From Salinibacter ruber DSM 13855 (lineage in GTDB: Bacteria; Bacteroidota; Rhodothermia; Rhodothermales; Salinibacteraceae): DNA of 64,000 nt. Position 1 is the first letter of the stretch, and every line of letters begins with the position of its first letter. Where the stretch lies: positions 2,852,001 through 2,916,000 of the forward strand of contig NC_007677.1 of assembly GCF_000013045.1 (NCBI RefSeq), in the 5' to 3' direction. Of this stretch, positions 1-64,000 are shown piece by piece. A program made the translations under genes and the position numbers. Below the pieces are notes generated by a model, which was not told the origin of the DNA, searched no databases, and saw only the letters and a program-made list of their open reading frames with translations.

Positions 1-272
1 TCTTCATCTACGTCAACCCCGCGAAAATCACCCCCACCGTCGAAAAGTTCGTCACGTTCTACCTCCAGAATGCCGACGAACTGGCCTCCGACGTGGGCTA
101 CGTCGCGATGCCCGACGACGCGTACGAGCTGGCCCTGCAGCGCTTTCAGGACCGAACGAGCGGAACGGTCTTCGGGGCCGAGGGCGTGGACGCAACGGGC
201 ACGCAGGTGGAGGAAATGCTCCGCGAGGCAGCCGAAGGCACGGCACCGTCCGACACAGTGGCCGCCGAGTAG
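1..272 (+). CDS. pstS: Phosphate ABC transporter substrate-binding protein, C-terminal fragment
   Basis: The window opens inside this gene; the readable frame begins at base 3 and gives 89 residues ending in TAG. The visible part begins FIYVNPAKI and holds a typical PstS C-terminal lobe pattern (FYLQNADELASDVGYV, then MPDDAYELALQRF). It is 42 bp upstream of pstC in the same direction, which makes PstS, the phosphate-binding subunit of the high-affinity transporter, by far the likeliest identity. The signal peptide and phosphate-binding residues lie outside the window, so they cannot be checked. Confidence 0.82.
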   Translation, partial: FIYVNPAKITPTVEKFVTFYLQNADELASDVGYVAMPDDAYELALQRFQDRTSGTVFGAEGVDATGTQVEEMLREAAEGTAPSDTVAAE

Positions 273-314
273 GTCTTTGCCCGGTCGCGAGCGTCTTGAA
301 CAGGCTTCCCCCTT

Positions 315-1280
315 ATGAGCACGCCCCCCTCTCCCCCCTCCAAACCCGCGGACGATGAGACGACGACAGCCGACCGTCCGGCCCAGGATCTGCGCCGGCA
401 GGTCTACGACAGCCCAAAGGAAAAGCTCATTGAGTACGCGCTCGGGGCATGTGCTCTGGTCAGCGTACTCACGACGCTCGGGATCGCGGCCGTTTTGGTC
501 ATCGAGTCGATCCCGTTTTTTCAGACGGTGGCCCTGACGGAATTCTTCGGGACCGCTCAGTGGACGCCTCAGTTTTCGGAGAAGCACTTCGGCATCTGGG
601 CCCTGCTGGCAGGCACACTGCTCGTGACCGTCATTTCGGCGGTGGTGGCCCTTCCGGTGGGCCTGGCCAGTGCCATCTTCATTTCGGAATACGCCTCCAA
701 GTGGGTCCGGAAGGTTCTGAAGCCGAGCCTGGAGTTGCTGGCTGGCGTTCCGACCGTCGTATACGGCTACTTCGCCCTTACCTTCGTCACCCCACTCCTG
801 CAGACGGTCGTCCCGGGCCTCGGGGTCTACAACGCCCTCAGTGCAGGGATCGTCGTCGGAATCATGATCATTCCGATGGTCGCCTCCCTCAGTGAGGATG
901 CCCTCCAGGCCGTGCCCGACAGCCTCTCGCAGGCGGCCTACGCCCTCGGGGCCACGAAGTACGAGACCGTGGTGCGCGTCAACGTGCCCGCCGCCTTCAG
1001 CGGCATCATGGCGAGCTTTATTCTGGCGGTGAGCCGCGCCATCGGGGAGACGATGATCGTGACCCTGGCGGCAGGGGCGACCCCGAAGGCGACCCTCGAC
1101 CCCACGCAGTCCATCCAGACCATGACGGCCTTCATCGTGCAGGTGAGCAAGGGAGACACCCCACAGGGCACGATCGTCTACCAGAGCATCTTTGCCGTCG
1201 GCCTGGTGCTCTTCCTGATTACCCTTGCCCTAAACATCTTCGCCAACCGCATTACCCTTCACTACCAGGAGGAGTACTAG
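315..1280 (+). CDS. pstC: Phosphate ABC transporter permease PstC
   Basis: Membrane permease of the PstSCAB phosphate importer, 321 residues. A hydrophilic N-terminus of about 40 residues is followed by six hydrophobic segments. The family hallmarks are GLASAIFISEYAS near residue 115, the substrate-path stretch GVPTVVYGYFAL, and the EAA-like loop ALGATKYETVVRVNVPAA followed by AIGETMIVTLAAG. ATG start and TAG stop. It lies between pstS and pstA in an operon of five genes transcribed in one direction. No Pho-box-like site is visible inside the operon; the operon promoter would lie upstream of the window. Confidence 0.95.
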   Translation: MSTPPSPPSKPADDETTTADRPAQDLRRQVYDSPKEKLIEYALGACALVSVLTTLGIAAVLVIESIPFFQTVALTEFFGTAQWTPQFSEKHFGIWALLAGTLLVTVISAVVALPVGLASAIFISEYASKWVRKVLKPSLELLAGVPTVVYGYFALTFVTPLLQTVVPGLGVYNALSAGIVVGIMIIPMVASLSEDALQAVPDSLSQAAYALGATKYETVVRVNVPAAFSGIMASFILAVSRAIGETMIVTLAAGATPKATLDPTQSIQTMTAFIVQVSKGDTPQGTIVYQSIFAVGLVLFLITLALNIFANRITLHYQEEY

Positions 1281-1365
1281 GGCCTCGTGCCTGCGGACGG
1301 CGTCGTCCATGCACGCCCTCCCCGCGCCCTGTTCGAGCACCCGAGCATTCATTCCGCGCACCTCG

Positions 1366-2253
1366 ATGGAGCCTTCCGAAGACGGATCATTTCAGACCCA
1401 CCGCTCTCGCCGCAAGCGCATTGGGATCGCCCTGGCCGGTATTCTCTTCCTGGCCACGATCTTCGGCGTGGTCGTGCTCGTGACGCTTCTGGTAGACGTC
1501 GTCACCTCGGGCACGCCCTGGCTCGACGGGCGGTTCATCACAAGCTTCCCGTCCCGCAACCCGGGCGAGGCCGGCATCAAGTCCGCCCTGTTCGGCTCCC
1601 TCTGGCTAATGGGACTCACCGCACTCATTTCGGTGCCGTTGGGCGTGGCCTCCGCCGTGTACCTTGAGGAGTATGCCCGGGACGGATGGTTCCTGCGCCT
1701 GATTCAAATCAACATCGCCAACCTCGCCGGGGTGCCCTCGGTGGTGTACGGCATCCTGGGGCTTGCCCTCTTTGTGCGTTTCGCGGCGCTGGGACAAAGC
1801 CTCCTGGCCGGGGCCCTCACGCTCAGCCTGCTCATCCTGCCCATCATCATTATCAGCACCCAGGAGGCCCTTCGAAGCATTCCGAGCGGCATCCGCGAGA
1901 ATGCCTACGCCCTCGGGGCCACGCGCTGGCAGGTCATCTGGAGCCACGTCCTGCCGATGGCCGCGCCCGGCATCTTCACCGGCGTCATTCTTGCGCTCAG
2001 TCGGGCCATCGGGGAGACGGCGCCCCTCATCCTGATTGGGGCACTCACCTTCGTTCCGTTTCTTCCCCGAGGGGCCCTGGATCAGTTCACCGCGCTTCCG
2101 ATTCAGATCTTTAACTGGACGGCCCGCCCCCAGTCCGAGTTTGAGGGCCTGGCGGCCGCCGCCATCGTGGTGCTCATGATTCTCCTGTTCACCATGAATC
2201 TGACGGCCATCCTGCTGCGCAACTACTTCGAAGAGCGCCGTGCCGGCTCCTAA
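1366..2253 (+). CDS. pstA: Phosphate ABC transporter permease PstA
   Basis: Second membrane permease of the phosphate importer; it dimerises with PstC and docks PstB. About 295 residues from ATG 1366 (MEPSEDG); an earlier in-frame ATG at 1309 would add 19 residues of low-complexity sequence and is less convincing. Visible landmarks are the first transmembrane segment near residue 20, ASAVYLEEYARD, NLAGVPSVVYGILGL, the EAA loop ALGATRWQVIWSHVLP and AIGETAPLILIGA. The C-terminus ends in a charged tail after the last membrane segment. The gap to pstB is about 40 bp. Confidence 0.94.
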   Translation: MEPSEDGSFQTHRSRRKRIGIALAGILFLATIFGVVVLVTLLVDVVTSGTPWLDGRFITSFPSRNPGEAGIKSALFGSLWLMGLTALISVPLGVASAVYLEEYARDGWFLRLIQINIANLAGVPSVVYGILGLALFVRFAALGQSLLAGALTLSLLILPIIIISTQEALRSIPSGIRENAYALGATRWQVIWSHVLPMAAPGIFTGVILALSRAIGETAPLILIGALTFVPFLPRGALDQFTALPIQIFNWTARPQSEFEGLAAAAIVVLMILLFTMNLTAILLRNYFEERRAGS

Positions 2254-2292
2254 GCCCACCGCCACGCTCCCACCCTGCCCGCACGACCGACT

Positions 2293-3183
2293 GTGCCCCC
2301 TATGCCTACCGACGAATCCACCGACGACGCGCCCACCTCGCCGGTCTCCGCCGACGCGCCCACGCCCAACGGCCGTTCCGACACCCCCGAGCCGCAGGGG
2401 GAGGCGGCCGCGTCCGAGGCCGACGCCCCGTCGGTGCGGCCGAAGCTGCGGATTGAGGACCTGCACTTCTGGTACGGCGAGAATCACGCCCTGCAGGGCA
2501 TCAGCATGGACGTGCAGCCCAATCGGGTGACGGCCCTGATCGGGCCCTCCGGCTGCGGCAAGTCCACGCTGCTGCGGTGCCTCAACCGGATGAACGAGCT
2601 CATCCAGGGCACGACGCTGGAGGGCACCATCCTCGCGGACGGACAGGACATTTACGCGGATGACACCGACCCGGTGATGGTGCGCCGACGCATCGGGATG
2701 GTGTTTCAAAAGCCGAACCCCTTTCCCAAGAGCATCTACAAGAACGTGGCGTGGGGCGCCGAGATCAACGGCTACACCGGAGACCTCGACGCACTCGTGG
2801 AGCGCTCGCTGCGCCAGGCCGCCCTGTGGGACGAGGTCAAAGATCAGCTGCACAGCAGCGCGCTCGACCTGAGTGGGGGGCAGCAACAGCGCCTCTGCAT
2901 CGCCCGGACGCTCGCCGTGCAGCCCGACGTGGTGCTCATGGACGAGCCGGCCAGCGCCCTCGACCCCATCGCGACCTCGAAAATTGAGGAGACGATCACG
3001 GAGCTGAAAAAGGACTACACGATCGTGATCGTTACCCACAACATGCAGCAGGCCTCCCGCATCAGCGACGAGACGGCCTTCCTCTACATGGGCCGCCTCA
3101 TCGAAATGAGCCCGACCGACCAGCTCTTCACCCGCCCCGAGAAGGACCGAACCGAAGCGTACGTCACCGGCCGTTTCGGGTAG
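2293..3183 (+). CDS. pstB: Phosphate ABC transporter ATP-binding protein PstB
   Basis: ATPase subunit of the phosphate importer. Walker [10 protein letters not shown] lies near residue 84, the signature LSGGQQQRL near 194 and Walker [14 protein letters not shown] near 214, followed by the switch histidine in VTHNMQQA. The Q-loop [14 protein letters not shown] is characteristic of PstB. A Pro/Ala/Asp-rich N-terminal extension of about 50 residues precedes the ATPase domain and is longer than in the E. coli protein. The frame is open from GTG 2293 with an ATG at 2302; the latter is probably the real start. phoU follows after 45 bp. Confidence 0.95.
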
Positions 3184-3228
3184 CGTCGGGGCCCTCCTCT
3201 TCCACTGCTGTTCTTCCCTTGTCCGGCC

Positions 3229-3966
3229 ATGCCCAACCGCTCGTCCCTCGACCAAGAACTGGCGTCCCTGCGCGGCCTGATCGCCGACATGGCCAACCGC
3301 GTCGACGAGCAGTTCGCGAACGCGATGAACGCCCTGCTTCAGGGCGACGTGGACCTCGCGGAGGAGGTCGTGGCCGGGGACGACGCCGTCGACGCCCTCG
3401 AGCTGCGCATCGACGAGCAGTGTGAGCGCATCCTGGCCCTCCACTCGCCCGTCGCGGTGGACCTGCGCATGCTCATCATGGCGGTGAAGATCAACACCGA
3501 CTTCGAGCGCATCGGGGACCACTGCCGCAACCTGTCCCGCAATGCGCGCTACCTGGTCGACGCCCCCGGCCTGCTCGCCGACACGCGCCTGCCCAAGATG
3601 GCCGACATGTCCCGCACGATGCTGCGGGAGGCGGAGATGGCGTTCCTGGAGAACGACCGACTGAAGGCCCGCAAGGTGATCGCCCGGGACCTACAGGTGA
3701 ACCGGCTGCACGAGGAGACCTTTGCAACCCTCGTGGAGATGTGCGAGGACGGACACGAGCAGTCCGAAGTGATTGCCCACCTGCTGACCGTCAGCAAGGC
3801 GCTGGAGCGCATCTCCGACCACGCAAAAAACATCGCCCAGAGCATCGTCTTCATGGTGGAGGGCCAGGACCTGCGGCATCGGGGCCTCAAAGACGATCCC
3901 GACGCCCCGGACCTTCCCCCCCTCGACGAGTCGGCGGCGGGCGAATCGTTCGGCGAGGAGGTATAG
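3229..3966 (+). CDS. phoU: Phosphate signalling complex protein PhoU
   Basis: Negative regulator linking PstB activity to phosphate signalling; cytoplasmic, 245 residues. It shows the two PhoU repeats of three helices. Repeat one carries the metal-binding pattern MAVKINTDFERIGDHCRNL near residue 85, and repeat two carries LTVSKALERISDHAKNIAQ near residue 185. An acidic tail of about 30 residues (DPDAPDLPPLDESAAGESFGEEV region) follows and is typical of halophile proteins. It is the last gene of the pst operon; the next gene converges from the minus strand with only 16 bp between the stops. Confidence 0.95.
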   Translation: MPNRSSLDQELASLRGLIADMANRVDEQFANAMNALLQGDVDLAEEVVAGDDAVDALELRIDEQCERILALHSPVAVDLRMLIMAVKINTDFERIGDHCRNLSRNARYLVDAPGLLADTRLPKMADMSRTMLREAEMAFLENDRLKARKVIARDLQVNRLHEETFATLVEMCEDGHEQSEVIAHLLTVSKALERISDHAKNIAQSIVFMVEGQDLRHRGLKDDPDAPDLPPLDESAAGESFGEEV

Positions 3967-3982
3967 CGCCACGTCGGTTTCC

Positions 3983-5656
3983 CTACTGAACAACGGTGAG
4001 GCGCCGGGTCTGCGTCTGCCCTCCGGCCCGCAGCCGCACCACGTACACGCCACTCGGCAGGTCTCTCGTCTCCACCGTCAGCCGTCGGCCCTCTTCCCCC
4101 GGCGGCCGTCCCTCGTACAGGGTCCGTACCCGCTGGCCCAGCACGTCGTACATCGTGACTTCCGCCTTCGTCCCCTCCTGCACCGCAAACGACAGGGTCG
4201 CCCGCTCGGCCGCCGGGTTCGGGGCCGGCGCGCTCAGGTGCAGCGCCCCCTCCATGCCAATCTCCACCTGCACCGTGTCGCTGAGGGTCGTCGAGCGGTC
4301 GAGGTCGACCTGCTCGAGGCGGAAGCGGTGGGTGCCGGGGCCGAGCCGCCGGTCGACCACGAAGCGGTAGGACTGGGCCTCGCCGGTCGTCCCGTCGTCG
4401 ACTGTGCTCGGGACGAAGCCGAGCGCCTCCCAGCCGGCGGCCCGTTCGTACTGGACCCGGAAGCCCGCGTTGTTGGTCTCACTAGCGGTCCGCCACGTCA
4501 GCACCGTCGAGGAGCCGTTGCGCACCGCCGTAAAGCCGGTCAGGGTGACCGGCAGGGCCGTCGAGGCGCGAACCGGAACGAGTTGGGATCCGCTGCTGGA
4601 CTCCCCCACCACGCCCCTGTAGGTAAACGTTCCTGTCGGAATAGACTTACCGATCAGCTCCGTCTGGTTACCGCCCTCAACCCGGTACGCAAGACTCGTT
4701 GTTGCATCCGCAACCGTGTAGGTCGTATTCGCACTGAATGACCCACTCGGGTTTTGAAACGAAAGTCCGTTGACTCGGACCAGCTCGCTTTCGTAGTTCT
4801 CGCCGCTCGACTGAAGCTGACTGAGCGAGACATTCTGGGCGGTCGGAAGCGTGCCTTGCCCTAGGACAACGTAGTTTTTGAGGCCTGAGTCGTCGATCCG
4901 AAGAAGTCCCCCGGGCTCTGACAATGTGCCTCGCACATACAATCGAGTGCCTTGTGTGACATCTCCTCCAATGCCATCCACAGGACCTACCGTGAGTCCA
5001 CTCGGGCTATCGTTGGAGCCACTTTCATCCTGGAACCGCACGTACGACCCGAGAGCCCGCGTAACGGTTCCGGTCACCGTCGCGGTACTGCTGGTTCCTT
5101 CCTGACGACCGTTCTGAACTTCAAGATCACCGACCTTCCCCTGTTCGATGGTCGTAATTTCAAATACCGATGTCGAACCCGCCTCTCTGAACGTACTCAC
5201 AAATGGCTCTCCTATCTCACTGACACTTGGAGTGAGTCTAAAAAAGGTTCCGGGCTTCTGAGCAATGGTTTTTAACTCAACTTCAATCTCCAAAAACTCA
5301 CCATTTCCAGTTACTGGAGGATTATCAGCGTCGTTACTTATCCGAAGAATCCCTGACTGAGGCTGCTCAACATCAAACTGACTCGTCCCAAAGCTAAGCC
5401 CGTCTCCATCTCGAACATCGACTATGTTGAGGACTGCACTATCAAATTTAAACTCCATGTTCGAGTAGTTATCCACATTTTTGCCCGCAAGGTCTGCCTG
5501 GATACTCAAGGTGGCAGTCTCACCTGGCGCTAGGTCCTTCTCAGGAATAGTCACAGAAATGCCCGACTGTGCATGTGTCGGTACAGGCATCCCTCCAACA
5601 AAAACCAGAACGAGAAGCAGACTCAATGCCGCGTCTACGTGTCGGTCGCTCATCAT
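3983..5656 (-). CDS. Secreted protein with cohesin-like domain and type IX-style sorting tail
   Basis: Exported protein of about 557 residues from ATG 5656 (an upstream TTG at 5698 is possible). A signal peptide (hydrophobic LSLLLVLVFVGG, ending THAQ) is followed by a cohesin-like beta domain (roughly residues 30-165) and an OB/lamin-tail-like beta region with the pattern VRFQDESGSNDSPSG. Next come an Fn3-like segment (LTWRTASETNNAGFRV) and a C-terminal sorting domain (APNPAAERATLSF, VYDxLGQ-type motif YDVLGQRVRTL, LPSGVYVVRL). The tail predicts type IX secretion or surface attachment. No enzymatic motif is visible. The N-terminal half has clearly lower GC than its surroundings, which may mark a domain acquired by recombination. 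Confidence 0.75.
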   Translation of the reverse strand: MMSDRHVDAALSLLLVLVFVGGMPVPTHAQSGISVTIPEKDLAPGETATLSIQADLAGKNVDNYSNMEFKFDSAVLNIVDVRDGDGLSFGTSQFDVEQPQSGILRISNDADNPPVTGNGEFLEIEVELKTIAQKPGTFFRLTPSVSEIGEPFVSTFREAGSTSVFEITTIEQGKVGDLEVQNGRQEGTSSTATVTGTVTRALGSYVRFQDESGSNDSPSGLTVGPVDGIGGDVTQGTRLYVRGTLSEPGGLLRIDDSGLKNYVVLGQGTLPTAQNVSLSQLQSSGENYESELVRVNGLSFQNPSGSFSANTTYTVADATTSLAYRVEGGNQTELIGKSIPTGTFTYRGVVGESSSGSQLVPVRASTALPVTLTGFTAVRNGSSTVLTWRTASETNNAGFRVQYERAAGWEALGFVPSTVDDGTTGEAQSYRFVVDRRLGPGTHRFRLEQVDLDRSTTLSDTVQVEIGMEGALHLSAPAPNPAAERATLSFAVQEGTKAEVTMYDVLGQRVRTLYEGRPPGEEGRRLTVETRDLPSGVYVVRLRAGGQTQTRRLTVVQ

Positions 5657-5705
5657 GGTAGAGGAGATTCTGAGTGTGAAGGCTACGAGTACCCCCAAGA
5701 ACCAA

Positions 5706-5738
5706 AGGGGTCCGAGGAGCAGAGCTCCTCGAACCCCT
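5706..5738 (-). terminator. Terminator hairpin of the giant protease gene
   Basis: On the minus strand AGGGGT and GAGGAGC pair with GCTCCTC and ACCCCT around a three-base loop, with one 2-nt internal loop. A T-rich stretch (TTTGGTTCTT) follows. It lies 44 bp past the protease stop codon. Confidence 0.8.
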
Positions 5739-5781
5739 CGGCCGTTTCAGGGAACCCGATCATGAACGTGCGCCAGCGGTG

Positions 5782-8700
5782 CTACCGAACGACTGTCATC
5801 TTTCCGGTCTCGGTGACACGGTTTCCATCCATCTCCACGCGGGCACGGTAGAAGTACGTGCCCGAGGAGAGGTCGGAGCCACTGATCTGGACCGTACGGC
5901 CCGATCCCGCGGCCATCTCGCCGCGGTGCGCGGTCTGCACCTTGCGGCCCAGCAGGTCGTAGACCTCGACGGTCACGTTCGCCTTCTGGGGCAGGTCCAT
6001 CTCCAGCGTCGCGGCCTGCCGGAAGGGGTTCGGGTACGCCCCCTCCAGGGCAAACTCATCCGGGATGGAGACGATGGACTTCGTCTCAAGCTTCTGAGCG
6101 GCCCCTTCGTTGACGGTCACATTGCCGCCCATCTCCAGCGTCGCGTCGGATTCTTTGCGCTCCATGGTCAGGGTCGCAACCTTTCCGGCATTGGAGATCG
6201 GCGTGGTGCCCGCCATCGAGATCTTCAGGGTCCCATCGTCGGACACGTGGTGGACCGCCCGCCAGTCATCCGGAAGCTGGGCCGCCATGTCGTTCACAGC
6301 CACCTTGTCCGGGTCCACCTTCGTGGTCACGTCGATGGCCCGCACCGACTGGCCAGCCTGATTGAGAACCAGCGGCAGCTGCATCTTCTCGCTCTCTGCG
6401 CTGGTGGCCTGCTTCGGTTCGGTCACCTCGCCCCAAGCAAAGGATGCGGTCGCTTTGCTAGACGACTTCGAGGTGGTGGCCAGCGCCTCCGTTCCCTGCT
6501 CGCAGCCGGCCTCCACTGGGAAGCACGGAATACCACCGACTGTACGCTGTAGGATCAGTGAGGCATCAAGAGCGCTGACGTCACCGTCTCCCGAGACATC
6601 CGCGTGCGTCTGCTGCGCCTCAATGAGGTCGGTCAATCCGACGACGAAGTCGAGGGCATCTCCTGCGTCTCCAGCACCAATGCCGAGGTTGAGGTCGGTG
6701 TCGCCGTAGAGCGGGACGACCTCCATGGTGTCGTTCACCGGGGTCGCCGGCGGCTGTCCCTCGTTGAAGACCACGTTCTGCATGTCCATGACCATTTCTC
6801 CGTGGTCGGGCTGGCCGGTCGCCTCGATCGAGACGAGAACGCCCTCGCCCTCGATGTCGAAGAGGGCAGCTCCGTCGTCGCTCTCGCCGCTCCCGGTGCT
6901 GTTGCTATTCAGCCCGTCGTCGGCCGCGGCGATGGTCACGACGCCCGCCTCGTTGTCGATGTTCGAGGTAAGCGTGAGGCCCTCGCTGAGCGTACCCTCG
7001 GTCGTCACCTCTTGGACCTGCATGCGGTCGGTGTTGAAGCCCATCTCCATCTGGTAGGAGAAGACCTCCAGGTCGTCGAGACTCTCGACGTTCATGTTCA
7101 GGGTGTAGGTCTCACTCGGGAAGACCTCATCGTCCCCGTCCGAATGTTCGGGCGTGACGGAAAGGGCCTCAATTACGTCGAGCGTGAACGGCAGCGCCGC
7201 GGTCTCCGCGAGGGGGTCGTTCGTCGTGAAGCCGAGGCCGGACTGGTACGTGCCCTCGGTCAAGCCGGGCACGGTCGCATCGACGTCGAGGCCAAGCGTG
7301 TCCGACTCGGAGGGGTCGAGCGTCCCGGTCGTCTGGTCGACGGCCAGCCACTCGCTGCCGGCGAATACCCGGACATCATCAACGCTCCACCAGTTGATAT
7401 TGAAGGAGTCGCCCTCGAACGTCCAGGCCAGGTGGAATTCGTCCGAGCCCACGTCCTCGTTCTCGATCACGATCTGCTCGCTGATCGGACCGACGTCTTG
7501 GGCCGGGAATTCCTTCACCGTAGTCCAGGTCTCTCCACCGTCGCCGGTGCTCTCGAGGCGCACTTTAAATTCGCCAGCGGTGAAGGCATTGATCAGGTGG
7601 ACGAATTCGACCACCAGTTCCGATTTGCCTTCAGTGTTCAACTGCGGCGTCACCAAGCGCTGCGTGCCTTCGGTGGAAGGAGACCAGTAGAACTCCGCCT
7701 CGGGGGATTCGGCAGGCGAGCCAATGTCCCCCTGGCGCCAGTTTTGCCCATTGTTGGCACCGGCCCGGAACCATCCTCCCTCCGGTGGGAACTCGCCCCC
7801 GAATCCTTCCTCACTGAGGAGAACATCCTCGACCGGCGGTTGCGACGGTAGGACCGCGAGGTCGTAGTCCAGCAGGGCGTCGCCCACGTTGGTGACTGCG
7901 ACCGTCTCTTCCTGGGTCTGGCCGACATAGGCCTGCTTGTCGAAGCCCTGCGGGTCAAGCGCGAGCTCCGGCGCCGGGGTGCCTTCGCCGACGAGTGTGA
8001 CCTCGCGGGTCGAGATTTCTTCGCCCTTAATGGTCATCGTCGCCGAGAATTCACCGACGCTCTGCGGCGTGAAGGCCACGTCGAAGATCTTCGCGTCGCC
8101 CGGCCCGAGCGTGAACTCGCTCTCTTCCTCAAAGAAGAAGTTCTCCGAGTCGATCGACACATCGGTAATCGTCATGTCGGCTGCTCCGTCGTTCCGGAGC
8201 GTGACCATTTGTGTGCTCGACGTGTCCTGCTCAAAGAGCTGGCCGTATCCGAGCGAGTCCTTCGAGACGAACGCCACCGGCGCCGCCTCCACCGTAAGGC
8301 TTACCGGAACCGACTCACTGGGGTCGCCCTGCAACTCGTCGCCGACGATGCTGATCTGGGCCTCGTAGTCGCCTTCTTCAAACTGCGTGGCGTCGAACTG
8401 CGCCTCTAGCTGCAGCGTGGCGCCGGCCGGGACCGTGCCCTGCTCCAGGTTCGTCGCGAGCCAGGGGATGCCCAGGCCCGGCGTGGCCATCCAGCCAAGC
8501 TCGTCGCTTCCCGCCTCCGGGAAGGATCCGATCAGCGTCGTATTGCCGGTCTCGCGGTTCACCTGACGGAGCGTTCCAGCAGCACATCCAATGAAGCAGT
8601 CGTGAAGCGCAGCCATGAGCACCTGACCCGTCTCCTTGTCGTAGGTCATGCTCTGGGCAAAGTTGGCGTCGATGCCCGTGGGACCGATGACTTCCGAGTC

Positions 8701-11700
8701 GGCCGTTTCGAGGTCGACACTCAGGATCTCGTCATTGACAATCTCGTGGGCGTAGGCATTTCCTTCCCCATCGATCGCGAGCGCCACGACGGCGTCTCCA
8801 CTCGCATACTCTCCGACGAGGTCGAGCTCGGCGTTCTCCACGTCCAGCTCGTAGAGCCGGTTGGTGTTGCCTTCGCCCGCGGTCACGTAGGTCGTGCCGT
8901 CGGTCGGGTCCGTCTCCATGTCCGACCAGGTCACGTCCGACCCCTCCGGATTGAGCTCGCCGATCGTTTCGACGGTTCCGTCCTCAAGGGCATATGTCTT
9001 GAGGTTGTTGTCCGTGTTGTCGATCCAGTAGATTTCCTCGTTGTTGCCAAGAGTGAAGTTTCCGGCGTACGAGTCCACGCCTTCATCGACGACCGTGAAC
9101 TCGCCCGGCAGGCCAGTGTCGAAGGCCACGATTTCGGGGGCAAGCACCTCCGCCCCGTAGGCCGTCACGCCGGTTTCGTCCAGCACCTGCGGGCCGTCCA
9201 GGAGGCGCGCTGCGGCCGAGCTCGTCGTCGCCCCACCGTCGGGCGCCGGTCCGAGCGACGGCTCAGCGGGCTCTCCATCCGAGGCCAGCTGTGAGGGAGC
9301 CTGCTGCAACTGGCGCCAGCGCCGGAGTTCCTTATCCGCCAGTTTTGGCGTGATGTCCATGGCCCCTTCGCCCTCAAGGGCCTCAATGACCACCGAGAAC
9401 GGAAGGCTCTCACTGAACTCGTTGGTGATGGTGAACTCTTGGGTTGCCGTGGAGTCGCCGGTCGTCAGGTCGATCTCCTGATTTAACTCGTCCGGCGCAA
9501 TCGAGACGAACGGCGAACCCTGTCCGGTAATCGTGACCTCCTGCGTGCCGGTGGCCGAGTTCTGGAACGAGAGGGTCGTCTCGAACGAGCCGTTCTCCGT
9601 CGGCTCGAACACGAGGGGTACGCTTCCGCTCTGTCCGGGATCGAGGACGAACGGCGAGGCGTCCGCCACCGAGAACGGCGTGTCGTCCCCGGAGAGCTCG
9701 ATGGAGGCCACCTGTAGGATGGCGTCGTCACTCGCGTTCGTAACGGTCAGCGTGTCCCGTCCCGTCGTGCCGGCGAAGACCTCGCCGAAGTCGAGGCTCT
9801 CGTCCACGGAGATCGCCGGGTTGCCCTCCACGGTCAACGTGACAGGCACCTCTTCGACCGGCGTGCCCGGATCGTTGCTCTCAATCTGGACATTTCCGGA
9901 GTATGCCAGTCCCCCGACGAGGTCGTTCGCGTTCTCGTCGTCCGCGATTGTCTCGAAGGTAAGGGTTATTTCTTCTCCGGGGTCCCCCGCGGCCACCTCC
10001 CCTTCAGTCGGCTCGGCGGTGAGCCACTGGAAGCTCGGCCCCGGCGTGGCAAACCATCCAAGCTCGTTGGGCTCGCCCTCCGGCCCGATCGGGGCGATGA
10101 GCTCCGTGTTGCCGGTCTCCATGTTCACCTCTCGGAGCTCGGCCGGGACGGACGCCGTGGAGCCTTTGTACGCCGCCATGAGCAACTGGTCGATCGCGTG
10201 GTCGTAGGTCATGCTCTGGGCAAAGTTGGCGTCGATGCCCGTAGACCCGAGCACCTCCGTCTCCGCCGTTTCCAGATCGACGGTTAGAATATTATCGCCC
10301 TGAATGTCGTGGAGGTACCCCTGTCCCTCATCGTCAACCGCGAAGGCGACAGGCAACAGGCCCCCAGAGAATTCACCGACGAGCGTCAGCTCTGCGTTCT
10401 CGGGATCGAGTTCGTAAAGCGCACTGGTGGTAGTGACGTACGTCGTCCCGGTGGAGTAATCCGTCTCCAGGTCAGTCCACCCCGGATCGCTCGACTGCGG
10501 GTTCAGTTCCCCAATCGTCTCGACGGTGCCGTCGTCAAGGGCGTACGTCTTGAGGTTGTTGTCCGCGTTGTCGATCCAGTAGATCTCCTCGTTATTCCCC
10601 TGGATGAAGTTCCCGGCGAAGGAATTTACGCCGTCGTCCACCTGTGTGAGGTCGGAGGGAACGCCGAGGTCGAAGGAGTAGATCTCGTACTCCTCATTGA
10701 AGATGTCATTTCCGAATCCAGTCGTCCCCACCTCGTCGAGCAGCTTCGCGAGGGGCCGCCCTTCGACCTCCGTGGACTGTTGCTGTACGGCTCCTTCTTC
10801 GGCCTCGTAGGTGGTCTCACTCGACGAGAAGCGATCCTGCGGCTGGTTCGCCTCCATCTGCTCGAGACGCGGAGGAAGTGCACCGGCCAGGCTGCGAAGC
10901 TCCGTCGGCTCGCCGATCGGATCGGCAATGTCGGAGCCGCCCGTGCCAGCCTGCAGCGCGAACGAAAGCGTGTCCTCTCCGACGTTCGAAATCGCAAAGT
11001 TGTCGGAGCCGGACTCGCCGGTGTTAAGCGTCTGAGACACCGACTCCGGGTCCACGGCGATCGCCGGGGCATTCTCGGTGGTCGCGGACGCCACGTTGGA
11101 CAGGCCGGAGGTATTGCCAAACGTGTCCGACGATTTGATGGCAAAGAAGTACTCCGTGCCCGGCGTTAGGCCCTCAACGGTTGCTTCGTCGGTGTCGCCC
11201 GGCGCGGACGGGGACGGAGGATCGGACACCTGCGTGGCGTTCTGAAAGTCCTGATCGGTCTCGATCGGATCGGTGGAATACCGAATGTCGTAGACCGTCG
11301 GCTCCCCGTCCGGAACCGTCCACTGTAGGTCCACATGGGCCGACGCCACGTCACTCACCGACAGATCAGTAATCGCCGCCGGCGCGTTGCCGTCGTCCTC
11401 TTGCAGCGCCTGGGCCAGGTTCAGGCGACCGGCCCCAATGTCGAGCGTCGCCCCAACGTCGTCGGCGGACTCCTCCAGGATCGACTCCACCTGCTCCGGG
11501 CTACTGACGTCCGAGAACTCGGATACCACCAGCGCGGCGGCGCCCGACACGTGCGGGGCGGCCATCGAGGTCCCACTTAGGAACTCAAAATTCTCTTCGA
11601 CGCTTCCCTGCCCCGCGATCCAGGTGCTCAAAATCGCGGTGCCGGGCGCGGCGATGTCGACCCATTCCCCGTAGTTGGAGAACGAAGACACGTTGTCGTT

Positions 11701-12897
11701 CTGATCGGTAGAGGCCACCGAGACGATCGGGTCGTAGGCCGCCGGGAACCAGTCCCCGTTGTCGGAGTCGTTTCCGGCGGAGAAGACGACAATGCCCCCG
11801 TCGAGATGGTCCCCCCCTCCGTTGTCGATGAAGTAGTCAATGGCATCCTGCAGGGACTGCGGGAATATCCCCGGGCTCGTGTACCCCCAGCTATTCTGAG
11901 AGACGACCGCCCCGTTATCGGCGGCGTAGACGTACGCGTCCGGCTCACCTAAATTCGGAATCACCATGTACCGGATGCCAGTCCCACGCCCATTCGCAAA
12001 CTCCCCATTTCCACCGGCAGTGCCCGCTACGCCGAAGGCGTTGTTGGTGACGGCAGCCACCGTTCCGGTCACATGCGTCCCGTGACCGTTGGTGTTGTCC
12101 ACGAGATTGGCCGGATCTCCAGCAAAGTTCTTCCCGTGAACACTTCCGTCGCTGGGGTCCCCACCGTACCAAACGTTCGGCTGGAGATCCGGGTGGTTGA
12201 CGGTGGTCTCGTTCCCGTCGAAGTTCCCCGTAATTCCCGAGTCGTGAATGCTCACGACGACCGTCGTGTCTCCGGTCCGGGTCGACCATCCCCCCTCCGC
12301 CTCGATGTTCTGAAATCCATACTGATCCCCGTACAGCGGGTCATCGGGCGTGCCGGGCAGTGGATCGAGCAACGAGGTGACAGGCGCCCGCGAATCCTCG
12401 ACGACGTGCTGCTCAGCCCGAGCCTTTCCTTCGGCAACGGAGACAGCCGACGCGTTCGAGTACGCGCTCATGGCCGCCTCTATGTCCGCATCGGCCGACG
12501 CCTTCCCGTCGGCGAGACGGATTTCGTACCACCGATGCAGTCCGTATTCGCGATGGCGCTCCTCGTACTCGCCCCCTACATCAAACAGGGGCTCAATCGA
12601 GACGGCGTCGTACTCCCGGTTGAGCGCATCAATCGATTCGACACCAAGCGTCGCAACCCCATTTCGCTTCATGGGCGTTGCCTGATCGGCCACATCCGGG
12701 GCCACCTTGACGCGAAGCACGTCATCGTGCCAGGTGCCTTCCCCCTCCTGTTCGAGAGACGTATCCGGGGGATCGGCCCCCTGGCCGAGGGCCGTACCGG
12801 CAAAGAACGACGCAGCGACAAAAAGCGTGAGGGCGGCGCCCAGGATTGACATCCATGAGCGCAGCACAGAACCTTCTCCTCGTACCGTTGTATTCAT
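5782..12897 (-). CDS. Giant secreted subtilisin-like (S8) serine protease, multi-domain
   Basis: Secreted protein of 2371 residues. A signal peptide (about 1-39) is followed by a peptidase S8 domain with Asp in VSIHDSGI (about 218), His in NGHGTHVTG (about 273) and Ser in GTSMAAPHVSG (about 440). Next come an Fn3 domain (about 505-610), a repeat module (about 720-960), an ASH/HYDIN-like beta domain (about 1025-1125), a second copy of the module (about 1230-1480) and a second ASH-like domain (about 1540-1640). These are followed by a choice-of-anchor-J-like domain (about 1685-1850), a cohesin-like domain (about 1920-2055), a dockerin-like EF-hand pair (DVSGDGDVSALDASL, about 2062-2119), another cohesin-like domain and a type IX-style sorting tail. 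The protease triad is complete. A likely role is extracellular protein degradation; domain borders are approximate. Confidence 0.88.
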   Translation of the reverse strand: MNTTVRGEGSVLRSWMSILGAALTLFVAASFFAGTALGQGADPPDTSLEQEGEGTWHDDVLRVKVAPDVADQATPMKRNGVATLGVESIDALNREYDAVSIEPLFDVGGEYEERHREYGLHRWYEIRLADGKASADADIEAAMSAYSNASAVSVAEGKARAEQHVVEDSRAPVTSLLDPLPGTPDDPLYGDQYGFQNIEAEGGWSTRTGDTTVVVSIHDSGITGNFDGNETTVNHPDLQPNVWYGGDPSDGSVHGKNFAGDPANLVDNTNGHGTHVTGTVAAVTNNAFGVAGTAGGNGEFANGRGTGIRYMVIPNLGEPDAYVYAADNGAVVSQNSWGYTSPGIFPQSLQDAIDYFIDNGGGDHLDGGIVVFSAGNDSDNGDWFPAAYDPIVSVASTDQNDNVSSFSNYGEWVDIAAPGTAILSTWIAGQGSVEENFEFLSGTSMAAPHVSGAAALVVSEFSDVSSPEQVESILEESADDVGATLDIGAGRLNLAQALQEDDGNAPAAITDLSVSDVASAHVDLQWTVPDGEPTVYDIRYSTDPIETDQDFQNATQVSDPPSPSAPGDTDEATVEGLTPGTEYFFAIKSSDTFGNTSGLSNVASATTENAPAIAVDPESVSQTLNTGESGSDNFAISNVGEDTLSFALQAGTGGSDIADPIGEPTELRSLAGALPPRLEQMEANQPQDRFSSSETTYEAEEGAVQQQSTEVEGRPLAKLLDEVGTTGFGNDIFNEEYEIYSFDLGVPSDLTQVDDGVNSFAGNFIQGNNEEIYWIDNADNNLKTYALDDGTVETIGELNPQSSDPGWTDLETDYSTGTTYVTTTSALYELDPENAELTLVGEFSGGLLPVAFAVDDEGQGYLHDIQGDNILTVDLETAETEVLGSTGIDANFAQSMTYDHAIDQLLMAAYKGSTASVPAELREVNMETGNTELIAPIGPEGEPNELGWFATPGPSFQWLTAEPTEGEVAAGDPGEEITLTFETIADDENANDLVGGLAYSGNVQIESNDPGTPVEEVPVTLTVEGNPAISVDESLDFGEVFAGTTGRDTLTVTNASDDAILQVASIELSGDDTPFSVADASPFVLDPGQSGSVPLVFEPTENGSFETTLSFQNSATGTQEVTITGQGSPFVSIAPDELNQEIDLTTGDSTATQEFTITNEFSESLPFSVVIEALEGEGAMDITPKLADKELRRWRQLQQAPSQLASDGEPAEPSLGPAPDGGATTSSAAARLLDGPQVLDETGVTAYGAEVLAPEIVAFDTGLPGEFTVVDEGVDSYAGNFTLGNNEEIYWIDNTDNNLKTYALEDGTVETIGELNPEGSDVTWSDMETDPTDGTTYVTAGEGNTNRLYELDVENAELDLVGEYASGDAVVALAIDGEGNAYAHEIVNDEILSVDLETADSEVIGPTGIDANFAQSMTYDKETGQVLMAALHDCFIGCAAGTLRQVNRETGNTTLIGSFPEAGSDELGWMATPGLGIPWLATNLEQGTVPAGATLQLEAQFDATQFEEGDYEAQISIVGDELQGDPSESVPVSLTVEAAPVAFVSKDSLGYGQLFEQDTSSTQMVTLRNDGAADMTITDVSIDSENFFFEEESEFTLGPGDAKIFDVAFTPQSVGEFSATMTIKGEEISTREVTLVGEGTPAPELALDPQGFDKQAYVGQTQEETVAVTNVGDALLDYDLAVLPSQPPVEDVLLSEEGFGGEFPPEGGWFRAGANNGQNWRQGDIGSPAESPEAEFYWSPSTEGTQRLVTPQLNTEGKSELVVEFVHLINAFTAGEFKVRLESTGDGGETWTTVKEFPAQDVGPISEQIVIENEDVGSDEFHLAWTFEGDSFNINWWSVDDVRVFAGSEWLAVDQTTGTLDPSESDTLGLDVDATVPGLTEGTYQSGLGFTTNDPLAETAALPFTLDVIEALSVTPEHSDGDDEVFPSETYTLNMNVESLDDLEVFSYQMEMGFNTDRMQVQEVTTEGTLSEGLTLTSNIDNEAGVVTIAAADDGLNSNSTGSGESDDGAALFDIEGEGVLVSIEATGQPDHGEMVMDMQNVVFNEGQPPATPVNDTMEVVPLYGDTDLNLGIGAGDAGDALDFVVGLTDLIEAQQTHADVSGDGDVSALDASLILQRTVGGIPCFPVEAGCEQGTEALATTSKSSSKATASFAWGEVTEPKQATSAESEKMQLPLVLNQAGQSVRAIDVTTKVDPDKVAVNDMAAQLPDDWRAVHHVSDDGTLKISMAGTTPISNAGKVATLTMERKESDATLEMGGNVTVNEGAAQKLETKSIVSIPDEFALEGAYPNPFRQAATLEMDLPQKANVTVEVYDLLGRKVQTAHRGEMAAGSGRTVQISGSDLSSGTYFYRARVEMDGNRVTETGKMTVVR

Positions 12898-13654
12898 GGA
12901 GCTTGCAGCGGCAGCTGTGGGCGCCCCGCGTCGGCCGTCCCTTCCAAAGACCAGCCCGGCGCGGGGCTTCAGTATGTGTTGGCAAAATGTGAGACTCGCC
13001 GGAGACGCGCGAAGAAAAGTGCCCTGTCCGCGTTAGCGTTCGAGAGCAATTCTCTTCGCCGTCTCTTTTCCTGGCACCCAAATTGTACCTACAAGAAATT
13101 TTATTGTCAAGACGAAGGAAACCGCGAATCCCCGGTCCGCCAACACGACGGACATCATCATCCAAAAGCACAATTGACCTTATCTGGAGAGAGGCGCAAC
13201 ATTTGCACCTCAGCCTCAGCCACCCTGCCTTCCCGCTCGGTCCCCCCTCGCATCCCCCCCAAACTCCCTCTTCCGCACCCGACGCCCTCCGTCTACCTTA
13301 ATCTCATATTCATGTTAAGCAGTACCCTACTTTTTGGGCCGTATGGAAAATAGGAGTGCCAGTTTTGGTCTTTTGGCCACTCATATCGAAAATTTTTCTT
13401 CTCTTTGGTACTTTACGTCACGCCTGAATTTTTCGGGCGGGGCGCCGATTTTGCCTGCCGTCGGGTAGGGACGACGGACCGCTTCGGATCTGTTCTTCAG
13501 GACCGGGGGCATGCCCTCGCTGCTCGCCCTCCCCGGCACGCCCATGGCCGGGACACCCACGGGGGTTCGTTTCGGCGTGACCCCGGCGCGACGCCTCCTT
13601 TTCCCGCTCGGGCACCGCGGGGGACCTTTTCGTGGGGGCGCCACGGCACGACAC
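12898..13654. other. Long non-coding region between the giant protease and tRNA-Gln
   Basis: About 760 bp without a convincing gene. It carries the protease promoter near 13100 and an AT-rich stretch at about 13300-13435 with several A/T runs, which is unusual against the GC-rich background. I see no conserved riboswitch pattern and no coding bias in the short open frames. Confidence 0.6.
13082..13110 (-). promoter_or_regulatory. Sigma70-type promoter for the giant protease
   Basis: On the minus strand TTGACA (13105-13110) and TACAAT (13082-13087) are separated by exactly 17 bp. The site points to the protease gene and implies a leader of roughly 175 nt. Confidence 0.7.
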
Positions 13655-13688
13655 AAAAAAGCCCCACGGCGCCGGCGGCCCCGCAGGG
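13655..13688 (-). terminator. Rho-independent terminator after tRNA-Gln
   Basis: On the minus strand CCCTGCGG pairs with CCGTGGGG (8 bp, two G-T wobbles) around a GC-rich inner stem. One C and a run of six T follow. It lies 18 bp past the tRNA 3' end. Confidence 0.8.
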
Positions 13689-13706
13689 ACAAAGAGGTGT
13701 GAACGG

Positions 13707-13779
13707 TTGCCCAGGGTGGATTCGAACCACCAGCCTCCCGGTCCAGAGCCGGACGCTCTGCCGATTGAGCTACTGGGCA
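13707..13779 (-). tRNA. tRNA-Gln (anticodon CTG)
   Basis: A 73-nt cloverleaf. Acceptor TGCCCAG/CTGGGCA begins with the U1-A72 pair typical of tRNA-Gln. The anticodon stem TCCGG/CCGGG encloses loop CTCTGGA with anticodon CTG, and the T-arm is GGTGG-TTCGAAT-CCACC. The 3' CCA is not encoded. It reads in the same direction as plsC, 46 bp downstream of that gene's stop. Confidence 0.95.
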
Positions 13780-13825
13780 AGCGATCTGCTGAACTGAATT
13801 TAAGGCAATACACAGAATGAGTCCT

Positions 13826-14716
13826 CTAGCGGCCCGGTTCCGACGCGCCGGGTGGGCTGGAGGGTTTGACGGACGCTTCACCAGAGGCCCCGCCGGCGGA
13901 TTGGGCAGGGGCCCCCGGGCCCTCGTCGATCCACCGGACAGCGGCGGCTTCCGTCCCGCTGCGTCCATCGACAGTGTCGAGATCGGCGTCGCGCCAGTCC
14001 GCAATCTGCTGCGCGATTCGGGCCCGCACGTGTCGCTGCAGGGCCCGGGCCTGGTCCGGCGAACACCCGTCGGTTTCGACCGGCTCCAGCACCTGTACGC
14101 GAATCGGTTCCGGGTTGGGCTTGAACCAGAGGGAGTTTTTTGGCAGGGCCTCGTGGGTGCCGTCGATGGCGAGGGGCAACACCGGCACCCCCTCCTCGAT
14201 GGCGAGCCGGAAGGCCCCGTCGGAGAACCGCTGCACCCGCCCGTCGCGGGAGCGCGTGCCCTCCGGGAAGAACATGACGCTGCACCGCTTCTCAAGGTAG
14301 TCGCGGGCCGTCGTGAGCACCCGGGCCCGGCTCTTCTTGCGCCGCCGGTCGACCGAAATGTCCCCGCTCAGATGCAGCAGCCACCCGGCCACCGGCAGGT
14401 CGAAGAGCTGTTTCTTCGCCACCCATTTCATCTCCCAGGGCACACGGGAGATGATGGGGGGATCGGCCTGTGAGAAGTGATTGCACACCACGACGTAGGG
14501 ACGACGCGGGTCCTCCGGAAACGCCCCTTCGAGGGTGACGTCCCAGAACGGGTTCACATACGTAAACAGGCGTCCCATGATGCGGAGGGTATACCCGGCG
14601 TAGTAGTGCGCCGGGTCGCGGTCCACGGCACGGGCCACGAGCATGACGGGCACCCACAGGACGATCAGGGTACCGATGGCGAACCACACCCAGATGGACG
14701 TGAGCACCGAACGCAT
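13826..14716 (-). CDS. plsC: 1-acyl-sn-glycerol-3-phosphate acyltransferase (PlsC family)
   Basis: Membrane-associated acyltransferase that would acylate lysophosphatidic acid in phospholipid synthesis. About 296 residues from ATG 14716; an upstream TTG at 14743 is less likely. One N-terminal membrane segment (SIWVWFAIGTLIVLWVPVM) precedes the catalytic box NHFSQADP (the NHx4D motif, about residue 85) and the glycerol-phosphate-binding motif FPEGTRSRDG (about residue 150). A hydrophilic C-terminal extension of about 60 residues is not part of the core domain. Substrate specificity cannot be read from the sequence. Confidence 0.88.
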   Translation of the reverse strand: MRSVLTSIWVWFAIGTLIVLWVPVMLVARAVDRDPAHYYAGYTLRIMGRLFTYVNPFWDVTLEGAFPEDPRRPYVVVCNHFSQADPPIISRVPWEMKWVAKKQLFDLPVAGWLLHLSGDISVDRRRKKSRARVLTTARDYLEKRCSVMFFPEGTRSRDGRVQRFSDGAFRLAIEEGVPVLPLAIDGTHEALPKNSLWFKPNPEPIRVQVLEPVETDGCSPDQARALQRHVRARIAQQIADWRDADLDTVDGRSGTEAAAVRWIDEGPGAPAQSAGGASGEASVKPSSPPGASEPGR

Positions 14717-15335
14717 CGGACAGGCGAGGTTGATGGCACACAAACGGTGAGAGGGAGCCTATGCCCGGCCGAGGGCGTTTGGTTCGAAACAGGGGACGCG
14801 AGCCCACGGACGCAGCATGTGCGGCACCGCGCGTGCGGCCCGACCCGCGTGCGGTTCCAGTGCACGAAGAGGCAGAATCTCGTGAATCTCTTCTGACCGG
14901 CATCGTGCCCCTCTGTCGTGCATAGAAACTGGTGCCATGCAGTGCCATCCAAACGACAATTATGCTTCTGGTCCGGAACCGACCTGTCCACCACATTCAA
15001 GTGCCTCGCCGAGGGGCCTGCACGCGTGAAAACCGTGCCGCCGAACGGCAGTCGTGACGCCCGGCGGCACGGCGATCGCCTGGTTGCGGCGGAACGGACC
15101 ACCGCCGTGGCAGGTAGGGCGCCGTGCCGTCGGGGCGTTGCGGACCGGGTCCACGGGCACCCGTACTGTCCTTGTCCCGACGCCGCCCCCGGCGGACCCG
15201 ATTGGGGCTTCTGCCCCCCGCTCCTGTGCGGGGCCGGCTCGCGGCGGCGCTTCGCGATCGTCCCGTCGAGAAGGCCCGTCCATTCGTCCTATCCGACCAG
15301 AAGCCCCGTTCTGAACCCAAGTTCGACGTTGACAA
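14717..15335. other. Divergent intergenic region between plsC and ribD
   Basis: About 620 bp with no supported gene. It must hold the divergent promoters for plsC and ribD. I looked for an FMN (RFN) riboswitch before ribD and did not find its conserved core; several GC-rich hairpins exist around 15130-15260 but do not form a known element. Confidence 0.5.
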
Positions 15336-16529
15336 ATGACCGCCGACGGACTCGCCGCCCCCGACCTACGCCACGGAAACGTTCCCCCTGTGGACGACAC
15401 CGGACACGTGCCCTGGATGAAACGGTGCCTGGATCTGGCCCGGACGGGGGCGGGCACGGTGAGTCCAAACCCGATGGTGGGCGCCGTCCTCCTGGCCCCG
15501 GACGGCACCGTACTGGGAGAGGGCGCCCACCGGACCTACGGCGGCCCTCACGCCGAGGCCCGTGCCCTCCAGGCCGCCGAGCAGCAGCACAGCCCCGCCG
15601 CCCTCCAGAACGCCACCCTCTACGTCAATCTAGAGCCCTGTCGCCACCACGGCAAGACGCCGCCCTGCACCGACCTGATTGTTGAAAAGAACGTCCCTCG
15701 TGTCGTGGTGGGGACGGTCGACCCGTTTCCGCAGGCCCAGGGCCGCGGCATTCGACAGTTGCGCGAGCAGGGGGTAGAGGTGGAGGTGGGCGTCCACGAG
15801 CACGCCTGCCGCCGCCTCAACGAGGCCTTCTTCCACCACGTCGACACCGGACGTCCGCTCGTCACGCTCAAGACGGCCCAGACGCTGGACGGGCGCATCG
15901 CCACCCGCACGGGCGACAGCCAGTGGATCACGGGCGAGGCGGCCCGCACGCTCGTTCACCAGTGGCGGGCGGAACTGGACGGCATTCTCGTGGGCCGCGG
16001 CACCGCCGCACACGACGACCCCCGCCTCACGGTGCGTCACGTGGACGGCCCCCAGCCGCTCCGCCTCGTCCTCGACCGCAAGGGCACGCTCTCGCCCGAC
16101 CGGACCCTCTTCACCGACGCCCACGCCGACGATACGGTCGCCGTCGTGGGCGACGACCGCCCTCGCCCCGACTACGCCGGCCCGCTGACCAACCGTGGGG
16201 GCGCCATCCTGCGCGTCCCCGAAACGGACGATGCCCACCTCGACCTCCATGCCCTCCTCCAGCGCCTCGGCACCGACGCCGGCCGCGACGCGGAGCCGCT
16301 CCAGTCGCTCCTGGTGGAAGCCGGGCCGGGCCTCGCGACGGCCCTCTTCCGGCAGGACCTCGTGGACCGCTTCTTCTGCTTCGTCGCGCCGAAGGTTTTG
16401 GGGGACGGGCGGCCTGCACTCCACGACCTCGGCATCACGGAGATGGACGGGGCCCTCACGTTTGCCGAGCAGGCGTGGGCGACCGTGGGGGCGGACGTGC
16501 TCCTGCGCGGCTACCGGCGCACCGTGTAG
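15336..16529 (+). CDS. ribD: Bifunctional riboflavin deaminase/reductase RibD
   Basis: Catalyses the deamination and reduction steps of riboflavin synthesis in the cytoplasm. The N-terminal deaminase carries the zinc motif HAEARAL (about residue 72) and LEPCRHHGKTPPC (about 98-110). The C-terminal reductase contains TLKTAQTLDGRIA (about 175), SQWITGEAAR and HQWRAELDGILVGRGTA. Length 397 is a little above the usual 360-380 because of a short N-terminal extension. ribE follows after 60 bp, consistent with a two-gene rib operon. Confidence 0.94.
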   Translation: MTADGLAAPDLRHGNVPPVDDTGHVPWMKRCLDLARTGAGTVSPNPMVGAVLLAPDGTVLGEGAHRTYGGPHAEARALQAAEQQHSPAALQNATLYVNLEPCRHHGKTPPCTDLIVEKNVPRVVVGTVDPFPQAQGRGIRQLREQGVEVEVGVHEHACRRLNEAFFHHVDTGRPLVTLKTAQTLDGRIATRTGDSQWITGEAARTLVHQWRAELDGILVGRGTAAHDDPRLTVRHVDGPQPLRLVLDRKGTLSPDRTLFTDAHADDTVAVVGDDRPRPDYAGPLTNRGGAILRVPETDDAHLDLHALLQRLGTDAGRDAEPLQSLLVEAGPGLATALFRQDLVDRFFCFVAPKVLGDGRPALHDLGITEMDGALTFAEQAWATVGADVLLRGYRRTV

Positions 16530-16589
16530 GCCCCTCGCTCGCTGACGCCCCTGGCTTAGAGGTTATTTTTCCCAATCCCTCCCACCACA

Positions 16590-17243
16590 ATGTTTACCGG
16601 CATCATCGAAGAAGTCGGCACGCTCACGGCAGTCGAGTCCCTCGGCAGCGACCGTGCGGGCAAGCGGCTTACGATCGAAGCGGACCTCGCCCCCGAGCTC
16701 CACGTCGACCAGAGCGTGTCGATCGACGGCGCGTGCCAGACCGTCGTCGACGTCGACCCGGACGCCTCCACCTTCGCCGTCGACAGCATCGAGGAGACCC
16801 TGCGCAAGACGACCTTTAGCGACTTGGAGGCGGGCGCCCCGGTCAACCTGGAGCGCGCCCTGCAGGCCGGCGACCGGCTCGACGGCCACTTCGTGCAGGG
16901 CCACGTCGACGCCACCGGCACCATCACGGACGTGGAGCGGGAGGAGACCGACTGGCTCTACACGATTCAGTTCGACCCGCAGCACGCCGCGTACTTGATC
17001 CCGGTCGGGTCCGTCTCCGTGGACGGCATCAGCCTCACGGTGGCCCGCCTCGACGAGGACGCGTTCACCGTCGCCATCATCCCGCACACCCACGCGGTCA
17101 CGAACGTGGCGGAAACGTGGACGGAGGGGGCGGCGGTCAACCTGGAGTTCGACCTGATCGGCAAGTATGTGGCCCGCAGCTTCACCGCCAGCGGCGAGAC
17201 GCCCGATCCGGAGGCGCTGGCAAAGACGTGGATGTCCGATTAG
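16590..17243 (+). CDS. ribE: Riboflavin synthase alpha subunit
   Basis: Final step of riboflavin synthesis: dismutation of two 6,7-dimethyl-8-ribityllumazine molecules. 217 residues with two lumazine-binding beta-barrel repeats. Repeat one opens MFTGIIEEVGTL, the classic N-terminus, with SIDGACQTV near 48. Repeat two carries GHFVQGHVDATG near 97, then SVDGISLTV near 145 and IPHTHAVTN near 165. It is the second gene of the ribD-ribE pair. Confidence 0.95.
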   Translation: MFTGIIEEVGTLTAVESLGSDRAGKRLTIEADLAPELHVDQSVSIDGACQTVVDVDPDASTFAVDSIEETLRKTTFSDLEAGAPVNLERALQAGDRLDGHFVQGHVDATGTITDVEREETDWLYTIQFDPQHAAYLIPVGSVSVDGISLTVARLDEDAFTVAIIPHTHAVTNVAETWTEGAAVNLEFDLIGKYVARSFTASGETPDPEALAKTWMSD

Positions 17244-17283
17244 CCTCCTCATTCCACTTCTCTTACAGCCTCTTGCACGTGCC

Positions 17284-17505
17284 GTGTCGAACGCGTCCCT
17301 CGTTACCGTCGCCCGCTACGCCTCGACGGGCGAGGCCCGGCTCGCCAAGACGCAGCTCGAAGACGCGGGGATCCCGTGCATGCTCGCAAACGCAGACCAG
17401 TCCGGCCTCACGCCGATGTTTGACGCCACGGAAGGGGGCGTGCAGGCAAAAGTGCCTGCCAATCGCGCAGACGAGGCCCGGAACGTGCTTGACCTCCCCG
17501 AATGA
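17284..17505 (+). CDS. DUF2007-type small protein
   Basis: About 73 residues from GTG 17284. The sequence LVTVARYASTGEARLAKTQL followed by EDAGIPCMLANAD and a C-terminal VPANRADEARNVL matches the DUF2007 (putative signal-transducing, PII-like fold) pattern of a single small domain with a ferredoxin-like arrangement. The function is unknown. It sits 40 bp after ribE and could be co-transcribed. A longer reading from ATG 17167 would overlap the ribE coding end and is rejected. Confidence 0.65.
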   Translation: MSNASLVTVARYASTGEARLAKTQLEDAGIPCMLANADQSGLTPMFDATEGGVQAKVPANRADEARNVLDLPE

Positions 17506-17538
17506 ACTCGGGCATCGGGAGACGGGATTTCTCTCCCC

Positions 17539-17565
17539 CAACGTTCCAACCTTTCAACGTTCAAC
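17539..17565 (-). repeat. GTTGRAAC heptad array
   Basis: On the minus strand: GTTGAAC, GTTGAAAG, GTTGGAAC, GTTG. These are 7-8-bp units of one consensus. The same array, with one extra unit, occurs at 51014-51050 in the opposite orientation. It lies between convergent gene ends. Confidence 0.7.
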
Positions 17566-17569
17566 GCAC

Positions 17570-19213
17570 TCACGCCGCCCCGGCGGCACCGGCCCCGCCG
17601 CCCGCCGCCCCGGCAGCCCCAGACGCCCCGGCCGCCCCCACAGCCCCGGCCGACGACGACTCGACCGCCCCCATCACCGTCACGACCGGCAAAAAGGCCG
17701 CGACGGGGGCCCTCGCCGATCCCTCCGTCTCTACGAGGCTAACGAACCCATCGGGGAGTTCCGGCACCTCGTCCGCCGCGTCGAGCGCCTCTTTTGTCTC
17801 TTCGATCCAGGCCCTCGACACCTCGTCGTGGAGGAGCAGCCACGGGAGCGCGTCCACGAGCCGTTCGGCGGCGCGTGCCGGGCTCGTTTCTCGGAGCCGC
17901 TCAATCTCGGATTTCTCGTGGTCGAGGTATGCGCGGAGCGCCATGGCCCGGCGCGCGCCGTCCTCGGTCCAGGTGTACTGCCGCACCGCGGCGATGAATC
18001 CCCCGAGGCTCACGCCCATGCCCCCGAAGAGGAGGTAGAAGCGAAGGGCGCTGTCGCCCGTAACCACGGCGGCGAATCCCCCGAGAAGCGCCACGAGGGC
18101 CCCGCCCAGAAGCAGTCCGGAGCGCACCGTGTGATTCTCCATCCACCCACGCTCAAACAGCACGCCCCGGACGTCACTCATGACGTCACTCCGGAATGAT
18201 CTGGTGTCCGACCAAAAGTCGTCGAGGGTCTCGTACTCCCCGAGCGTGTCCACGAGGCGACGCTCGAAGTCCGAGAGGTCGTTCGGGGCAGGATGCGTCT
18301 CCAGCCGGACCACGTCGGTGGTTCCGAAGGCCTGATCCTCCCGGTCGTGACGAAGGGTGACGTGGCCGCGCCGGGCGAGATCGAACAGCGTTGCGAGGAA
18401 CGCCTGTCCGTCCCGATTCCCGAGCAGCGCCACCGCCATCGGCCGGTCGAGGTCAGGCGGCGGGCGGCGGGCCGTTCGCTCCGGGCGCGGGCCGCGCCAG
18501 CGCTACGCAGCAACGCCCCCCGCGGCACCGCCCACGACCACGAGAAACAGCCCGAGGAGAAAATCTGCGGTCGTCGGCAGGTGCTCGCCGGCCGCCTGTT
18601 TCGGAAACGACACCTCGACCGAGAGGTCGTCCCCCTCCTCTACGCGATCGCGGTGGAACGACGCCACAATCCGGCCGGCCTCTCGTCGCACGGTCCCCGC
18701 GTCCGGACGGAGCACAACGTCGCCTCGCTGCAGGTCGAAGGCCGCCGGGAGGATCACCTGCACGTCCACGGTTCGGGTGGGCACGACGGCCCCGTCGGCC
18801 ATTACGTCGAGTCGGGCCACGTTGCGGCCGCCCCGTTCGTAGAGCGCCTCGTCCAGGACGTACTGTACATCGAACCGGGCCGGCGCGGAGCGGTCCGGAA
18901 ACGACCACCAGACCTGGCGCACACCGTCTGTCTCCCCAGTCCGAACCGAGTCGACGGACGTTTCCGGACTGGTCACCGCCACGGCCCGAAGGGCGCCCGC
19001 ATCCTCCCGCACGACCGATCGGTACGCCCGCGAAAAAGCCCCTTGTTGGAAATCGTACGCAATCGACTCCTGCACCTCGTAGCCGCCATCGGGCCGCACG
19101 TGGACGGTGACGTCCATCTCCGACAGCACGTACTGCTGTTCCTGGGCCGCGGCGGGCCCTGCGGCGAGAAGCAATGCAACAACTGAAAGACGAAGAATGG
19201 AGGAGCCGGACAT
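17570..19213 (-). pseudogene. DUF2207-family membrane protein interrupted by an in-frame amber codon
   Basis: Two pieces in the same frame form one DUF2207-like protein. Piece one (19213-18503, 236 residues) has a signal peptide (VALLLAAGPAAAQ), the exported beta domain with YVLSEMDVTVHV and a terminal membrane helix (FLLGLFLVVVGGAAGG). TAG at 18503-18505 follows, then 21 more open codons and piece two from ATG 18439 (289 residues) with MAVALLGNRDGQAF, two membrane helices and a Gly/Ala-rich tail. Intact relatives are normally one chain with the same order. The break falls exactly where the protein would enter the cytoplasm. It could be a nonsense mutation (perhaps CAG to TAG), a sequencing error, or two separately translated halves. 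The function of the family is unknown. Confidence 0.7.
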
Positions 19214-19447
19214 GAGGGCCGTGGATCTGTGAACGAGCTCTCATTTCTCTACGTGCCTTTCTTCCCAGACGTTACAGCACCGCAGTCCCCTTTGTCAATC
19301 CGGGGTGGGTCCTCGCCGTGGATTCCCTGCCTGGAAACGCGGCCGGAGTCGATCGGTACCGGTCTACGGACTTTTCGGGTTCCTTCCAGAACGACTCCTC
19401 CGGAGGGAGCCGTTCGATTCGCCTGCACAACAGCCCCTTCTGCCCTC

Positions 19448-20467
19448 ATGTCCACCATGCAAGCCGCCCGCATTCCCAGTGCCGGGGCCGACTTTGAAAT
19501 CGTTGACCTTCCTGTGCCCGACCCCGACGCCCACGAGGTGCGCGTTCGCGTCGAGGCGTGTGGCATCTGTCACAGCGACGCCTTCGTGAAGGAGGGCACG
19601 TTCCCCGGCCTCGAATACCCTCGCGTGCCGGGGCACGAGGTCGCCGGGGTGGTCGACGCCGTGGGAACGGATGTCACCCAGTGGTCGGAGGGCGACCGCG
19701 TGGGGGTCGGCTGGCACGGCGGCCACTGCTTCACCTGCGACGCCTGTCGCACGGGCGACTTTGTGAACTGCGAGAACGGCCTCGTGACCGGCATCCACTA
19801 CGACGGCGGCTACGCCGAGTACATGACCGCCCCCGCCGAGGCCGTGGCGAAGATGCCGGAGGCCCTGGCCGCCGAAGACGCCGCGCCCCTGCTCTGCGCC
19901 GGCATCACCACGTTCAACGCGCTTCGCAATCAGGACCTGCAGCCCGGCGACCTCGTCGCGGTGCAGGGCATCGGCGGACTGGGCCACCTGGGCGTGCAGT
20001 ACGCCGCGGCGATGGGCCTGGAGGTGGTGGCGCTCTCCACGAGTGCCGACAAGGAAGAACTGGCCCACGACCTCGGGGCCTCCCACTTCGTTGACGTCTC
20101 GAGCACCGACCCGGCCGAGGCGCTCCAGCACCAGGGCGGGGCCGACCTCATCCTGGCCACCGCCCCAAACGCCGACGCCATCACGTCGGTCGTCGGCGGG
20201 CTGGGCCGCGACGGGGACCTCGTGATCGTCGCCGCGACGGGAGAGGCGGTCGAGGTCCCGCCGATGGCGCTCATTCAGGGCCGCAAGTCGGTCTCCGGCT
20301 GGCCCAGCGGCGACGCGAAGGACTCGGAGGACACGCTCGCGTTCAGCGCGCAGGCCGAGGCGCTGCCCGAGATTGAGACCTTCTCTCTAGAGGAGGCCGG
20401 GGCCGCCTACGACCGCATGATCAACAATGAGGCCCGCTTCCGCGCGGTCCTCACGATGGACCATTAG
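19448..20467 (+). CDS. Zinc-dependent alcohol dehydrogenase (MDR family)
   Basis: Cytoplasmic NAD(P)-dependent oxidoreductase of 339 residues from ATG 19448. Catalytic zinc ligands are in CGICHSD (about 40) and GHEVAG (about 63). The structural-zinc loop is reduced: HCFTCDACRTGDFVNC keeps the four-cysteine spacing. The Rossmann motif is GIGGLGHLGVQYA near 175, and a late YDRMINNEARFRAVL is typical of the AdhP/YjgB branch. The substrate cannot be told. A hairpin follows at 20504-20534 before the convergent MFS gene. Confidence 0.9.
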   Translation: MSTMQAARIPSAGADFEIVDLPVPDPDAHEVRVRVEACGICHSDAFVKEGTFPGLEYPRVPGHEVAGVVDAVGTDVTQWSEGDRVGVGWHGGHCFTCDACRTGDFVNCENGLVTGIHYDGGYAEYMTAPAEAVAKMPEALAAEDAAPLLCAGITTFNALRNQDLQPGDLVAVQGIGGLGHLGVQYAAAMGLEVVALSTSADKEELAHDLGASHFVDVSSTDPAEALQHQGGADLILATAPNADAITSVVGGLGRDGDLVIVAATGEAVEVPPMALIQGRKSVSGWPSGDAKDSEDTLAFSAQAEALPEIETFSLEEAGAAYDRMINNEARFRAVLTMDH

Positions 20468-20503
20468 GGCCGGCCCGGAGAGGGGACGCCACCGCATCGA
20501 CGC

Positions 20504-20534
20504 CCCGGACGAGGGCCCTGGCCGCCCGTCCGGG
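20504..20534. terminator. Convergent hairpin between adh and MFS genes
   Basis: CCCGGACG pairs with CGTCCGGG (8 bp) around a 15-base loop. No T run on either side, so it may terminate weakly in both directions. Confidence 0.4.
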
Positions 20535-20539
20535 CGTTC

Positions 20540-21763
20540 CTACTCCGCGCTGAGGAGCCACAGCGCCGCGAGCCCCACCAGGAAGGCCACGCCCCCGGCC
20601 GCGTAGAACACCGCCTCGATGCCGCCCAGCGCGAGCGCCAGGCCCATCAGGAGCGGCCCCCCGGCCTGCCCAAGGCGCAGGATCGTGCCGTTGAGGGACA
20701 GAATCACACCGCGGGAGGCCTCCGACGACAGCTCGGTCAGCCGGGTCTGCAGGGCCGGCTGGTTGAGGCCCTGTGCCACGCCGTAGAACAGCGACGCCAT
20801 CCCGACGCCCCACACGCCGGGCGCCAGCGGCATGAGGACAAGCGCCACCCCGTCGATCACGATGGATCCCTGGATGAGGCGACGGGGCGGGATCCAGGTC
20901 GCCAGGCGTCCAATCTGGGTCGCCACCAGGGCGCTCGACACCGACGCCGCGGCCAGCACCACCCCCGACACGACGGACGAGGCGCCGAAGCGGGTCTCGA
21001 CGAGCTCCGGCACGTACGTGAGGAAGGCGCCGAAGATCAGGACAAAGATGCCGAGGTTGACGGCGAGCAGGCCGAAGACCCGTCGATCCCGCAGGCGCGC
21101 CCCCACCGTCCGGAGGTAGCCCCGAAAGCCCTCCGCACTCGACCGACCGTCGACCGCCGGGGCCTCCAGCTTCCACGCCACCGCCGTCCCCACTGGAAGG
21201 GCGAGAAGCGGGAGCGCGAACGGCACGTACCACGCGATGGCCGCCAGCATTCCGCCCACGGCCGGGAAGGCCGCCGTCCCCACGTTGAGGGCCGTGGCGT
21301 TGTAGCCGACCACCGCGGCCCGCGTCGCGCCGTCGTACCGGTCGCCAATGATCGTAATGGCGAGCCCGACCAGCGGCGCCGCGGCGAACCCCTGCACGGC
21401 CCGCAGGACGAGCAAGACGGGAAACGACCGGGCCAGGGCGCACGCCCCGCCGGCGATCCCAAACACGAACAGCGTGGGCACCAGCACCCGCTTCCGTCCC
21501 AGGCGGTCGGCGCCGATGCCCGCGAGGGGGGCACTCAGGAGGCCCGGGAGCGAATAGACCGTTACGACCCAGCCCACCTGGACCCGCGAAATGCCGAGCA
21601 CGTCGACGACCTGCGGAAAGGCGGGCGACACCCCGGACACATTGCCGACTCCGACCAGCGTGACGGCAAAGAGCAGCCAAACGTCGAGTTCAGCGAGGGG
21701 TGAAGAGTCCGACGACGCGCTCGGGGAACGAGCGGAGCCCTCGGCGTCGTCGGCAGGTGCCAT
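20540..21763 (-). CDS. Major facilitator superfamily transporter
   Basis: Inner-membrane transporter of 407 residues with about 12 hydrophobic segments. The cytoplasmic loop motif between helices 2 and 3 is present as GIGADRLGRKRVLVP (about residue 75), and the helix-4 region reads RAVQGFAAAPLVGLAI. It resembles drug-efflux-type MFS proteins; the substrate is not evident. The ATG at 21761-21763 is only 12 nt from the predicted 3' splice site of the upstream group II intron, so the intron or its splicing would affect the leader of this gene. Confidence 0.87.
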   Translation of the reverse strand: MAPADDAEGSARSPSASSDSSPLAELDVWLLFAVTLVGVGNVSGVSPAFPQVVDVLGISRVQVGWVVTVYSLPGLLSAPLAGIGADRLGRKRVLVPTLFVFGIAGGACALARSFPVLLVLRAVQGFAAAPLVGLAITIIGDRYDGATRAAVVGYNATALNVGTAAFPAVGGMLAAIAWYVPFALPLLALPVGTAVAWKLEAPAVDGRSSAEGFRGYLRTVGARLRDRRVFGLLAVNLGIFVLIFGAFLTYVPELVETRFGASSVVSGVVLAAASVSSALVATQIGRLATWIPPRRLIQGSIVIDGVALVLMPLAPGVWGVGMASLFYGVAQGLNQPALQTRLTELSSEASRGVILSLNGTILRLGQAGGPLLMGLALALGGIEAVFYAAGGVAFLVGLAALWLLSAE

Positions 21764-21775
21764 AAGCGATACGAG

Positions 21776-22769
21776 GTGAAAGTAAGAGGTTGGTGCGTTT
21801 AATCTCTTCAGATACCTTAAAGGCCGTCTCCAACCTCTTCTTCCCGAACCGGGCGTACACCTTTCGGCGTACCTCGGCTCTCTACGAAGTCTCTATTGAG
21901 GCACATCGGCCTCACGTTTCCGCAATGGCCTACCACATTCCCATTCAGGAACGCTTACTTCAGCCCCTTCCCATCTGGGGCAGGCTTCCAATTTCGGGGT
22001 GCAAGAATCCCCTACCAATTCCCGGATACTTATCCGGTCCCTCCTGCCGTGACTTCCAATCACTGTGTCTGGGACTTCGTCGGTCATCTTCTGTACTTTG
22101 TATTTGAGTCTTCGTTATCCATCTTCGCCAGTGTCAGCCATTTCGGGCTGCTCCAAGGCTACTACACAGGCTCCGCCGACACCCAGCAGGCATCGGTAGA
22201 TCTAGGTACCCTATCATCCTACTGGGTGTATCCTGGATTTCGCAGGTTCATTCACATTCGCCAAACGTAGGTCCCGCCTATTCCTTGTCCCTTGTACCCG
22301 GCAGAACAACCGGGCTATCGCGATTAGAGCCTTAAAGCGTGGTTCAGGCTCTATGTCTCCGTCTCACTGGAAAACTATCTGTTGGGTAAAACAGGAACCC
22401 TTCAGTGATCGCGCAGACCTCTTTTGGCTTCCCGGCAGGAGACATGTAGAGTTTCTGCATGATAACAGTGGCAATTTGCCTCTCACGGGACTTAACTCCG
22501 CCAAAAGATTCAATCTCTGAAGTAGCTTCAGTCCGGGGTGCCTTTTCCCGATGGAACTGAGGCGGTTCTTTGAAAATGACCTTGTTTGGCCATCGCCAAG
22601 GGGAGCACCTTAGGGCTTGCTACTAGCCCCGTCTCCCCATTCCTGGGCCGGATTCTCCACGGCACGTCCTATTACATGCCGCTTAGGCCCGTAGGGCGGT
22701 CGTGCTGCTCACGTCAGCACGCGTTCAATGTGAAAAGAACAATGGATGAGCCTGCGATTTCCAGCTCAC
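21776..22769 (-). ncRNA. Group II intron without a reverse-transcriptase gene (5' end approximate)
   Basis: Self-splicing ribozyme read on the minus strand. Domain V is clear at 21846-21880: GAGCCG and CGGTTC close the base, GTACGCC pairs with GGTGTAC under a GAAA tetraloop, with the expected 2-nt bulge. Domain VI follows: AAGAGGTTGG pairs with CCAACCTCTT, then an unpaired A at 21783 and CTTTCAC, placing the branch A 7 nt from an intron end in AC (21776). About 900 nt of structured, lower-GC sequence upstream fits domains I-III. The 5' end is unfixed: GTGAG at 22769 and GTGCT at 22720 are both possible. No intron-encoded protein is visible; one 64-codon frame (22087-21893) lies in the domain IV position. 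It sits between the GH13 and MFS genes. Confidence 0.8.
21846..21880 (-). ncRNA. Group II intron domain V
   Basis: A 35-nt hairpin with the catalytic AGC triad, GAAA loop and two-base bulge on the 3' strand. One A (position 7 of the hairpin) appears bulged or mispaired in the lower stem, a small departure from the 34-nt consensus. Confidence 0.8.
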
Positions 22770-22838
22770 TGAGACGTAAGCAAGACCTCGCGAGTCCGGG
22801 CGCGGGCGCCCTGCGGTGTCGACCTTCCGATTTGTCGG

Positions 22839-24230
22839 TCATTCCGCAGTCGCCCGCCGGAGAACGCGGTAGTCGTAGCCCTCTAGGGTCATCGTCGCGC
22901 CCTCCACAGACGCCCCCGTCGAGGCATCGGTGAGGGGCGCGTCGGCGTAGCCGTCCGGAAGGGATACCTCGCGCGAGGCGTCGCGGACGTTCACCGCAAC
23001 GAGCAGGCTGTCCGTGTCGGTCGCCCGCTCGTACACCAGCACGTCCTCGGCATCCGGGGTGTGCACCGTCAGGGCCCCGGTCCGCAGGGCCGGGCTGTCG
23101 CCGTACAGCCGGAGGTAATCACGGTAGAAGCGTCGGACATCGGGCGTCTGCGACCAGTCGTACGGCGTGCGGGCAAAGAAGGACACCGAATCGGTCACGC
23201 CCAGCTCCTGGCCGTTGTAGACCAGCGGCGCTCCGGGCATGCTCGTCGCAAGCACGAACGCCGCCGTCGAGCCCTCCAGGCCGTCGAAGAGGGCGGGCGG
23301 AGGGGCGTCCCACATCGTCTCGTCGTGGTTCGTGGTGAAGCGTAGGCGCCGGGCCGCCTCCGGCAGATTGGCAAGGGTGGTGTCAACCTGCGTGGCGAGG
23401 GTGCGGACGGGGGCGTCCTCCTCCCACACCCGCTTCAGCGCGCCGTAAAACGGCCAGGCGTACGTCTGGTCGAAGCCTACTTCATGCATTTCTGGCCTCG
23501 CCGCCTCCGCCAGCATCAGCACCTCCTTGCGGGCCTCCACCGAGTCAATCGCGTTCTCCCAGAAGTCGAGCGGCACCGCGTGGGCCACGTCGGCCCGGTA
23601 GCCGTCAATGTTAAACTCGCGAACCCAGTACTGCATGACGTCGATCATCTCCTGCCGCGTCCGCGGATTCTCAAAGTCGAGCTCCACCACGTCCGTCCAG
23701 TTGGTCGTGTCGCCGTTCAGGACAGGCACCGTAAAGCCATTGATAGGCCCGTCGCTGTACATGTCCGGGTGCTCGTCCAGCCACGGGTGGTCCCAGGCCG
23801 TGTGATTGGCCACCAGGTCGATGATGATGTGCATATCCCGGGCGTGCACCGAATCCACGAGCGCCCGGAAGTCTTCTTTCGTTCCGTAGTCCGGATTCAC
23901 GTCGTAGTAGTCCCGAATCGAGTACGGGGACCCGAGCGCCCCGATGTCGCTCTTGCGCCGCTTTTCGCCGATCGGGTGGATGGGCATGAGCCAGAGCGTG
24001 TTGACGCCCATCGCCTGAATCTCGTCGAGCCGCCCGATGAGTCCCTGGAAGGTGCCCTCCGCGGAGGCGTCCGGGACGAACACCTCGTAGACGGTGGCGT
24101 CCTGCACCCAGGCCGGCTCGCCCACCCCGTCAATGGAGGGGGAGGCGGACTCGTTCGACGGGCTCGCGCATCCGACGAGGCCGATCGCGAGTGCGGATGC
24201 GAGCGCGAGAAGAACCGGGCGGTGGGGCAT
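22839..24230 (-). CDS. GH13 alpha-amylase-family lipoprotein
   Basis: Glycoside hydrolase of 463 residues from ATG 24230, with a lipoprotein signal (ALAIGLVGC lipobox) that would anchor it in the envelope. The four conserved GH13 regions are present: DLVANH (about 137), GYRADVAHAVP with the nucleophile Asp (about 215), LAEAARPE with the acid/base Glu (about 244) and FTTNHDE (about 305). A C-terminal beta domain ends VEGATMTLEGYDYRVLRR. It probably acts on short maltodextrins or related alpha-glucans. An SDR gene lies upstream and a group II intron directly downstream. Confidence 0.9.
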   Translation of the reverse strand: MPHRPVLLALASALAIGLVGCASPSNESASPSIDGVGEPAWVQDATVYEVFVPDASAEGTFQGLIGRLDEIQAMGVNTLWLMPIHPIGEKRRKSDIGALGSPYSIRDYYDVNPDYGTKEDFRALVDSVHARDMHIIIDLVANHTAWDHPWLDEHPDMYSDGPINGFTVPVLNGDTTNWTDVVELDFENPRTRQEMIDVMQYWVREFNIDGYRADVAHAVPLDFWENAIDSVEARKEVLMLAEAARPEMHEVGFDQTYAWPFYGALKRVWEEDAPVRTLATQVDTTLANLPEAARRLRFTTNHDETMWDAPPPALFDGLEGSTAAFVLATSMPGAPLVYNGQELGVTDSVSFFARTPYDWSQTPDVRRFYRDYLRLYGDSPALRTGALTVHTPDAEDVLVYERATDTDSLLVAVNVRDASREVSLPDGYADAPLTDASTGASVEGATMTLEGYDYRVLRRATAE

Positions 24231-24420
24231 AACGAAGACGGCAACTGGACAAGACACAACTGTGCCCGTCGCTCGGCGGGGGCGCCGCAGGGCGACAGGG
24301 ATACAGTATAGGAAAGAGCCCGAACGCCCCCAAGTCCCGTCCTCCGTCGTCGCCTCGCCTCGGTCGCCCTCCCCCGACCGCCGGCGGGGCACATGGGCAA
24401 CACGGCAGGCCCCACACGGA

Positions 24421-25023
24421 CTACGCCAGGGCCCGCGCATCGAGGGTCTCGCCCGTCATGTCGCCCTCCAGGCTCGTCCGGTACGCCTCCGCCACGGCCG
24501 CCGCCGGCAGGCCGTCACTGGGATCCTCGCCCATTTCATCGAGTGTCTCCGCCACCCAGGGCGGGCTCACCACGTTGACCCGGATGTCCCGCGGCGCCTC
24601 CAGGGCGGCCGCCCGCACGAACCCCTCGACGCCAGCATTGACGAGGCTGATGGCCGCGCTGCCCGGCATTGGCTCCTGACTCAGCACGCCGCTCGTGAGG
24701 GTAAAGCTCCCCCCGTCGCGCACCACGTCGAGCCCGTGGCGGACAAGGTGTACTTGTCCCATGAGCTTATTCGACAGGCTGCGGGAAAAGTCGTCGGTCG
24801 TTAGCTCGAGAAGCTCGCCGAAGGCCGCCTCCCCTGCACACGAGAGCACAGCGTCCTGCGGGGCCACGGCGTCGTAGAGCCGATCAATCGATTCGGGATC
24901 GGCCAGATCGACCTGCAGCTCGCCGCTCGTGTGCCCCACCGCCGTTACGTCGTGCCGGGGCGAGAGCGTGTCCACGACGGCGCTGCCGATGGTGCCGGTG
25001 CCGCCGACGACAAGAACATCCAT
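24421..25023 (-). CDS. Short-chain dehydrogenase/reductase
   Basis: Cytoplasmic SDR protein of 200 residues from ATG 25023. The cofactor motif GGTGTIGSAV near residue 7 is followed by the conserved VLSCAGEAAFG (NNAG-like) near residue 65 and TLTSGVLSQEP near 120. At the catalytic Tyr-x-x-x-Lys position I read SAAISLVNAGVEGF, with no Tyr or Lys, so the active site may be altered. The same loss is known in a subgroup of short SDR proteins. It sits 190 bp upstream of the GH13 gene. No substrate is suggested. Confidence 0.75.
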   Translation of the reverse strand: MDVLVVGGTGTIGSAVVDTLSPRHDVTAVGHTSGELQVDLADPESIDRLYDAVAPQDAVLSCAGEAAFGELLELTTDDFSRSLSNKLMGQVHLVRHGLDVVRDGGSFTLTSGVLSQEPMPGSAAISLVNAGVEGFVRAAALEAPRDIRVNVVSPPWVAETLDEMGEDPSDGLPAAAVAEAYRTSLEGDMTGETLDARALA

Positions 25024-25351
25024 GGTAGAGGAGAGAGGTTCGTGCAAGGGAGCAACGTGGAACGTCAGACCCGCCGTATTTCCGCCCCAGTCCGCCCCGG
25101 GCGCCGAGGCGGGGACACAGCACCCATTTTTTAGGACGGGCTTGGCGGAGGCGTGTAGCGGCCCGACCATCATACAAAAGTGGGCGGGAAAATGAGAAAT
25201 GGCCCTGCACGATGGACCGAGGCGTGCCGTCCTCGACGGTCGGACGACGGTCCAGACGGTCGTCCGGCTCCGGCCTCACGAACGCTTCACGCCGCGCGCC
25301 ACGAACAGATGCGACGGGGCAGCATATACAGGAGTGTGTCTTTGACATTTT
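25024..25351. other. Intergenic region between the SDR gene and tRNA-Lys
   Basis: About 330 bp with no gene. A TATACA hexamer at 25325-25330, 22 bp upstream of tRNA-Lys, is a plausible -10 element; the matching -35 (CGAACA at 25302) is poor. It must also hold the promoter of the minus-strand SDR gene. Confidence 0.4.
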
Positions 25352-25425
25352 GACCTCGTAGCTCAGCTTGGCAGAGCAACGGACTTTTAATCCGTGAGTC
25401 GCAGGTTCGAATCCTGCCGGGGTCA
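25352..25425 (+). tRNA. tRNA-Lys (anticodon TTT)
   Basis: A 74-nt cloverleaf. Acceptor GACCTCG/CGGGGTC has one G-T pair. The anticodon stem ACGGA/TCCGT encloses loop CTTTTAA with anticodon TTT, and the T-arm is GCAGG-TTCGAAT-CCTGC. The discriminator is A and CCA is not encoded. Confidence 0.95.
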
Positions 25426-25515
25426 CTGCATGCGCGAGTGGCGAGCGGCAGAGAACAACGGCCGAAACAAGCCCCTCACACTCGTCATTCCAGATTCGCA
25501 ATTTGAAGTCGACCT

Positions 25516-25601
25516 GCCCGAGTGGCGGAATTGGTAGACGCGCATGGTTGAGGGCCATGTGGCCGTTATAGGCCGTGGAGGTTCGAGTCCTCTCTCGGGC
25601 A
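25516..25601 (+). tRNA. tRNA-Leu (anticodon GAG)
   Basis: An 86-nt type II tRNA with a long variable arm. Acceptor GCCCGAG/CTCGGGC, anticodon stem CATGG/CCATG with loop TTGAGGG (anticodon GAG), T-arm GGAGG-TTCGAGT-CCTCT. CCA is not encoded. It is 90 bp from tRNA-Lys and probably co-transcribed. Confidence 0.95.
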
Positions 25602-25604
25602 CCG

Positions 25605-25637
25605 CCCCCTGGTTGCCGTTCGCAGCCAGGGGGTTTT
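25605..25637 (+). terminator. Rho-independent terminator after tRNA-Leu
   Basis: CCCCCTGG pairs with CCAGGGGG, with an inner TTGC/GCAG step and a short loop, followed by TTTT. It begins four bases past the tRNA 3' end. Confidence 0.85.
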
Positions 25638-25737
25638 CGTTTGGCCGGAAGCGTTCCGGGACCGCGATGGCCGTGACACGGCCTCGTGGCCCGCGGCGTC
25701 CGGCCTCGCGTCCCGTCGCCCCACCCCGCCTTCGCGA

Positions 25738-27075
25738 ATGACCACGCCCGACCGCACGCCCGTCAAAGTGGGCCTGCTGACCGCCGCTTCGCTCGTAGTG
25801 GCCAACATGGTCGGCACCGGCATTTTCACCAGCGTCGGGTTTCAGGTGGAGTACCTGGACTCCCCCTTCGCGCTCCTCATGCTGTGGGCGGTAGGGGGCG
25901 TCATCTCGCTCTGCGGGGCCCTCACCTACGGGGAGCTGGGCGCCGCCCTTCCCCGCTCCGGGGGCGAGTACCATCTCATCTCGGAGTTGTACCACCCCTC
26001 GCTCGGCTTCATTGCCGGGTGGATCTCGGCGACACTCGGCTTTGCGGGGCCCACCGCACTCGCCGCCATTGCCTTTGGGGACTACACCACCGCGGTCTTC
26101 CCGAGCCTGTCGTCCACCCACCTGGCGGCCGGCATCGTGCTCCTCTGCTCCGCCATCCACGCCACGAGCATCACGTGGGGCAGCTGGTTCCAGAACGCGT
26201 TTACGGCCCTGAAGGTGCTGCTCATCCTCGTCTTCGTGGGCGCGGCCGTTCGGGCCGACCCGACGCACAGCATCACGGTCGCCCCCAGCGGAGACGGCCT
26301 AAACGAGCTCCTGAGCCCCGGCTTCGCCGTGTCGCTGGTGTTCGTGTCGTACGCCTATGCCGGGTGGAACGCTGCCATCTACATTGTCGGGGAGATTCGG
26401 GATCCCCAGCGCAACCTGCCGCTCTCGCTGGTGCTGGGCACCGCGCTCGTGACGGTCCTCTACGTGCTGCTCAACTTCGTCTTCCTATACACGGTGCCCG
26501 CCCAGGAGATGGCCGGGGAGGTGGAGGTGGGCTTTCTCGCCGGCTCCGTCATCTTCGGGGACGCAGGGGGCGAGGTGATGTCGCTGTTTATCGCCCTGCT
26601 TCTGATCTCCACCGTGAGCGCCCTCGTCTACCTGGGGCCGCGCGTCACCCAGGCGATGGGCGAGGACGCCCCCGCGCTCCGCTGGCTCGCGGTCACCAAC
26701 GACCGGGGGATTCCCGTCAATTCCATTCTGTTCCAGCTGGGCCTCGCCCTCCTCTTCATTTACACGTCCACCTTCGACCAGGTGCTCGTGTACGCCGGCT
26801 TTACGCTCATCCTGTCGACGATGGTGACGGTCGCCGGGGTGTTCGTCCTCCGCTGGCGCCGGCCCGAGATCGATCGCCCGTACACGACGTGGGGCTACCC
26901 GGTGACGCCGCTCCTCTTCCTGGCGGCGAACGCCTGGATCCTCGTGTACGTGTTTCTCGACCGCCCCACCGAGTCGCTGATCGGGCTCGGCATCGTGGCC
27001 GTAGGAGCAGCCCTCTACTTTGCCAGCCAGTGGGGCGCCCCGGACGAGGCCCCGGTCTCCGGACCCCGCCCGTAG
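25738..27075 (+). CDS. APC-family amino acid permease
   Basis: Inner-membrane transporter of 445 residues with about 12 hydrophobic segments. The first helix carries the substrate-contact motif NMVGTGIFTSVGF (GxGIF type), and helix 6 is preceded by FVSYAYAGWNAAIYIVGEIRDPQRN, the conserved family loop. Helix 3 begins SGGEYHLISELYHPSLGFIAGW. It most resembles the APC/LAT branch. The amino acid transported cannot be told. It stands alone; a TonB receptor converges on it with 30 bp between the stops. Confidence 0.9.
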   Translation: MTTPDRTPVKVGLLTAASLVVANMVGTGIFTSVGFQVEYLDSPFALLMLWAVGGVISLCGALTYGELGAALPRSGGEYHLISELYHPSLGFIAGWISATLGFAGPTALAAIAFGDYTTAVFPSLSSTHLAAGIVLLCSAIHATSITWGSWFQNAFTALKVLLILVFVGAAVRADPTHSITVAPSGDGLNELLSPGFAVSLVFVSYAYAGWNAAIYIVGEIRDPQRNLPLSLVLGTALVTVLYVLLNFVFLYTVPAQEMAGEVEVGFLAGSVIFGDAGGEVMSLFIALLLISTVSALVYLGPRVTQAMGEDAPALRWLAVTNDRGIPVNSILFQLGLALLFIYTSTFDQVLVYAGFTLILSTMVTVAGVFVLRWRRPEIDRPYTTWGYPVTPLLFLAANAWILVYVFLDRPTESLIGLGIVAVGAALYFASQWGAPDEAPVSGPRP

Positions 27076-27105
27076 CGTCCTGCCTTGCATCCCGACAGGG
27101 AGCCG

Positions 27106-29952
27106 TTACAGCTGGACGTTGAGGCGGGCGAAGTAAAAGGCCCCATTGAGCCCTTGCTGCACCGGCGCGTAGTCGAAGACACCCGCGTACGAGTTTCCAA
27201 AGACCTGCTCGTCGGGATAGTTGTTGAACAGGTTGCTGGCGCCGACACTCAACGTCGCCGCCTCCGTGAGGTCGTACGAGGCCGTAGCGTCGACCACCCA
27301 CTCGGGGCTGTGGGTCTGATTCTGCGCGAAGCCGGGCCGCACCTGTTCCCCAAAGCGCACCGTGCGGACCAGAAGGCCAAACGCGCTGAGTTGGTAATCG
27401 GCCGAGAGCGTCACCTTCGACTCCGGGTTGCTCTCCGTGAGGAAGCCCTGCTCCTGTCGGCCGAAGAACGTGCCCTGCAGGTCGTCTCCCTCGTAGTTTG
27501 CGCGAACGGTCTCGGGGATGGTCAATGCCTGGATTTCGGTGTCGTTGACGTTGCCGGCGGCCGAGAGCTCAACGGTGCCGGTGGGCAGCGGAAGGCGATA
27601 CGTCGCAACCACATCAAGGCCGGTCGTCTTCGTGTCTACGGCGTTGGCGAATACCTGTGCGTTCTGTGCCCCCACCTCTGCGAGCAGATTGGAGAGCCCC
27701 GAGCTAAACTCTCCCGTCAGCACCACGCGGTCGTCCACGTAGATCTGGTACCCATCGATCGTGAGGTCAAGGTTCTCGATGGGGCTGGCCGTAATGCCGG
27801 CGCTGTAGCTGCGCGACCGCTCTTCTTCAAGTTGCGGGATGCCCAGAACGCGCGCCACCTCGCTGTCGTTGCTGAAGGTTCCGATGTTCACGAGCTGTCC
27901 CTGATCGTCGAAGTCGGTCCGCACCTCGTTGAAGTAGATTTGGTGGAGGGACGGGGCACGGAACCCCGTGCTCGCCGACCCGCGTAGGTTGAGGCGCCCG
28001 TCGAGCAGGCCCCACCGGGCGGCCAGACGCCCGTTCAGGGTGCCCCCGAAGTCGCTGTAGTTCTCGTAGCGGCCGGCGGCCGTCACCAGAAGGTTCTCCG
28101 TGAGATTCACCTCCGTATCGAGGTAGGCCGCCACGTTGCTGCGCGTGCGGTCCACCTCGTTCTCCGGCCGAAAGCCCACGAAGCCCTGCGTGCCCGGCTC
28201 CTTGCCGAGCGTGTCGCGCGTGACCAATCGGGGGCTCGCGGCACTCGTGTCATCGATCAGCTGGACGCGGCCGTAGTTGCGGTACGAGGCTTCCTCCCCC
28301 GAAAAGATTTGGTACCGGTCGGTCCGGTAGGCTCCCCCAAAGGCCACGTTGATGCCCGCCAACGCGTCGTCGAAGAAGCGCGACACATCGAGGTTGGTCA
28401 CGTTCTGGCTGAAGGCGTGCCCACCGGCGTAGATGCTGGTGGGACTGGCCTGGAGGAGGGACGCATTGACCGTGTTGTCCATCTGGTAGTCCAGGCTGTT
28501 GCGCCCGTAGCTGTTGCTGAGGTCCCAGGTCCAGCCCCCAATCGTGCCCTCCACCCCAATCGTGAGCGACTGGTCGACCACGTCGGAGTTCATCTCCGGC
28601 TGGAAACCATTTGGAAAGAGGGCAGGGTCAGTGTTGGACGCCCGGTACGGCATGGCCGAGGTGCTGAATGGAAGCCGTCGGAAGGGAGCCCCAATTCCAT
28701 TCTTGTAGGAGAGGCCCCCGAAGGCGTAGAGCGTCGCGTCGTTGCCCAGTCCTACTTCCGAGTTTAGGAAGACGGCCCGTTGCTGGACGGCCGATTGCCC
28801 CACTCGGAACTGGAAGTCGGACCGCTCCAGCCCGCGCTGATTCAAGATCTGGTTGTCGATGCGTCGGGCGTTTTGAGCGGCTTCCTCTCCGATGATGCCG
28901 GCTACCTGCGGATACGCGAACGGGAAGCCCGACGGGGGCGCAACGCCGTTCGGAAAGTCCGACTGGTCGAAGAGGATGAGCTGATTTCCGTCGGCCCGGT
29001 TGGTGCGCGCCCGGTCCCGAAACATCCCCGTGACGTTGACGAAGCCCTCCTCGCCAACCGCAAAGCCGTAGTTTGCCGACACCTTCACGACCTCCCCATC
29101 CCCGGCGTTGCGCAGTCCTGTCGTGACGTCGGCTGTGAGTTGATTGGTCGCTTCCTTCATCTGCAGGTTGAGGACCCCAGCGACGGCGTCGGACCCGTAC
29201 TGGGCCGAAGCGCCGTTGCGCAGCACCTCGACGCGCTGCACGGCCGCCGAGGGAATGGCGTTCAGGTCTGTCCCCACGGCGCCCCGCCCCACCGTGCCAA
29301 GCGTATTGACGAGGGAGCTCTTGTGGCGCCGCTTGCCGTTGACGAGCACGAGCAGCTGGTCGGGCGGCAGGCTCCGAAGGGTTGCCGGATCAATGAACTC
29401 AGTCGCATCGGATGAGGTCTGACGATTCGCCTGGAATGACGGCGCCGTGTAGGTGAGCAACTGGTTCAGATCCGTCTGTGGCGACTGGGTCGTCAACTCC
29501 CCGACCGGAAGCGCATCGACGGGGACGGCCGACTGGAGGGCCGACCGGCTCTGGCCCCGGCTTCCTACGACCACCACGTCGTCGAGCGTCGATCCGGGCG
29601 TCAGCTCAAAGTCGAACGTGTACGTCTCGCCCGCCTCCACGCGCAGCTGCTCCGTTTCCGCCGAGTAGCCGACGAAGCTCGCTCGCAGGCGGAGGTCGCC
29701 CGGCGCGACCCGGACGCGATATTGCCCGTCGGTGTCGGCGCTGGTGCCCCGCTGGGTGCCCAGGACCTGCACGTTGGCCCCGGCAAGGGGAGCGCCCGTC
29801 TCGGCGTCGACCACCCGTCCCTGGACAGTGGCGGAGGACTACGCCTGTGCCATCCCAGGCGATAGGGCCCCCAGGCTTGCACACGCGACCGCCAGTCCCA
29901 ACAGCAGCGACCCAAAGGCGGAGAGACGGCAAGGAGAAGAAAACGGAAGCAT
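27106..29952 (-). pseudogene. TonB-dependent receptor interrupted by an amber codon after the signal peptide
   Basis: From ATG 29952 the frame encodes a 37-residue signal peptide ending GMAQA, then TAG at 29839-29841, then continues in the same frame to 27106 as a complete receptor: CarboxypepD_reg-like domain (VDAETGAPLAGANVQV, NIASGSR-like turn), plug (QTDLNQLLTYTAPSF, VLVNGKRRHKSSLV, RVEVLRNGASAQYGSDAVAG) and a large beta-barrel ending FYFARLNVQL. The stop falls at the exact signal-peptidase border. From an internal start the remaining 902 residues would lack an export signal, so the receptor is probably not functional unless the amber is suppressed or is a sequencing error. The ligand is unknown. 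Confidence 0.85.
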
Positions 29953-30120
29953 AGCGTACTCGCGACGTCGGTGTGTAGAAATATGACGCCCCCAACTAAG
30001 GCACCGCTTCAAAGAGATGCTGTGGAAATCCTGTAGAGAGCCAGCTTGCATGCACCTTGAACGCCCACTTGGGACGATCTGTTAGTAGTTGTTCACACTT
30101 TAAGGTGTTCAATCCCTGCC

Positions 30121-30721
30121 ATGCTCCCCGTCCTCCTCGCCCTCCTCGTCGTTGCGCCCCCGCCCGACACCTCGTGGCCCCATCAAGACCTGCGCGAGCG
30201 CATGGTCCAGCAACAGATCGCCGCCCGGGGCCTCACCGATCCGGCGGTGCGCGGCGCCCTGCGCTCCGTGCCGCGCCACCGGTTCGTGCCTGAGGTGTCT
30301 CCGGAGCTCGCCTACGCGGATCGCCCGCTCCCCATCGGCCACGACCAGACCATCTCCCAGCCCTACATCGTGGCCCGGATGACGGCGCTCGTCCGGCCGG
30401 ATTCGGCGGACCGCGTCCTGGAGGTGGGGACCGGCTCGGGCTACCAGGCCGCCGTGCTGGCCTCGATCGTGGATTCGGTCTACACCATCGAAATCATTCC
30501 CGACCTGGCCGCCAGCGCCACCAAGCGCCTCCGTCGCCTCGGCTACCGCAACGTCGTCGTCCGGAACGGGGATGGCTTCGACGGGTGGCCGCATGATTGT
30601 GCCGGTGGGCCCGGCGGGCGGCCCGCAGGACCTCACCCTCGTCACGAACGACGACGGCAAACTTACGAGACGGACGCTCGCGCCCGTCCGGTTCGTGCCC
30701 TTCCTCCGTCCCGAGCCCTGA
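30121..30721 (+). pseudogene. pcm: Protein-L-isoaspartate O-methyltransferase with an internal deletion
   Basis: The first 155 residues are normal Pcm: RMVQQQIAARGL, VPRHRFVPE, the cap motif GHDQTISQPYIVARMT and SAM motif I VLEVGTGSGYQAAVLA, ending RNGDGFDGWP. The C-terminus, MIVPVGPAGGPQDLTL to FVPFLRPEP, continues in another frame from ATG 30593 and stops at 30721. The roughly 25-30 residues that normally lie between (a PFDAIIVTAA-type stretch) are missing. The junction reads GGGTGGCCG (30583-30591), which can encode both GWP on the left and GGR on the right, so a microhomology deletion explains it. The product would lack part of the SAM fold. An N-terminal hydrophobic stretch suggests an exported form. 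Confidence 0.8.
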
Positions 30722-30865
30722 TGCGGATCGGGGCCCGGTCCCCTCCCGTCCTGCTCCGCGCGCCGCCCCTCTTCTTTTTCCTCCACACGTCTCTGTCGCT
30801 TTTCGTTGGCGCCCGCGTCACATATCTTGGACGCGCCTTCCCTTGCAGATTCTTATCGCCTCTGT

Positions 30866-30940
30866 ATGCGCCGCTCCGTCGCCGCCGCGCTCCTCCTCGC
30901 CGCCCTCGGCCTGGAGCCCGCGACGGGCACGTCCGAGTAG
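30866..30940 (+). pseudogene. Signal-peptide stub, possible remnant of an exported protein gene
   Basis: A 24-codon frame encodes MRRSVAAALLLAALGLEPA and five more residues before TAG. It looks like a secretion signal with nothing after it. It lies in the decayed interval between pcm and the helicase. It could be chance. Confidence 0.25.
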
Positions 30941-31010
30941 TGGGCGCGTCGTCGTTCCTCACCGCACACGCCGTTTTCTCCCTCTCCTCTTTCTTTACGC
31001 CTACGCCCCC

Positions 31011-34000
31011 GTGCCCTCCCGCCCCGCCGACTGGCCCGACCTCAACCCCGACCAGCGGGCCGCCGTGACGGCGTCGATGGATCCGCAGCTCGTGGTGGCC
31101 GGGCCGGGGACCGGCAAGACCCGCGTCCTCGTGTGCCGGGCCGCCCACCTCATCGAGCACGAGGCCGTGACGCCCTCCCGCCTCGTCCTGGTCACCTTCA
31201 CGCGGCGCGCCGCGCAGCAGCTCACGAGCCGCCTCGCCGCCCTCGTGGGCCCGGAGGCGCAGCACGTCCGGGCGGGCACCATTCACCACTTCTGCTACAA
31301 AACCCTCCGCGCCCATTCGGCCCCGGCGGGCGTGCCCGACGACTTCATCGTGGTCGACGACACGGTCACGGACGCCTTCTGGCAGCGCTGGTACGAGGCG
31401 CACGAGCGCTGGTGCGAGGCAAACGACCTCCACAGCTACCGCCAGGTCAAAACCCACGTCAGCCGCATTAAGCTCGGGATCGACACGGTGTCGGGGCGGC
31501 TCACCGAAGGCCTGCGGGCCTACGGCGAGATGCTCGGGGACCGGGGCGCGCTCGACTTCGACGACCTGCTCGTCAAGACGCGCGACCTGCTGCGCAGTCA
31601 CCCGGACGTGCGGGCCGACCTCGTGGACGAGACGCGGGCGGTCCTCGTCGATGAATTTCAGGACACCGACCCGGTGCAGTTCGACATCATCCGCCGCCTC
31701 GGCGAGGCGGGCGCCCACCTCTACTGCGTGGCCGACGACGACCAGTCCGTCTACCGCTTCCGCGGGGCGCGGCCCGCCAACCTGCGTCGCTACATCGACC
31801 GCTTCGACTGCAGCGCCGAGCGCGGCACCCGCCACGTCCTCACCACCAACTACCGCTCAAACCGCTCGATCTACGCGGTGGCCGAGGCGGTGCTCGACGC
31901 CGACGAGCGCCTCAAACAGCGCGGCGACATTCGCACGTCGAACGCCGGCACACAGCCGGTGCAGCTGGTCGCCTGCGACGACCCTGAGGCCGAACGGACC
32001 CACGTGCTCCGGCAACTGCGCGACTGGCTGGACGACGGGGCCGAGCGGAGCGACCTGGCCGTCCTGACCCGCTGGAACCGCCGCCTCGCGGCCCTGGAAC
32101 GGGCGTGCCTCCGGGCCGGCCTCGCCTGCGAGACGAGCCAGAGCGAGGCGCTCCTGGATACCCCTCCGGCGCAGAAGCTGCACGCCCTGCTCCGCGTCGT
32201 CGATGCCCGCCGTCGCGGCCGGCCGCTCGACGCCCCCATGACGGAGCTGCTGTCCCACCTGCTGCCGGACGACACGATGGCCCGGCTGCGCGACTTCGGC
32301 GAGCGGAGCATGCCGGACGCGACCCTCTGGACGGCCTTCCAGACCGTCGTCTCCAACGAGCAGGCCCGCCGCAGCGCCGGCCTCGACTCGGCCACGGACC
32401 GCCTCGACCAGACCTACGCCACGATCACCAACCTCCTGCAGAACACACAGGAGGACGGCCTCACCATCGGCGCCTTCACCCGCACTGCCCTTCGGCAGCT
32501 CGGAGATCCCCTCCAGCTGCTCCGCCGCTACGCCGACACCCTGACTGATCCGGCCTCTCGTCCGTCCGTCCGCCAGGCCGGCACGGTCCTCGACGAGTGG
32601 CGCCGGGCCCAGGCCCGCGATGCGCGGGCCGGGGACCCGCCCCGCCTGCTCCTGCACCACCGCACGCCCCAGATCACGCGGCTCTGGCGGCAGCTGGTGC
32701 GGCGGGCCCTCGACCTCGAAACGGATCCGCCCGCGCCGCTGCCCGAAATGCAGGAGGCCCTCTTCGCCCGCCCCGCCGACGAAGGCATTCCGCCACTCGG
32801 GGCCGACGACGTGGTCCTCACGAACGACCTGGAGGCGCTCCTCCGCTGGGCCGAGCGGACCGGGGCCTTTTCGGGATCGACCGATACGCCCCAGATCCTC
32901 CTGCTCGCGCCCGACGGCGCCCTGCCGTCCGGCCAGAAGACACTGCTCGGGGTCGACCCGGAGAACGTGCACGTCGTGGATCCCGAGTCCACCTTTCATA
33001 GCCCCTCGGTCCGGCTGGTCAAGCTCCTGCAGATGACCAGCGGCCCGTCCGCCCCCGAGCCGCTCTTTCCGGAGTACGTGATGGTCGACCTCGAAGCCAC
33101 GAGCACCGACCCGCGCCACTGCCGCGTCGCCGAGATTGGGGCGCTCAAGGTGCGAGACGGAACCGTGGTGGACCGATTCTCGGAGCTCGTGCAGTTGCCC
33201 GAGGACCTGACGGCCGACGAGCGCGAGACGCTCCGCACGGTGTGCGGCCTGGATCCGGCGTCGGACTTCGACGAGGCCCGGCCCGAGGCGGCGGTCTGGG
33301 CCGACTTCTGTGCCTTCGTGGACGGGGCGCCCCTCGTCGCCCACAACGGCCAGCGCTACGACTTCCGCGTCCTGCGCCGCCTCGCCAACACCCACGAGGC
33401 CGACGCCCACTGGGCCACGACGTACGACCTGCTGCCCGCCGCACACGAGCTGTTTCCCGACCTTCGCCGCTACGACGCCGCGCACCTCCGCGAGACGCTC
33501 CTGGACGACGACGCGGATACCGCCCATCGCGCCCTGGCCGACTGTGAGGATCAGCAGCGCATCCTGGCGCGCATGCAGGAGGAGCGCGCGCGCCGGCGCC
33601 GCCGTCTGGCCCACGAGCCGCTCCTGCCGCTCCTCGTGGCCGCCCTCACCTACGAATCCCCCGCCCCCGAGGCCCTGTCGGACGACGCCCAGGTCTTTTT
33701 GCAGGTGGGGCATACGTGGGCCCTGCGCGACGCCTCCCCCGCCGGTGACGACCTGCGCTCGCTCCTGCCCCGGGCCCTGCCGGATCGCCTCCGCCAGCAC
33801 GCGCTCTACACGCTGATCGACGAGGAGGCGCTGCTCACGGCCTCTGCCGGCCTCCAGCCCGGCCTCGCCCGCCGCTTGGCCGCCCTCTTCGCCCCCTACG
33901 CCGACCGCCCGCTCCGGAGCAAGGCGCTGGCGGACCTGCTTGCGCACCTCGCGCTCTGGGGCGAAGAGACGACGCCGCAGGGGGAGGACGTGATTACGCT

Positions 34001-34265
34001 CTCCACCTACCACAGCGCCAAGGGGCTCGAGTTCGAGCGCGTCGTCTGCATGGACGTGCACGACAACGCCTTCCCGCCCTACTTTGCGCGCGACCCCAAG
34101 GAGCGCCGCGAGAGCCGTCGCCTCCTGTACGTGGGCATGACGCGCGCCGAGCGCCACCTCGTGCTCACCTACCCGAAGCGGGAACGCGGCTACGACCGGC
34201 GCCCCACCGCCTTCCTCGACGCCGCCCCCGACGAGCTCTTGCAGGTCACGGACGCCGCCCCCTGA
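31011..34265 (+). CDS. UvrD/Rep superfamily 1 helicase with an embedded DEDDh exonuclease domain
   Basis: DNA helicase of 1084 residues from GTG 31011. The N-terminal motor has motif Ia region LNPDQRAAV, Walker A GPGTGKT (about 29), Walker B VLVDEFQDTDPVQ (about 213) and QSVYRFRGA with TTNYRSN. A DnaQ-like domain is inserted at about 690-860: MVDLEATSTD (Asp, Glu), VAHNGQRYDF (Asp) and HRALADCED (His, Asp) give a complete DEDDh set. The second half of the motor then resumes with ITLSTYHSAKGLEFERVVC (about 993) and LLYVGMTRAERHLVL (about 1043). The predicted role is DNA repair with unwinding and 3'-5' degradation in one chain. The start is chosen because upstream sequence is non-coding in character. 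Confidence 0.85.
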   Translation: MPSRPADWPDLNPDQRAAVTASMDPQLVVAGPGTGKTRVLVCRAAHLIEHEAVTPSRLVLVTFTRRAAQQLTSRLAALVGPEAQHVRAGTIHHFCYKTLRAHSAPAGVPDDFIVVDDTVTDAFWQRWYEAHERWCEANDLHSYRQVKTHVSRIKLGIDTVSGRLTEGLRAYGEMLGDRGALDFDDLLVKTRDLLRSHPDVRADLVDETRAVLVDEFQDTDPVQFDIIRRLGEAGAHLYCVADDDQSVYRFRGARPANLRRYIDRFDCSAERGTRHVLTTNYRSNRSIYAVAEAVLDADERLKQRGDIRTSNAGTQPVQLVACDDPEAERTHVLRQLRDWLDDGAERSDLAVLTRWNRRLAALERACLRAGLACETSQSEALLDTPPAQKLHALLRVVDARRRGRPLDAPMTELLSHLLPDDTMARLRDFGERSMPDATLWTAFQTVVSNEQARRSAGLDSATDRLDQTYATITNLLQNTQEDGLTIGAFTRTALRQLGDPLQLLRRYADTLTDPASRPSVRQAGTVLDEWRRAQARDARAGDPPRLLLHHRTPQITRLWRQLVRRALDLETDPPAPLPEMQEALFARPADEGIPPLGADDVVLTNDLEALLRWAERTGAFSGSTDTPQILLLAPDGALPSGQKTLLGVDPENVHVVDPESTFHSPSVRLVKLLQMTSGPSAPEPLFPEYVMVDLEATSTDPRHCRVAEIGALKVRDGTVVDRFSELVQLPEDLTADERETLRTVCGLDPASDFDEARPEAAVWADFCAFVDGAPLVAHNGQRYDFRVLRRLANTHEADAHWATTYDLLPAAHELFPDLRRYDAAHLRETLLDDDADTAHRALADCEDQQRILARMQEERARRRRRLAHEPLLPLLVAALTYESPAPEALSDDAQVFLQVGHTWALRDASPAGDDLRSLLPRALPDRLRQHALYTLIDEEALLTASAGLQPGLARRLAALFAPYADRPLRSKALADLLAHLALWGEETTPQGEDVITLSTYHSAKGLEFERVVCMDVHDNAFPPYFARDPKERRESRRLLYVGMTRAERHLVLTYPKRERGYDRRPTAFLDAAPDELLQVTDAAP

Positions 34266-34382
34266 CGCCGCAACCTGGCGCCGGGTCTTCGGCGTTCGTT
34301 ACGATTGCTCAACCGGGAAACGAACGGGCACACTCGGGTGTGCAGACAAGGTCACACTTCTTCACAGGCTCCCTTCCGCCGC

Positions 34383-35165
34383 GTGCCTCCTTCCGACTCC
34401 CCCACCACTACACGACGCGAGGCGACCCTCCCGGGCCAGGACCTCGACCACCTGCGGAACGCCGACCCGTCGCGGGCCGAGCGTGCCTTCACCGTCTTGG
34501 CCGGCCTCTTCATCGGGGCGCTCGTCATCACGAATGCCGTCGCGAGCAAGTTCTTCGTCCTGTTCGGGCAGGAGCTCTCGTGCGGCATCATCGCGTACCC
34601 GGTGACATTTCTGGCGACGGACCTCATCTCGGAGATCTACGGGCGGAAGCGCGCCAATACGGTCGTCGGGGCCGGGTTCGTGGTGAGCGTCTTCATCACG
34701 ATCGTGGTGTGGATTGCGAACGCGGCCCCCACCTACGAGCAGTCGCCCGTGACCGCGGAGGCGTTCAACTCCGTCTTCGGCCTCCTGCCGGGCATCGTGC
34801 TGGGGTCGATGGTCGCCTACCTCGCCTCCCAGTTCATCGACGTGCAGCTGTTCGAGTTTTGGCGCCGGCTCACGGACGGGAAGTACATGTGGCTCCGCAA
34901 CAACGGGTCCACCTTCTTCAGCCAGCTCGTCGACACGATCATGGTGGTCACCATCGCGCTCGTGATCTGGCCGGAGGTGGACGGCAATCCGGGCACGACG
35001 CCCCTCGCGTTCGAGACGTGGCAGGGCATCGTCTTTGGGCAGTACGTGTTCAAGCTCGGCATCGCGGCGCTCGACACGCCCCTCTTCTACGTCGCCACCC
35101 ACTACCTCACGAACTGGATTCAGGCCGACCCGCGGGCGCTGGAGACGGACGGCGTGATGGAGTAG
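34383..35165 (+). CDS. VUT-family queuosine precursor transporter (YhhQ-like)
   Basis: Inner-membrane protein of about 260 residues from GTG 34383 (a TTG at 34305 would add 26 residues). Six hydrophobic segments and the family signatures are present: LVITNAVASKFF near residue 45, YPVTFLATDLISEIYGRKRAN near 70, and late GSTFFSQLVDTIM near 175 and FKLGIAALDTPLFY near 225. Members take up queuosine precursors (preQ0/preQ1) for tRNA modification. No queuosine gene is adjacent, so the role comes from the family only. Confidence 0.85.
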   Translation: MPPSDSPTTTRREATLPGQDLDHLRNADPSRAERAFTVLAGLFIGALVITNAVASKFFVLFGQELSCGIIAYPVTFLATDLISEIYGRKRANTVVGAGFVVSVFITIVVWIANAAPTYEQSPVTAEAFNSVFGLLPGIVLGSMVAYLASQFIDVQLFEFWRRLTDGKYMWLRNNGSTFFSQLVDTIMVVTIALVIWPEVDGNPGTTPLAFETWQGIVFGQYVFKLGIAALDTPLFYVATHYLTNWIQADPRALETDGVME

Positions 35166-35181
35166 CGCGTCCCAAACGAAA

Positions 35182-35209
35182 CGGGCCCACCCCGGAAGGG
35201 ATGGGCCCG
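35182..35209. terminator. Bidirectional terminator hairpin
   Basis: CGGGCCCA pairs with TGGGCCCG (8 bp) with an inner CCC/GGG step. It lies between the convergent transporter and ilvE genes. Confidence 0.65.
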
Positions 35210-35236
35210 CGAGCATTCAATTCCAGACAGGGTCCT

Positions 35237-36178
35237 TTAGGCCGTCATCTCCGGTTCGTCCGCCGCCGGCACGTCCACAAACGTCAGCCAGTCGTGCGGG
35301 TCGTGCCCCTTCTCGACGACCTCGAAGAACGCGTCCTGCATCTCCTTCGTGACGGGCCCGCGCGAGCCGGAGCCGATCGTGTAGTCGTCGACCGTGCGGA
35401 TGGGCGTCACCTCGGCGGCCGTGCCGGTAAAGAAGAGCTCGTCGGCCGTGTAGAGCGCCTCCCGGGGAATTTTCTTCTCTTCCACCTCGTAGCCGCGCTC
35501 CTCGGCCAGCGCGATGATGGAGGCCCGCGTAATGCCGGGCAGGATGGACAGCCCCGTCGGCGCGGTGTAGAGCGTATCGTTCTTTACCACAAAGAGGTTC
35601 TCGCCGCTCCCCTCGGCCACGTAGCCGTCCGTGCTCAGCATGATGCCCTCCATCTTGTCGTTCTTGATGGCGTTCATCTTCACGAGGGAGGCGTTCAGGT
35701 AATTCCCGCCCGCCTTCGCCATTGCCGGGAAGGTGTTGGGCGCCATGCGGTTCCAGCTGGCCACCTCCACGTCCACCCCCTTCTCCAGGGCCTCTTCGCC
35801 GAGGTACTCGCCCCACTCCCAGACGGCGATGAAGGTCTCCACCGGATTTTCGAGCGGGTTGACGCCCATCGGGCCCTCGCCCCGAAGCACGACGGGCCGG
35901 ATGTAGCACCCGCGCAGGCCGCTCCGCTCGATGGTGTCCACAACGGCCTCGACGAGCTCGTCGAGGTCGAAGGGAATGTCCATCCGGTACACCTTGGCCG
36001 AGTCGACCAGGCGCTGCATGTGCTCCTCGAGCCGGAAGACCGCCGACCCCTGATCGGTGTCGTAACAGCGAATCCCCTCAAAGACGGAGGACCCGTAGTG
36101 GATGACGTGGGAGAGGACGTGGATCTCAGCGTCCTCGTGGTCGATAAATTCTCCGTTGTACCAGATGTCGGGCTCCAT
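35237..36178 (-). CDS. ilvE: Branched-chain amino acid aminotransferase
   Basis: PLP-dependent fold-type IV aminotransferase of 313 residues, last step of Val/Leu/Ile synthesis and first step of their breakdown. Start ATG 36178 gives MEPDIWYNGEFIDHEDA. Conserved parts are HYGSSVFEGIRCY (about 28), the Schiff-base lysine in AMAKAGGNYLNASL (about 160), GYVAEGSGENLF (about 187) and LPGITRASII (about 215), and TADELFFTGTAAEVTPI with the phosphate-binding turn (about 248). In-frame sequence upstream of 36178 belongs to an overlapping reading of the neighbouring glycosyltransferase gene. Confidence 0.95.
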   Translation of the reverse strand: MEPDIWYNGEFIDHEDAEIHVLSHVIHYGSSVFEGIRCYDTDQGSAVFRLEEHMQRLVDSAKVYRMDIPFDLDELVEAVVDTIERSGLRGCYIRPVVLRGEGPMGVNPLENPVETFIAVWEWGEYLGEEALEKGVDVEVASWNRMAPNTFPAMAKAGGNYLNASLVKMNAIKNDKMEGIMLSTDGYVAEGSGENLFVVKNDTLYTAPTGLSILPGITRASIIALAEERGYEVEEKKIPREALYTADELFFTGTAAEVTPIRTVDDYTIGSGSRGPVTKEMQDAFFEVVEKGHDPHDWLTFVDVPAADEPEMTA

Positions 36179-36252
36179 GGCGGCGTGCGGGGGCGAAAGG
36201 TCGGGGGATAACGTGACGAACCGAGAGAAAAACGACGCCCTGGGGCAAAGGT

Positions 36253-37014
36253 TCAGCCCCCTGGGTTGGGCGTTGGGGCGTCGGTGCGGGCCCGGTCGAC
36301 CCGCTCTCGAAGCCGGGGGGCACGCCGGTGTGTCGTCGCGGCCATGCGGCCGATGGTCCAGAGGATCTTGGCGGACGCCTTCACGGTGCCCGAGAGGGTG
36401 CCCGTAATTTTGGAGGGCCCGATGCCGCGCCGGTACGAGACGGGGACCTCCTCGACCCGGAGCCCGGCCTCGAGGGCCCGAATTTGCATCTCGATCGTCC
36501 AGCCGAAGGTCTCGTCCTGCATGTCGAGGGCGAGCAGGTCGCGGAACCGAATGGCCCGGAAGGGGCCGAGGTCGGTGTAGTCTGCCCCCCAGAGGCGCGC
36601 CATGAGGGAGCAGGCGAACCGGTTGCCCACCTGTGCCTGCGGGAGCAGGGCGCCCGGCTCGGCGTCCCCCCGAATGCGAGACCCCACCACGAAGTCCGCC
36701 TCGTCGGCGGCAATCGGCTCCACGAGGCGCGGCAGTTCCTCCGGGTGGTCGCTGTAGTCGCCGTCCAGAAACACGACGACGTCCGGCTGCCTCGTCTCCG
36801 CGTAGGCGATGCCGCGCAGGCAGGCGGCCCCGTAGCCCTGCTGCGGCTCGTCGACGACGGTGGCCCCGGCGGCCCGGGCGTTGGCCTTCGTCGCGTCGGT
36901 CGAGGCGTTGTTGACGACCACCACCTCGTCGACCCACCCATCGGGAAGGTCGCCGAGCACCGGGCCGATGGCCTGTGCTTCGTTGAAGGCGGGGATGATG
37001 GCGAGCGTCTTCAC
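36253..37014 (-). CDS. Family 2 glycosyltransferase (dolichyl-phosphate-mannose synthase type)
   Basis: Cytoplasmic or membrane-associated GT2 enzyme of about 253 residues from GTG 37014. The GT-A fold begins LAIIPAFNEAQAI and continues VVNNASTDAT, then VFLDGDYSDHPEELP with the DxD-like metal site (about 90) and GSRIRGDAEPGAL. The acceptor region reads DLGPFRAIRFRDLLAL and SYRRGIGPSKITGT. It lacks the C-terminal membrane helices of full-length DPM synthases. It is 74 bp upstream of ilvE, but a shared function is not obvious; it may glycosylate a lipid carrier or cell-envelope component. Confidence 0.85.
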   Translation of the reverse strand: MKTLAIIPAFNEAQAIGPVLGDLPDGWVDEVVVVNNASTDATKANARAAGATVVDEPQQGYGAACLRGIAYAETRQPDVVVFLDGDYSDHPEELPRLVEPIAADEADFVVGSRIRGDAEPGALLPQAQVGNRFACSLMARLWGADYTDLGPFRAIRFRDLLALDMQDETFGWTIEMQIRALEAGLRVEEVPVSYRRGIGPSKITGTLSGTVKASAKILWTIGRMAATTHRRAPRLRERVDRARTDAPTPNPGG

Positions 37015-37083
37015 GGGGCTAGAGATGAACGGACGGGCGTGGCGAGATGAGTCACGGTTCAGAGCGGGGCCGCCCCCCAACCG

Positions 37084-37593
37084 TTACGCCGCCGCGCCCG
37101 CCGTCGCGATCTCTTCGATGGCCTCCTCGTCCAGGCGCATGGTCGTCCAGTCGTCGAGCGGCTCGGCCCCCAGCTCGTCGTAGAACTCGATCGCCTCCGT
37201 ATTCCAGTCCAGCACGGCCCAGTCGATGCGGCGGCAGCCCCGCTTCTCCGCAATTTCTGCGAGGCGCCGAAACAGCGCGAGCCCGATGCCCTCCCCGCGG
37301 TACGTGGACCGCACGAACAGGTCCTCCACGTAGAGCCCCGCGTTGGTCTGGAAGGTGGAGTAGTTGTGGAAGAAGAGCGCAAAGCCGACCGCCGTGTCGC
37401 GCTCCGTCTCGGCGAGGAGCGCCTCGCAGCCCGTGAGCGCCTCCGCCGACAGGTGCTCCTCCAGCAGCTCCACACTCGGCTCGGCCTCGTCGAGCAGGTT
37501 CTCGTAGGTGGCCAGCTCCACGATGAGGTCCACGAGCGTTTTCGCGTCGTCGGGCGTGGCCTTCCGGATCGATACGTGCGGCGAGCTCTCCAT
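37084..37593 (-). CDS. GNAT-family N-acetyltransferase
   Basis: Acetyl-CoA-dependent transferase of 169 residues. The GNAT core is clear: IRKATPDDAKTLVDLI at the N-terminus, YVEDLFVRSTYRGEGIGLALF with the acetyl-CoA pyrophosphate loop RGEGIG (about 97-112), and WAVLDWNTEAIEFYDELGA (about 125-145). The spacing and the late YDELGA place it near the spermidine/diamine acetyltransferase branch, but the substrate is uncertain. It is followed closely by the GT2 gene on the same strand. Confidence 0.88.
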   Translation of the reverse strand: MESSPHVSIRKATPDDAKTLVDLIVELATYENLLDEAEPSVELLEEHLSAEALTGCEALLAETERDTAVGFALFFHNYSTFQTNAGLYVEDLFVRSTYRGEGIGLALFRRLAEIAEKRGCRRIDWAVLDWNTEAIEFYDELGAEPLDDWTTMRLDEEAIEEIATAGAAA

Positions 37594-37644
37594 CGTCGGG
37601 CGCAGGTGTTTGAGAGAGGGATCAACGGGTGTACCGCTTCGACA

Positions 37645-39201
37645 CTACCGGTACCGACTCAACGGGTCGTCGGTGTCGTCGTCATCGTCGTCGAAGTCGC
37701 CCTCGTCGAAGTCATCGCCCGGCACGCCGCCGTCGCCGATGGAGGAGAGCATCGAGCCCATGATGTCGTCGTAGGTCTGCCCGCCGTCGCTAATCTCTTT
37801 GCCCACGAGCGAGTGCTGGTGGAGCGACTCCACGACGAACTCCATGCCCGTGTGGGTCTCGCCGGTCGTGTCCGGCGAGAGGTACTCCTCCGCAAGCGCC
37901 TGGAGGCCGTCGATCTGCCCGAGCGTCTCCGCGTACGCCGCGTCGCTCATGTCCTGGTCCAGGTCGATGGAGCGGCCCTGCGCAAACCAGTCGAGCACGT
38001 CCTTGTACTCGGGACGGCCCTCTTCCTTGTCGCTCGGGTCGGGGAAGTACTCGTCGAAGAGCGCCCGGACGGCCCGCCCGATCAGCGTGAGCGCCACCTC
38101 TTCGGCACCCTCCTGCTCCCCCTCGTAGACGAGCTCCACCTTGCCGGTGATGGCCGGGGCCACGTGCATCAGGTCGCTGACGCGGACGGTCGTCTCGTCC
38201 TCGCCGTTGAGAAGCGCCCGCCGCTCGGCCGCGGAGATGAGCGCCTCCAGCGCCGCCCGCGTCACACGGACCGAGACCCCGGAGGTCTGGTCGATGTACT
38301 CGCTCTCGCGCGCCTCGAACGCCACCTGCTCGACGATTTCGCGGAAGAAGCGCGGGATGTGCACGTCCACCGCCGCCGCCCCGTCGGCGCGGTCCTGCCA
38401 CGCCTCCTGCTCGGTAATGGACATGCCCGTCTCGATCGTCTTCGGGTAATGGGTCGTGATTTGGCTGTCGATGCGGTCCTTGAGCGGCGTCACGAGGTTG
38501 CCGCGGCTGGTGTAGTCCTCCGGGTTGGCGGAGAAGACCATCATCACGTCGAGCGGGAAGCGCACGTTGAAGCCGCGGATCTGAATGTCCTGCTCCTCCA
38601 TGATGTTGAAGAGGCCCACCTGAATCCGCGGCTGGAGGTCCGGCAGCTCGTTGATGGCGAAAATGCCGCGGTTGGTGCGCGGCACGATGCCGAAGTGGAT
38701 AACCTCCTCGTCGGCGTAGGTGAGCCGCTCGTTGGCGGCCTTGATGGGGTCGATGTCGCCGATGAGGTCGGCGATCGTGGTGTCCGGCGTCGCCAGCTTC
38801 TCGCCGTAGCGCGCCTCCCGGGGCAGCCACTCGATCGGCGTGTCGTCGCCCCGCTCCTCCACGATTGCGCGCCCCTGCTTGGTGATCGGATTGAAGGGAT
38901 CCTCGTTGAGGGGTGTGTCCTCGATCACCGGAATGTGGTCGTCGAGGAGCCGCGGCAGCATGCGGATGAGGCGGCTCTTGGCCTGCCCGCGCAGCCCCAA
39001 AAGAATGAGGTCGTGCTTCGCGAGGATGGCATTCTGAATCCGCGGAATGACGGTCTCGTCGTAGCCCAGAATGCCGGGAAAGACCTCCTCGCCGGCACGG
39101 AGCTTCTGCATCAGATTGGCCCGCAGTTCGTCCTTCACGGAGCGGACCTGATAGTCGGCCTCTTTGAGTTCGCCAAGCGTCGTGCGGTCGGTAAGGGCCA
39201 T
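37645..39201 (-). CDS. MoxR/magnesium-chelatase-type AAA+ ATPase
   Basis: AAA+ ATPase of about 518 residues from ATG 39201 (ATG 39219 is also possible). The nucleotide-binding loop reads GLRGQAKSR near residue 70, a variant Walker A with GQAKSR instead of GxGKT. Walker B-like GIFAINELPDLQ lies near 205, followed by sensor 1 MMVFSANPEDYTS near 245. A helical lid follows, then an Asp-rich C-terminus (FDDDDDDTDDP) typical of halophiles. Related ATPases usually work with a VWA-domain partner; none is adjacent here. The target is unknown. Confidence 0.82.
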   Translation of the reverse strand: MALTDRTTLGELKEADYQVRSVKDELRANLMQKLRAGEEVFPGILGYDETVIPRIQNAILAKHDLILLGLRGQAKSRLIRMLPRLLDDHIPVIEDTPLNEDPFNPITKQGRAIVEERGDDTPIEWLPREARYGEKLATPDTTIADLIGDIDPIKAANERLTYADEEVIHFGIVPRTNRGIFAINELPDLQPRIQVGLFNIMEEQDIQIRGFNVRFPLDVMMVFSANPEDYTSRGNLVTPLKDRIDSQITTHYPKTIETGMSITEQEAWQDRADGAAAVDVHIPRFFREIVEQVAFEARESEYIDQTSGVSVRVTRAALEALISAAERRALLNGEDETTVRVSDLMHVAPAITGKVELVYEGEQEGAEEVALTLIGRAVRALFDEYFPDPSDKEEGRPEYKDVLDWFAQGRSIDLDQDMSDAAYAETLGQIDGLQALAEEYLSPDTTGETHTGMEFVVESLHQHSLVGKEISDGGQTYDDIMGSMLSSIGDGGVPGDDFDEGDFDDDDDDTDDPLSRYR

Positions 39202-39458
39202 GGAGGAGCGGCGGTTCATGAGGAGAGGCAGCAACCAAATTTGGACGAGGATGGCACCGCAACAGCCCCTCCGCTGTTCCTCTCACGCGCCGGGCAGACC
39301 CCGAATTCCTGCCCGATCCTGTAACGAGTGGCGGGCGGTTTGCCACCCGGGCGATCGCGCCCGGTCCCCGCGGTGATCAGTGCGGGCGAAAGGGGCGACG
39401 GCCGCGCCGTGGCGTCGGGGCGCCGGGGCTGCCGGCGGCGCGCCCCCTTTGCTTCCGA

Positions 39459-40407
39459 TTACGACCCAAACGGAAGCGTCACCCCCAGCCAGGGGAGCCC
39501 AATGACCCCGTCCGCGGCCGTGAGGGGACGCACCAGACCGAAGTCGACCGCAAAATTCTCGGGGGCCCAGCGGACCCCCAACGAGATGAGATTCGCGTCG
39601 TCGACCCCTGGGAAGAAGTAGTTTTCGGTAATGAGATAGGTCTTCTGCCCCACGCGCATCATGCCACTGACATTGATCGCGGGCCGACTCGCGAATCCGC
39701 CGTCCGCGTAGCCGTATCCGAGCCCCACCGTGACGTTGTGGTCCCGATTGCCCAGCGTGGCGGATCCGTAGAGGAGGCCGGCCCCCTCACTGTCCCCCGC
39801 TCCCAGAACGCCCCCGAACACGGCCCCGCCGGCGAGGTGAAGGTTGTCCCGGGGCGTTGAGATGGACACCTTGGGCAGGACCCAGATCGGGAGCGCCTCC
39901 GCCCCAAACAGGAAGACGGGCACCGTCCCGGCCCCGATGGAGAAATTCTCGGTGGCCCCGTAGTTCACGTTGTTGAGGAAAACCCAGGTGTTCTGGTAGT
40001 ACCCCTGTCCCTGCGGAATTCCGATGGCGTTTGGGGCAAAGAAATACCGCGTGGACTGTGGATTCTGAAACCAGTACGCCCCATCCCGGAAGCGCCCCGG
40101 CGGAATTTCCGCCATGCGTTCGATGTTCTGGTGCTGGATGGGTCACCTCTCCCAGCTCCCGCGCATCCAGGACCACTTCCCCCTCCCCTTCGGATACGAG
40201 CGTGCCGATGACAACCTCCCCGCCGGTCGTCTCCACGCGATACATCGGTTCTTGAGGCCCTGCCTCCTGGGCGTGGAGGGCCCCGGGCAGCCCGAGCGAC
40301 ACGCCCCCGAGCACTACGACCAGAACAACGCCGATCCGTCGGGCGACCCGACCGGGCCGAAAGCGAGAGCCCAATTGCGTCGTGCTTGCAACGAAGAACT
40401 GAGTCAT
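39459..40407 (-). pseudogene. Outer-membrane beta-barrel-type protein with a frameshift
   Basis: From ATG 40407 the sequence has a signal peptide (VVLGGVSLGLPGALHAQ) and a short beta region (YRVETTGGEVVIGTLVSE, LDARELGEVT). At GGG 40140-40142 the frame breaks. The next frame continues IQHQNIERMAEIPPGRF, then a Gly-rich, alternating region of about 200 residues (YYQNTWVFLNNVNYGATENFSIGAGTVPV) ending PWLGVTLPFGS, as in an outer-membrane barrel. One base fewer in that G run restores one chain of about 315 residues. This is either a real indel or a sequencing error. The barrel part alone would start at ATG 40115 without a signal peptide. Confidence 0.7.
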
Positions 40408-40572
40408 GGCTTTCGTACAATGTCGTGAGACGGCAACGGTGTGGTGCTGCGCAGATTGGGCCGCGTCCCATTGCGCTATCGCAACCCCCACGCAGCGACG
40501 GGCCCACACAGACGCCATCCGACATCCCAAAAACCGGTCGTCCAATGGTAAAGACCGGCCGTGTCCGGCCAT

Positions 40573-42798
40573 TCAGGGACCCATGTCCGGGTCTTCGGGG
40601 GCCTCCTGCGCGGCGTACTCGGTCGGCGGGCAGCCGAAGGTCTCGCGGAAGAGGCGCGAGAAGTAGCTCGGGTCCCGGTACCCCACGGCGGCCGCCACGT
40701 CCGACACCGTGTCCGCATCCTGCCGCAGCAGCGCGGCGGCGCGCTGCAGGCGCCGGGTCCGGATGAACCCCGACGCCGAGAGGCCGGTCGCGTCTTTGAT
40801 GCGGCGGCGAAGGTGGCGGGCACTCAGGTCCATCTCGTCGGCCAGCCAGTCGACCCCAAAGTTGCTGTTGTCGATGTGCGCCGTCACCACGTCATTCAGC
40901 GATTCGAGAAAGGCCTCCTCTTCGGACGAGACGGTCGTCTCCGCCTCCGGGGCCATCCAGTCGGGCAGCCGGACACGGTCCTGCACGATCTGCCGGATGC
41001 CGATCAGGTTTTCCACGCGGGCCTGCAGCTCGGACGGGTCGAACGGCTTCGACACGTACGCGTCGGCCCCCACGTTCAGGGAATCGCCGGCCCGCTCTCC
41101 GTTCGGGCGGGCCGTCAGCAGGAGGATCGGCAGGTGACGCAGATCGTCGTCCTCGCGGATGGCGCGGCACAGCTTCTTCCCGCCCCCGGCCGGCAACGAC
41201 GCGTCGCAGAGGACGAGGTCGAACGACCGGTCCCGGGGCCGGTCGAGCGCAGCGTCGGCGTCGGCGACGGCCGCCCTGTAATAGTCCGGTCCGAGGAGGT
41301 CCCGGAGATACGCCCGCATCTCCGCCTCGTCGTCTACGATGAGCACGGCGGGGGCGTCCGGGGGAGCCTCGTCCGACGACGTCGGGGGCTCCCCTGCAGG
41401 GACACGCCCCGAGCCGGCCATCCCCGCCCCGTCTTCCACGGACGGGACGGCTGCCTCCGCGACGGGCCCCTCCACCGCCGCCTCGGGGTCGCGCCCCAGC
41501 GGCAGGCACACGGTCAGTTCCGTGCCAAACCCCGGCTCGCTCTCCACATCGATGTCGCCCCCGTGCCGCCGGACCAGGGCGCGAGCGTGGGCCAGCCCGA
41601 TGCCCCATCCAATCCATCGTTCTGGATCGGTGGACGCCGTGGACCCGGCCTCTTCTTCTCCGCGGACAGGCACGTAGCTGTCGGCATCCCCGAACACCCG
41701 CTTCTGAAGGGCCTCCGGCAGTCCCGGGCCCGTGTCGCGCACGGCAATCTCGGCCGCATCGTCGCCCCGCCGCACCCGCAGGCGCACCGTCCCCTCTTCC
41801 GGCGTGTGCCGGATCGCGTTCGAGAGGAGCGTCGTCACGAGCTGCCGGACCCGATCCACGTCCATCGGCACCGCAAGGGACTCCGGCCCCACGTCCTCCT
41901 GGACGGTGAGCCCCTTCGCCTGTGCCCATTGCCGCAGGGGCGGCACCACCGTCCGGATCAGCTCCACCAGGTCGTGCGGCCGCATCTGGAGGGCCAGGTC
42001 CCCCTCGTCAAACCGGGCGAGGTCGTACAGCTGATCCACGAGCCGTGCCATCCGGCGGGCCTGGCGGTCCGCCTGCCCCAGTCGCTCGCGGAGGGGCCCC
42101 GGAATTTCGTCCCCCTGTTTCCCCAGTGCCTGGCGGAGCGGCCCGAGGATCAGGGTCAGGGGCGTGCGAAACTCGTGGGAGAGATCGGCAAAGAAGCGGC
42201 TTTTCGCCCGTTCGAGCTGGGCCACCTGTTCGTGGAGCGTTTCTGCCCGTCGCCGCGCCCGGTACCGGCGATGGCGCACTGCGTAGAGGAGGGTCGACAC
42301 GCCGGTCAGGACCACGGTGACGAACCCCATCCGCACGAGGTGTCCAGGGGCCACCAGGTCGGGACGGGCCGCGCCGGTGCCGGGAAGCCCCACGCTGCCC
42401 AGGCCGTAGAGCACGGCGCCAAGCACCCCCCCTAGGAGCAGCGTCTGCCAGGGGCGGTACGGAATGACAACGACGGTCAGCAGATAGAGAAGAATCACGT
42501 ACTCGATGCTCAGCACGCCGCGGTAGGCGTCGTGCACCAGCGACACCACCGCGATGGCAAGGGCAATCGCCCCTCCCACGGCCCGTGCAACCGACACCCG
42601 ACTCCGTGTCCGTCCGGCCCAGACGGCCCCGGCGCAGAGAAGCGTCACGAGGGCCTTGTCCCAGAGCACGAGTGCCTCTGTGCCCCCACCCCCTGGGTAC
42701 CACCACGCCACGGGCCGGCCGAGGAGGCCCACATTGACGGGCACGAGAATGAGGACCCCCACGATGCCGAGCAGTCCCCCCACTGGAGACCCGTGCAC
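40573..42798 (-). CDS. Membrane hybrid histidine kinase with receiver and AraC output domains
   Basis: One-component hybrid sensor of about 741 residues from GTG 42798 (GTG 42825 also possible). The N-terminus has about six hydrophobic segments. The HisKA box is FFADLSHEFRTPLTLILGPL (phosphoacceptor His, about residue 205). The HATPase has DTGPGLPEAL and GWGIGLAHARAL with GFGTELTV. The receiver has VLIVDDEAEMRAYL with phosphoacceptor Asp in VLCDASLP and Lys in YVSKPF. The C-terminal AraC-type HTH reads LADEMDLSARHLRRRIK and VAAAVGYRDPSYFSRLF. Unlike typical Bacteroidetes hybrid sensors, it lacks a periplasmic propeller domain, so it may sense within the membrane. Confidence 0.88.
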   Translation of the reverse strand: MHGSPVGGLLGIVGVLILVPVNVGLLGRPVAWWYPGGGGTEALVLWDKALVTLLCAGAVWAGRTRSRVSVARAVGGAIALAIAVVSLVHDAYRGVLSIEYVILLYLLTVVVIPYRPWQTLLLGGVLGAVLYGLGSVGLPGTGAARPDLVAPGHLVRMGFVTVVLTGVSTLLYAVRHRRYRARRRAETLHEQVAQLERAKSRFFADLSHEFRTPLTLILGPLRQALGKQGDEIPGPLRERLGQADRQARRMARLVDQLYDLARFDEGDLALQMRPHDLVELIRTVVPPLRQWAQAKGLTVQEDVGPESLAVPMDVDRVRQLVTTLLSNAIRHTPEEGTVRLRVRRGDDAAEIAVRDTGPGLPEALQKRVFGDADSYVPVRGEEEAGSTASTDPERWIGWGIGLAHARALVRRHGGDIDVESEPGFGTELTVCLPLGRDPEAAVEGPVAEAAVPSVEDGAGMAGSGRVPAGEPPTSSDEAPPDAPAVLIVDDEAEMRAYLRDLLGPDYYRAAVADADAALDRPRDRSFDLVLCDASLPAGGGKKLCRAIREDDDLRHLPILLLTARPNGERAGDSLNVGADAYVSKPFDPSELQARVENLIGIRQIVQDRVRLPDWMAPEAETTVSSEEEAFLESLNDVVTAHIDNSNFGVDWLADEMDLSARHLRRRIKDATGLSASGFIRTRRLQRAAALLRQDADTVSDVAAAVGYRDPSYFSRLFRETFGCPPTEYAAQEAPEDPDMGP

Positions 42799-42825
42799 GC
42801 AAGCCCAGCAAGGACGGATCGAAAC

Positions 42826-43208
42826 TCGGATTCTTCTTCGAGGCGACCGGCCCCGACGGCGATGCGTCGCGCCTGCTCGATCGATCCACGCGGGTCCATG
42901 GCGGGTTGGACGATGCGATTCGTGTCTTGCCGTCGATGTACGGTCCCTCAAGGCGTCCCGGAACGGCCTCCAGGCGGGCCGATTCGCCCGGCGGCGGCGC
43001 AACACGTCGTATCTCTCTCTGCCCACCTCCGAACCGAGGCCCCAGCGAATGAACCTTCGGACGAGACGCCCTGCCCCGCGGATCCTTTTCGCCGAGACCG
43101 ACGTGTTTTCCGGTGACCGTCTCTCGCGTCTCGGGCACGATCGACGAAGAGAGGCCGACGTCCTCCGCCTCCTACTTTACGCTCGTTTCATTAACCGCAT
43201 GCTCTCGT
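42826..43208. other. Divergent intergenic region between the hybrid kinase and a small OMP gene
   Basis: About 380-410 bp with no supported gene. Both flanking genes read outward, so it must hold two promoters; I could not pick clear -35/-10 pairs. The sequence just before 43209 is relatively AT-rich. Confidence 0.4.
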
Positions 43209-43682
43209 ATGCACTCGCTCCCCCGTACGATTCTCGCTGCCCTGCTCGTCGGACTGTGCGTGGGGGCGCTGCCGGCGCAGGCCCAACGGACCTCCGGGGC
43301 CGCCGGGCTCGGGGTACAGGCCGGCGAGCCGTCGGGCGTCACCCTCAAGATCTACAACGCCGACGCCCCGTCCTACGACTTCCTCGCTGCCTGGAGCTTC
43401 AATGACTTTGTCTTCCTAAACGCCCACGCCCTCTTCGAGCACCGCCTCTCGGCCCAGAACATCGAGCAGCCGGTCCACTGGTTCGTGGGCCCGGGCGCCT
43501 ACGTGGGCGTCTACGACGAGGCCCAGTCGGAGGCGGGCCTGGGCGTCAGCGGCCGGGTCGGCCTCGACATTCTCATCGACGAGCGGTTCGAGATCTACAT
43601 CCAGGCCACCCCCCGCTTCGAGCTCGTCCGCGAGACGGAACCCAGTATCGGCGGCGGGCTCGGGCTTCGCTACTACTTCTAA
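43209..43682 (+). CDS. Small secreted outer-membrane-type protein
   Basis: Exported protein of 157 residues from ATG 43209. A signal peptide (ILAALLVGLCVGALPAQAQ) is followed by alternating hydrophobic and polar strands (VTLKIYNADAPSYDFLAAW, VFLNAHALFEHRL, FEIYIQATPRFELV) and the C-terminal aromatic GLGLRYYF that is typical of outer-membrane beta-barrels. It is too short for a full transporter barrel and is probably a small OmpA/OmpW-size barrel. I cannot give a function. Confidence 0.7.
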   Translation: MHSLPRTILAALLVGLCVGALPAQAQRTSGAAGLGVQAGEPSGVTLKIYNADAPSYDFLAAWSFNDFVFLNAHALFEHRLSAQNIEQPVHWFVGPGAYVGVYDEAQSEAGLGVSGRVGLDILIDERFEIYIQATPRFELVRETEPSIGGGLGLRYYF

Positions 43683-43698
43683 CCCCCCCGAAGGACAT

Positions 43699-43738
43699 GG
43701 GGCCGGAGGGAGGCGCCCGCCTTGCGGCCTCCGGCCCC
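43699..43738. terminator. Strong bidirectional terminator hairpin
   Basis: GGGGCCGGAGG and CCTCCGGCCCC pair perfectly (11 bp) around an 18-base loop, between convergent genes. Confidence 0.7.
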
Positions 43739-43746
43739 GCCTCTGC

Positions 43747-44793
43747 TCAGCGCGCCCGCCACTCGAGCACCTTTAGGCGGGGCTCCGGCGACCGGATCGC
43801 GACGGCGAAGACGTAGCCGTCCTCGGTGCGGCGCGCGTCGAGGTCGAGCGGATAAAAGTTGGGGTTGGTCTCGTCGTTCCGCTCCACGAGGCGACGCTGC
43901 AGGCGCCCGCGGCGGTCGTAGGCGTCGATCTGGATCCAGCCGGGGCGCAGGTTGAGCACGAAGAGCATGTCGCCGACCGGCGCCGCGGCGGGGCTCAGAA
44001 GCGGGGCCTCCGTGACGTCGCCCTGCCCGAAGGCGTACCGACGCTCCAGCATCGGCGAGTCGAAGCCCATCAGCGCGAGGCTGTCGGGCGTCGTTCCGTC
44101 CCGGAAGCCACGCGGGAGCATGTCCACTGCGGGCCGAAAGCCCGACAGGCTCACCAGCGTGTCGCCCCAGGCACGGAGAAAGCCGGCGTATCGCCAGTGC
44201 GGCCCCCGCAGCGGCGCCCGGCTCGTGGGCTGGGCGTCGGCCCCGAGCCGGGCCACGAACGAGTCTGTGTTCTGCCCGACCACCTTCGCGTACATCGTCG
44301 TGTCGGTCGCAAGCATGTAGACGAGCGTCTCCGGAGCGGGGCGCTCGTACGAGACGGACGGCCCATCCCGACGGCCATCGACCACCCGGTCGATTCGGTT
44401 CGACTCGGCGTTGAAGACGACCAGCGTATCCCCTCGCGTCCCAATCAGGTACGGCGTCCGAAAGCCCTCGTCCCCGATCTCGCGCACCAGGCGCCCGTCG
44501 GCCCCGAACCGAAATACGCTGTTGCGCTCCACGTCGCTCACGGCCAGCCCGCCCCCCTCCACGAACCGAACCGTCCGCGGGTGGACAAGGGGGTGCGCCT
44601 TCGTTCCCCCCGTCTGCCAGCGCCGCCGAAGGGTGTCCGTGGGGGTCTCCTCCGCCACCTGGCGGGAGAGCGAGTCGCTCGGGTACAGGGCCTCGTTGGG
44701 CTGTGGCTGACAGCTGTACGGCAGGCAGCCGGGCAGCCAAATGCCGAGGCAGAGAAACACCATGAGTCTCCGGCCGAGGGCCGACGTGTCCAT
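43747..44793 (-). CDS. Beta-propeller (6-bladed, NHL-like) lipoprotein
   Basis: Envelope lipoprotein of 348 residues from ATG 44793, with lipobox WLPGC. The body carries repeated propeller blades, each with a DxxGR-type turn: FRFGADGRLVREIG, FNAESNRIDRVVDG, IDAYDRRGRLQRRL. This resembles the 6-bladed beta-propeller family (Bacteroides BF2992-like). Such proteins often bind peptides or sugars, but no catalytic residue is visible. It is divergent from the TonB receptor at 45134, with which it may share an envelope role. Confidence 0.75.
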   Translation of the reverse strand: MDTSALGRRLMVFLCLGIWLPGCLPYSCQPQPNEALYPSDSLSRQVAEETPTDTLRRRWQTGGTKAHPLVHPRTVRFVEGGGLAVSDVERNSVFRFGADGRLVREIGDEGFRTPYLIGTRGDTLVVFNAESNRIDRVVDGRRDGPSVSYERPAPETLVYMLATDTTMYAKVVGQNTDSFVARLGADAQPTSRAPLRGPHWRYAGFLRAWGDTLVSLSGFRPAVDMLPRGFRDGTTPDSLALMGFDSPMLERRYAFGQGDVTEAPLLSPAAAPVGDMLFVLNLRPGWIQIDAYDRRGRLQRRLVERNDETNPNFYPLDLDARRTEDGYVFAVAIRSPEPRLKVLEWRAR

Positions 44794-45133
44794 GAAGGGC
44801 TCCGGGGCTGTGGCGGATTGACGAAAGCGTGTTCGGAAGGGGGCGGGGGACCGCGCGTTCCGGTCCCCGTTGAACGGACGCGCCGACGTACGTTTCGCCG
44901 ACGTCGGCGTCCCATGGAAGGGCCTGTTCCCCTCTTCACGCGCGACAGAGTCTTCTCCGGAGGTGCAACTCGTTCGGGTGTCGTGCAGCTCATCCGCCGG
45001 GGCGCCCGTACCGTGCGAACCGCGGCGCGCAGGTGCACTTCGTAGAACGGGCGGAATCCTCTGGTCTCGGCGCCCCATCGCATACACTGCATCGTTGCCG
45101 CAAACCGTCCACGGATTTGTCCTGCTGCCTGCC
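44794..45133. other. Divergent intergenic region between propeller lipoprotein and TonB receptor
   Basis: About 340 bp without a supported gene. It must hold divergent promoters; none stands out. In-frame extensions of both neighbours run through it but lack coding character. Confidence 0.4.
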
Positions 45134-47605
45134 ATGCACACGACTCGCTCCAAGTCCTCTTTCGGGCCCCGGCCCGTCGGACTCCTCGGGACCGTACTCC
45201 TCGCACTCCTCCTGGGGGGACTCTCGTCGTCCCCGGTTCTCGCGCAGGACGAACCGGCCGGTGTTCTGACGGGTCGGGTGGTCGACGCGGCGTCGGACGC
45301 CCCCTTGCAGGACGCGACCGTCGCGCTCTGGGAGAACACCGGGGGCGACTCGACGCTCGTCCGGGGGACGGTGACGGGGCCGGAGGGGCGGTTCACGATT
45401 GAGGACGTGGCCCTTGGCGCGTACACCCTCCGCATCAGCTTCGTCGGGTACACCACGGAGCGCCGCCCCAACACCCAGCCGGCCCCGTCTCCCGACGAGG
45501 CCGACCTCGGCACGATCCGGCTGGGCCGCACGACGACCCAGCAGCAGGAGGTGGAGGTCACGGCCGACCGCCCCGCGGCCCGGATTGAGACGGACCGGAA
45601 CGTCTACAACACCTCCGAGCGCGCCCTGAGCGCCGGCGGGTCGGCCCGGACGGTGCTCGAAGACCTTCCCTCCATCCGGATCGACATGGACGGGAGCATC
45701 AGCTTTCGCGGCAACGAGAGCGTCTCGCTTCAGATCAACGGCGAGCCGGCCTCGCTGCAGGGCCAGAGCCTCGTCAGCTACCTCGAAAGCCTGTCGGCGG
45801 ACGCCGTGGACCGCGTGGAGGTGATCCCAAACCCCTCGGCCAAGTACGAGCCCGAGGGCATGTCGGGCATCATCAACATCGTGCTGAGCCGCGATCTGGA
45901 GGCGAAGTGGAACGGCGGACTCACGCTCGGCGGCGAGCGGGACGCCAACGACCGGTACGGCGGCAACGGCTCGGCAAACGTGGGCTTCCAGGCCGGCGGC
46001 TGGCGCGTCGTGGGCACCTACTCCCACCGGCGCGACGGCGAGGAGGACACCGACACCCGCATTGTGGAGCGGCTCAATGGGGGCGGGCCCAGCACGTGGG
46101 TCGACCAGAACGGCCGGGAAGAAGAGCAGGACCGCTCCCACTCGTTTCGCACCGACGTCGATTACAGCGTCGCCGAGGGCACGTCCCTCGGCCTGGAAAC
46201 GAGCGTCAGCCTCCGCCGCGGCGACGAGAACGGGCGCTCGGCGTATCGGGAATACACCGGGGGCGCCCCCACCGCCGAGAACGTGACGGACCGGTACGTC
46301 CGCCGTCTGGACAACAGCTCGTCCGAGGAGAGCGTCGACGGGCGCCTCGACTTCAACCACGACTTCGCCCAGGACCACAGCCTGAGCGCGCAGGTGCGCT
46401 ACGACCGCGACCTCGAAGGCGAGGATGGGACGTACAACATCTACGGATTCGAAAACGGAGCCCGTCTCTCCACGCCTCGGGACCAAGAAATTGACGTCGT
46501 CAACGAGGACGAACAGGACGGCTCCCTGAAGGTGGACTACGCACGGCCGCTCGGCTCCTTCTCCTTGGAGACCGGCTACAAGGGCACCCTGCGCCGGCTC
46601 GACAGCGACCAGACCTACGAGGACCGCACGACGGTCTTCACGTTCGACGAGCTGATCCACGCGGCGTACGGCACAGTGAGTCGGGGCATCGGGGACTTTC
46701 AACTGGAGGCCGGGCTCCGCGCCGAGGCCGTGACCACGACCTTCGACCTTTCCAGCGAGGACGAGGTGACGAACAGCTCCTACGTGAGCCTCTACCCCAG
46801 CGCCTTTCTCACCTACAAGCCCAGCCCGAGGCGGCAGGCCCGCCTCTCCTACAGCAAGCGCGTGGACCGGCCCGGCCTCTGGGACATCAACCCGATTGAG
46901 GACAACGAGAATCCGACCTTTCAGGAGCGGGGCAACCCTGGGCTCGCCCCCGAGTACATCCACTCCTTCGAGCTGAGCCTGACCCAGCGGTGGGGCATCG
47001 GCTCCGTCTCGGTCACCCCGTACCTCCGGCACACTGTCAATGAGATTGAGGAAGTGCGGTTTGAGGAAGACATCAACGGGCGTACGGTCATCGTCCGTCA
47101 GGCCCAGAACCTGTCCACCAGCACCTCCTACGGCACGGAGCTGGTGACGACGTTCAACGCCGGCGACCGCCTGGAGGGCACCCTCAGCGGCAACCTCTAC
47201 CGCTCGGTCACCGACGGCTCCAACGTGACCACCGACCTCAGCCAGGACGCAATCCTGTTCTCGGGCCGGGGCAGCGTCCGGGCGAAGCTGCGGGACGGCC
47301 TGCAGCTGGAGCTCAGTCAGTTCTACCGGCCGGCCCGCGACATTCCCCCGCAGGGACGGATCGATCGGTTTGCCAGCACCGAGCTGGCCCTCCAGCAGGA
47401 GCTGCTCGGGGGCGACGGCACCCTCACCCTCCGGGTCGACGACCTTCTCAACGACACGAACATGACCATGTGGTACCGGGACCAGGATCTCTATCAGGAG
47501 TCAAACATGCAGTGGGGGGCCCGCGAGGTCTCGCTCTCGTTCCAGTACAGCTTCGGGTCCGGGTCGAACGACGACCGCGGGCGGCGCGATCGGGACTACC
47601 GCTGA
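45134..47605 (+). CDS. TonB-dependent outer-membrane receptor
   Basis: Outer-membrane transporter of 823 residues from ATG 45134. A signal peptide (VLLALLLGGLSSSPVLAQ) is followed by a CarboxypepD_reg-like domain (GRVVDAASDAPLQDATVAL, about 45-130), a plug (VLEDLPSIRIDMDGSISFRG, LQINGEPASLQ, DRVEVIPNPSAKYEPEG, about 150-240) and a barrel of the outer-membrane beta-barrel type (SYSKRVDRPGLWDINP, LAPEYIHSFELSL). It ends in a charged DDRGRRDRDYR tail instead of an aromatic residue. A LytS-type kinase gene follows after 156 bp. The ligand is unknown. Confidence 0.88.
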   Translation: MHTTRSKSSFGPRPVGLLGTVLLALLLGGLSSSPVLAQDEPAGVLTGRVVDAASDAPLQDATVALWENTGGDSTLVRGTVTGPEGRFTIEDVALGAYTLRISFVGYTTERRPNTQPAPSPDEADLGTIRLGRTTTQQQEVEVTADRPAARIETDRNVYNTSERALSAGGSARTVLEDLPSIRIDMDGSISFRGNESVSLQINGEPASLQGQSLVSYLESLSADAVDRVEVIPNPSAKYEPEGMSGIINIVLSRDLEAKWNGGLTLGGERDANDRYGGNGSANVGFQAGGWRVVGTYSHRRDGEEDTDTRIVERLNGGGPSTWVDQNGREEEQDRSHSFRTDVDYSVAEGTSLGLETSVSLRRGDENGRSAYREYTGGAPTAENVTDRYVRRLDNSSSEESVDGRLDFNHDFAQDHSLSAQVRYDRDLEGEDGTYNIYGFENGARLSTPRDQEIDVVNEDEQDGSLKVDYARPLGSFSLETGYKGTLRRLDSDQTYEDRTTVFTFDELIHAAYGTVSRGIGDFQLEAGLRAEAVTTTFDLSSEDEVTNSSYVSLYPSAFLTYKPSPRRQARLSYSKRVDRPGLWDINPIEDNENPTFQERGNPGLAPEYIHSFELSLTQRWGIGSVSVTPYLRHTVNEIEEVRFEEDINGRTVIVRQAQNLSTSTSYGTELVTTFNAGDRLEGTLSGNLYRSVTDGSNVTTDLSQDAILFSGRGSVRAKLRDGLQLELSQFYRPARDIPPQGRIDRFASTELALQQELLGGDGTLTLRVDDLLNDTNMTMWYRDQDLYQESNMQWGAREVSLSFQYSFGSGSNDDRGRRDRDYR

Positions 47606-47761
47606 TCCCTCCCCGTCCGTCGCGACACACTGGACGCGGAAGGGAGGGGGGCAGTTCGTCGGTCCCCCGGTTCTTCGCTCTTCGGGAACAGTGCATGCTG
47701 TCCCCCATCAGGCACCCTCGTATTTCCTCAATGGTTCTTCTCCCACGACTCTCGTCCTCCC

Positions 47762-48922
47762 ATGCGTGACCGGTCGGTCTTCACGTCGCCGAACCGGGTC
47801 GAGTGGGGGCTCATGGCCGCGTTCTGGACGACCGTGGCCCTGCTGTCGGTCGGGCAGACCCTCCTCGGGGACGCCTCCAGCGAGGTGCACTGGGGACGCA
47901 CGGTGGCGGAGCTGGTTGAATATGCCCTCTGGGGCCTCTTTACCCCGATCATCTTTTGGCTCGCGAAGACCCTCCCGGTCGTGGAGCCGACCGATACGGA
48001 GCGGACGACGGTGACGCGGAATGTGGGCGTACATGCGGCCGTCGCCCTCGCCGCGTCCATCGCGGTCGACCTGACCGAAGACGCCGTCGAGGCGGGACTG
48101 GGGGAGCGCCCCCTCGCTTTCGTTCAGTCGGTGAGTCAATTCTGGTTCACCGACGAGCTGCTCTTCTACCTCGTTATCCTGATGGCCGGCTTCGCGCGGA
48201 GCTACTACTTTCAGCAGAAGGCGCGACAGGAGGAGGCCGCGCGCCTGGAGGAGCGCGCCGAGGCGCTCGAAGCCCAGCTCACGGAGGCGCGGCTGGAGGC
48301 CCTCCGCATGCAACTCAACCCCCATTTTCTGTTTAATACCCTGCACGCGGTGAGCACACTCGTCGACCGGGACCCGGCCGGCGTACGTCGCATGATTGCG
48401 CGCCTCAGTGAACTCCTGCGCCATGTGCTGGACGAGGAGGCCCCTCAGGAAGTCCCCCTCTCCCAGGAGCTTGAGTTCCTCGACGACTACTTCGAGATTC
48501 AGTCGATCCGCTTTCAGGGCCGGCTGGACACGGCGGTCGACGTCCCGTCCGACTTGTACGACGCTCAGGTGCCCAACCTCATCCTGCAGCCCATCGTCGA
48601 GAATGCCATCAAGCACGGGGCCAGCCAGGTGCGCGGCGTGGGGCGCATCGAGGTGCGCGGCCGCCACGAGGACGACCGGCTCGTGCTGACGGTGACGGAC
48701 AACGGGCCGGGCCTGCCCGAGTCCCAGGAAGACGGGTTCGGCCTGCGCAACGTCCGGGCTCGGTTGGAGGGGCTCTACGGCGACGACCAGGCCCTCCACA
48801 TGGAGACGGTACCGGACGGGGGAACGCGAGCCGTACTCGCACTGCCCCATCACACGAGCGCGTCGCTGTACACCGCCTCGGGAACCTCTTCCCTCACCGC
48901 GCCCGACATGGACCTCGACTGA
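47762..48922 (+). CDS. LytS-type sensor histidine kinase
   Basis: Membrane sensor kinase of 386 residues. Four hydrophobic segments occupy about residues 20-145, followed by a coiled coil (EEAARLEERAEALEAQLTEA). The His_kinase domain has the phosphoacceptor MNPHFLFNTLH (about 182) and the HATPase residues ENAIKHG, DNGPGLPE and GFGLRNVRARLEGLY. It is 21 bp upstream of its response regulator, so the two form an operon. Confidence 0.92.
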   Translation: MRDRSVFTSPNRVEWGLMAAFWTTVALLSVGQTLLGDASSEVHWGRTVAELVEYALWGLFTPIIFWLAKTLPVVEPTDTERTTVTRNVGVHAAVALAASIAVDLTEDAVEAGLGERPLAFVQSVSQFWFTDELLFYLVILMAGFARSYYFQQKARQEEAARLEERAEALEAQLTEARLEALRMQLNPHFLFNTLHAVSTLVDRDPAGVRRMIARLSELLRHVLDEEAPQEVPLSQELEFLDDYFEIQSIRFQGRLDTAVDVPSDLYDAQVPNLILQPIVENAIKHGASQVRGVGRIEVRGRHEDDRLVLTVTDNGPGLPESQEDGFGLRNVRARLEGLYGDDQALHMETVPDGGTRAVLALPHHTSASLYTASGTSSLTAPDMDLD

Positions 48923-48943
48923 CTGCCCGCCCCCACCTTCGCC

Positions 48944-49780
48944 ATGGCTTCCGAGACGCCCGCCATTCGTGCCCTCATCGTGGACGACGAGCCGCTGGCC
49001 CGCGAGCGCCTGCACGAGCTCCTGACAGACGCCCCGGCGGTGACCGTGGCCGGTACGGCCGAGGACGGCTTCGAGGCCGTCGACGCCATCCACGAACAGG
49101 CCCCCGATCTCGTCTTCCTCGACGTGCAGATGCCCGGCATGAACGGCATCGACGTGATCGAGGAGATCGGGACGGCCGACATGCCCGTCACCGTGTTCGT
49201 GACCGCCTACGACCAGTACGCCATCAAGGCGTTCGACCTCGCCGCGGTGGACTATTTGCTGAAGCCGTTCGACGACGAGCGGTTCGAGGAGGCCCTGCGG
49301 CGCGCCCGCGAGCAGATTGCCAACCGGGAGGGCGAGGCCATTTCCGACCGGCTTCTGCGGCTTCTCCAAGAACGCGACCCGTCCCTTCTGGAAAAGGAGA
49401 GCGCCCGGGACGAGCCGTACCTGGAACGGATCGCCGTGCAGGGCCGCGGCAAGGCCCGCATCGTGCCCGTCGACGACCTGACCCACATCACCGCCGACGG
49501 CTCCTACGCGGAGCTGCACACGGGCGACGACACCTACGTCATTCGCGAGCGCATGAAGACCCTCGCCGCTCGCCTCGACCCCGACACGTTCGTCCGGGTG
49601 CACCGGTCGGCCATCGTGCGGCTCGACGAGATCGAGCTCATCTTGCGCGGGGGCGGCGGCAACTACGCCGTACGCCTCCGAGACGGCACGCGGGTCAGCG
49701 TGAGCCGCAGCCGCGTCGACGAGCTGCAGGACCGCCTCGGCGTCGACGTGCTTCAGCGCGACGATGCGAACGGCGCGTAA
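48944..49780 (+). CDS. LytTR-family response regulator
   Basis: Response regulator of 278 residues. The receiver has IVDDEPLARERLHELL and the phosphoacceptor Asp in LVFLDVQMPGMNG (about 65), with YLLKPFDDERFEEAL near 105. The C-terminal LytTR DNA-binding domain reads DDLTHITADGSYAELHT and FVRVHRSAIVRLDEI (about 175-260). It is paired with the preceding LytS-type kinase. The targets may include neighbouring envelope genes, but no direct-repeat binding site was recognised. Confidence 0.93.
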   Translation: MASETPAIRALIVDDEPLARERLHELLTDAPAVTVAGTAEDGFEAVDAIHEQAPDLVFLDVQMPGMNGIDVIEEIGTADMPVTVFVTAYDQYAIKAFDLAAVDYLLKPFDDERFEEALRRAREQIANREGEAISDRLLRLLQERDPSLLEKESARDEPYLERIAVQGRGKARIVPVDDLTHITADGSYAELHTGDDTYVIRERMKTLAARLDPDTFVRVHRSAIVRLDEIELILRGGGGNYAVRLRDGTRVSVSRSRVDELQDRLGVDVLQRDDANGA

Positions 49781-49810
49781 TTCGCAATCCGGCCGAAAAT
49801 GTCACCGCGT

Positions 49811-49845
49811 CGGGACCGCTCCGTCTTTCGGGACGGAGGCTCCCG
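49811..49845. terminator. Convergent hairpin after the LytTR gene
   Basis: CGGGA and CTCCGTC pair with GACGGAG and TCCCG, around a small loop with one short internal loop. There is no T run. Confidence 0.5.
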
Positions 49846-49955
49846 CTGACCCGTCCAACCGCCAACGGGCACTGTCCGCCGGTTGAAGGCGGGGCGGACT
49901 CCTCGCGTCGGAGGCCCTCTCCTCCGGCAGACGACAACATTTTGACTCGGAAACG

Positions 49956-51008
49956 CTATCCCTGCACCGGCGCCGACTTCAGTCGCGGAAGGACCTCGCG
50001 CCCAATCCGCTGCACCTCCTCCAGCATCGGGCTGCACTGAAGCAGCACGAGGTCGAGCCCCGCGTCGGCGTACGCGTTCAGCTTTTCCACGATCTGGTCC
50101 GGCGTGCCCACCAGGTCGGGCCGCAGGCCGCGGTTCGAGACCGAATAGTCCTTGAGGTCCACCTCGGAGTCCAGCTCCGAGTGCTCCACGAAGTCGTCGT
50201 AACTGTCGAAGCCCTCGGCCTCGTAGTCGACCGTGGTGATGCGGTCAAGCTCCTCCCGGGCCTCCTGCTCGCTGTCGCGGCAGATCATGTACGCCGCCAT
50301 GCCGAACTTCATCTCGTCGGGGTCGTGGCCTTTTTCGGCCCGCCGCTCGCGCAGGTCCTCGATGTCGCCGGCAATCTTGTCGACGGTGCCGCCGTGCATC
50401 AGGTAGTGGTCGCAGTGGGTGGCGATCATGTTGCGCCCCTCCTCGGAGCCGCCGCCCGCGTAGACGGGCACGCCGCCGGACTGGACGGGCTTGGGCTGCA
50501 GGATCGTGTCCTCGATGGTGTAGAAGTCGCCGTCGAATGAGAAGCGCTCCTGCGACCAGAGCCCCTTCAGGATCTGCACGAACTCGGCGGAGCGGTCGTA
50601 GCGGGCGTCGTGGTCGAGCCAGTCGCCGACGTACATCTTCATCTCCTCCTCCCACCAGGCCGAGACGAGGTTGATCTCGAACCGCCCGTCGGAGATGTGA
50701 TCGATGTTGGAGGCCATCTTGGCGGTCACGGCCGGCTCGCGGAAGCCGGGGCGGATGGCCGCCATGATGCGAATGTCGTCCGTCACCGGGGCCAGGGCCG
50801 AGGCGGTGGTCCAGCACTCCAGGGCCGGATGCGACGGGCCGTTGATGTCGTTCAGGTTGAGCTCGGCGATGAGCATCGTCGAGAAGCCCGCGGCGTCGGC
50901 CGCCTGCGCGACCTTTCGGTTGTACGCAAACGTGGGCGGCATGCCCTCGTCGTCCACGTTGCGGAGCCAGCCGCCGAAGACGGGGAGCCAAATTCCGAGA
51001 TCAATCAT
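49956..51008 (-). CDS. LLM-class flavin-dependent monooxygenase
   Basis: Bacterial luciferase-like TIM-barrel oxidoreductase of 350 residues that would use FMNH2. Visible family features are WLPVFGGWLRN at the start, AADAAGFSTMLIAE near 40, ISDGRFEINLVSAWWEEEM near 115, RYDRSAEFVQILKGLW near 145 and GGVPVYAGGGSEEGR near 185. The closest branch is the alkanesulfonate/dimethylsulfone monooxygenases (SsuD/SfnG); the substrate is not established. It lies 47 bp after an ATP-grasp gene on the same strand, with a heptad repeat array between them. Confidence 0.87.
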   Translation of the reverse strand: MIDLGIWLPVFGGWLRNVDDEGMPPTFAYNRKVAQAADAAGFSTMLIAELNLNDINGPSHPALECWTTASALAPVTDDIRIMAAIRPGFREPAVTAKMASNIDHISDGRFEINLVSAWWEEEMKMYVGDWLDHDARYDRSAEFVQILKGLWSQERFSFDGDFYTIEDTILQPKPVQSGGVPVYAGGGSEEGRNMIATHCDHYLMHGGTVDKIAGDIEDLRERRAEKGHDPDEMKFGMAAYMICRDSEQEAREELDRITTVDYEAEGFDSYDDFVEHSELDSEVDLKDYSVSNRGLRPDLVGTPDQIVEKLNAYADAGLDLVLLQCSPMLEEVQRIGREVLPRLKSAPVQG

Positions 51009-51013
51009 CGATG

Positions 51014-51050
51014 GGTTGAACGTTGGAAGGTTGACGGTTGGAACGTTGAG
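51014..51050 (+). repeat. GTTGRAAC heptad array
   Basis: Five units of 7-8 bp (GTTGAAC, GTTGGAAG, GTTGACG, GTTGGAAC, GTTGAGG) fill almost all the gap between the ATP-grasp and LLM genes. It is the same family as 17539-17565, which lacks one unit. Confidence 0.7.
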
Positions 51051-51055
51051 GGGCG

Positions 51056-52003
51056 TCAGGAAGGGATGCCTTCGCCCGTGGCGGCGGCCTCCAGTTCGCG
51101 CTTCAGGAGGTCGGCGACGGCGGCCATGCCGCTCAGGTCGTGCTTGTCTTCGACCTCGGGCGAGTAGTTGGTGGTGCCGTTGATGTCGTAGGTCCAGATC
51201 TGGCCCTCGGTGTCTTCGATAAATTCGATGCCCGCAATGTCGATCTGCTCCCGATTGAGGAACGCCTTGTAGCGGTCGATCAGGGCGGCGGGCACGTCTT
51301 CGCGGAGGGCGAAGAGCGAGTCGTCCCCGTCCACGGCGCAGCGGTCCTCGTCGGTGCGGCAGGCGTCGGCCGGGCAGAGCTCGAAGCCGTCGCTGGTGTC
51401 GGACGTGATGGCGTACAGGAACTCGCCGTCCACGAACTCGCAGCGCGTGATGAACGGCTCGGCCGCCTCCACGAACTGCTGCAGAAGCGTAATGTGGGCC
51501 GGCGGCGTCGGAATGTCGCCGGCGCGCACCGCCTCCTCAAACGCCTCGTGGGTGCGGAAGAGCTGCACGCCGAGTCCCTTCCCGCCCCGATTGTGCTTCG
51601 TCACGAACGGGGTCGGCACGTCCTGCGCGGCCGCCAGCAGCGCCTCCGGCCCGCCCGCGACGGCCCGCGTGGCCGGGGTGCGCAGCCCGGCCTGCTCCAG
51701 CGCGGCGTGCTGCTGCACCTTGCTAATCTCCAGCTCGAAGGCGTGGGACCCGTTGACGACGCGCCGCCCGTGCCGCTCCAGCCACGCGATCAGCTGGCGC
51801 GTGTGCTCGACGGCCGGGCTGTGGCCTCGGGTGTGGGAGGACGCGCTCATGCGGTTCAGAAAGACCCCCTCGGGCGGGGCGCCCGTGACGTCGAAGTGGC
51901 CGTCGTCCACGAACCATTCTTCGTAGGGCACGTCCGCCGCATCGAGCGCCGACCGGAGGGGCGGCATCCAGTCTTCGTTCTCGTAGATGATGTAGGCCTT
52001 CAT
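51056..52003 (-). CDS. RimK-like ATP-grasp ligase
   Basis: ATP-grasp enzyme of 315 residues. Visible features are the N-terminal pre-ATP-grasp domain with LNRMSASSHTRGH (about 50), FVTKHNRGGKGLGVQLF with the ATP-binding lysine (about 133) and the C-terminal metal-binding signature DIAGIEFIEDTEGQIWTYDINGTTNY (split here only to name it: IAGIEFIED, then TYDINGTTN, about 260-275). Such enzymes join an amino acid or a similar amine to a carboxylate. It is adjacent to an LLM monooxygenase on the same strand. The product cannot be predicted from the sequence. Confidence 0.82.
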   Translation of the reverse strand: MKAYIIYENEDWMPPLRSALDAADVPYEEWFVDDGHFDVTGAPPEGVFLNRMSASSHTRGHSPAVEHTRQLIAWLERHGRRVVNGSHAFELEISKVQQHAALEQAGLRTPATRAVAGGPEALLAAAQDVPTPFVTKHNRGGKGLGVQLFRTHEAFEEAVRAGDIPTPPAHITLLQQFVEAAEPFITRCEFVDGEFLYAITSDTSDGFELCPADACRTDEDRCAVDGDDSLFALREDVPAALIDRYKAFLNREQIDIAGIEFIEDTEGQIWTYDINGTTNYSPEVEDKHDLSGMAAVADLLKRELEAAATGEGIPS

Positions 52004-52290
52004 GGGATGGGCGATGACTCGTCGAAAGGAGGGAAACTAAAAAAGCCCCCGGCCGAACCGGTGGGCGGAGGCAGTAGTGCCGACCGTTCACCACGCGGTT
52101 CACGCACGAGTGTACGGACAGCAACAACAATGTGCGGGCGAGGGGGCAGTCATCGTGGCGACCTGACTGTTGAGAAATCGTTGTCCGATATCTATCGGGT
52201 CCGTTCGGGTTCCCCCTGTTACATGGACTTCAGCTTCTGGTCCCCAGCGACGTGCCCGTTTCTAGCGGGGCCGTCTCGCCCGAACGAGGC

Positions 52291-53772
52291 TCAGGCCCGG
52301 CTGCCGTGCCGTTCCAGGACCGTGTCGGCCTGCGCTTGGATCTCCGGACGCTGCCGCAGCTCGTGGATGGCGTCTTGGGCATGGTGGTACGCGTCGTTGT
52401 GGTCTACGACGCGCTCCGGGTAGTCTTTGCCGATCACGCAGCCGGCGGCCTGCTGCTCGATGGGCGACATCTTCCAGGGGGCGTGGACGTACGCAGTCGT
52501 GTCGAGGTGCGACAGCTCGGGGACCCAGCGCCGGATGAACGTGCCGTCGGGGTCCTGCTCCTTGCCCTGCTTTACCGGGTTGTAGATGCGCACGCGGTTG
52601 ATGCCGGTCGTGCCGGACTGCATCTGCACCTGCGGGTAGTGGATGCCCGGCACGTAGTCGGCCATGAGGCCGCCGTAGGTGGGCGCGAAGCGGCGCCAGT
52701 CGAGCCAGCAGTCGTAGGCCGCAAACGAGCAGAGCATCGCCCGCATGCGGAAGTTGAGCCAGCCCGTGGCCCGCAGGTGCCGCATGCAGGCGTCAACCAT
52801 CGGGAACCCCGTGCGGCCATGGAGCCACGCGTCGTAGAGCGCCGGGTCCCAGTCGTCGGCGCGAAGCGCATCGAAGGCGGGGATGTAGCTCTCGTTTTCG
52901 ATCCGGGGCGCGTCCTCCAGCTTCTGCGTAAAGTGGCTGTGCCAGTGCAGGCGGCTGTCGAAGCTGCTCAGCGCCTTGCGTCGGGCCGCCGCGTCCGGGC
53001 CGTTCGCTCCGCGAAGCTCTTCCTGCCGCCGTCGCAGCTCGTAAACCACCCGCCGGAGGCTGATCGTGCCGTAGGCCAGGTGCACCGAGATCCGCGAGCA
53101 CTCCGTCTGCGCGGGACCGGGGCGCGACATGGCCCGGCGGTAGCTGCGCCCTCGTTCGCGAAGGAACGAGTCGAGGGTGCGGTGGGCCTCCGCCTCTCCA
53201 ATCTGCTGAAGAGCGGCGGTCGACGGCCGGAGCCCCAGATCGGCGTGGGACGGCATCGGCCCGGGCGCTACGGAGTCGACCGGCTGGAGCGCGTCGGGCG
53301 GGTGCACGAGCGGCCGGTCCATGGACGCCTCCCACTGGTCGGCCCACTCGTCCCGGTCGTGCGGCCCGCGCACCACGCCTCGGCTTGGCACCTCCGTAAA
53401 CGGGACTTCGTGGGCGCGGGCCCAGTCACGGACGCGCTGGTCCCGCTCGTGGGTGCGCTGGTTGCCGGTTTCTTCGTGGGCCCAGAGACGAAGGGGCCCG
53501 GCGGTCGCCCGCAGCGACTCGAGGACCTCCGGCATTTCGCCGCAGCGCACGACCAGAGGCTGTCCCCGCTTTGCGAGGCGGGCCCGCAGTTCAATGAGCG
53601 CCTCCCGAATCAGCGTCCAGTGGCGCGGATGATAGTCCGCCCCCGCCGCGATGGACGGCTCCGCCACGTAGAGGGGCAGCACCGGTCCCCGATCGGCGGC
53701 CTCCGCAAGGGGGCGATGGTCGCCCACCCGCAGGTCTCTTTTGTACCAAACGATTTGCGTGCGCGGCGGCAT
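52291..53772 (-). CDS. Photolyase/cryptochrome family flavoprotein
   Basis: Light-dependent DNA photolyase or cryptochrome of 493 residues from ATG 53772. The N-terminal alpha/beta domain begins IVWYKRDLRVGDHRPL. The C-terminal FAD-binding domain has SRISVHLAYGTISLR (about 275), SRLHWHSHFTQKLED (about 310), GRTGFPMVDACMRHL (about 360) and GWLNFRMRAMLCSF (about 378). It then has SGTTGINRVRIYNPVKQG (about 425). WLNFRMR replaces the usual MHNR, so this is not the classical CPD photolyase branch. No antenna is evident. UV and light exposure are typical for salterns, which fits the organism. Confidence 0.85.
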   Translation of the reverse strand: MPPRTQIVWYKRDLRVGDHRPLAEAADRGPVLPLYVAEPSIAAGADYHPRHWTLIREALIELRARLAKRGQPLVVRCGEMPEVLESLRATAGPLRLWAHEETGNQRTHERDQRVRDWARAHEVPFTEVPSRGVVRGPHDRDEWADQWEASMDRPLVHPPDALQPVDSVAPGPMPSHADLGLRPSTAALQQIGEAEAHRTLDSFLRERGRSYRRAMSRPGPAQTECSRISVHLAYGTISLRRVVYELRRRQEELRGANGPDAAARRKALSSFDSRLHWHSHFTQKLEDAPRIENESYIPAFDALRADDWDPALYDAWLHGRTGFPMVDACMRHLRATGWLNFRMRAMLCSFAAYDCWLDWRRFAPTYGGLMADYVPGIHYPQVQMQSGTTGINRVRIYNPVKQGKEQDPDGTFIRRWVPELSHLDTTAYVHAPWKMSPIEQQAAGCVIGKDYPERVVDHNDAYHHAQDAIHELRQRPEIQAQADTVLERHGSRA

Positions 53773-54146
53773 GGGCGGGGCGAAAGCATCGATTTGCGTG
53801 CAGTTGATGTACTGCTCTCGTCCCCCTCCGATTCCCCAAAACTCTTCCCATTCTGCAAGATCTGTCGGCGGTCGTCCACGGACATCGTGCGGGGCGGGGC
53901 CCACCGCTCAGCGCGGCAGACATGCACGTCAAATCTACAGCCCTGCTCTGTCGGGGCGACAGGGCCGCCTGTCGGGGTTTCGGACTGGCCCGGGCGCTCG
54001 GTGGGATGGCACGCGCGTTGATTGTGTGGATGGGCGGATGTGCTGACGACGCGGGCACGGCCGGTGCCCGCCCTCAAGACTTGTTCGCACCGCTACGACC
54101 CTGCTCGCCAAACTGTTGAACGAGACAATTGGACGAGGTGATACTC
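53773..54146. other. Divergent intergenic region between photolyase and hsp20
   Basis: About 370 bp. It must hold divergent promoters; no CIRCE-type inverted repeat and no clear -35/-10 pair was seen. A GAGGTG ribosome-binding-like site precedes the hsp20 ATG at 54147 by six bases. Confidence 0.45.
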
Positions 54147-54590
54147 ATGACGCAGATGACGCGCCGAACGCCCACCCGCACCCTTCGCACCCTGCAACGC
54201 GAGGTGGACGACCTCTTCGACCAGTTCTTCGGCCGCACCGACGGCGGGGACCGCGACACGTCTCCGGCGTGGTCGCCGAGCACCGACCTGGTGGAGACGG
54301 ACGAGGACGTTCGCCTCCACCTGGACGTGCCGGGCATGAGCGCGGACGACATCAGCATCAATCTCCAAAACCGCACGCTGACGGTGAGCGGCGAGCGCAC
54401 CAGCGAGCGGACGGGCGAGGACGAGAACATCGTCCGTGTGGAGCGTGCCGTTGGCACCTTCCACCGCACGTTCACGCTCCCGGACGCCGTCGATGCCGAC
54501 AGCACTGAAGCGACCTACGACAACGGCGTACTGACGATTCGCGTCCCGAAGACGGAAGAGACCACGCGCCGTCAGATTGAAATCCAGTAG
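54147..54590 (+). CDS. Hsp20/alpha-crystallin small heat-shock protein
   Basis: ATP-independent chaperone of about 147 residues from ATG 54147, preceded by GAGGTG at a good distance. A short N-terminal arm (LQREVDDLFDQFFG) is followed by the alpha-crystallin domain: LVETDEDVRLHLDVPGM (about 48), ISINLQNRTLTVSGER (about 70), FHRTFTLPDAVDAD (about 112) and the conserved A-x-x-x-n-G-V-L motif ATYDNGVLTIRVPK (about 127). It has a very short C-terminal extension without a clear IxI motif. A terminator-like hairpin follows at 54689. Confidence 0.93.
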   Translation: MTQMTRRTPTRTLRTLQREVDDLFDQFFGRTDGGDRDTSPAWSPSTDLVETDEDVRLHLDVPGMSADDISINLQNRTLTVSGERTSERTGEDENIVRVERAVGTFHRTFTLPDAVDADSTEATYDNGVLTIRVPKTEETTRRQIEIQ

Positions 54591-54688
54591 CCACGCGGCT
54601 CCGCGCACCCGATCCCTGCGGGCTTCCCCGGGCGCTTGGGGCCCACATCGACGACGAGTTGTAATCGGGTGCGGCTCCGTCCCCCGGT

Positions 54689-54722
54689 CGGCCCCCTCGG
54701 TTCCGGCCGGGGCCTTTCTATT
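54689..54722 (+). terminator. Terminator after hsp20
   Basis: GGCCCC pairs with GGGGCC around an imperfect GC inner stem, followed by TTTCTATTT. It lies between convergent genes about 100 bp past hsp20. Confidence 0.6.
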
Positions 54723-54790
54723 TGGCAGAATTCGTCCCGGACGCGTCCCTCAGTCGCCCGCGTGCCGCTCTCCGGATCCTCGGGCTCCCA

Positions 54791-55462
54791 TTATTGCCTT
54801 CCAGAGTGCCCGGAGCCAAAGCGCGCGATGGAGGCGGTATACAGCCCCCAAAGCCCGGCCTCTCGATGCGCCACAAGATCCAGGTTCGTCCCCGTAAGCA
54901 TCGGCCGCAGCTGACGGTTGAAGTCCGAGACGAGCACCCGGGCCGCCGGGTTGAGCGCCCGCCGGAGCAGCGAGGGCGGCGTCTCCGGCGGTAGAAATTT
55001 GTCGTAGATCGAGATGCGTCCGCCCGGGGCCAGCACGCGCGCCGCCTCGGCCAGGACCGCCTCGGGATCCGGAAGCACTGAGAGAAGCAGATGAAGCAGG
55101 ACGACGTCGAAAGAGTCGTCCTCGAAGGGGAGCGCGTGGGCGTCTCCGACCTGGGCATCGACCGCTCGTCCAAGCGTCCGTGCCCGTGCCTTCGTGCGGC
55201 GCACCATCGCCGGCACCGCATCGAGGGCCGTGACCTGCGTCTCGGGGGGCAGGTACGCGAGGTCCAGTCCAGTGCCGCACCCCGAAAGCAAGATTCGGGC
55301 GTTCGGGGCTGGGTCGAGCCACCGGAGGGCCCGTTGCCGCCCGCGCTCCATCGGCCACGCGAGGGCGTCGTAGACCGGCGCGTAGAGCCGATACCGGGTC
55401 CGATTCCACCAGCGTGCCCACGTTCGGGGCGGCGGGAGAGAGGCCGTGGACTCAGTGGGCAT
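54791..55462 (-). CDS. Class I SAM-dependent methyltransferase
   Basis: Methyltransferase of 223 residues. SAM motif I reads ILLSGCGTGLDLAYL (about 57), with motif II-like VTALDAVPAMV (about 77), VGDAHALPFEDDSFDVVLL (about 105) and ARVLAPGGRISIYD (about 145). The order and the late FNRQLRPMLTGT resemble PmtA/UbiE-type methyltransferases. The substrate (a quinone, a phospholipid or another small molecule) is unknown. It is divergent from the CoA-transferase gene. Confidence 0.83.
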   Translation of the reverse strand: MPTESTASLPPPRTWARWWNRTRYRLYAPVYDALAWPMERGRQRALRWLDPAPNARILLSGCGTGLDLAYLPPETQVTALDAVPAMVRRTKARARTLGRAVDAQVGDAHALPFEDDSFDVVLLHLLLSVLPDPEAVLAEAARVLAPGGRISIYDKFLPPETPPSLLRRALNPAARVLVSDFNRQLRPMLTGTNLDLVAHREAGLWGLYTASIARFGSGHSGRQ

Positions 55463-55590
55463 ATCGCGGGCCGCGTCGTTCCAGCATGGTCGAACTCATC
55501 GGGGCATGTTCAATTCAAAGGGGACCAATTGTTCGCCGGGGCCTGCCCTCGTGTTGCCCGACCATACCTCTTCCAAAACGCGCTTCCCCC

Positions 55591-56778
55591 GTGCTCGATG
55601 ATCTCGTCGTCCTGGAACTCGCCTCTGTCCTCGCCGGCCCCAGCGTGGGCCAGTTTTTCGCCGAGCTCGGGGCAACGGTGCTCAAGGTCGAAAACCCCCG
55701 GACGGACGGCGACGTGACCCGCCGGTGGCGTGCGCCCGAGGGCGACGGCGACGGGCGCGGCGACCGGTCGGCCTACTTTTGCTGCTGCAACTACGGGAAG
55801 CAGTCGATCGCCCTTGACCTGTCCACGGAGGCGGGGCGGACGCTCCTGCACGAGCTGGCGGCGGACGCCGACGTGGTGCTTGCCAGCTACCGCCCCGGCA
55901 CGGCCGAGGCGCTGGGCGCCGACTACGAGACCCTATCCGCCGTCAATCCCGATCTGGTATGCGGCCACGTCACCGGCTACGGCCCCGACCGCGAGCGGGC
56001 GGGCTACGACGCCGTCATCCAGGCGGAAAGCGGGTTCATGCAGATGAACGGCCCGGCCGACGGCCCGCCGACGAAATTGCCGGTGGCCCTGATGGACGTG
56101 CTGGCCGCCCACCAGCTCAAAGAGGGGCTCCTCGTGGCCCTGCTGCGGCGGGAGCAGGGCGGCGGCGGGGCGTACGTGCCTGTCTCCCTTCTCCAGTCGG
56201 CCGTAAGCGGCCTCGCCAACCAGGCGACCAACTGGCTCGTGGCCGGCCACCGCCCACAGCGCATGGGCTCGGCCCACCCCAACATTGCCCCGTACGGCAC
56301 GTCCTTCCCGACGGCCGACGGCCAGTCGATCGTCTTGGCAGTGGGCACCGACCGCCAGTTTGCGGCGCTGTGCGACATTCTCGGGCGCCCGGACCTGGCC
56401 GACGACTTGCGATTCGCGACAAACGAGCAGCGCGTGGCCCACCGCGATGCGCTGCATGCCGTGCTGGCGGACCGGATCCGAGGGCTCGACCACGACGCCC
56501 TGCTGGCGGACCTCCACGAGTGCGACGTACCGGTCGGAACCGTGCGCGATGTCCCCGCCGTCTTCGAACAGCCCGCGGCGGAGGCGATGGTTCTGAACCA
56601 GGAGGGTGGGCCGGCCGGAACGCGGCAGGCGGCTTTCCCCCATGCCGACGATGCTGCTCAGTCGCTTCGCCCCCCGCCGCGGTACGCCGAACACACGGCC
56701 GCGATCCTGCGCGAACGCCTCGCATGCTCGCCCGACCGGGTGGATGCACTCGCGCAGGGCGACGTGATTGTCCGGTAG
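55591..56778 (+). CDS. Family III CoA-transferase (CaiB/BaiF)
   Basis: CoA transferase of 395 residues from GTG 55591, chosen because the family N-terminus (LDDLVVLELASVLAGPSVGQ) starts there. The CoA-binding strand is FFAELGATVLKVENP, followed by SIALDLSTEAGRTLL. The catalytic Asp is in GYDAVIQAESGFM (about 150). Later conserved parts include MGSAHPNIAPYGTFP-type IAPYGTSFPTADGQ (about 230) and VPVGTVRDVPAVFEQP (about 312). The acyl substrate cannot be inferred. Confidence 0.88.
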   Translation: MLDDLVVLELASVLAGPSVGQFFAELGATVLKVENPRTDGDVTRRWRAPEGDGDGRGDRSAYFCCCNYGKQSIALDLSTEAGRTLLHELAADADVVLASYRPGTAEALGADYETLSAVNPDLVCGHVTGYGPDRERAGYDAVIQAESGFMQMNGPADGPPTKLPVALMDVLAAHQLKEGLLVALLRREQGGGGAYVPVSLLQSAVSGLANQATNWLVAGHRPQRMGSAHPNIAPYGTSFPTADGQSIVLAVGTDRQFAALCDILGRPDLADDLRFATNEQRVAHRDALHAVLADRIRGLDHDALLADLHECDVPVGTVRDVPAVFEQPAAEAMVLNQEGGPAGTRQAAFPHADDAAQSLRPPPRYAEHTAAILRERLACSPDRVDALAQGDVIVR

Positions 56779-56803
56779 CCCCTGCGGTCTGCGCCTCCAC
56801 ACC

Positions 56804-58243
<1,440 letters not shown>

Positions 58244-58331
58244 GGGGCGGGGTTGTGGGGATCGGTGGCAGGGATGCAGGAGACAACATGCAAAGGTATC
58301 AACCGCTTCTGCTGGATGCAATGGGACCGCC

Positions 58332-58352
58332 TCATTGTTCATTGAGCATTGG
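58332..58352 (-). repeat. ATG-containing heptad array, 3' side of the S23 cassette
   Basis: Three exact 7-bp units; on the minus strand CCAATGC, TCAATGA, ACAATGA. It is the same unit family as 59538-59613, beyond the IS1 element. Confidence 0.6.
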
Positions 58353-58447
58353 CGAGCCCCCTCTATCGGCCTTGGTAGCGGCTCAACAAGTAGTGAGTCT
58401 TTCTGTTTGAACTGCGTCGCGTCTGGCCCACCAGCCTGGTCTATCCG

Positions 58448-58726
58448 ATGATCAAAGAGACTTACGAGTGTAGAGAGTGTGGCTCCTCGAACATCGTCAA
58501 AAACGGACACAGCGCTAGCGGCTCTCAGCAGTATCACTGCAAGGACTGTGGAGCGCACAAGGTTCTCGATCCAGAGCCGCGAGGCTACTCCGAGGAGGAG
58601 AAAGAGAAAATCCTCCGTGCTTACCGCGAGCGCGGGTCAAAGCGGGCAATCAGCCGGATATTCGGCATCAGCCGCAATACATTGACCCGGTGGCTCAAAA
58701 AAAGGGACGAGAATCCGATTCAGTAG
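58448..58726 (+). CDS. insA: IS1 transposase frame A (InsA-like)
   Basis: DNA-binding protein of 92 residues. A four-cysteine zinc ribbon (CRECGSSN, HCKDCGAH) is followed by a helix-turn-helix (SKRAISRIFGISRNTLTRWLK). The C-terminus overlaps frame B by 37 bp. At AAAAAAAG near 58698 a -1 slip would fuse it to the catalytic domain; frame A alone would act as a repressor, as in IS1. Confidence 0.85.
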   Translation: MIKETYECRECGSSNIVKNGHSASGSQQYHCKDCGAHKVLDPEPRGYSEEEKEKILRAYRERGSKRAISRIFGISRNTLTRWLKKRDENPIQ

Positions 58727-59166
58727 CCGAAGGGCTCCGGCCTGCTGAGGAAGGCGATGTCCTTGAACTCGATGAATGCTGGACGTATGTCCGAGAGCGG
58801 GCGAATAAACGGTGGCTGTGGGTTGCTCTGTGCCGGAGAACCCGGCAGGTCGTGGCATTTGTGATCGGAGACCGTTCGGCCAGAACCTGTGCTCGGCTCT
58901 GGAGCCGGATTCCGGAGGAATACCGTCAGGGCAGAAGCTTCAGCGACTTCTGGAAGTCCTATCGCCCAGTGTTTGCGGGCGACCCCAGCCACCGGCAGGT
59001 CGGAAAGTCCAGTGGTGAGATGGCCCACGTGGAAAGATTCTTCGGGCGACTGCGCCAGAAGCTGGCCCGGTATGTCCGCCGGACGCGAGCGGCCTCCGAG
59101 TCAGAACGGATGCTCCATCTGACGACGAAACTGTTCGTGGAGTGGTACAACGAAGCCATCACTTAA
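58690..59166 (+). CDS. insB: IS1 transposase frame B (InsB-like, DDE domain)
   Basis: Catalytic part of the IS1 transposase, 158 residues if counted from ATG 58690, in the -1 frame relative to frame A; the natural product is probably the A-B fusion. The DDE residues are visible: Asp in VLELDECWT, Asp in FVIGDRSART and Glu in AHVERFFGRLRQ (the ER-x4-R end). The frame is complete, so the element may still be active. Confidence 0.85.
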   Translation: MAQKKGRESDSVAEGLRPAEEGDVLELDECWTYVRERANKRWLWVALCRRTRQVVAFVIGDRSARTCARLWSRIPEEYRQGRSFSDFWKSYRPVFAGDPSHRQVGKSSGEMAHVERFFGRLRQKLARYVRRTRAASESERMLHLTTKLFVEWYNEAIT

Positions 59167-59169
59167 CAT

Positions 59170-59556
59170 CTATCCGCTACCTCGGCCTTTAACTTTCTCC
59201 TTCGCCGTATGCACGGACTGAGAGAGAATGGCGCAGAGCTGGTCGGTCTCGTCGGTGATGGCGTGAAGGCGCTTGGCGGGAATCAGGTCGGCCTTGCGAA
59301 TGATGCGGAGCCATGTTTTGGTTTCACGCAGCTCTTTCAGACTGATGCTCAACTTGTGGGCAAAATCGCGACGGCTCTCCGCGGCACAGCCTTCCGAATA
59401 ATTCGGTGCCGGCGACGTGCCACTGCGCAGGATCTGATCGGCAATGTGCTGTCCCAACGGGGTCTCCGGCAGCGCGTCCGCGACATTTCCAATCCGCACC
59501 GCAAAGTCGATGAGGCGATCTTCCAGTTCCTTCGGGGTCATTTGTTCATTTTTCAT
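59170..59556 (-). CDS. Four-helix-bundle (S23/IVP-type) protein with an IS-altered C-terminus
   Basis: Small cytoplasmic helical protein of 128 residues. Family landmarks are LEDRLIDFAVRIGNVADAL, the GTSPAPNYSEGCAAESRRDF loop and KLSISLKELRETKTWLRII, matching the 23S-rRNA-intervening-sequence (TIGR02436) four-helix bundle. Its first six codons lie in a repeat array of ATG-containing units. Its last codons (about GRGSG and the TAG) come from the right end of the IS1 element, so the native C-terminus is replaced. The family role is unknown; it is related to the Avd accessory protein of diversity-generating retroelements. No retroelement is nearby. Confidence 0.85.
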   Translation of the reverse strand: MKNEQMTPKELEDRLIDFAVRIGNVADALPETPLGQHIADQILRSGTSPAPNYSEGCAAESRRDFAHKLSISLKELRETKTWLRIIRKADLIPAKRLHAITDETDQLCAILSQSVHTAKEKVKGRGSG

Positions 59557-59613
59557 TGGGCCATTTTCTCATTTTGCTACTGAAAATGACGAAATGACAA
59601 AATGAAAAATGAC
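59538..59613. repeat. ATG-containing 7-8-bp repeat arrays, 5' side of the S23 cassette
   Basis: Two arrays face each other around GCTACTG. 59538-59575 reads TCATTTG, TTCATTTT, TCATTGGG, CCATTTTC, TCATTTT; 59583-59613 reads AAAATGAC, GAAATGAC, AAAATGA, AAAATGAC. On the S23 strand several AAAATGA-type units each offer an ATG, and the S23 start codon at 59556 is one of them. Confidence 0.7.
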
Positions 59614-59616
59614 CCG

Positions 59617-60393
59617 TCAGTCAATAACCCCGCGCTCCGCCAGCGACGTGTGCTTGGTGCCGGCGATGATAAGGTGGTCGTGCACCGGAATGCCCATCGT
59701 GCCGCCGGCCTCCGCAAGCTGCCGGGTGATCCGAATGTCCTCGCGGCTGGGCTCGGGGTTGCCGGAGGGATGGTTGTGGAGACAGATGACCGCGGCCGCG
59801 TCGTCGAGGATGGCCTGCTCGAAGACCCCCCGCGGCTCCACCACGCTCGACGAGAGGCCGCCTTCGCTGACGGTATAGTCGCCGATAATGACGTTGGCCG
59901 TATTGAGGTGGACGACCTTGAACACCTCCTTGTCGAGATCGCGCAGGAGCGGGCCGTAGACGTCCGCCACGTCGGCGGGGCAGGTGACCTGCATTCGCTC
60001 GTCCTGCTGCCGCTGCGACTCGACGCGACGCCCGGCCTCAAACGCGGCGGCGAGCTTGGTGGCCTTGGCCGGCCCCACGCCCCGCGTGCGGGTCAGCTCC
60101 TTCGGCTTGCGCTGCGAGACCTCGTGCAGCGAGCCGTACGACTGAAGCAGGGCGCGGCCGAGCTCGACGGCGGAGACGGGGCCGTCGCTGGTACGGGTGC
60201 CAGAGCCGAGCAGAAGCGCCAGCACCTCGGCGTCGGAGAGGACGGTGGGCCCGTGCGTCAGCAGCTTCTCGCGCGGCTGGTCAGACTCGTCCCATTCGTG
60301 GATCGGGACGCGGTACAACAGGGCCGGCTCTTCCGACCCTTCAGGGGACGACGGGGCTTCGTCGGAGGCGTCGGACGCAGAATCGGAGGGCAT
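59617..60393 (-). CDS. radC: RadC/JAB-domain DNA repair-associated protein
   Basis: RadC-family protein of 258 residues from ATG 60393. A short acidic N-terminus is followed by a helix-hairpin-helix region (TRTRGVGPAKATKLAAAFEAG, about 95) and a JAMM/MPN+ domain (about 130-255) with the metal motif HNHPSGNPEPSREDI. RadC is common in Bacteroidota; despite its name, a repair role is not proven. It lies directly before the S23/IS1 cassette. Confidence 0.92.
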   Translation of the reverse strand: MPSDSASDASDEAPSSPEGSEEPALLYRVPIHEWDESDQPREKLLTHGPTVLSDAEVLALLLGSGTRTSDGPVSAVELGRALLQSYGSLHEVSQRKPKELTRTRGVGPAKATKLAAAFEAGRRVESQRQQDERMQVTCPADVADVYGPLLRDLDKEVFKVVHLNTANVIIGDYTVSEGGLSSSVVEPRGVFEQAILDDAAAVICLHNHPSGNPEPSREDIRITRQLAEAGGTMGIPVHDHLIIAGTKHTSLAERGVID

Positions 60394-60473
60394 CGCGGAG
60401 CGGAAAGACAGGGAGAAAGGCCACGTGTCCCCCAGACACGTTCTCCCCAATGTCCATAACGCGTTCTGCCCGT

Positions 60474-60510
60474 GCCGGCGGACCGATCCTGCTTCTTCGG
60501 GCCCGCCGGC
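60474..60510 (-). terminator. Terminator-like hairpin after rho
   Basis: On the minus strand GCCGGCGG pairs with CCGCCGGC, with an extra CCGA/TCGG step inside. It lies 12 bp past the rho stop; there is no long T run. Confidence 0.55.
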
Positions 60511-60521
60511 GCTCGTTCCAT

Positions 60522-61643
60522 CTACTCGGGGACGAGCTCGTTTAGCAGGTGCGCGTTGGACGGGCTGTTGCGCAGGTGCCGAAGCAGGGCCTGCATCGCC
60601 TCGATCGGGGCCCGCGAGTTGAGCGCCCGAAACAGCTGGTTGTGCTTCTTGCGCCGCACCTCGCCGAGGAGGCGCTCCTCGTTCCGGGTTCCGCTCTCGC
60701 GGAGGTTGACGGCCGGGAAGATGCGTTTATCGGCCATCTCCCGGTCGAGCACGATCTCGGAGTTGCCGGTGCCCTTGAACTCCTCGAAGATGACCTCGTC
60801 CATTCGGCTTCCGGTGTCGACCAGCGCGGTGGCGATGATCGTCAGCGAGCCGCCGCCCTCAATGTTGCGCGCCGACCCGAAGATCTGGCGCGGCACCTTG
60901 AGCGCCTCCGCGTCCAGACCGCCGGACAGCGTGCGGCCGCTGCCGTCGACCCACAGGTTGAAGGTCCGCCCGAGACGGGTGAGGGAGTCGAGCAGAACCA
61001 CGACATCTTTGCCCGTCTCGACGAGCCGCTTGGCGTGCTCCATCGCCAGGGTCGAGACCCGCACGTGGTTGTCCTCACCACGGTCGTTGGAGGAGGCAAA
61101 CACCTGGGCCTCCGTCGTCCGGCGGAAGTCGGTGACCTCCTCGGGGCGTTCGTCCACGAGCAACGAGACGAGTTCGACCTCCGGGTGGTTTTCCGTGACG
61201 CCCGCGGCGATGTCCTTCAGCAAGACCGTCTTTCCGGCCCGGGGCGGCGACACGATCAGGGCGCGCTGCCCCTTGCCGAGGGGGGCAACGAGATCCAGCA
61301 CCCGCATCGACTCGTCGTCGGTGCCGGTAATCAGGTCCAACTTCTCGTCCGGGTATACACTCGCCCCCTGGTCAAAGTCCTTGAGTTGCGCCCACTCTTC
61401 GGGGGGAAGGCCCATCACGGAGTCGATCCAGCCCACCTGCATGCCCCCTTTCCGGCCCGGCTTCAGGTCGCCCTCAATGACCACCCCGTCGCGGAGATTG
61501 AACTTGCCAATGAGCGGTGGCGGCATGAAGGGATCGTCCTCGTCCTTCGGCAGGTCCGGCCGCAGCTCGCGCATGAAGCCGTACTTCTTTTCGCCGATGA
61601 GCTCGAGGAGCCTCCGAAATGATTCGTTGTCGTTTTCTGACAT
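60522..61643 (-). CDS. rho: Transcription termination factor Rho, short form
   Basis: Hexameric RNA-dependent ATPase that terminates transcription, 373 residues from ATG 61643. The chain begins almost directly in the RNA-binding OB fold (GEKKYGFMRELRPDL, FNLRDGVVIEGDLKPG). The ATPase has Walker A PPRAGKTVLL (about 157), VDERPEEVTDF, Walker B VVVLLDSLTRLGRTFN (about 240), the Q-loop region RTLSGGLDAEALKVPRQIF and the C-terminal GTGNSEIVLDREMADKRIFPA. The N-terminal helical domain of E. coli Rho is missing, as are the long basic insertions of many Bacteroidota Rho proteins. Confidence 0.94.
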   Translation of the reverse strand: MSENDNESFRRLLELIGEKKYGFMRELRPDLPKDEDDPFMPPPLIGKFNLRDGVVIEGDLKPGRKGGMQVGWIDSVMGLPPEEWAQLKDFDQGASVYPDEKLDLITGTDDESMRVLDLVAPLGKGQRALIVSPPRAGKTVLLKDIAAGVTENHPEVELVSLLVDERPEEVTDFRRTTEAQVFASSNDRGEDNHVRVSTLAMEHAKRLVETGKDVVVLLDSLTRLGRTFNLWVDGSGRTLSGGLDAEALKVPRQIFGSARNIEGGGSLTIIATALVDTGSRMDEVIFEEFKGTGNSEIVLDREMADKRIFPAVNLRESGTRNEERLLGEVRRKKHNQLFRALNSRAPIEAMQALLRHLRNSPSNAHLLNELVPE

Positions 61644-62324
61644 AGTCGATTCTTCGATGAGTGATGAAGCCGACAAGCCCCGCTCCAACGGAGCGTGCCT
61701 GCCAATACGCAATGCGGAGGCGACAACGTGCCGCCCCTGAACGCCAGGTGTCCCACGGACTCAGTGGCCTTTCCTGCTCAGGGCACACGAGGAGACGGTT
61801 CAATCTCAAGATGCCCATGCCTGCCACGGGAACCGAGCGCTGACTCGGCACGCGGGCACGCTCTTCGCAAAAAGACCTGGTGAGAACCCCCAGAAGGGGG
61901 GATGCTCGACGTCGTCCTGCTGAATTGCAAGGTTGGAAGTCAGCAGTGGGACCAACACCGAAACGGATGTCCCCTGTCCACGACGGCCTTCCCGCGGCGC
62001 CCGTACAGTCGATCGTGCGTCTTCAGCCGGTAGGGTCGGGAGCGAGTATCCTTCCGCTCCTCGATGCTCTTCTCAGACCGACACGACTTGCGCACAGGGG
62101 CCAGTGCCCGTCAGCACCTGTGAATCGACGTGAGGACGTAGCGCATCTCCACGCTGGTGAGAATCATTCCCGCTGCCTTCGATCTGTGAAGGACCGAACG
62201 CGGGAGGAGACTTGGCAGGAAGCCAGAAGACAGAGCGGCATTCAGAAGGCGGAACGCCGCCATATACAGATGGTTTCCCGGAGGACTGCATCGCTGTTCT
62301 CTTCATCCGACGTTCGGGGTTTTT
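61644..62324. other. Divergent intergenic region between rho and the hydrolase
   Basis: About 680 bp with no supported gene. A CCCCC-AGAA-GGGGG hairpin lies at 61888-61902, without a T run. The long rho leader may hold autoregulation, as in other bacteria, but no specific motif was recognised. Confidence 0.5.
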
Positions 62325-63101
62325 GTGACGGATTCCAATTTGAACGTCGAGGTTCGGGGGCGCCCCGAGAATCCTCCGGTCCTTCTGCTGCACGGCTGGG
62401 GCCGGAGCCTACAGGACCTACGCCCCCTCACTCAGGCCCTCACCGACGCCTACTGGACGCACGCCGTAGACCTGCCGGGGCACGGTGCCTCTCCCCCACC
62501 CCCTGAGCCCTGGGGGGTTTCCGAGCACGCACAGTTGCTCCACGACTACATCCGAAGGGAGATTCAGTCCAGCGTCACGGTGGTCGGCCACTCGAATGGG
62601 GGGCGCATCGCGCTGTACATGGCCGGCACCCCGGCGCACGCGTCCGCGGTCAGCCGGCTCGCGCTCATCAGCCCCTCGGGGGTTGAGCCCGAGCGGGCAT
62701 GGGCCTATCACCTGCGGTCGGGGCTGGCCACGGCCCTGAAGGCCCCCGTGCAGGCCCTTCCGTCGTCCCTCCAGGCCCCGGCCGAGGACTGGCTCCGCCA
62801 TTCGCTCGCCTGGCGCCTGCTCGGCTCCGCCGACTACAACGCCCAGGACGGCGTCATGCGCGAGACGTTCGTCAAGACCGTGAACGATCACCTCGACGAG
62901 GAACTGGTGCGCATTCGGGTTCCGACCCTCCTGTTCTGGGGCACCGAGGACGAGGCGGTTTCACGGCGGCAGATGGAGGTGATGACCTCGAAGATTGACG
63001 ACTGCGGGCTCGTGGAGCTCGACGGCGCCGGCCACTTCGGGCATCTCGACCGGCCGGACACGGTCCAGGCCGGGCTCCGTCATTTCCTGGAGAACTCGTA
63101 G
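62325..63101 (+). CDS. Alpha/beta hydrolase
   Basis: Cytoplasmic alpha/beta-fold hydrolase of 258 residues from GTG 62325. The oxyanion motif is LLLHGWGRS (about 22), the nucleophile Ser is in VVGHSNGGRIAL (about 90), the acid is probably Asp in LFWGTEDEAV (about 209), and the His is in GAGHFGHLDRP (about 238). The substrate is unknown. The next gene is a MurF-type ligase 120 bp downstream on the same strand. Confidence 0.88.
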   Translation: MTDSNLNVEVRGRPENPPVLLLHGWGRSLQDLRPLTQALTDAYWTHAVDLPGHGASPPPPEPWGVSEHAQLLHDYIRREIQSSVTVVGHSNGGRIALYMAGTPAHASAVSRLALISPSGVEPERAWAYHLRSGLATALKAPVQALPSSLQAPAEDWLRHSLAWRLLGSADYNAQDGVMRETFVKTVNDHLDEELVRIRVPTLLFWGTEDEAVSRRQMEVMTSKIDDCGLVELDGAGHFGHLDRPDTVQAGLRHFLENS

Positions 63102-63220
63102 GCCCGCGGCCGGCGCGCCTTGCACGGACGCGGCATGCGCCTGATGTTGATTTTGAGAAGCCCCATCGGGCCCCGACGCATCTGCGGGCCGAACCGACCT
63201 TTCCATCCGTCTTCGGCAGC

Positions 63221-64000
63221 ATGACGAGCGCGCTCATTTTTTTCGGCGTCGTCGCCACCCTGTTCGCCGGGTGGCGGGCCGGACGCCGGGTCCGGTTTTT
63301 CCTCCACATCTTCCAGCTGGAGACGTATAAGTTTGGCCGGTACGGGCGCTGGCTGGCCGGCCACGTGCCGTCGCTGATCGTGCGTCCCTCCCACGGCGTG
63401 GGGGCCGCCGCACTCGCGGGAGGCGGGCTCGTCGCTTCCGTCGCCGCCCCGAAATGGGGCGTGCTCGCCGTCCTCCTGGTGTGGCCCATGGCGTTCATTT
63501 CGTCGCGCCGCTACCGGAGCGACCAGGAGAAAAAGCCCCTCGCGTTCACGGACCGCATGGTGCGCCTCGCCATCCCCACGGCCCTGCTGGCCCTGCTCCC
63601 TGTCGCCTCCGGGGGCCTGTACGGATGGGCCCTTAGGTCCCCGACAGGCGTGCTGTGGTACCTGGGCGGCTTCCTCGCGGCCGACCTCGGGGCGCCCCTG
63701 TGGGTGGCCCTGGGCGCCGCCCTCATGCACCCCGTCGAAACGGCCATCCAGCGAGGCTTCAAGCGGCAGGCCCGGCGCCGCCTCCAGACGCGCTCGGACC
63801 TCTCCGTGGTCGGCATTACGGGCTCGTACGGCAAGACGAGCACGAAATTTATCGTCGCCGAGCTCCTCCGACAGAAGTACAACGTGTACGCCACGCCGAG
63901 CTCCTACAACACCCCCATGGGGCTCTGCCTCGCCGTCAACGAGCACCTAAAGCCCGAGCACCAGGTGCTGGTGCTGGAGTACGGCATTCGCTACCCCGGC
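63221..64000 (+). CDS. MurF-type Mur ligase, N-terminal part
   Basis: The gene runs off the window; 260 codons from ATG 63221 are present. The first ~170 residues form a multi-helix membrane domain with segments such as SALIFFGVVATLFAGW and GVLAVLLVWPMAFI. The Mur ligase core then begins with the ATP loop VVGITGSYGKTSTK (about 205) and SSYNTPMGLCLAVNEHL (about 230). The position of the ATP loop and the NTPMG motif are typical of UDP-MurNAc-tripeptide-D-Ala-D-Ala ligases (MurF) and their relatives, but the membrane domain is unusual for a canonical MurF. Confidence 0.8.
   Translation, partial: MTSALIFFGVVATLFAGWRAGRRVRFFLHIFQLETYKFGRYGRWLAGHVPSLIVRPSHGVGAAALAGGGLVASVAAPKWGVLAVLLVWPMAFISSRRYRSDQEKKPLAFTDRMVRLAIPTALLALLPVASGGLYGWALRSPTGVLWYLGGFLAADLGAPLWVALGAALMHPVETAIQRGFKRQARRRLQTRSDLSVVGITGSYGKTSTKFIVAELLRQKYNVYATPSSYNTPMGLCLAVNEHLKPEHQVLVLEYGIRYPG

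Follow-up and report, generated by a model that had tools for sequence, protein, structure and literature searches.

Target site choice by group II introns depends on the EBS1–IBS1 and EBS2–IBS2 pairings and on one pairing with the 3' exon (PMC4424553), the EBS1 loop being typically 9–10 nt long (PMC3919590). Introns without an intron-encoded protein (IEP) constitute 281 of the 2,381 introns identified in 1,790 representative bacterial genomes (PMC8919778, whose main text does not name Salinibacter), and a missing ORF is therefore nothing rare in itself. Two described systems are the closest to the one considered here. The TeI3 introns of Thermosynechococcus elongatus resemble it in having ORF-less dispersed copies, diverged EBS, a twintron, and likely mobilization in trans (PMC2882425), while C.te.I1 of Clostridium tetani resembles it as an ORF-less bacterial group II intron from a genome without a related IEP (PMC3919590), the sole known exception of that kind according to a 2015 review (PMC4424553).

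The intron studied in this work, I1, is probably a non-autonomous group II intron that is mobilized in trans and can use either of two EBS1 guides, as suggested by its sequence and that of its relatives; what is unusual is the lack of a reverse transcriptase (RT) combined with the presence of two loops. Judging by titles and the beginnings of abstracts among the matches listed, with subscription papers and supplements outside the scope, no intron with two EBS1 loops was found in the literature, the one match for an alternative EBS1 dealing with RmInt1, whose 3' exon carries an alternative IBS1 (PMC4238363). Publications on group II introns of Salinibacter, judged in the same way, yielded nothing on the I1 family.

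Intron I1 and its locus

The analyzed window is a stretch of 64,000 nt of the Salinibacter ruber DSM 13855 genome, in which I1 is inserted in the sense orientation between two genes:

22839..24227, minus strand: alpha-amylase family (GH13) gene, upstream, its stop codon separated from the intron by 69 nt (listed as a frame from 24440, scanned from 24227)
21776..22769, minus strand: ORF-less group II intron I1, 994 nt, GUGAG...UUUCAC, identified by an RF00029 match, empty sites in related genomes G010, G003, and G006, and four more copies in the host
21846..21880, minus strand: domain V, the catalytic hairpin, from the RF00029 alignment, with most pairs kept in five sequences, some with two-sided changes
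21776..21842, minus strand: domain VI and the 3' splice site, with A at 21783 unpaired, 7 nt from the end, from the RF00029 alignment and RNAalifold
20540..21763, minus strand: MFS transporter gene, downstream (MFS_1, E 1.4e-54), with the ATG 12 nt past the splice site

An earlier note had described this interval as an ORF-less group II intron that follows the GH13 stop and ends 12 nt ahead of the MFS start codon. This description is confirmed: the RF00029 match identifies the intron, empty sites fix its ends, no RT frame is present, and both distances hold (69 nt on the 5' side, 12 nt from the 3' splice site). The covariance-model search proposed there placed RF00029 at 21776–21882 (minus strand) with 48.6 bits against the gathering score of 40 (E 1.7e-6 in the 64-kb window); the match covers the whole model (1–77 of 77) and the final 107 nt of the intron. 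RF00029 was also the sole Rfam family in a 1.3-kb search of the I1 region with E up to 1, none of the Rfam D1–D4 models being found there at E ≤ 1.

The RF00029 alignment sets domain V at 21880..21846, exactly as had been read from the letters, and its AGC triad was identified by eye. The bulged A reported seven bases from the AC end is A 21783 (...A CUUUCAC), followed by 7 nt and unpaired in the RNAalifold consensus of five copies (column 1023). Domains V and VI bear no signs of decay, and the claim of an intact catalytic end holds. Domains I–IV are folded in the five-copy consensus and are homologous to those of RT-bearing introns; of the 297 pairs predicted in the consensus, 65 have changes on both sides in one sequence or more. 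The fold energy of the I1 RNA, folded without the last base, has z = –7.6 against 20 dinucleotide shuffles.

Both ends, 21776 and 22769, are exact by three routes, that is, the empty site in G010, a nested copy, and a relative on plasmid pSR84. The GH13–MFS junction lacks the intron in three related genomes. In G010, the joined flanks align gaplessly across the junction between CGTCTCA and CTCGTATCGC (600 of 600 positions, 95%), in G003 the same 600 of 600 positions align at 88%, and in G006 the identity is 81% with small gaps within the flanks; no base is duplicated or lost at the insertion point in G010 and G003. G005 was not counted as an empty site, as the flanks of I1 match at 71% but the junction is unaligned. 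The nested copy is flanked by GATTGA and ATCTTT of its host intron and has the same GTGAG...TTTCAC ends as I1. The I1 termini, GUGAG...AC, deviate at the 5' side from the usual GUGYG...AY. The RT-bearing pSR84 relative (K2) also starts with GUGAG, and excision at these ends restores the V-T-D-G-D-T-Y frame of a thermonuclease.

If GH13 and the MFS gene are co-transcribed, splicing would remove I1 from the MFS leader and so reshape it, as the earlier note proposed. One sigma-70-like match is found within I1, at about intron positions 284–311 (mean of 0.4 in shuffles), and MFS transcription might start there, leaving out the first third of the intron. Moreover, the intron contains at 22262–22269 a match to TANNTTTG, which we take to be the Bacteroidota-type –7 element. 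Given the two matches, the MFS gene may be transcribed from within the intron. In the window as a whole, TANNTTTG occurs 10 times compared to 3.1 expected, a count reached in none of 100 shuffles, and this excess may reflect promoters of the Bacteroidota type.

Copies of the intron and reverse transcriptases

The alignment search of the host genome (contigs of 3,551,823 and 35,505 bases) produced six aligned pieces corresponding to five introns: I1, I2 (161159), I3 (255209), and a nested pair (309251–311268) with I4in inside I4out. RF00029 yields five domain V/VI matches in this genome, of which three, including I1, exceed the cut-off, and two are just below it (38.8 and 38.2 bits vs. 40). The search of the same genome for copies with an intron-encoded protein, suggested in the earlier note, yielded four further copies, none of them with a detectable RT stretch. 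I2 ends 6 nt ahead of an ATG; the short frame after it has no Pfam match, and a gene there is unproven. No Pfam match was found for short neighbor protein pieces (IS-like, TnpB-like) either. In I3 (C1:255209–256206 of the host genome) one domain V pair is lost (column 926/957, G-U to G-A), and this copy may be catalytically weak.

The DNA search in 60 genomes, the host included, gave matches in three, these being the host itself, G010, and Salinivenus iranica (G012). G010 holds three copies: J1, J2 at the flanks of I4out, and J3 with the 3' end lost. J1 is 98.6% identical to I1 (14 differences in 994 positions, 13 of them transitions) and occupies a different site, the I1 site of the same genome being empty. 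J2 is 97.0% identical to I4out and has the same flanks, but lacks the inner intron I4in. The J1 site, either empty or filled, was not found with joined flanks in 14 genomes (G010 outside the set), where only pieces of approximately 40–50 bases were matched; hence, there is no empty-site proof for J1. Plasmids of S. ruber contribute K1 (pSR76, ORF-less), K2 (pSR84, RT-bearing), and K3 (pSR118, cut after about 178 nt). In genome G059 of the same order, we observe 13 RF00029 matches at E ≤ 0.001 on several contigs, some of them below the cut-off. A 24-base domain I pattern matched 13 viral contigs, considered as chance matches, since all share one coding-like context and are otherwise unlike introns; a longer second domain I pattern was found in no viral contigs and in two genome contigs, and the phage collection contained no match.

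As had been claimed in the earlier note, the intron lacks an RT, and the absence extends to the genome: no matches to PF00078 (RVT_1) at E ≤ 0.01 and none to TIGR04416 at E ≤ 1 were found in the host, while among 14 control genomes 3 matched PF00078 and 5 matched TIGR04416. RVT_1 matches are present in 12 of the 60 genomes, and in the ORF-less copies no trace of an RT came out below E 0.35. With the host lacking a detectable group II RT, a helper protein would have to come from outside.

RT-bearing introns of the same family are found in S. iranica, Salinibacter altiplanensis (G006), and on pSR84, with aligned domain I pieces, and for S. iranica also domain V pieces, mostly 67–84% identical. 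These introns carry an RT/maturase frame, unlike the I1-family copies of the host. The S. iranica RT (545 aa) has RVT_1, GIIM, and HNH domains and scores 380 bits with TIGR04416, and its closest relatives by sequence among solved structures are group II RTs, including LtrA. The S. altiplanensis RT has RVT_1 and GIIM and scores 351 bits. The RT frame of K2 (plasmid pSR84 of S. ruber M8, L087 3227 to L089 1178) is broken by ISSru2. The S. iranica intron (L041, about 4440..1880) directly follows a frame ending with DDELPF-stop (ssb-like, by eye) and may start with CTGAG, in which case it would complete the upstream gene with the codons TTC TGA.

One RT of G010 (L040 4412–5818, 468 aa) was rejected as a group II maturase, having a TIGR04416 score of 132 vs. 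300 bits and no GIIM match. TIGR04416 is its best model and Drt3a the next one, both below the cut-offs, and it is possibly a defense RT. As it fails both the curated cut-off and GIIM, G010 is also without a recognized group II RT.

Predicted exon recognition by EBS2 and two EBS1-type hairpins

The elements of I1 and its exons relevant for site choice are as follows:

22539..22543, minus strand: EBS2 loop (AGGCA), pairing with exon positions –13..–9 (TGCTT), 5/5 with one G-U, in a fixed register
22388..22396, minus strand: loop of hairpin A, EBS1-type (delta C and guide TGTTTT), an RNAalifold hairpin, 3/7 pairs at the own site and 7/7 at the J1 site in G010
22361..22369, minus strand: loop of hairpin B, the EBS1 fitting the I1 site (delta G and guide TGAGAC), an RNAalifold hairpin, 7/7 Watson–Crick pairs with exon –6..+1
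22770..22775, minus strand: IBS1 (GTCTCA) in the 5' exon, pairing at the fixed register
22778..22782, minus strand: IBS2 (TGCTT) in the 5' exon, pairing at the fixed register
21775, minus strand: first base of the 3' exon (C), pairing with delta G

RNAalifold, applied to five copies with no exon input, predicts two adjacent hairpins with loops of 9 columns each (380–388 and 408–416). Refolding of the region in seven sequences yields both stems again, with two-sided changes in each. In the loop register used, delta is base 3 and the guide, bases 4–9. EBS2 is the third loop, GGGAAA[5 nt]CC, pairing with exon –13..–9. At its own site I1 forms 12 of 12 pairs, counting EBS1–IBS1, EBS2–IBS2, and exon position +1.

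Seven introns (I1, I2, I3, I4in, I4out, J1, and K2) were scored against each other's sites in a 7 × 7 matrix; the copies outside it are J2 and K1 (both at the I4out site or a paralogous one), J3 (for its lost 3' end), K3 (truncated), and the S. iranica and S. altiplanensis introns (no clean loops). Six of the seven scored introns have 7/7 delta and EBS1 pairs at their own sites, and K2 has 6/7. I1, I2 (with one G-U), and I4in fit via hairpin B with 7/7 pairs, and K2 with 6/7, while I3, I4out, and J1 fit via hairpin A with 7/7 pairs (one G-U in I3 and in J1). In I3 both loops nearly fit, A with 7/7 and B with 6/7 pairs. The fraction of random 7-mers pairing as well is 6e-5 to 7e-4, and 2.5e-3 for K2, values to be read with the loops and register having been fixed only after the pairings had been looked at and with few sites available. 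EBS2 forms 5/5 pairs in I1, I2, I3, I4in, J1, and J3, and 4/5 in I4out/J2/K1 and K2.

In all seven matrix introns, exon position +1 is paired with the base immediately 5' of EBS1. This delta-type pairing agrees with a trait of subgroup IIA, the subgroup itself being not claimed. Outside the matrix, hairpin B of J3 forms 6/6 pairs, with no 3' exon available for delta; by eye, the S. iranica intron fits hairpin A only if it starts with CTGAG, and no convincing EBS1 is seen in S. altiplanensis.

The comparison of I1 and J1 is central to the two-guide proposal: their A and B loops are identical, but the I1 site fits B and the J1 site fits A. When the sites are swapped, each intron forms 12/12 pairs at the site of the other, I1 via A and J1 via B; all other foreign sites in the matrix reach at most 8/12. 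The EBS2 loops of these two introns differ by one base, with the pairing kept. The guide-B target TGCYTNNGTCTCAC is found in G010 once, at the empty I1 site, with no matches of the reversed control, while the guide-A target pattern and its reversed control have three matches each in two genomes. Judged by base pairing only, both hairpins would serve as EBS1 in one RNA.

Two full 9-nt loops are present only in I1/J1, I2, and I3. Loop B has 7 nt in I4out, J2, and K1, loop A differs in size in I4in and J3, and none is recognized in K2. For loop A of I2 there is no matching known site. The possibility that the unused loop acts as EBS2 was rejected, as its pairing with exon –20..–7 is not above random in any of the seven introns.

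The nested pair (C1:309251–311268 of the host genome, L036) is a case of one family member entering another. The I4in target is a conserved stretch of domain I, which among the seven matrix introns only I4in fits with 12/12 pairs. The stretch is intact (12/12) in I1, I2, I3, I4out, and J1, whereas in I4in itself 3 of 12 positions are changed; J2 and J3 each miss one pair, and K1 and K2 were left out of this scoring. Hence, by pairing, I4in targets its relatives and not itself.

Probable mobility of the family and comparison with known systems

The family is likely to have moved recently, with the 98.6% identical J1 at another site, the I1 site empty in G010, and I4in absent from J2. Somewhat more tentatively, we favor a model in which one RNA with two interchangeable EBS1 hairpins addresses two unrelated sites via a shared EBS2, and the family moves between strains without a resident RT, borrowing a plasmid RT. 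Transcription would proceed from the GH13 side, and I1 would then splice from the MFS mRNA leader, either alone or with the help of a maturase. Spread would occur by reverse splicing while a related RT/maturase, e.g., a plasmid-borne one, shares the cell, the intron remaining behind once the helper protein is lost. The target would be chosen by EBS2 (exon –13..–9) together with hairpin A or B, each providing a 6-nt guide for exon –6..–1 and, for exon +1, the delta base; I1 would have entered by guide B, and its near-twin J1 in G010, by guide A.

The earlier note had offered a protein in trans or a relic as alternatives. The second one, a dead relic that neither splices nor moves and is plain untranslated leader DNA, seems unlikely: the genome has no RT, the 5' end is GUGAG rather than GUGYG, and in the sister copy I3 one pair of domain V is gone, but I1 itself retains intact domains V and VI and complete exon pairings (12/12), the fold is conserved with two-sided changes, and a nearly identical copy is present elsewhere. 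Under the first alternative, the protein would have to be supplied from outside the genome.

It is also rather improbable that hairpin B is the only, ordinary EBS1, and that retrotransposition or recombination brought the copies assigned to A to sites of poor match, their A pairings being due to chance. Insertions at poorly matched sites have been reported for T. elongatus introns (PMC2882425), and hairpin B does fit I1, I2, I4in, K2, and J3. However, with the register fixed, hairpin A forms 7/7 pairs at the three distinct sites of I3, I4out, and J1, as only 7e-5 to 5e-4 of random 7-mers do, EBS2 also fits at these sites, and loop B of I4out and its relatives is too short for a 6-nt guide plus delta in register. 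A domesticated leader element regulating the MFS gene via splicing or folding is very improbable: I1 and I2 end 12 and 6 nt before an ATG (the gene after I2 being unproven), but three relatives with conserved flanks lack an intron at the I1 position, meaning that I1 is not a conserved regulatory element, and the places occupied by other copies are an intron (I4in), a thermonuclease gene (K2), and further plasmid sites (K1, K3).

If both EBS1 loops of this intron work, they would show how a new target specificity arises without loss of the old one. I1 and J1 constitute a ready test pair, being 14 bases apart, sharing both loops, and having opposite predicted loop use. Moreover, several recently mobile ORF-less copies without an IEP would extend a pattern for which a single bacterial exception has been named (PMC4424553).

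Compared to TeI3, the differences are in the helper and in exon recognition. T. elongatus encodes driver RTs, and its introns are of the IIB1 type with EBS1, EBS2, and EBS3 (PMC2882425), while for the I1 family no RT is detected, exon position +1 is paired in the delta mode, and two EBS1-type hairpins are present. In C.te.I1, in turn, the EBS1 loop is enlarged, EBS2 is lacking, the 5' splice site is shifted, and alternative 3' ends occur (PMC3919590), whereas the I1 family has five copies in the host, EBS2 with 5/5 pairs, normal junctions with GUGAG starting exactly at the empty-site junction, and probable recent movement.
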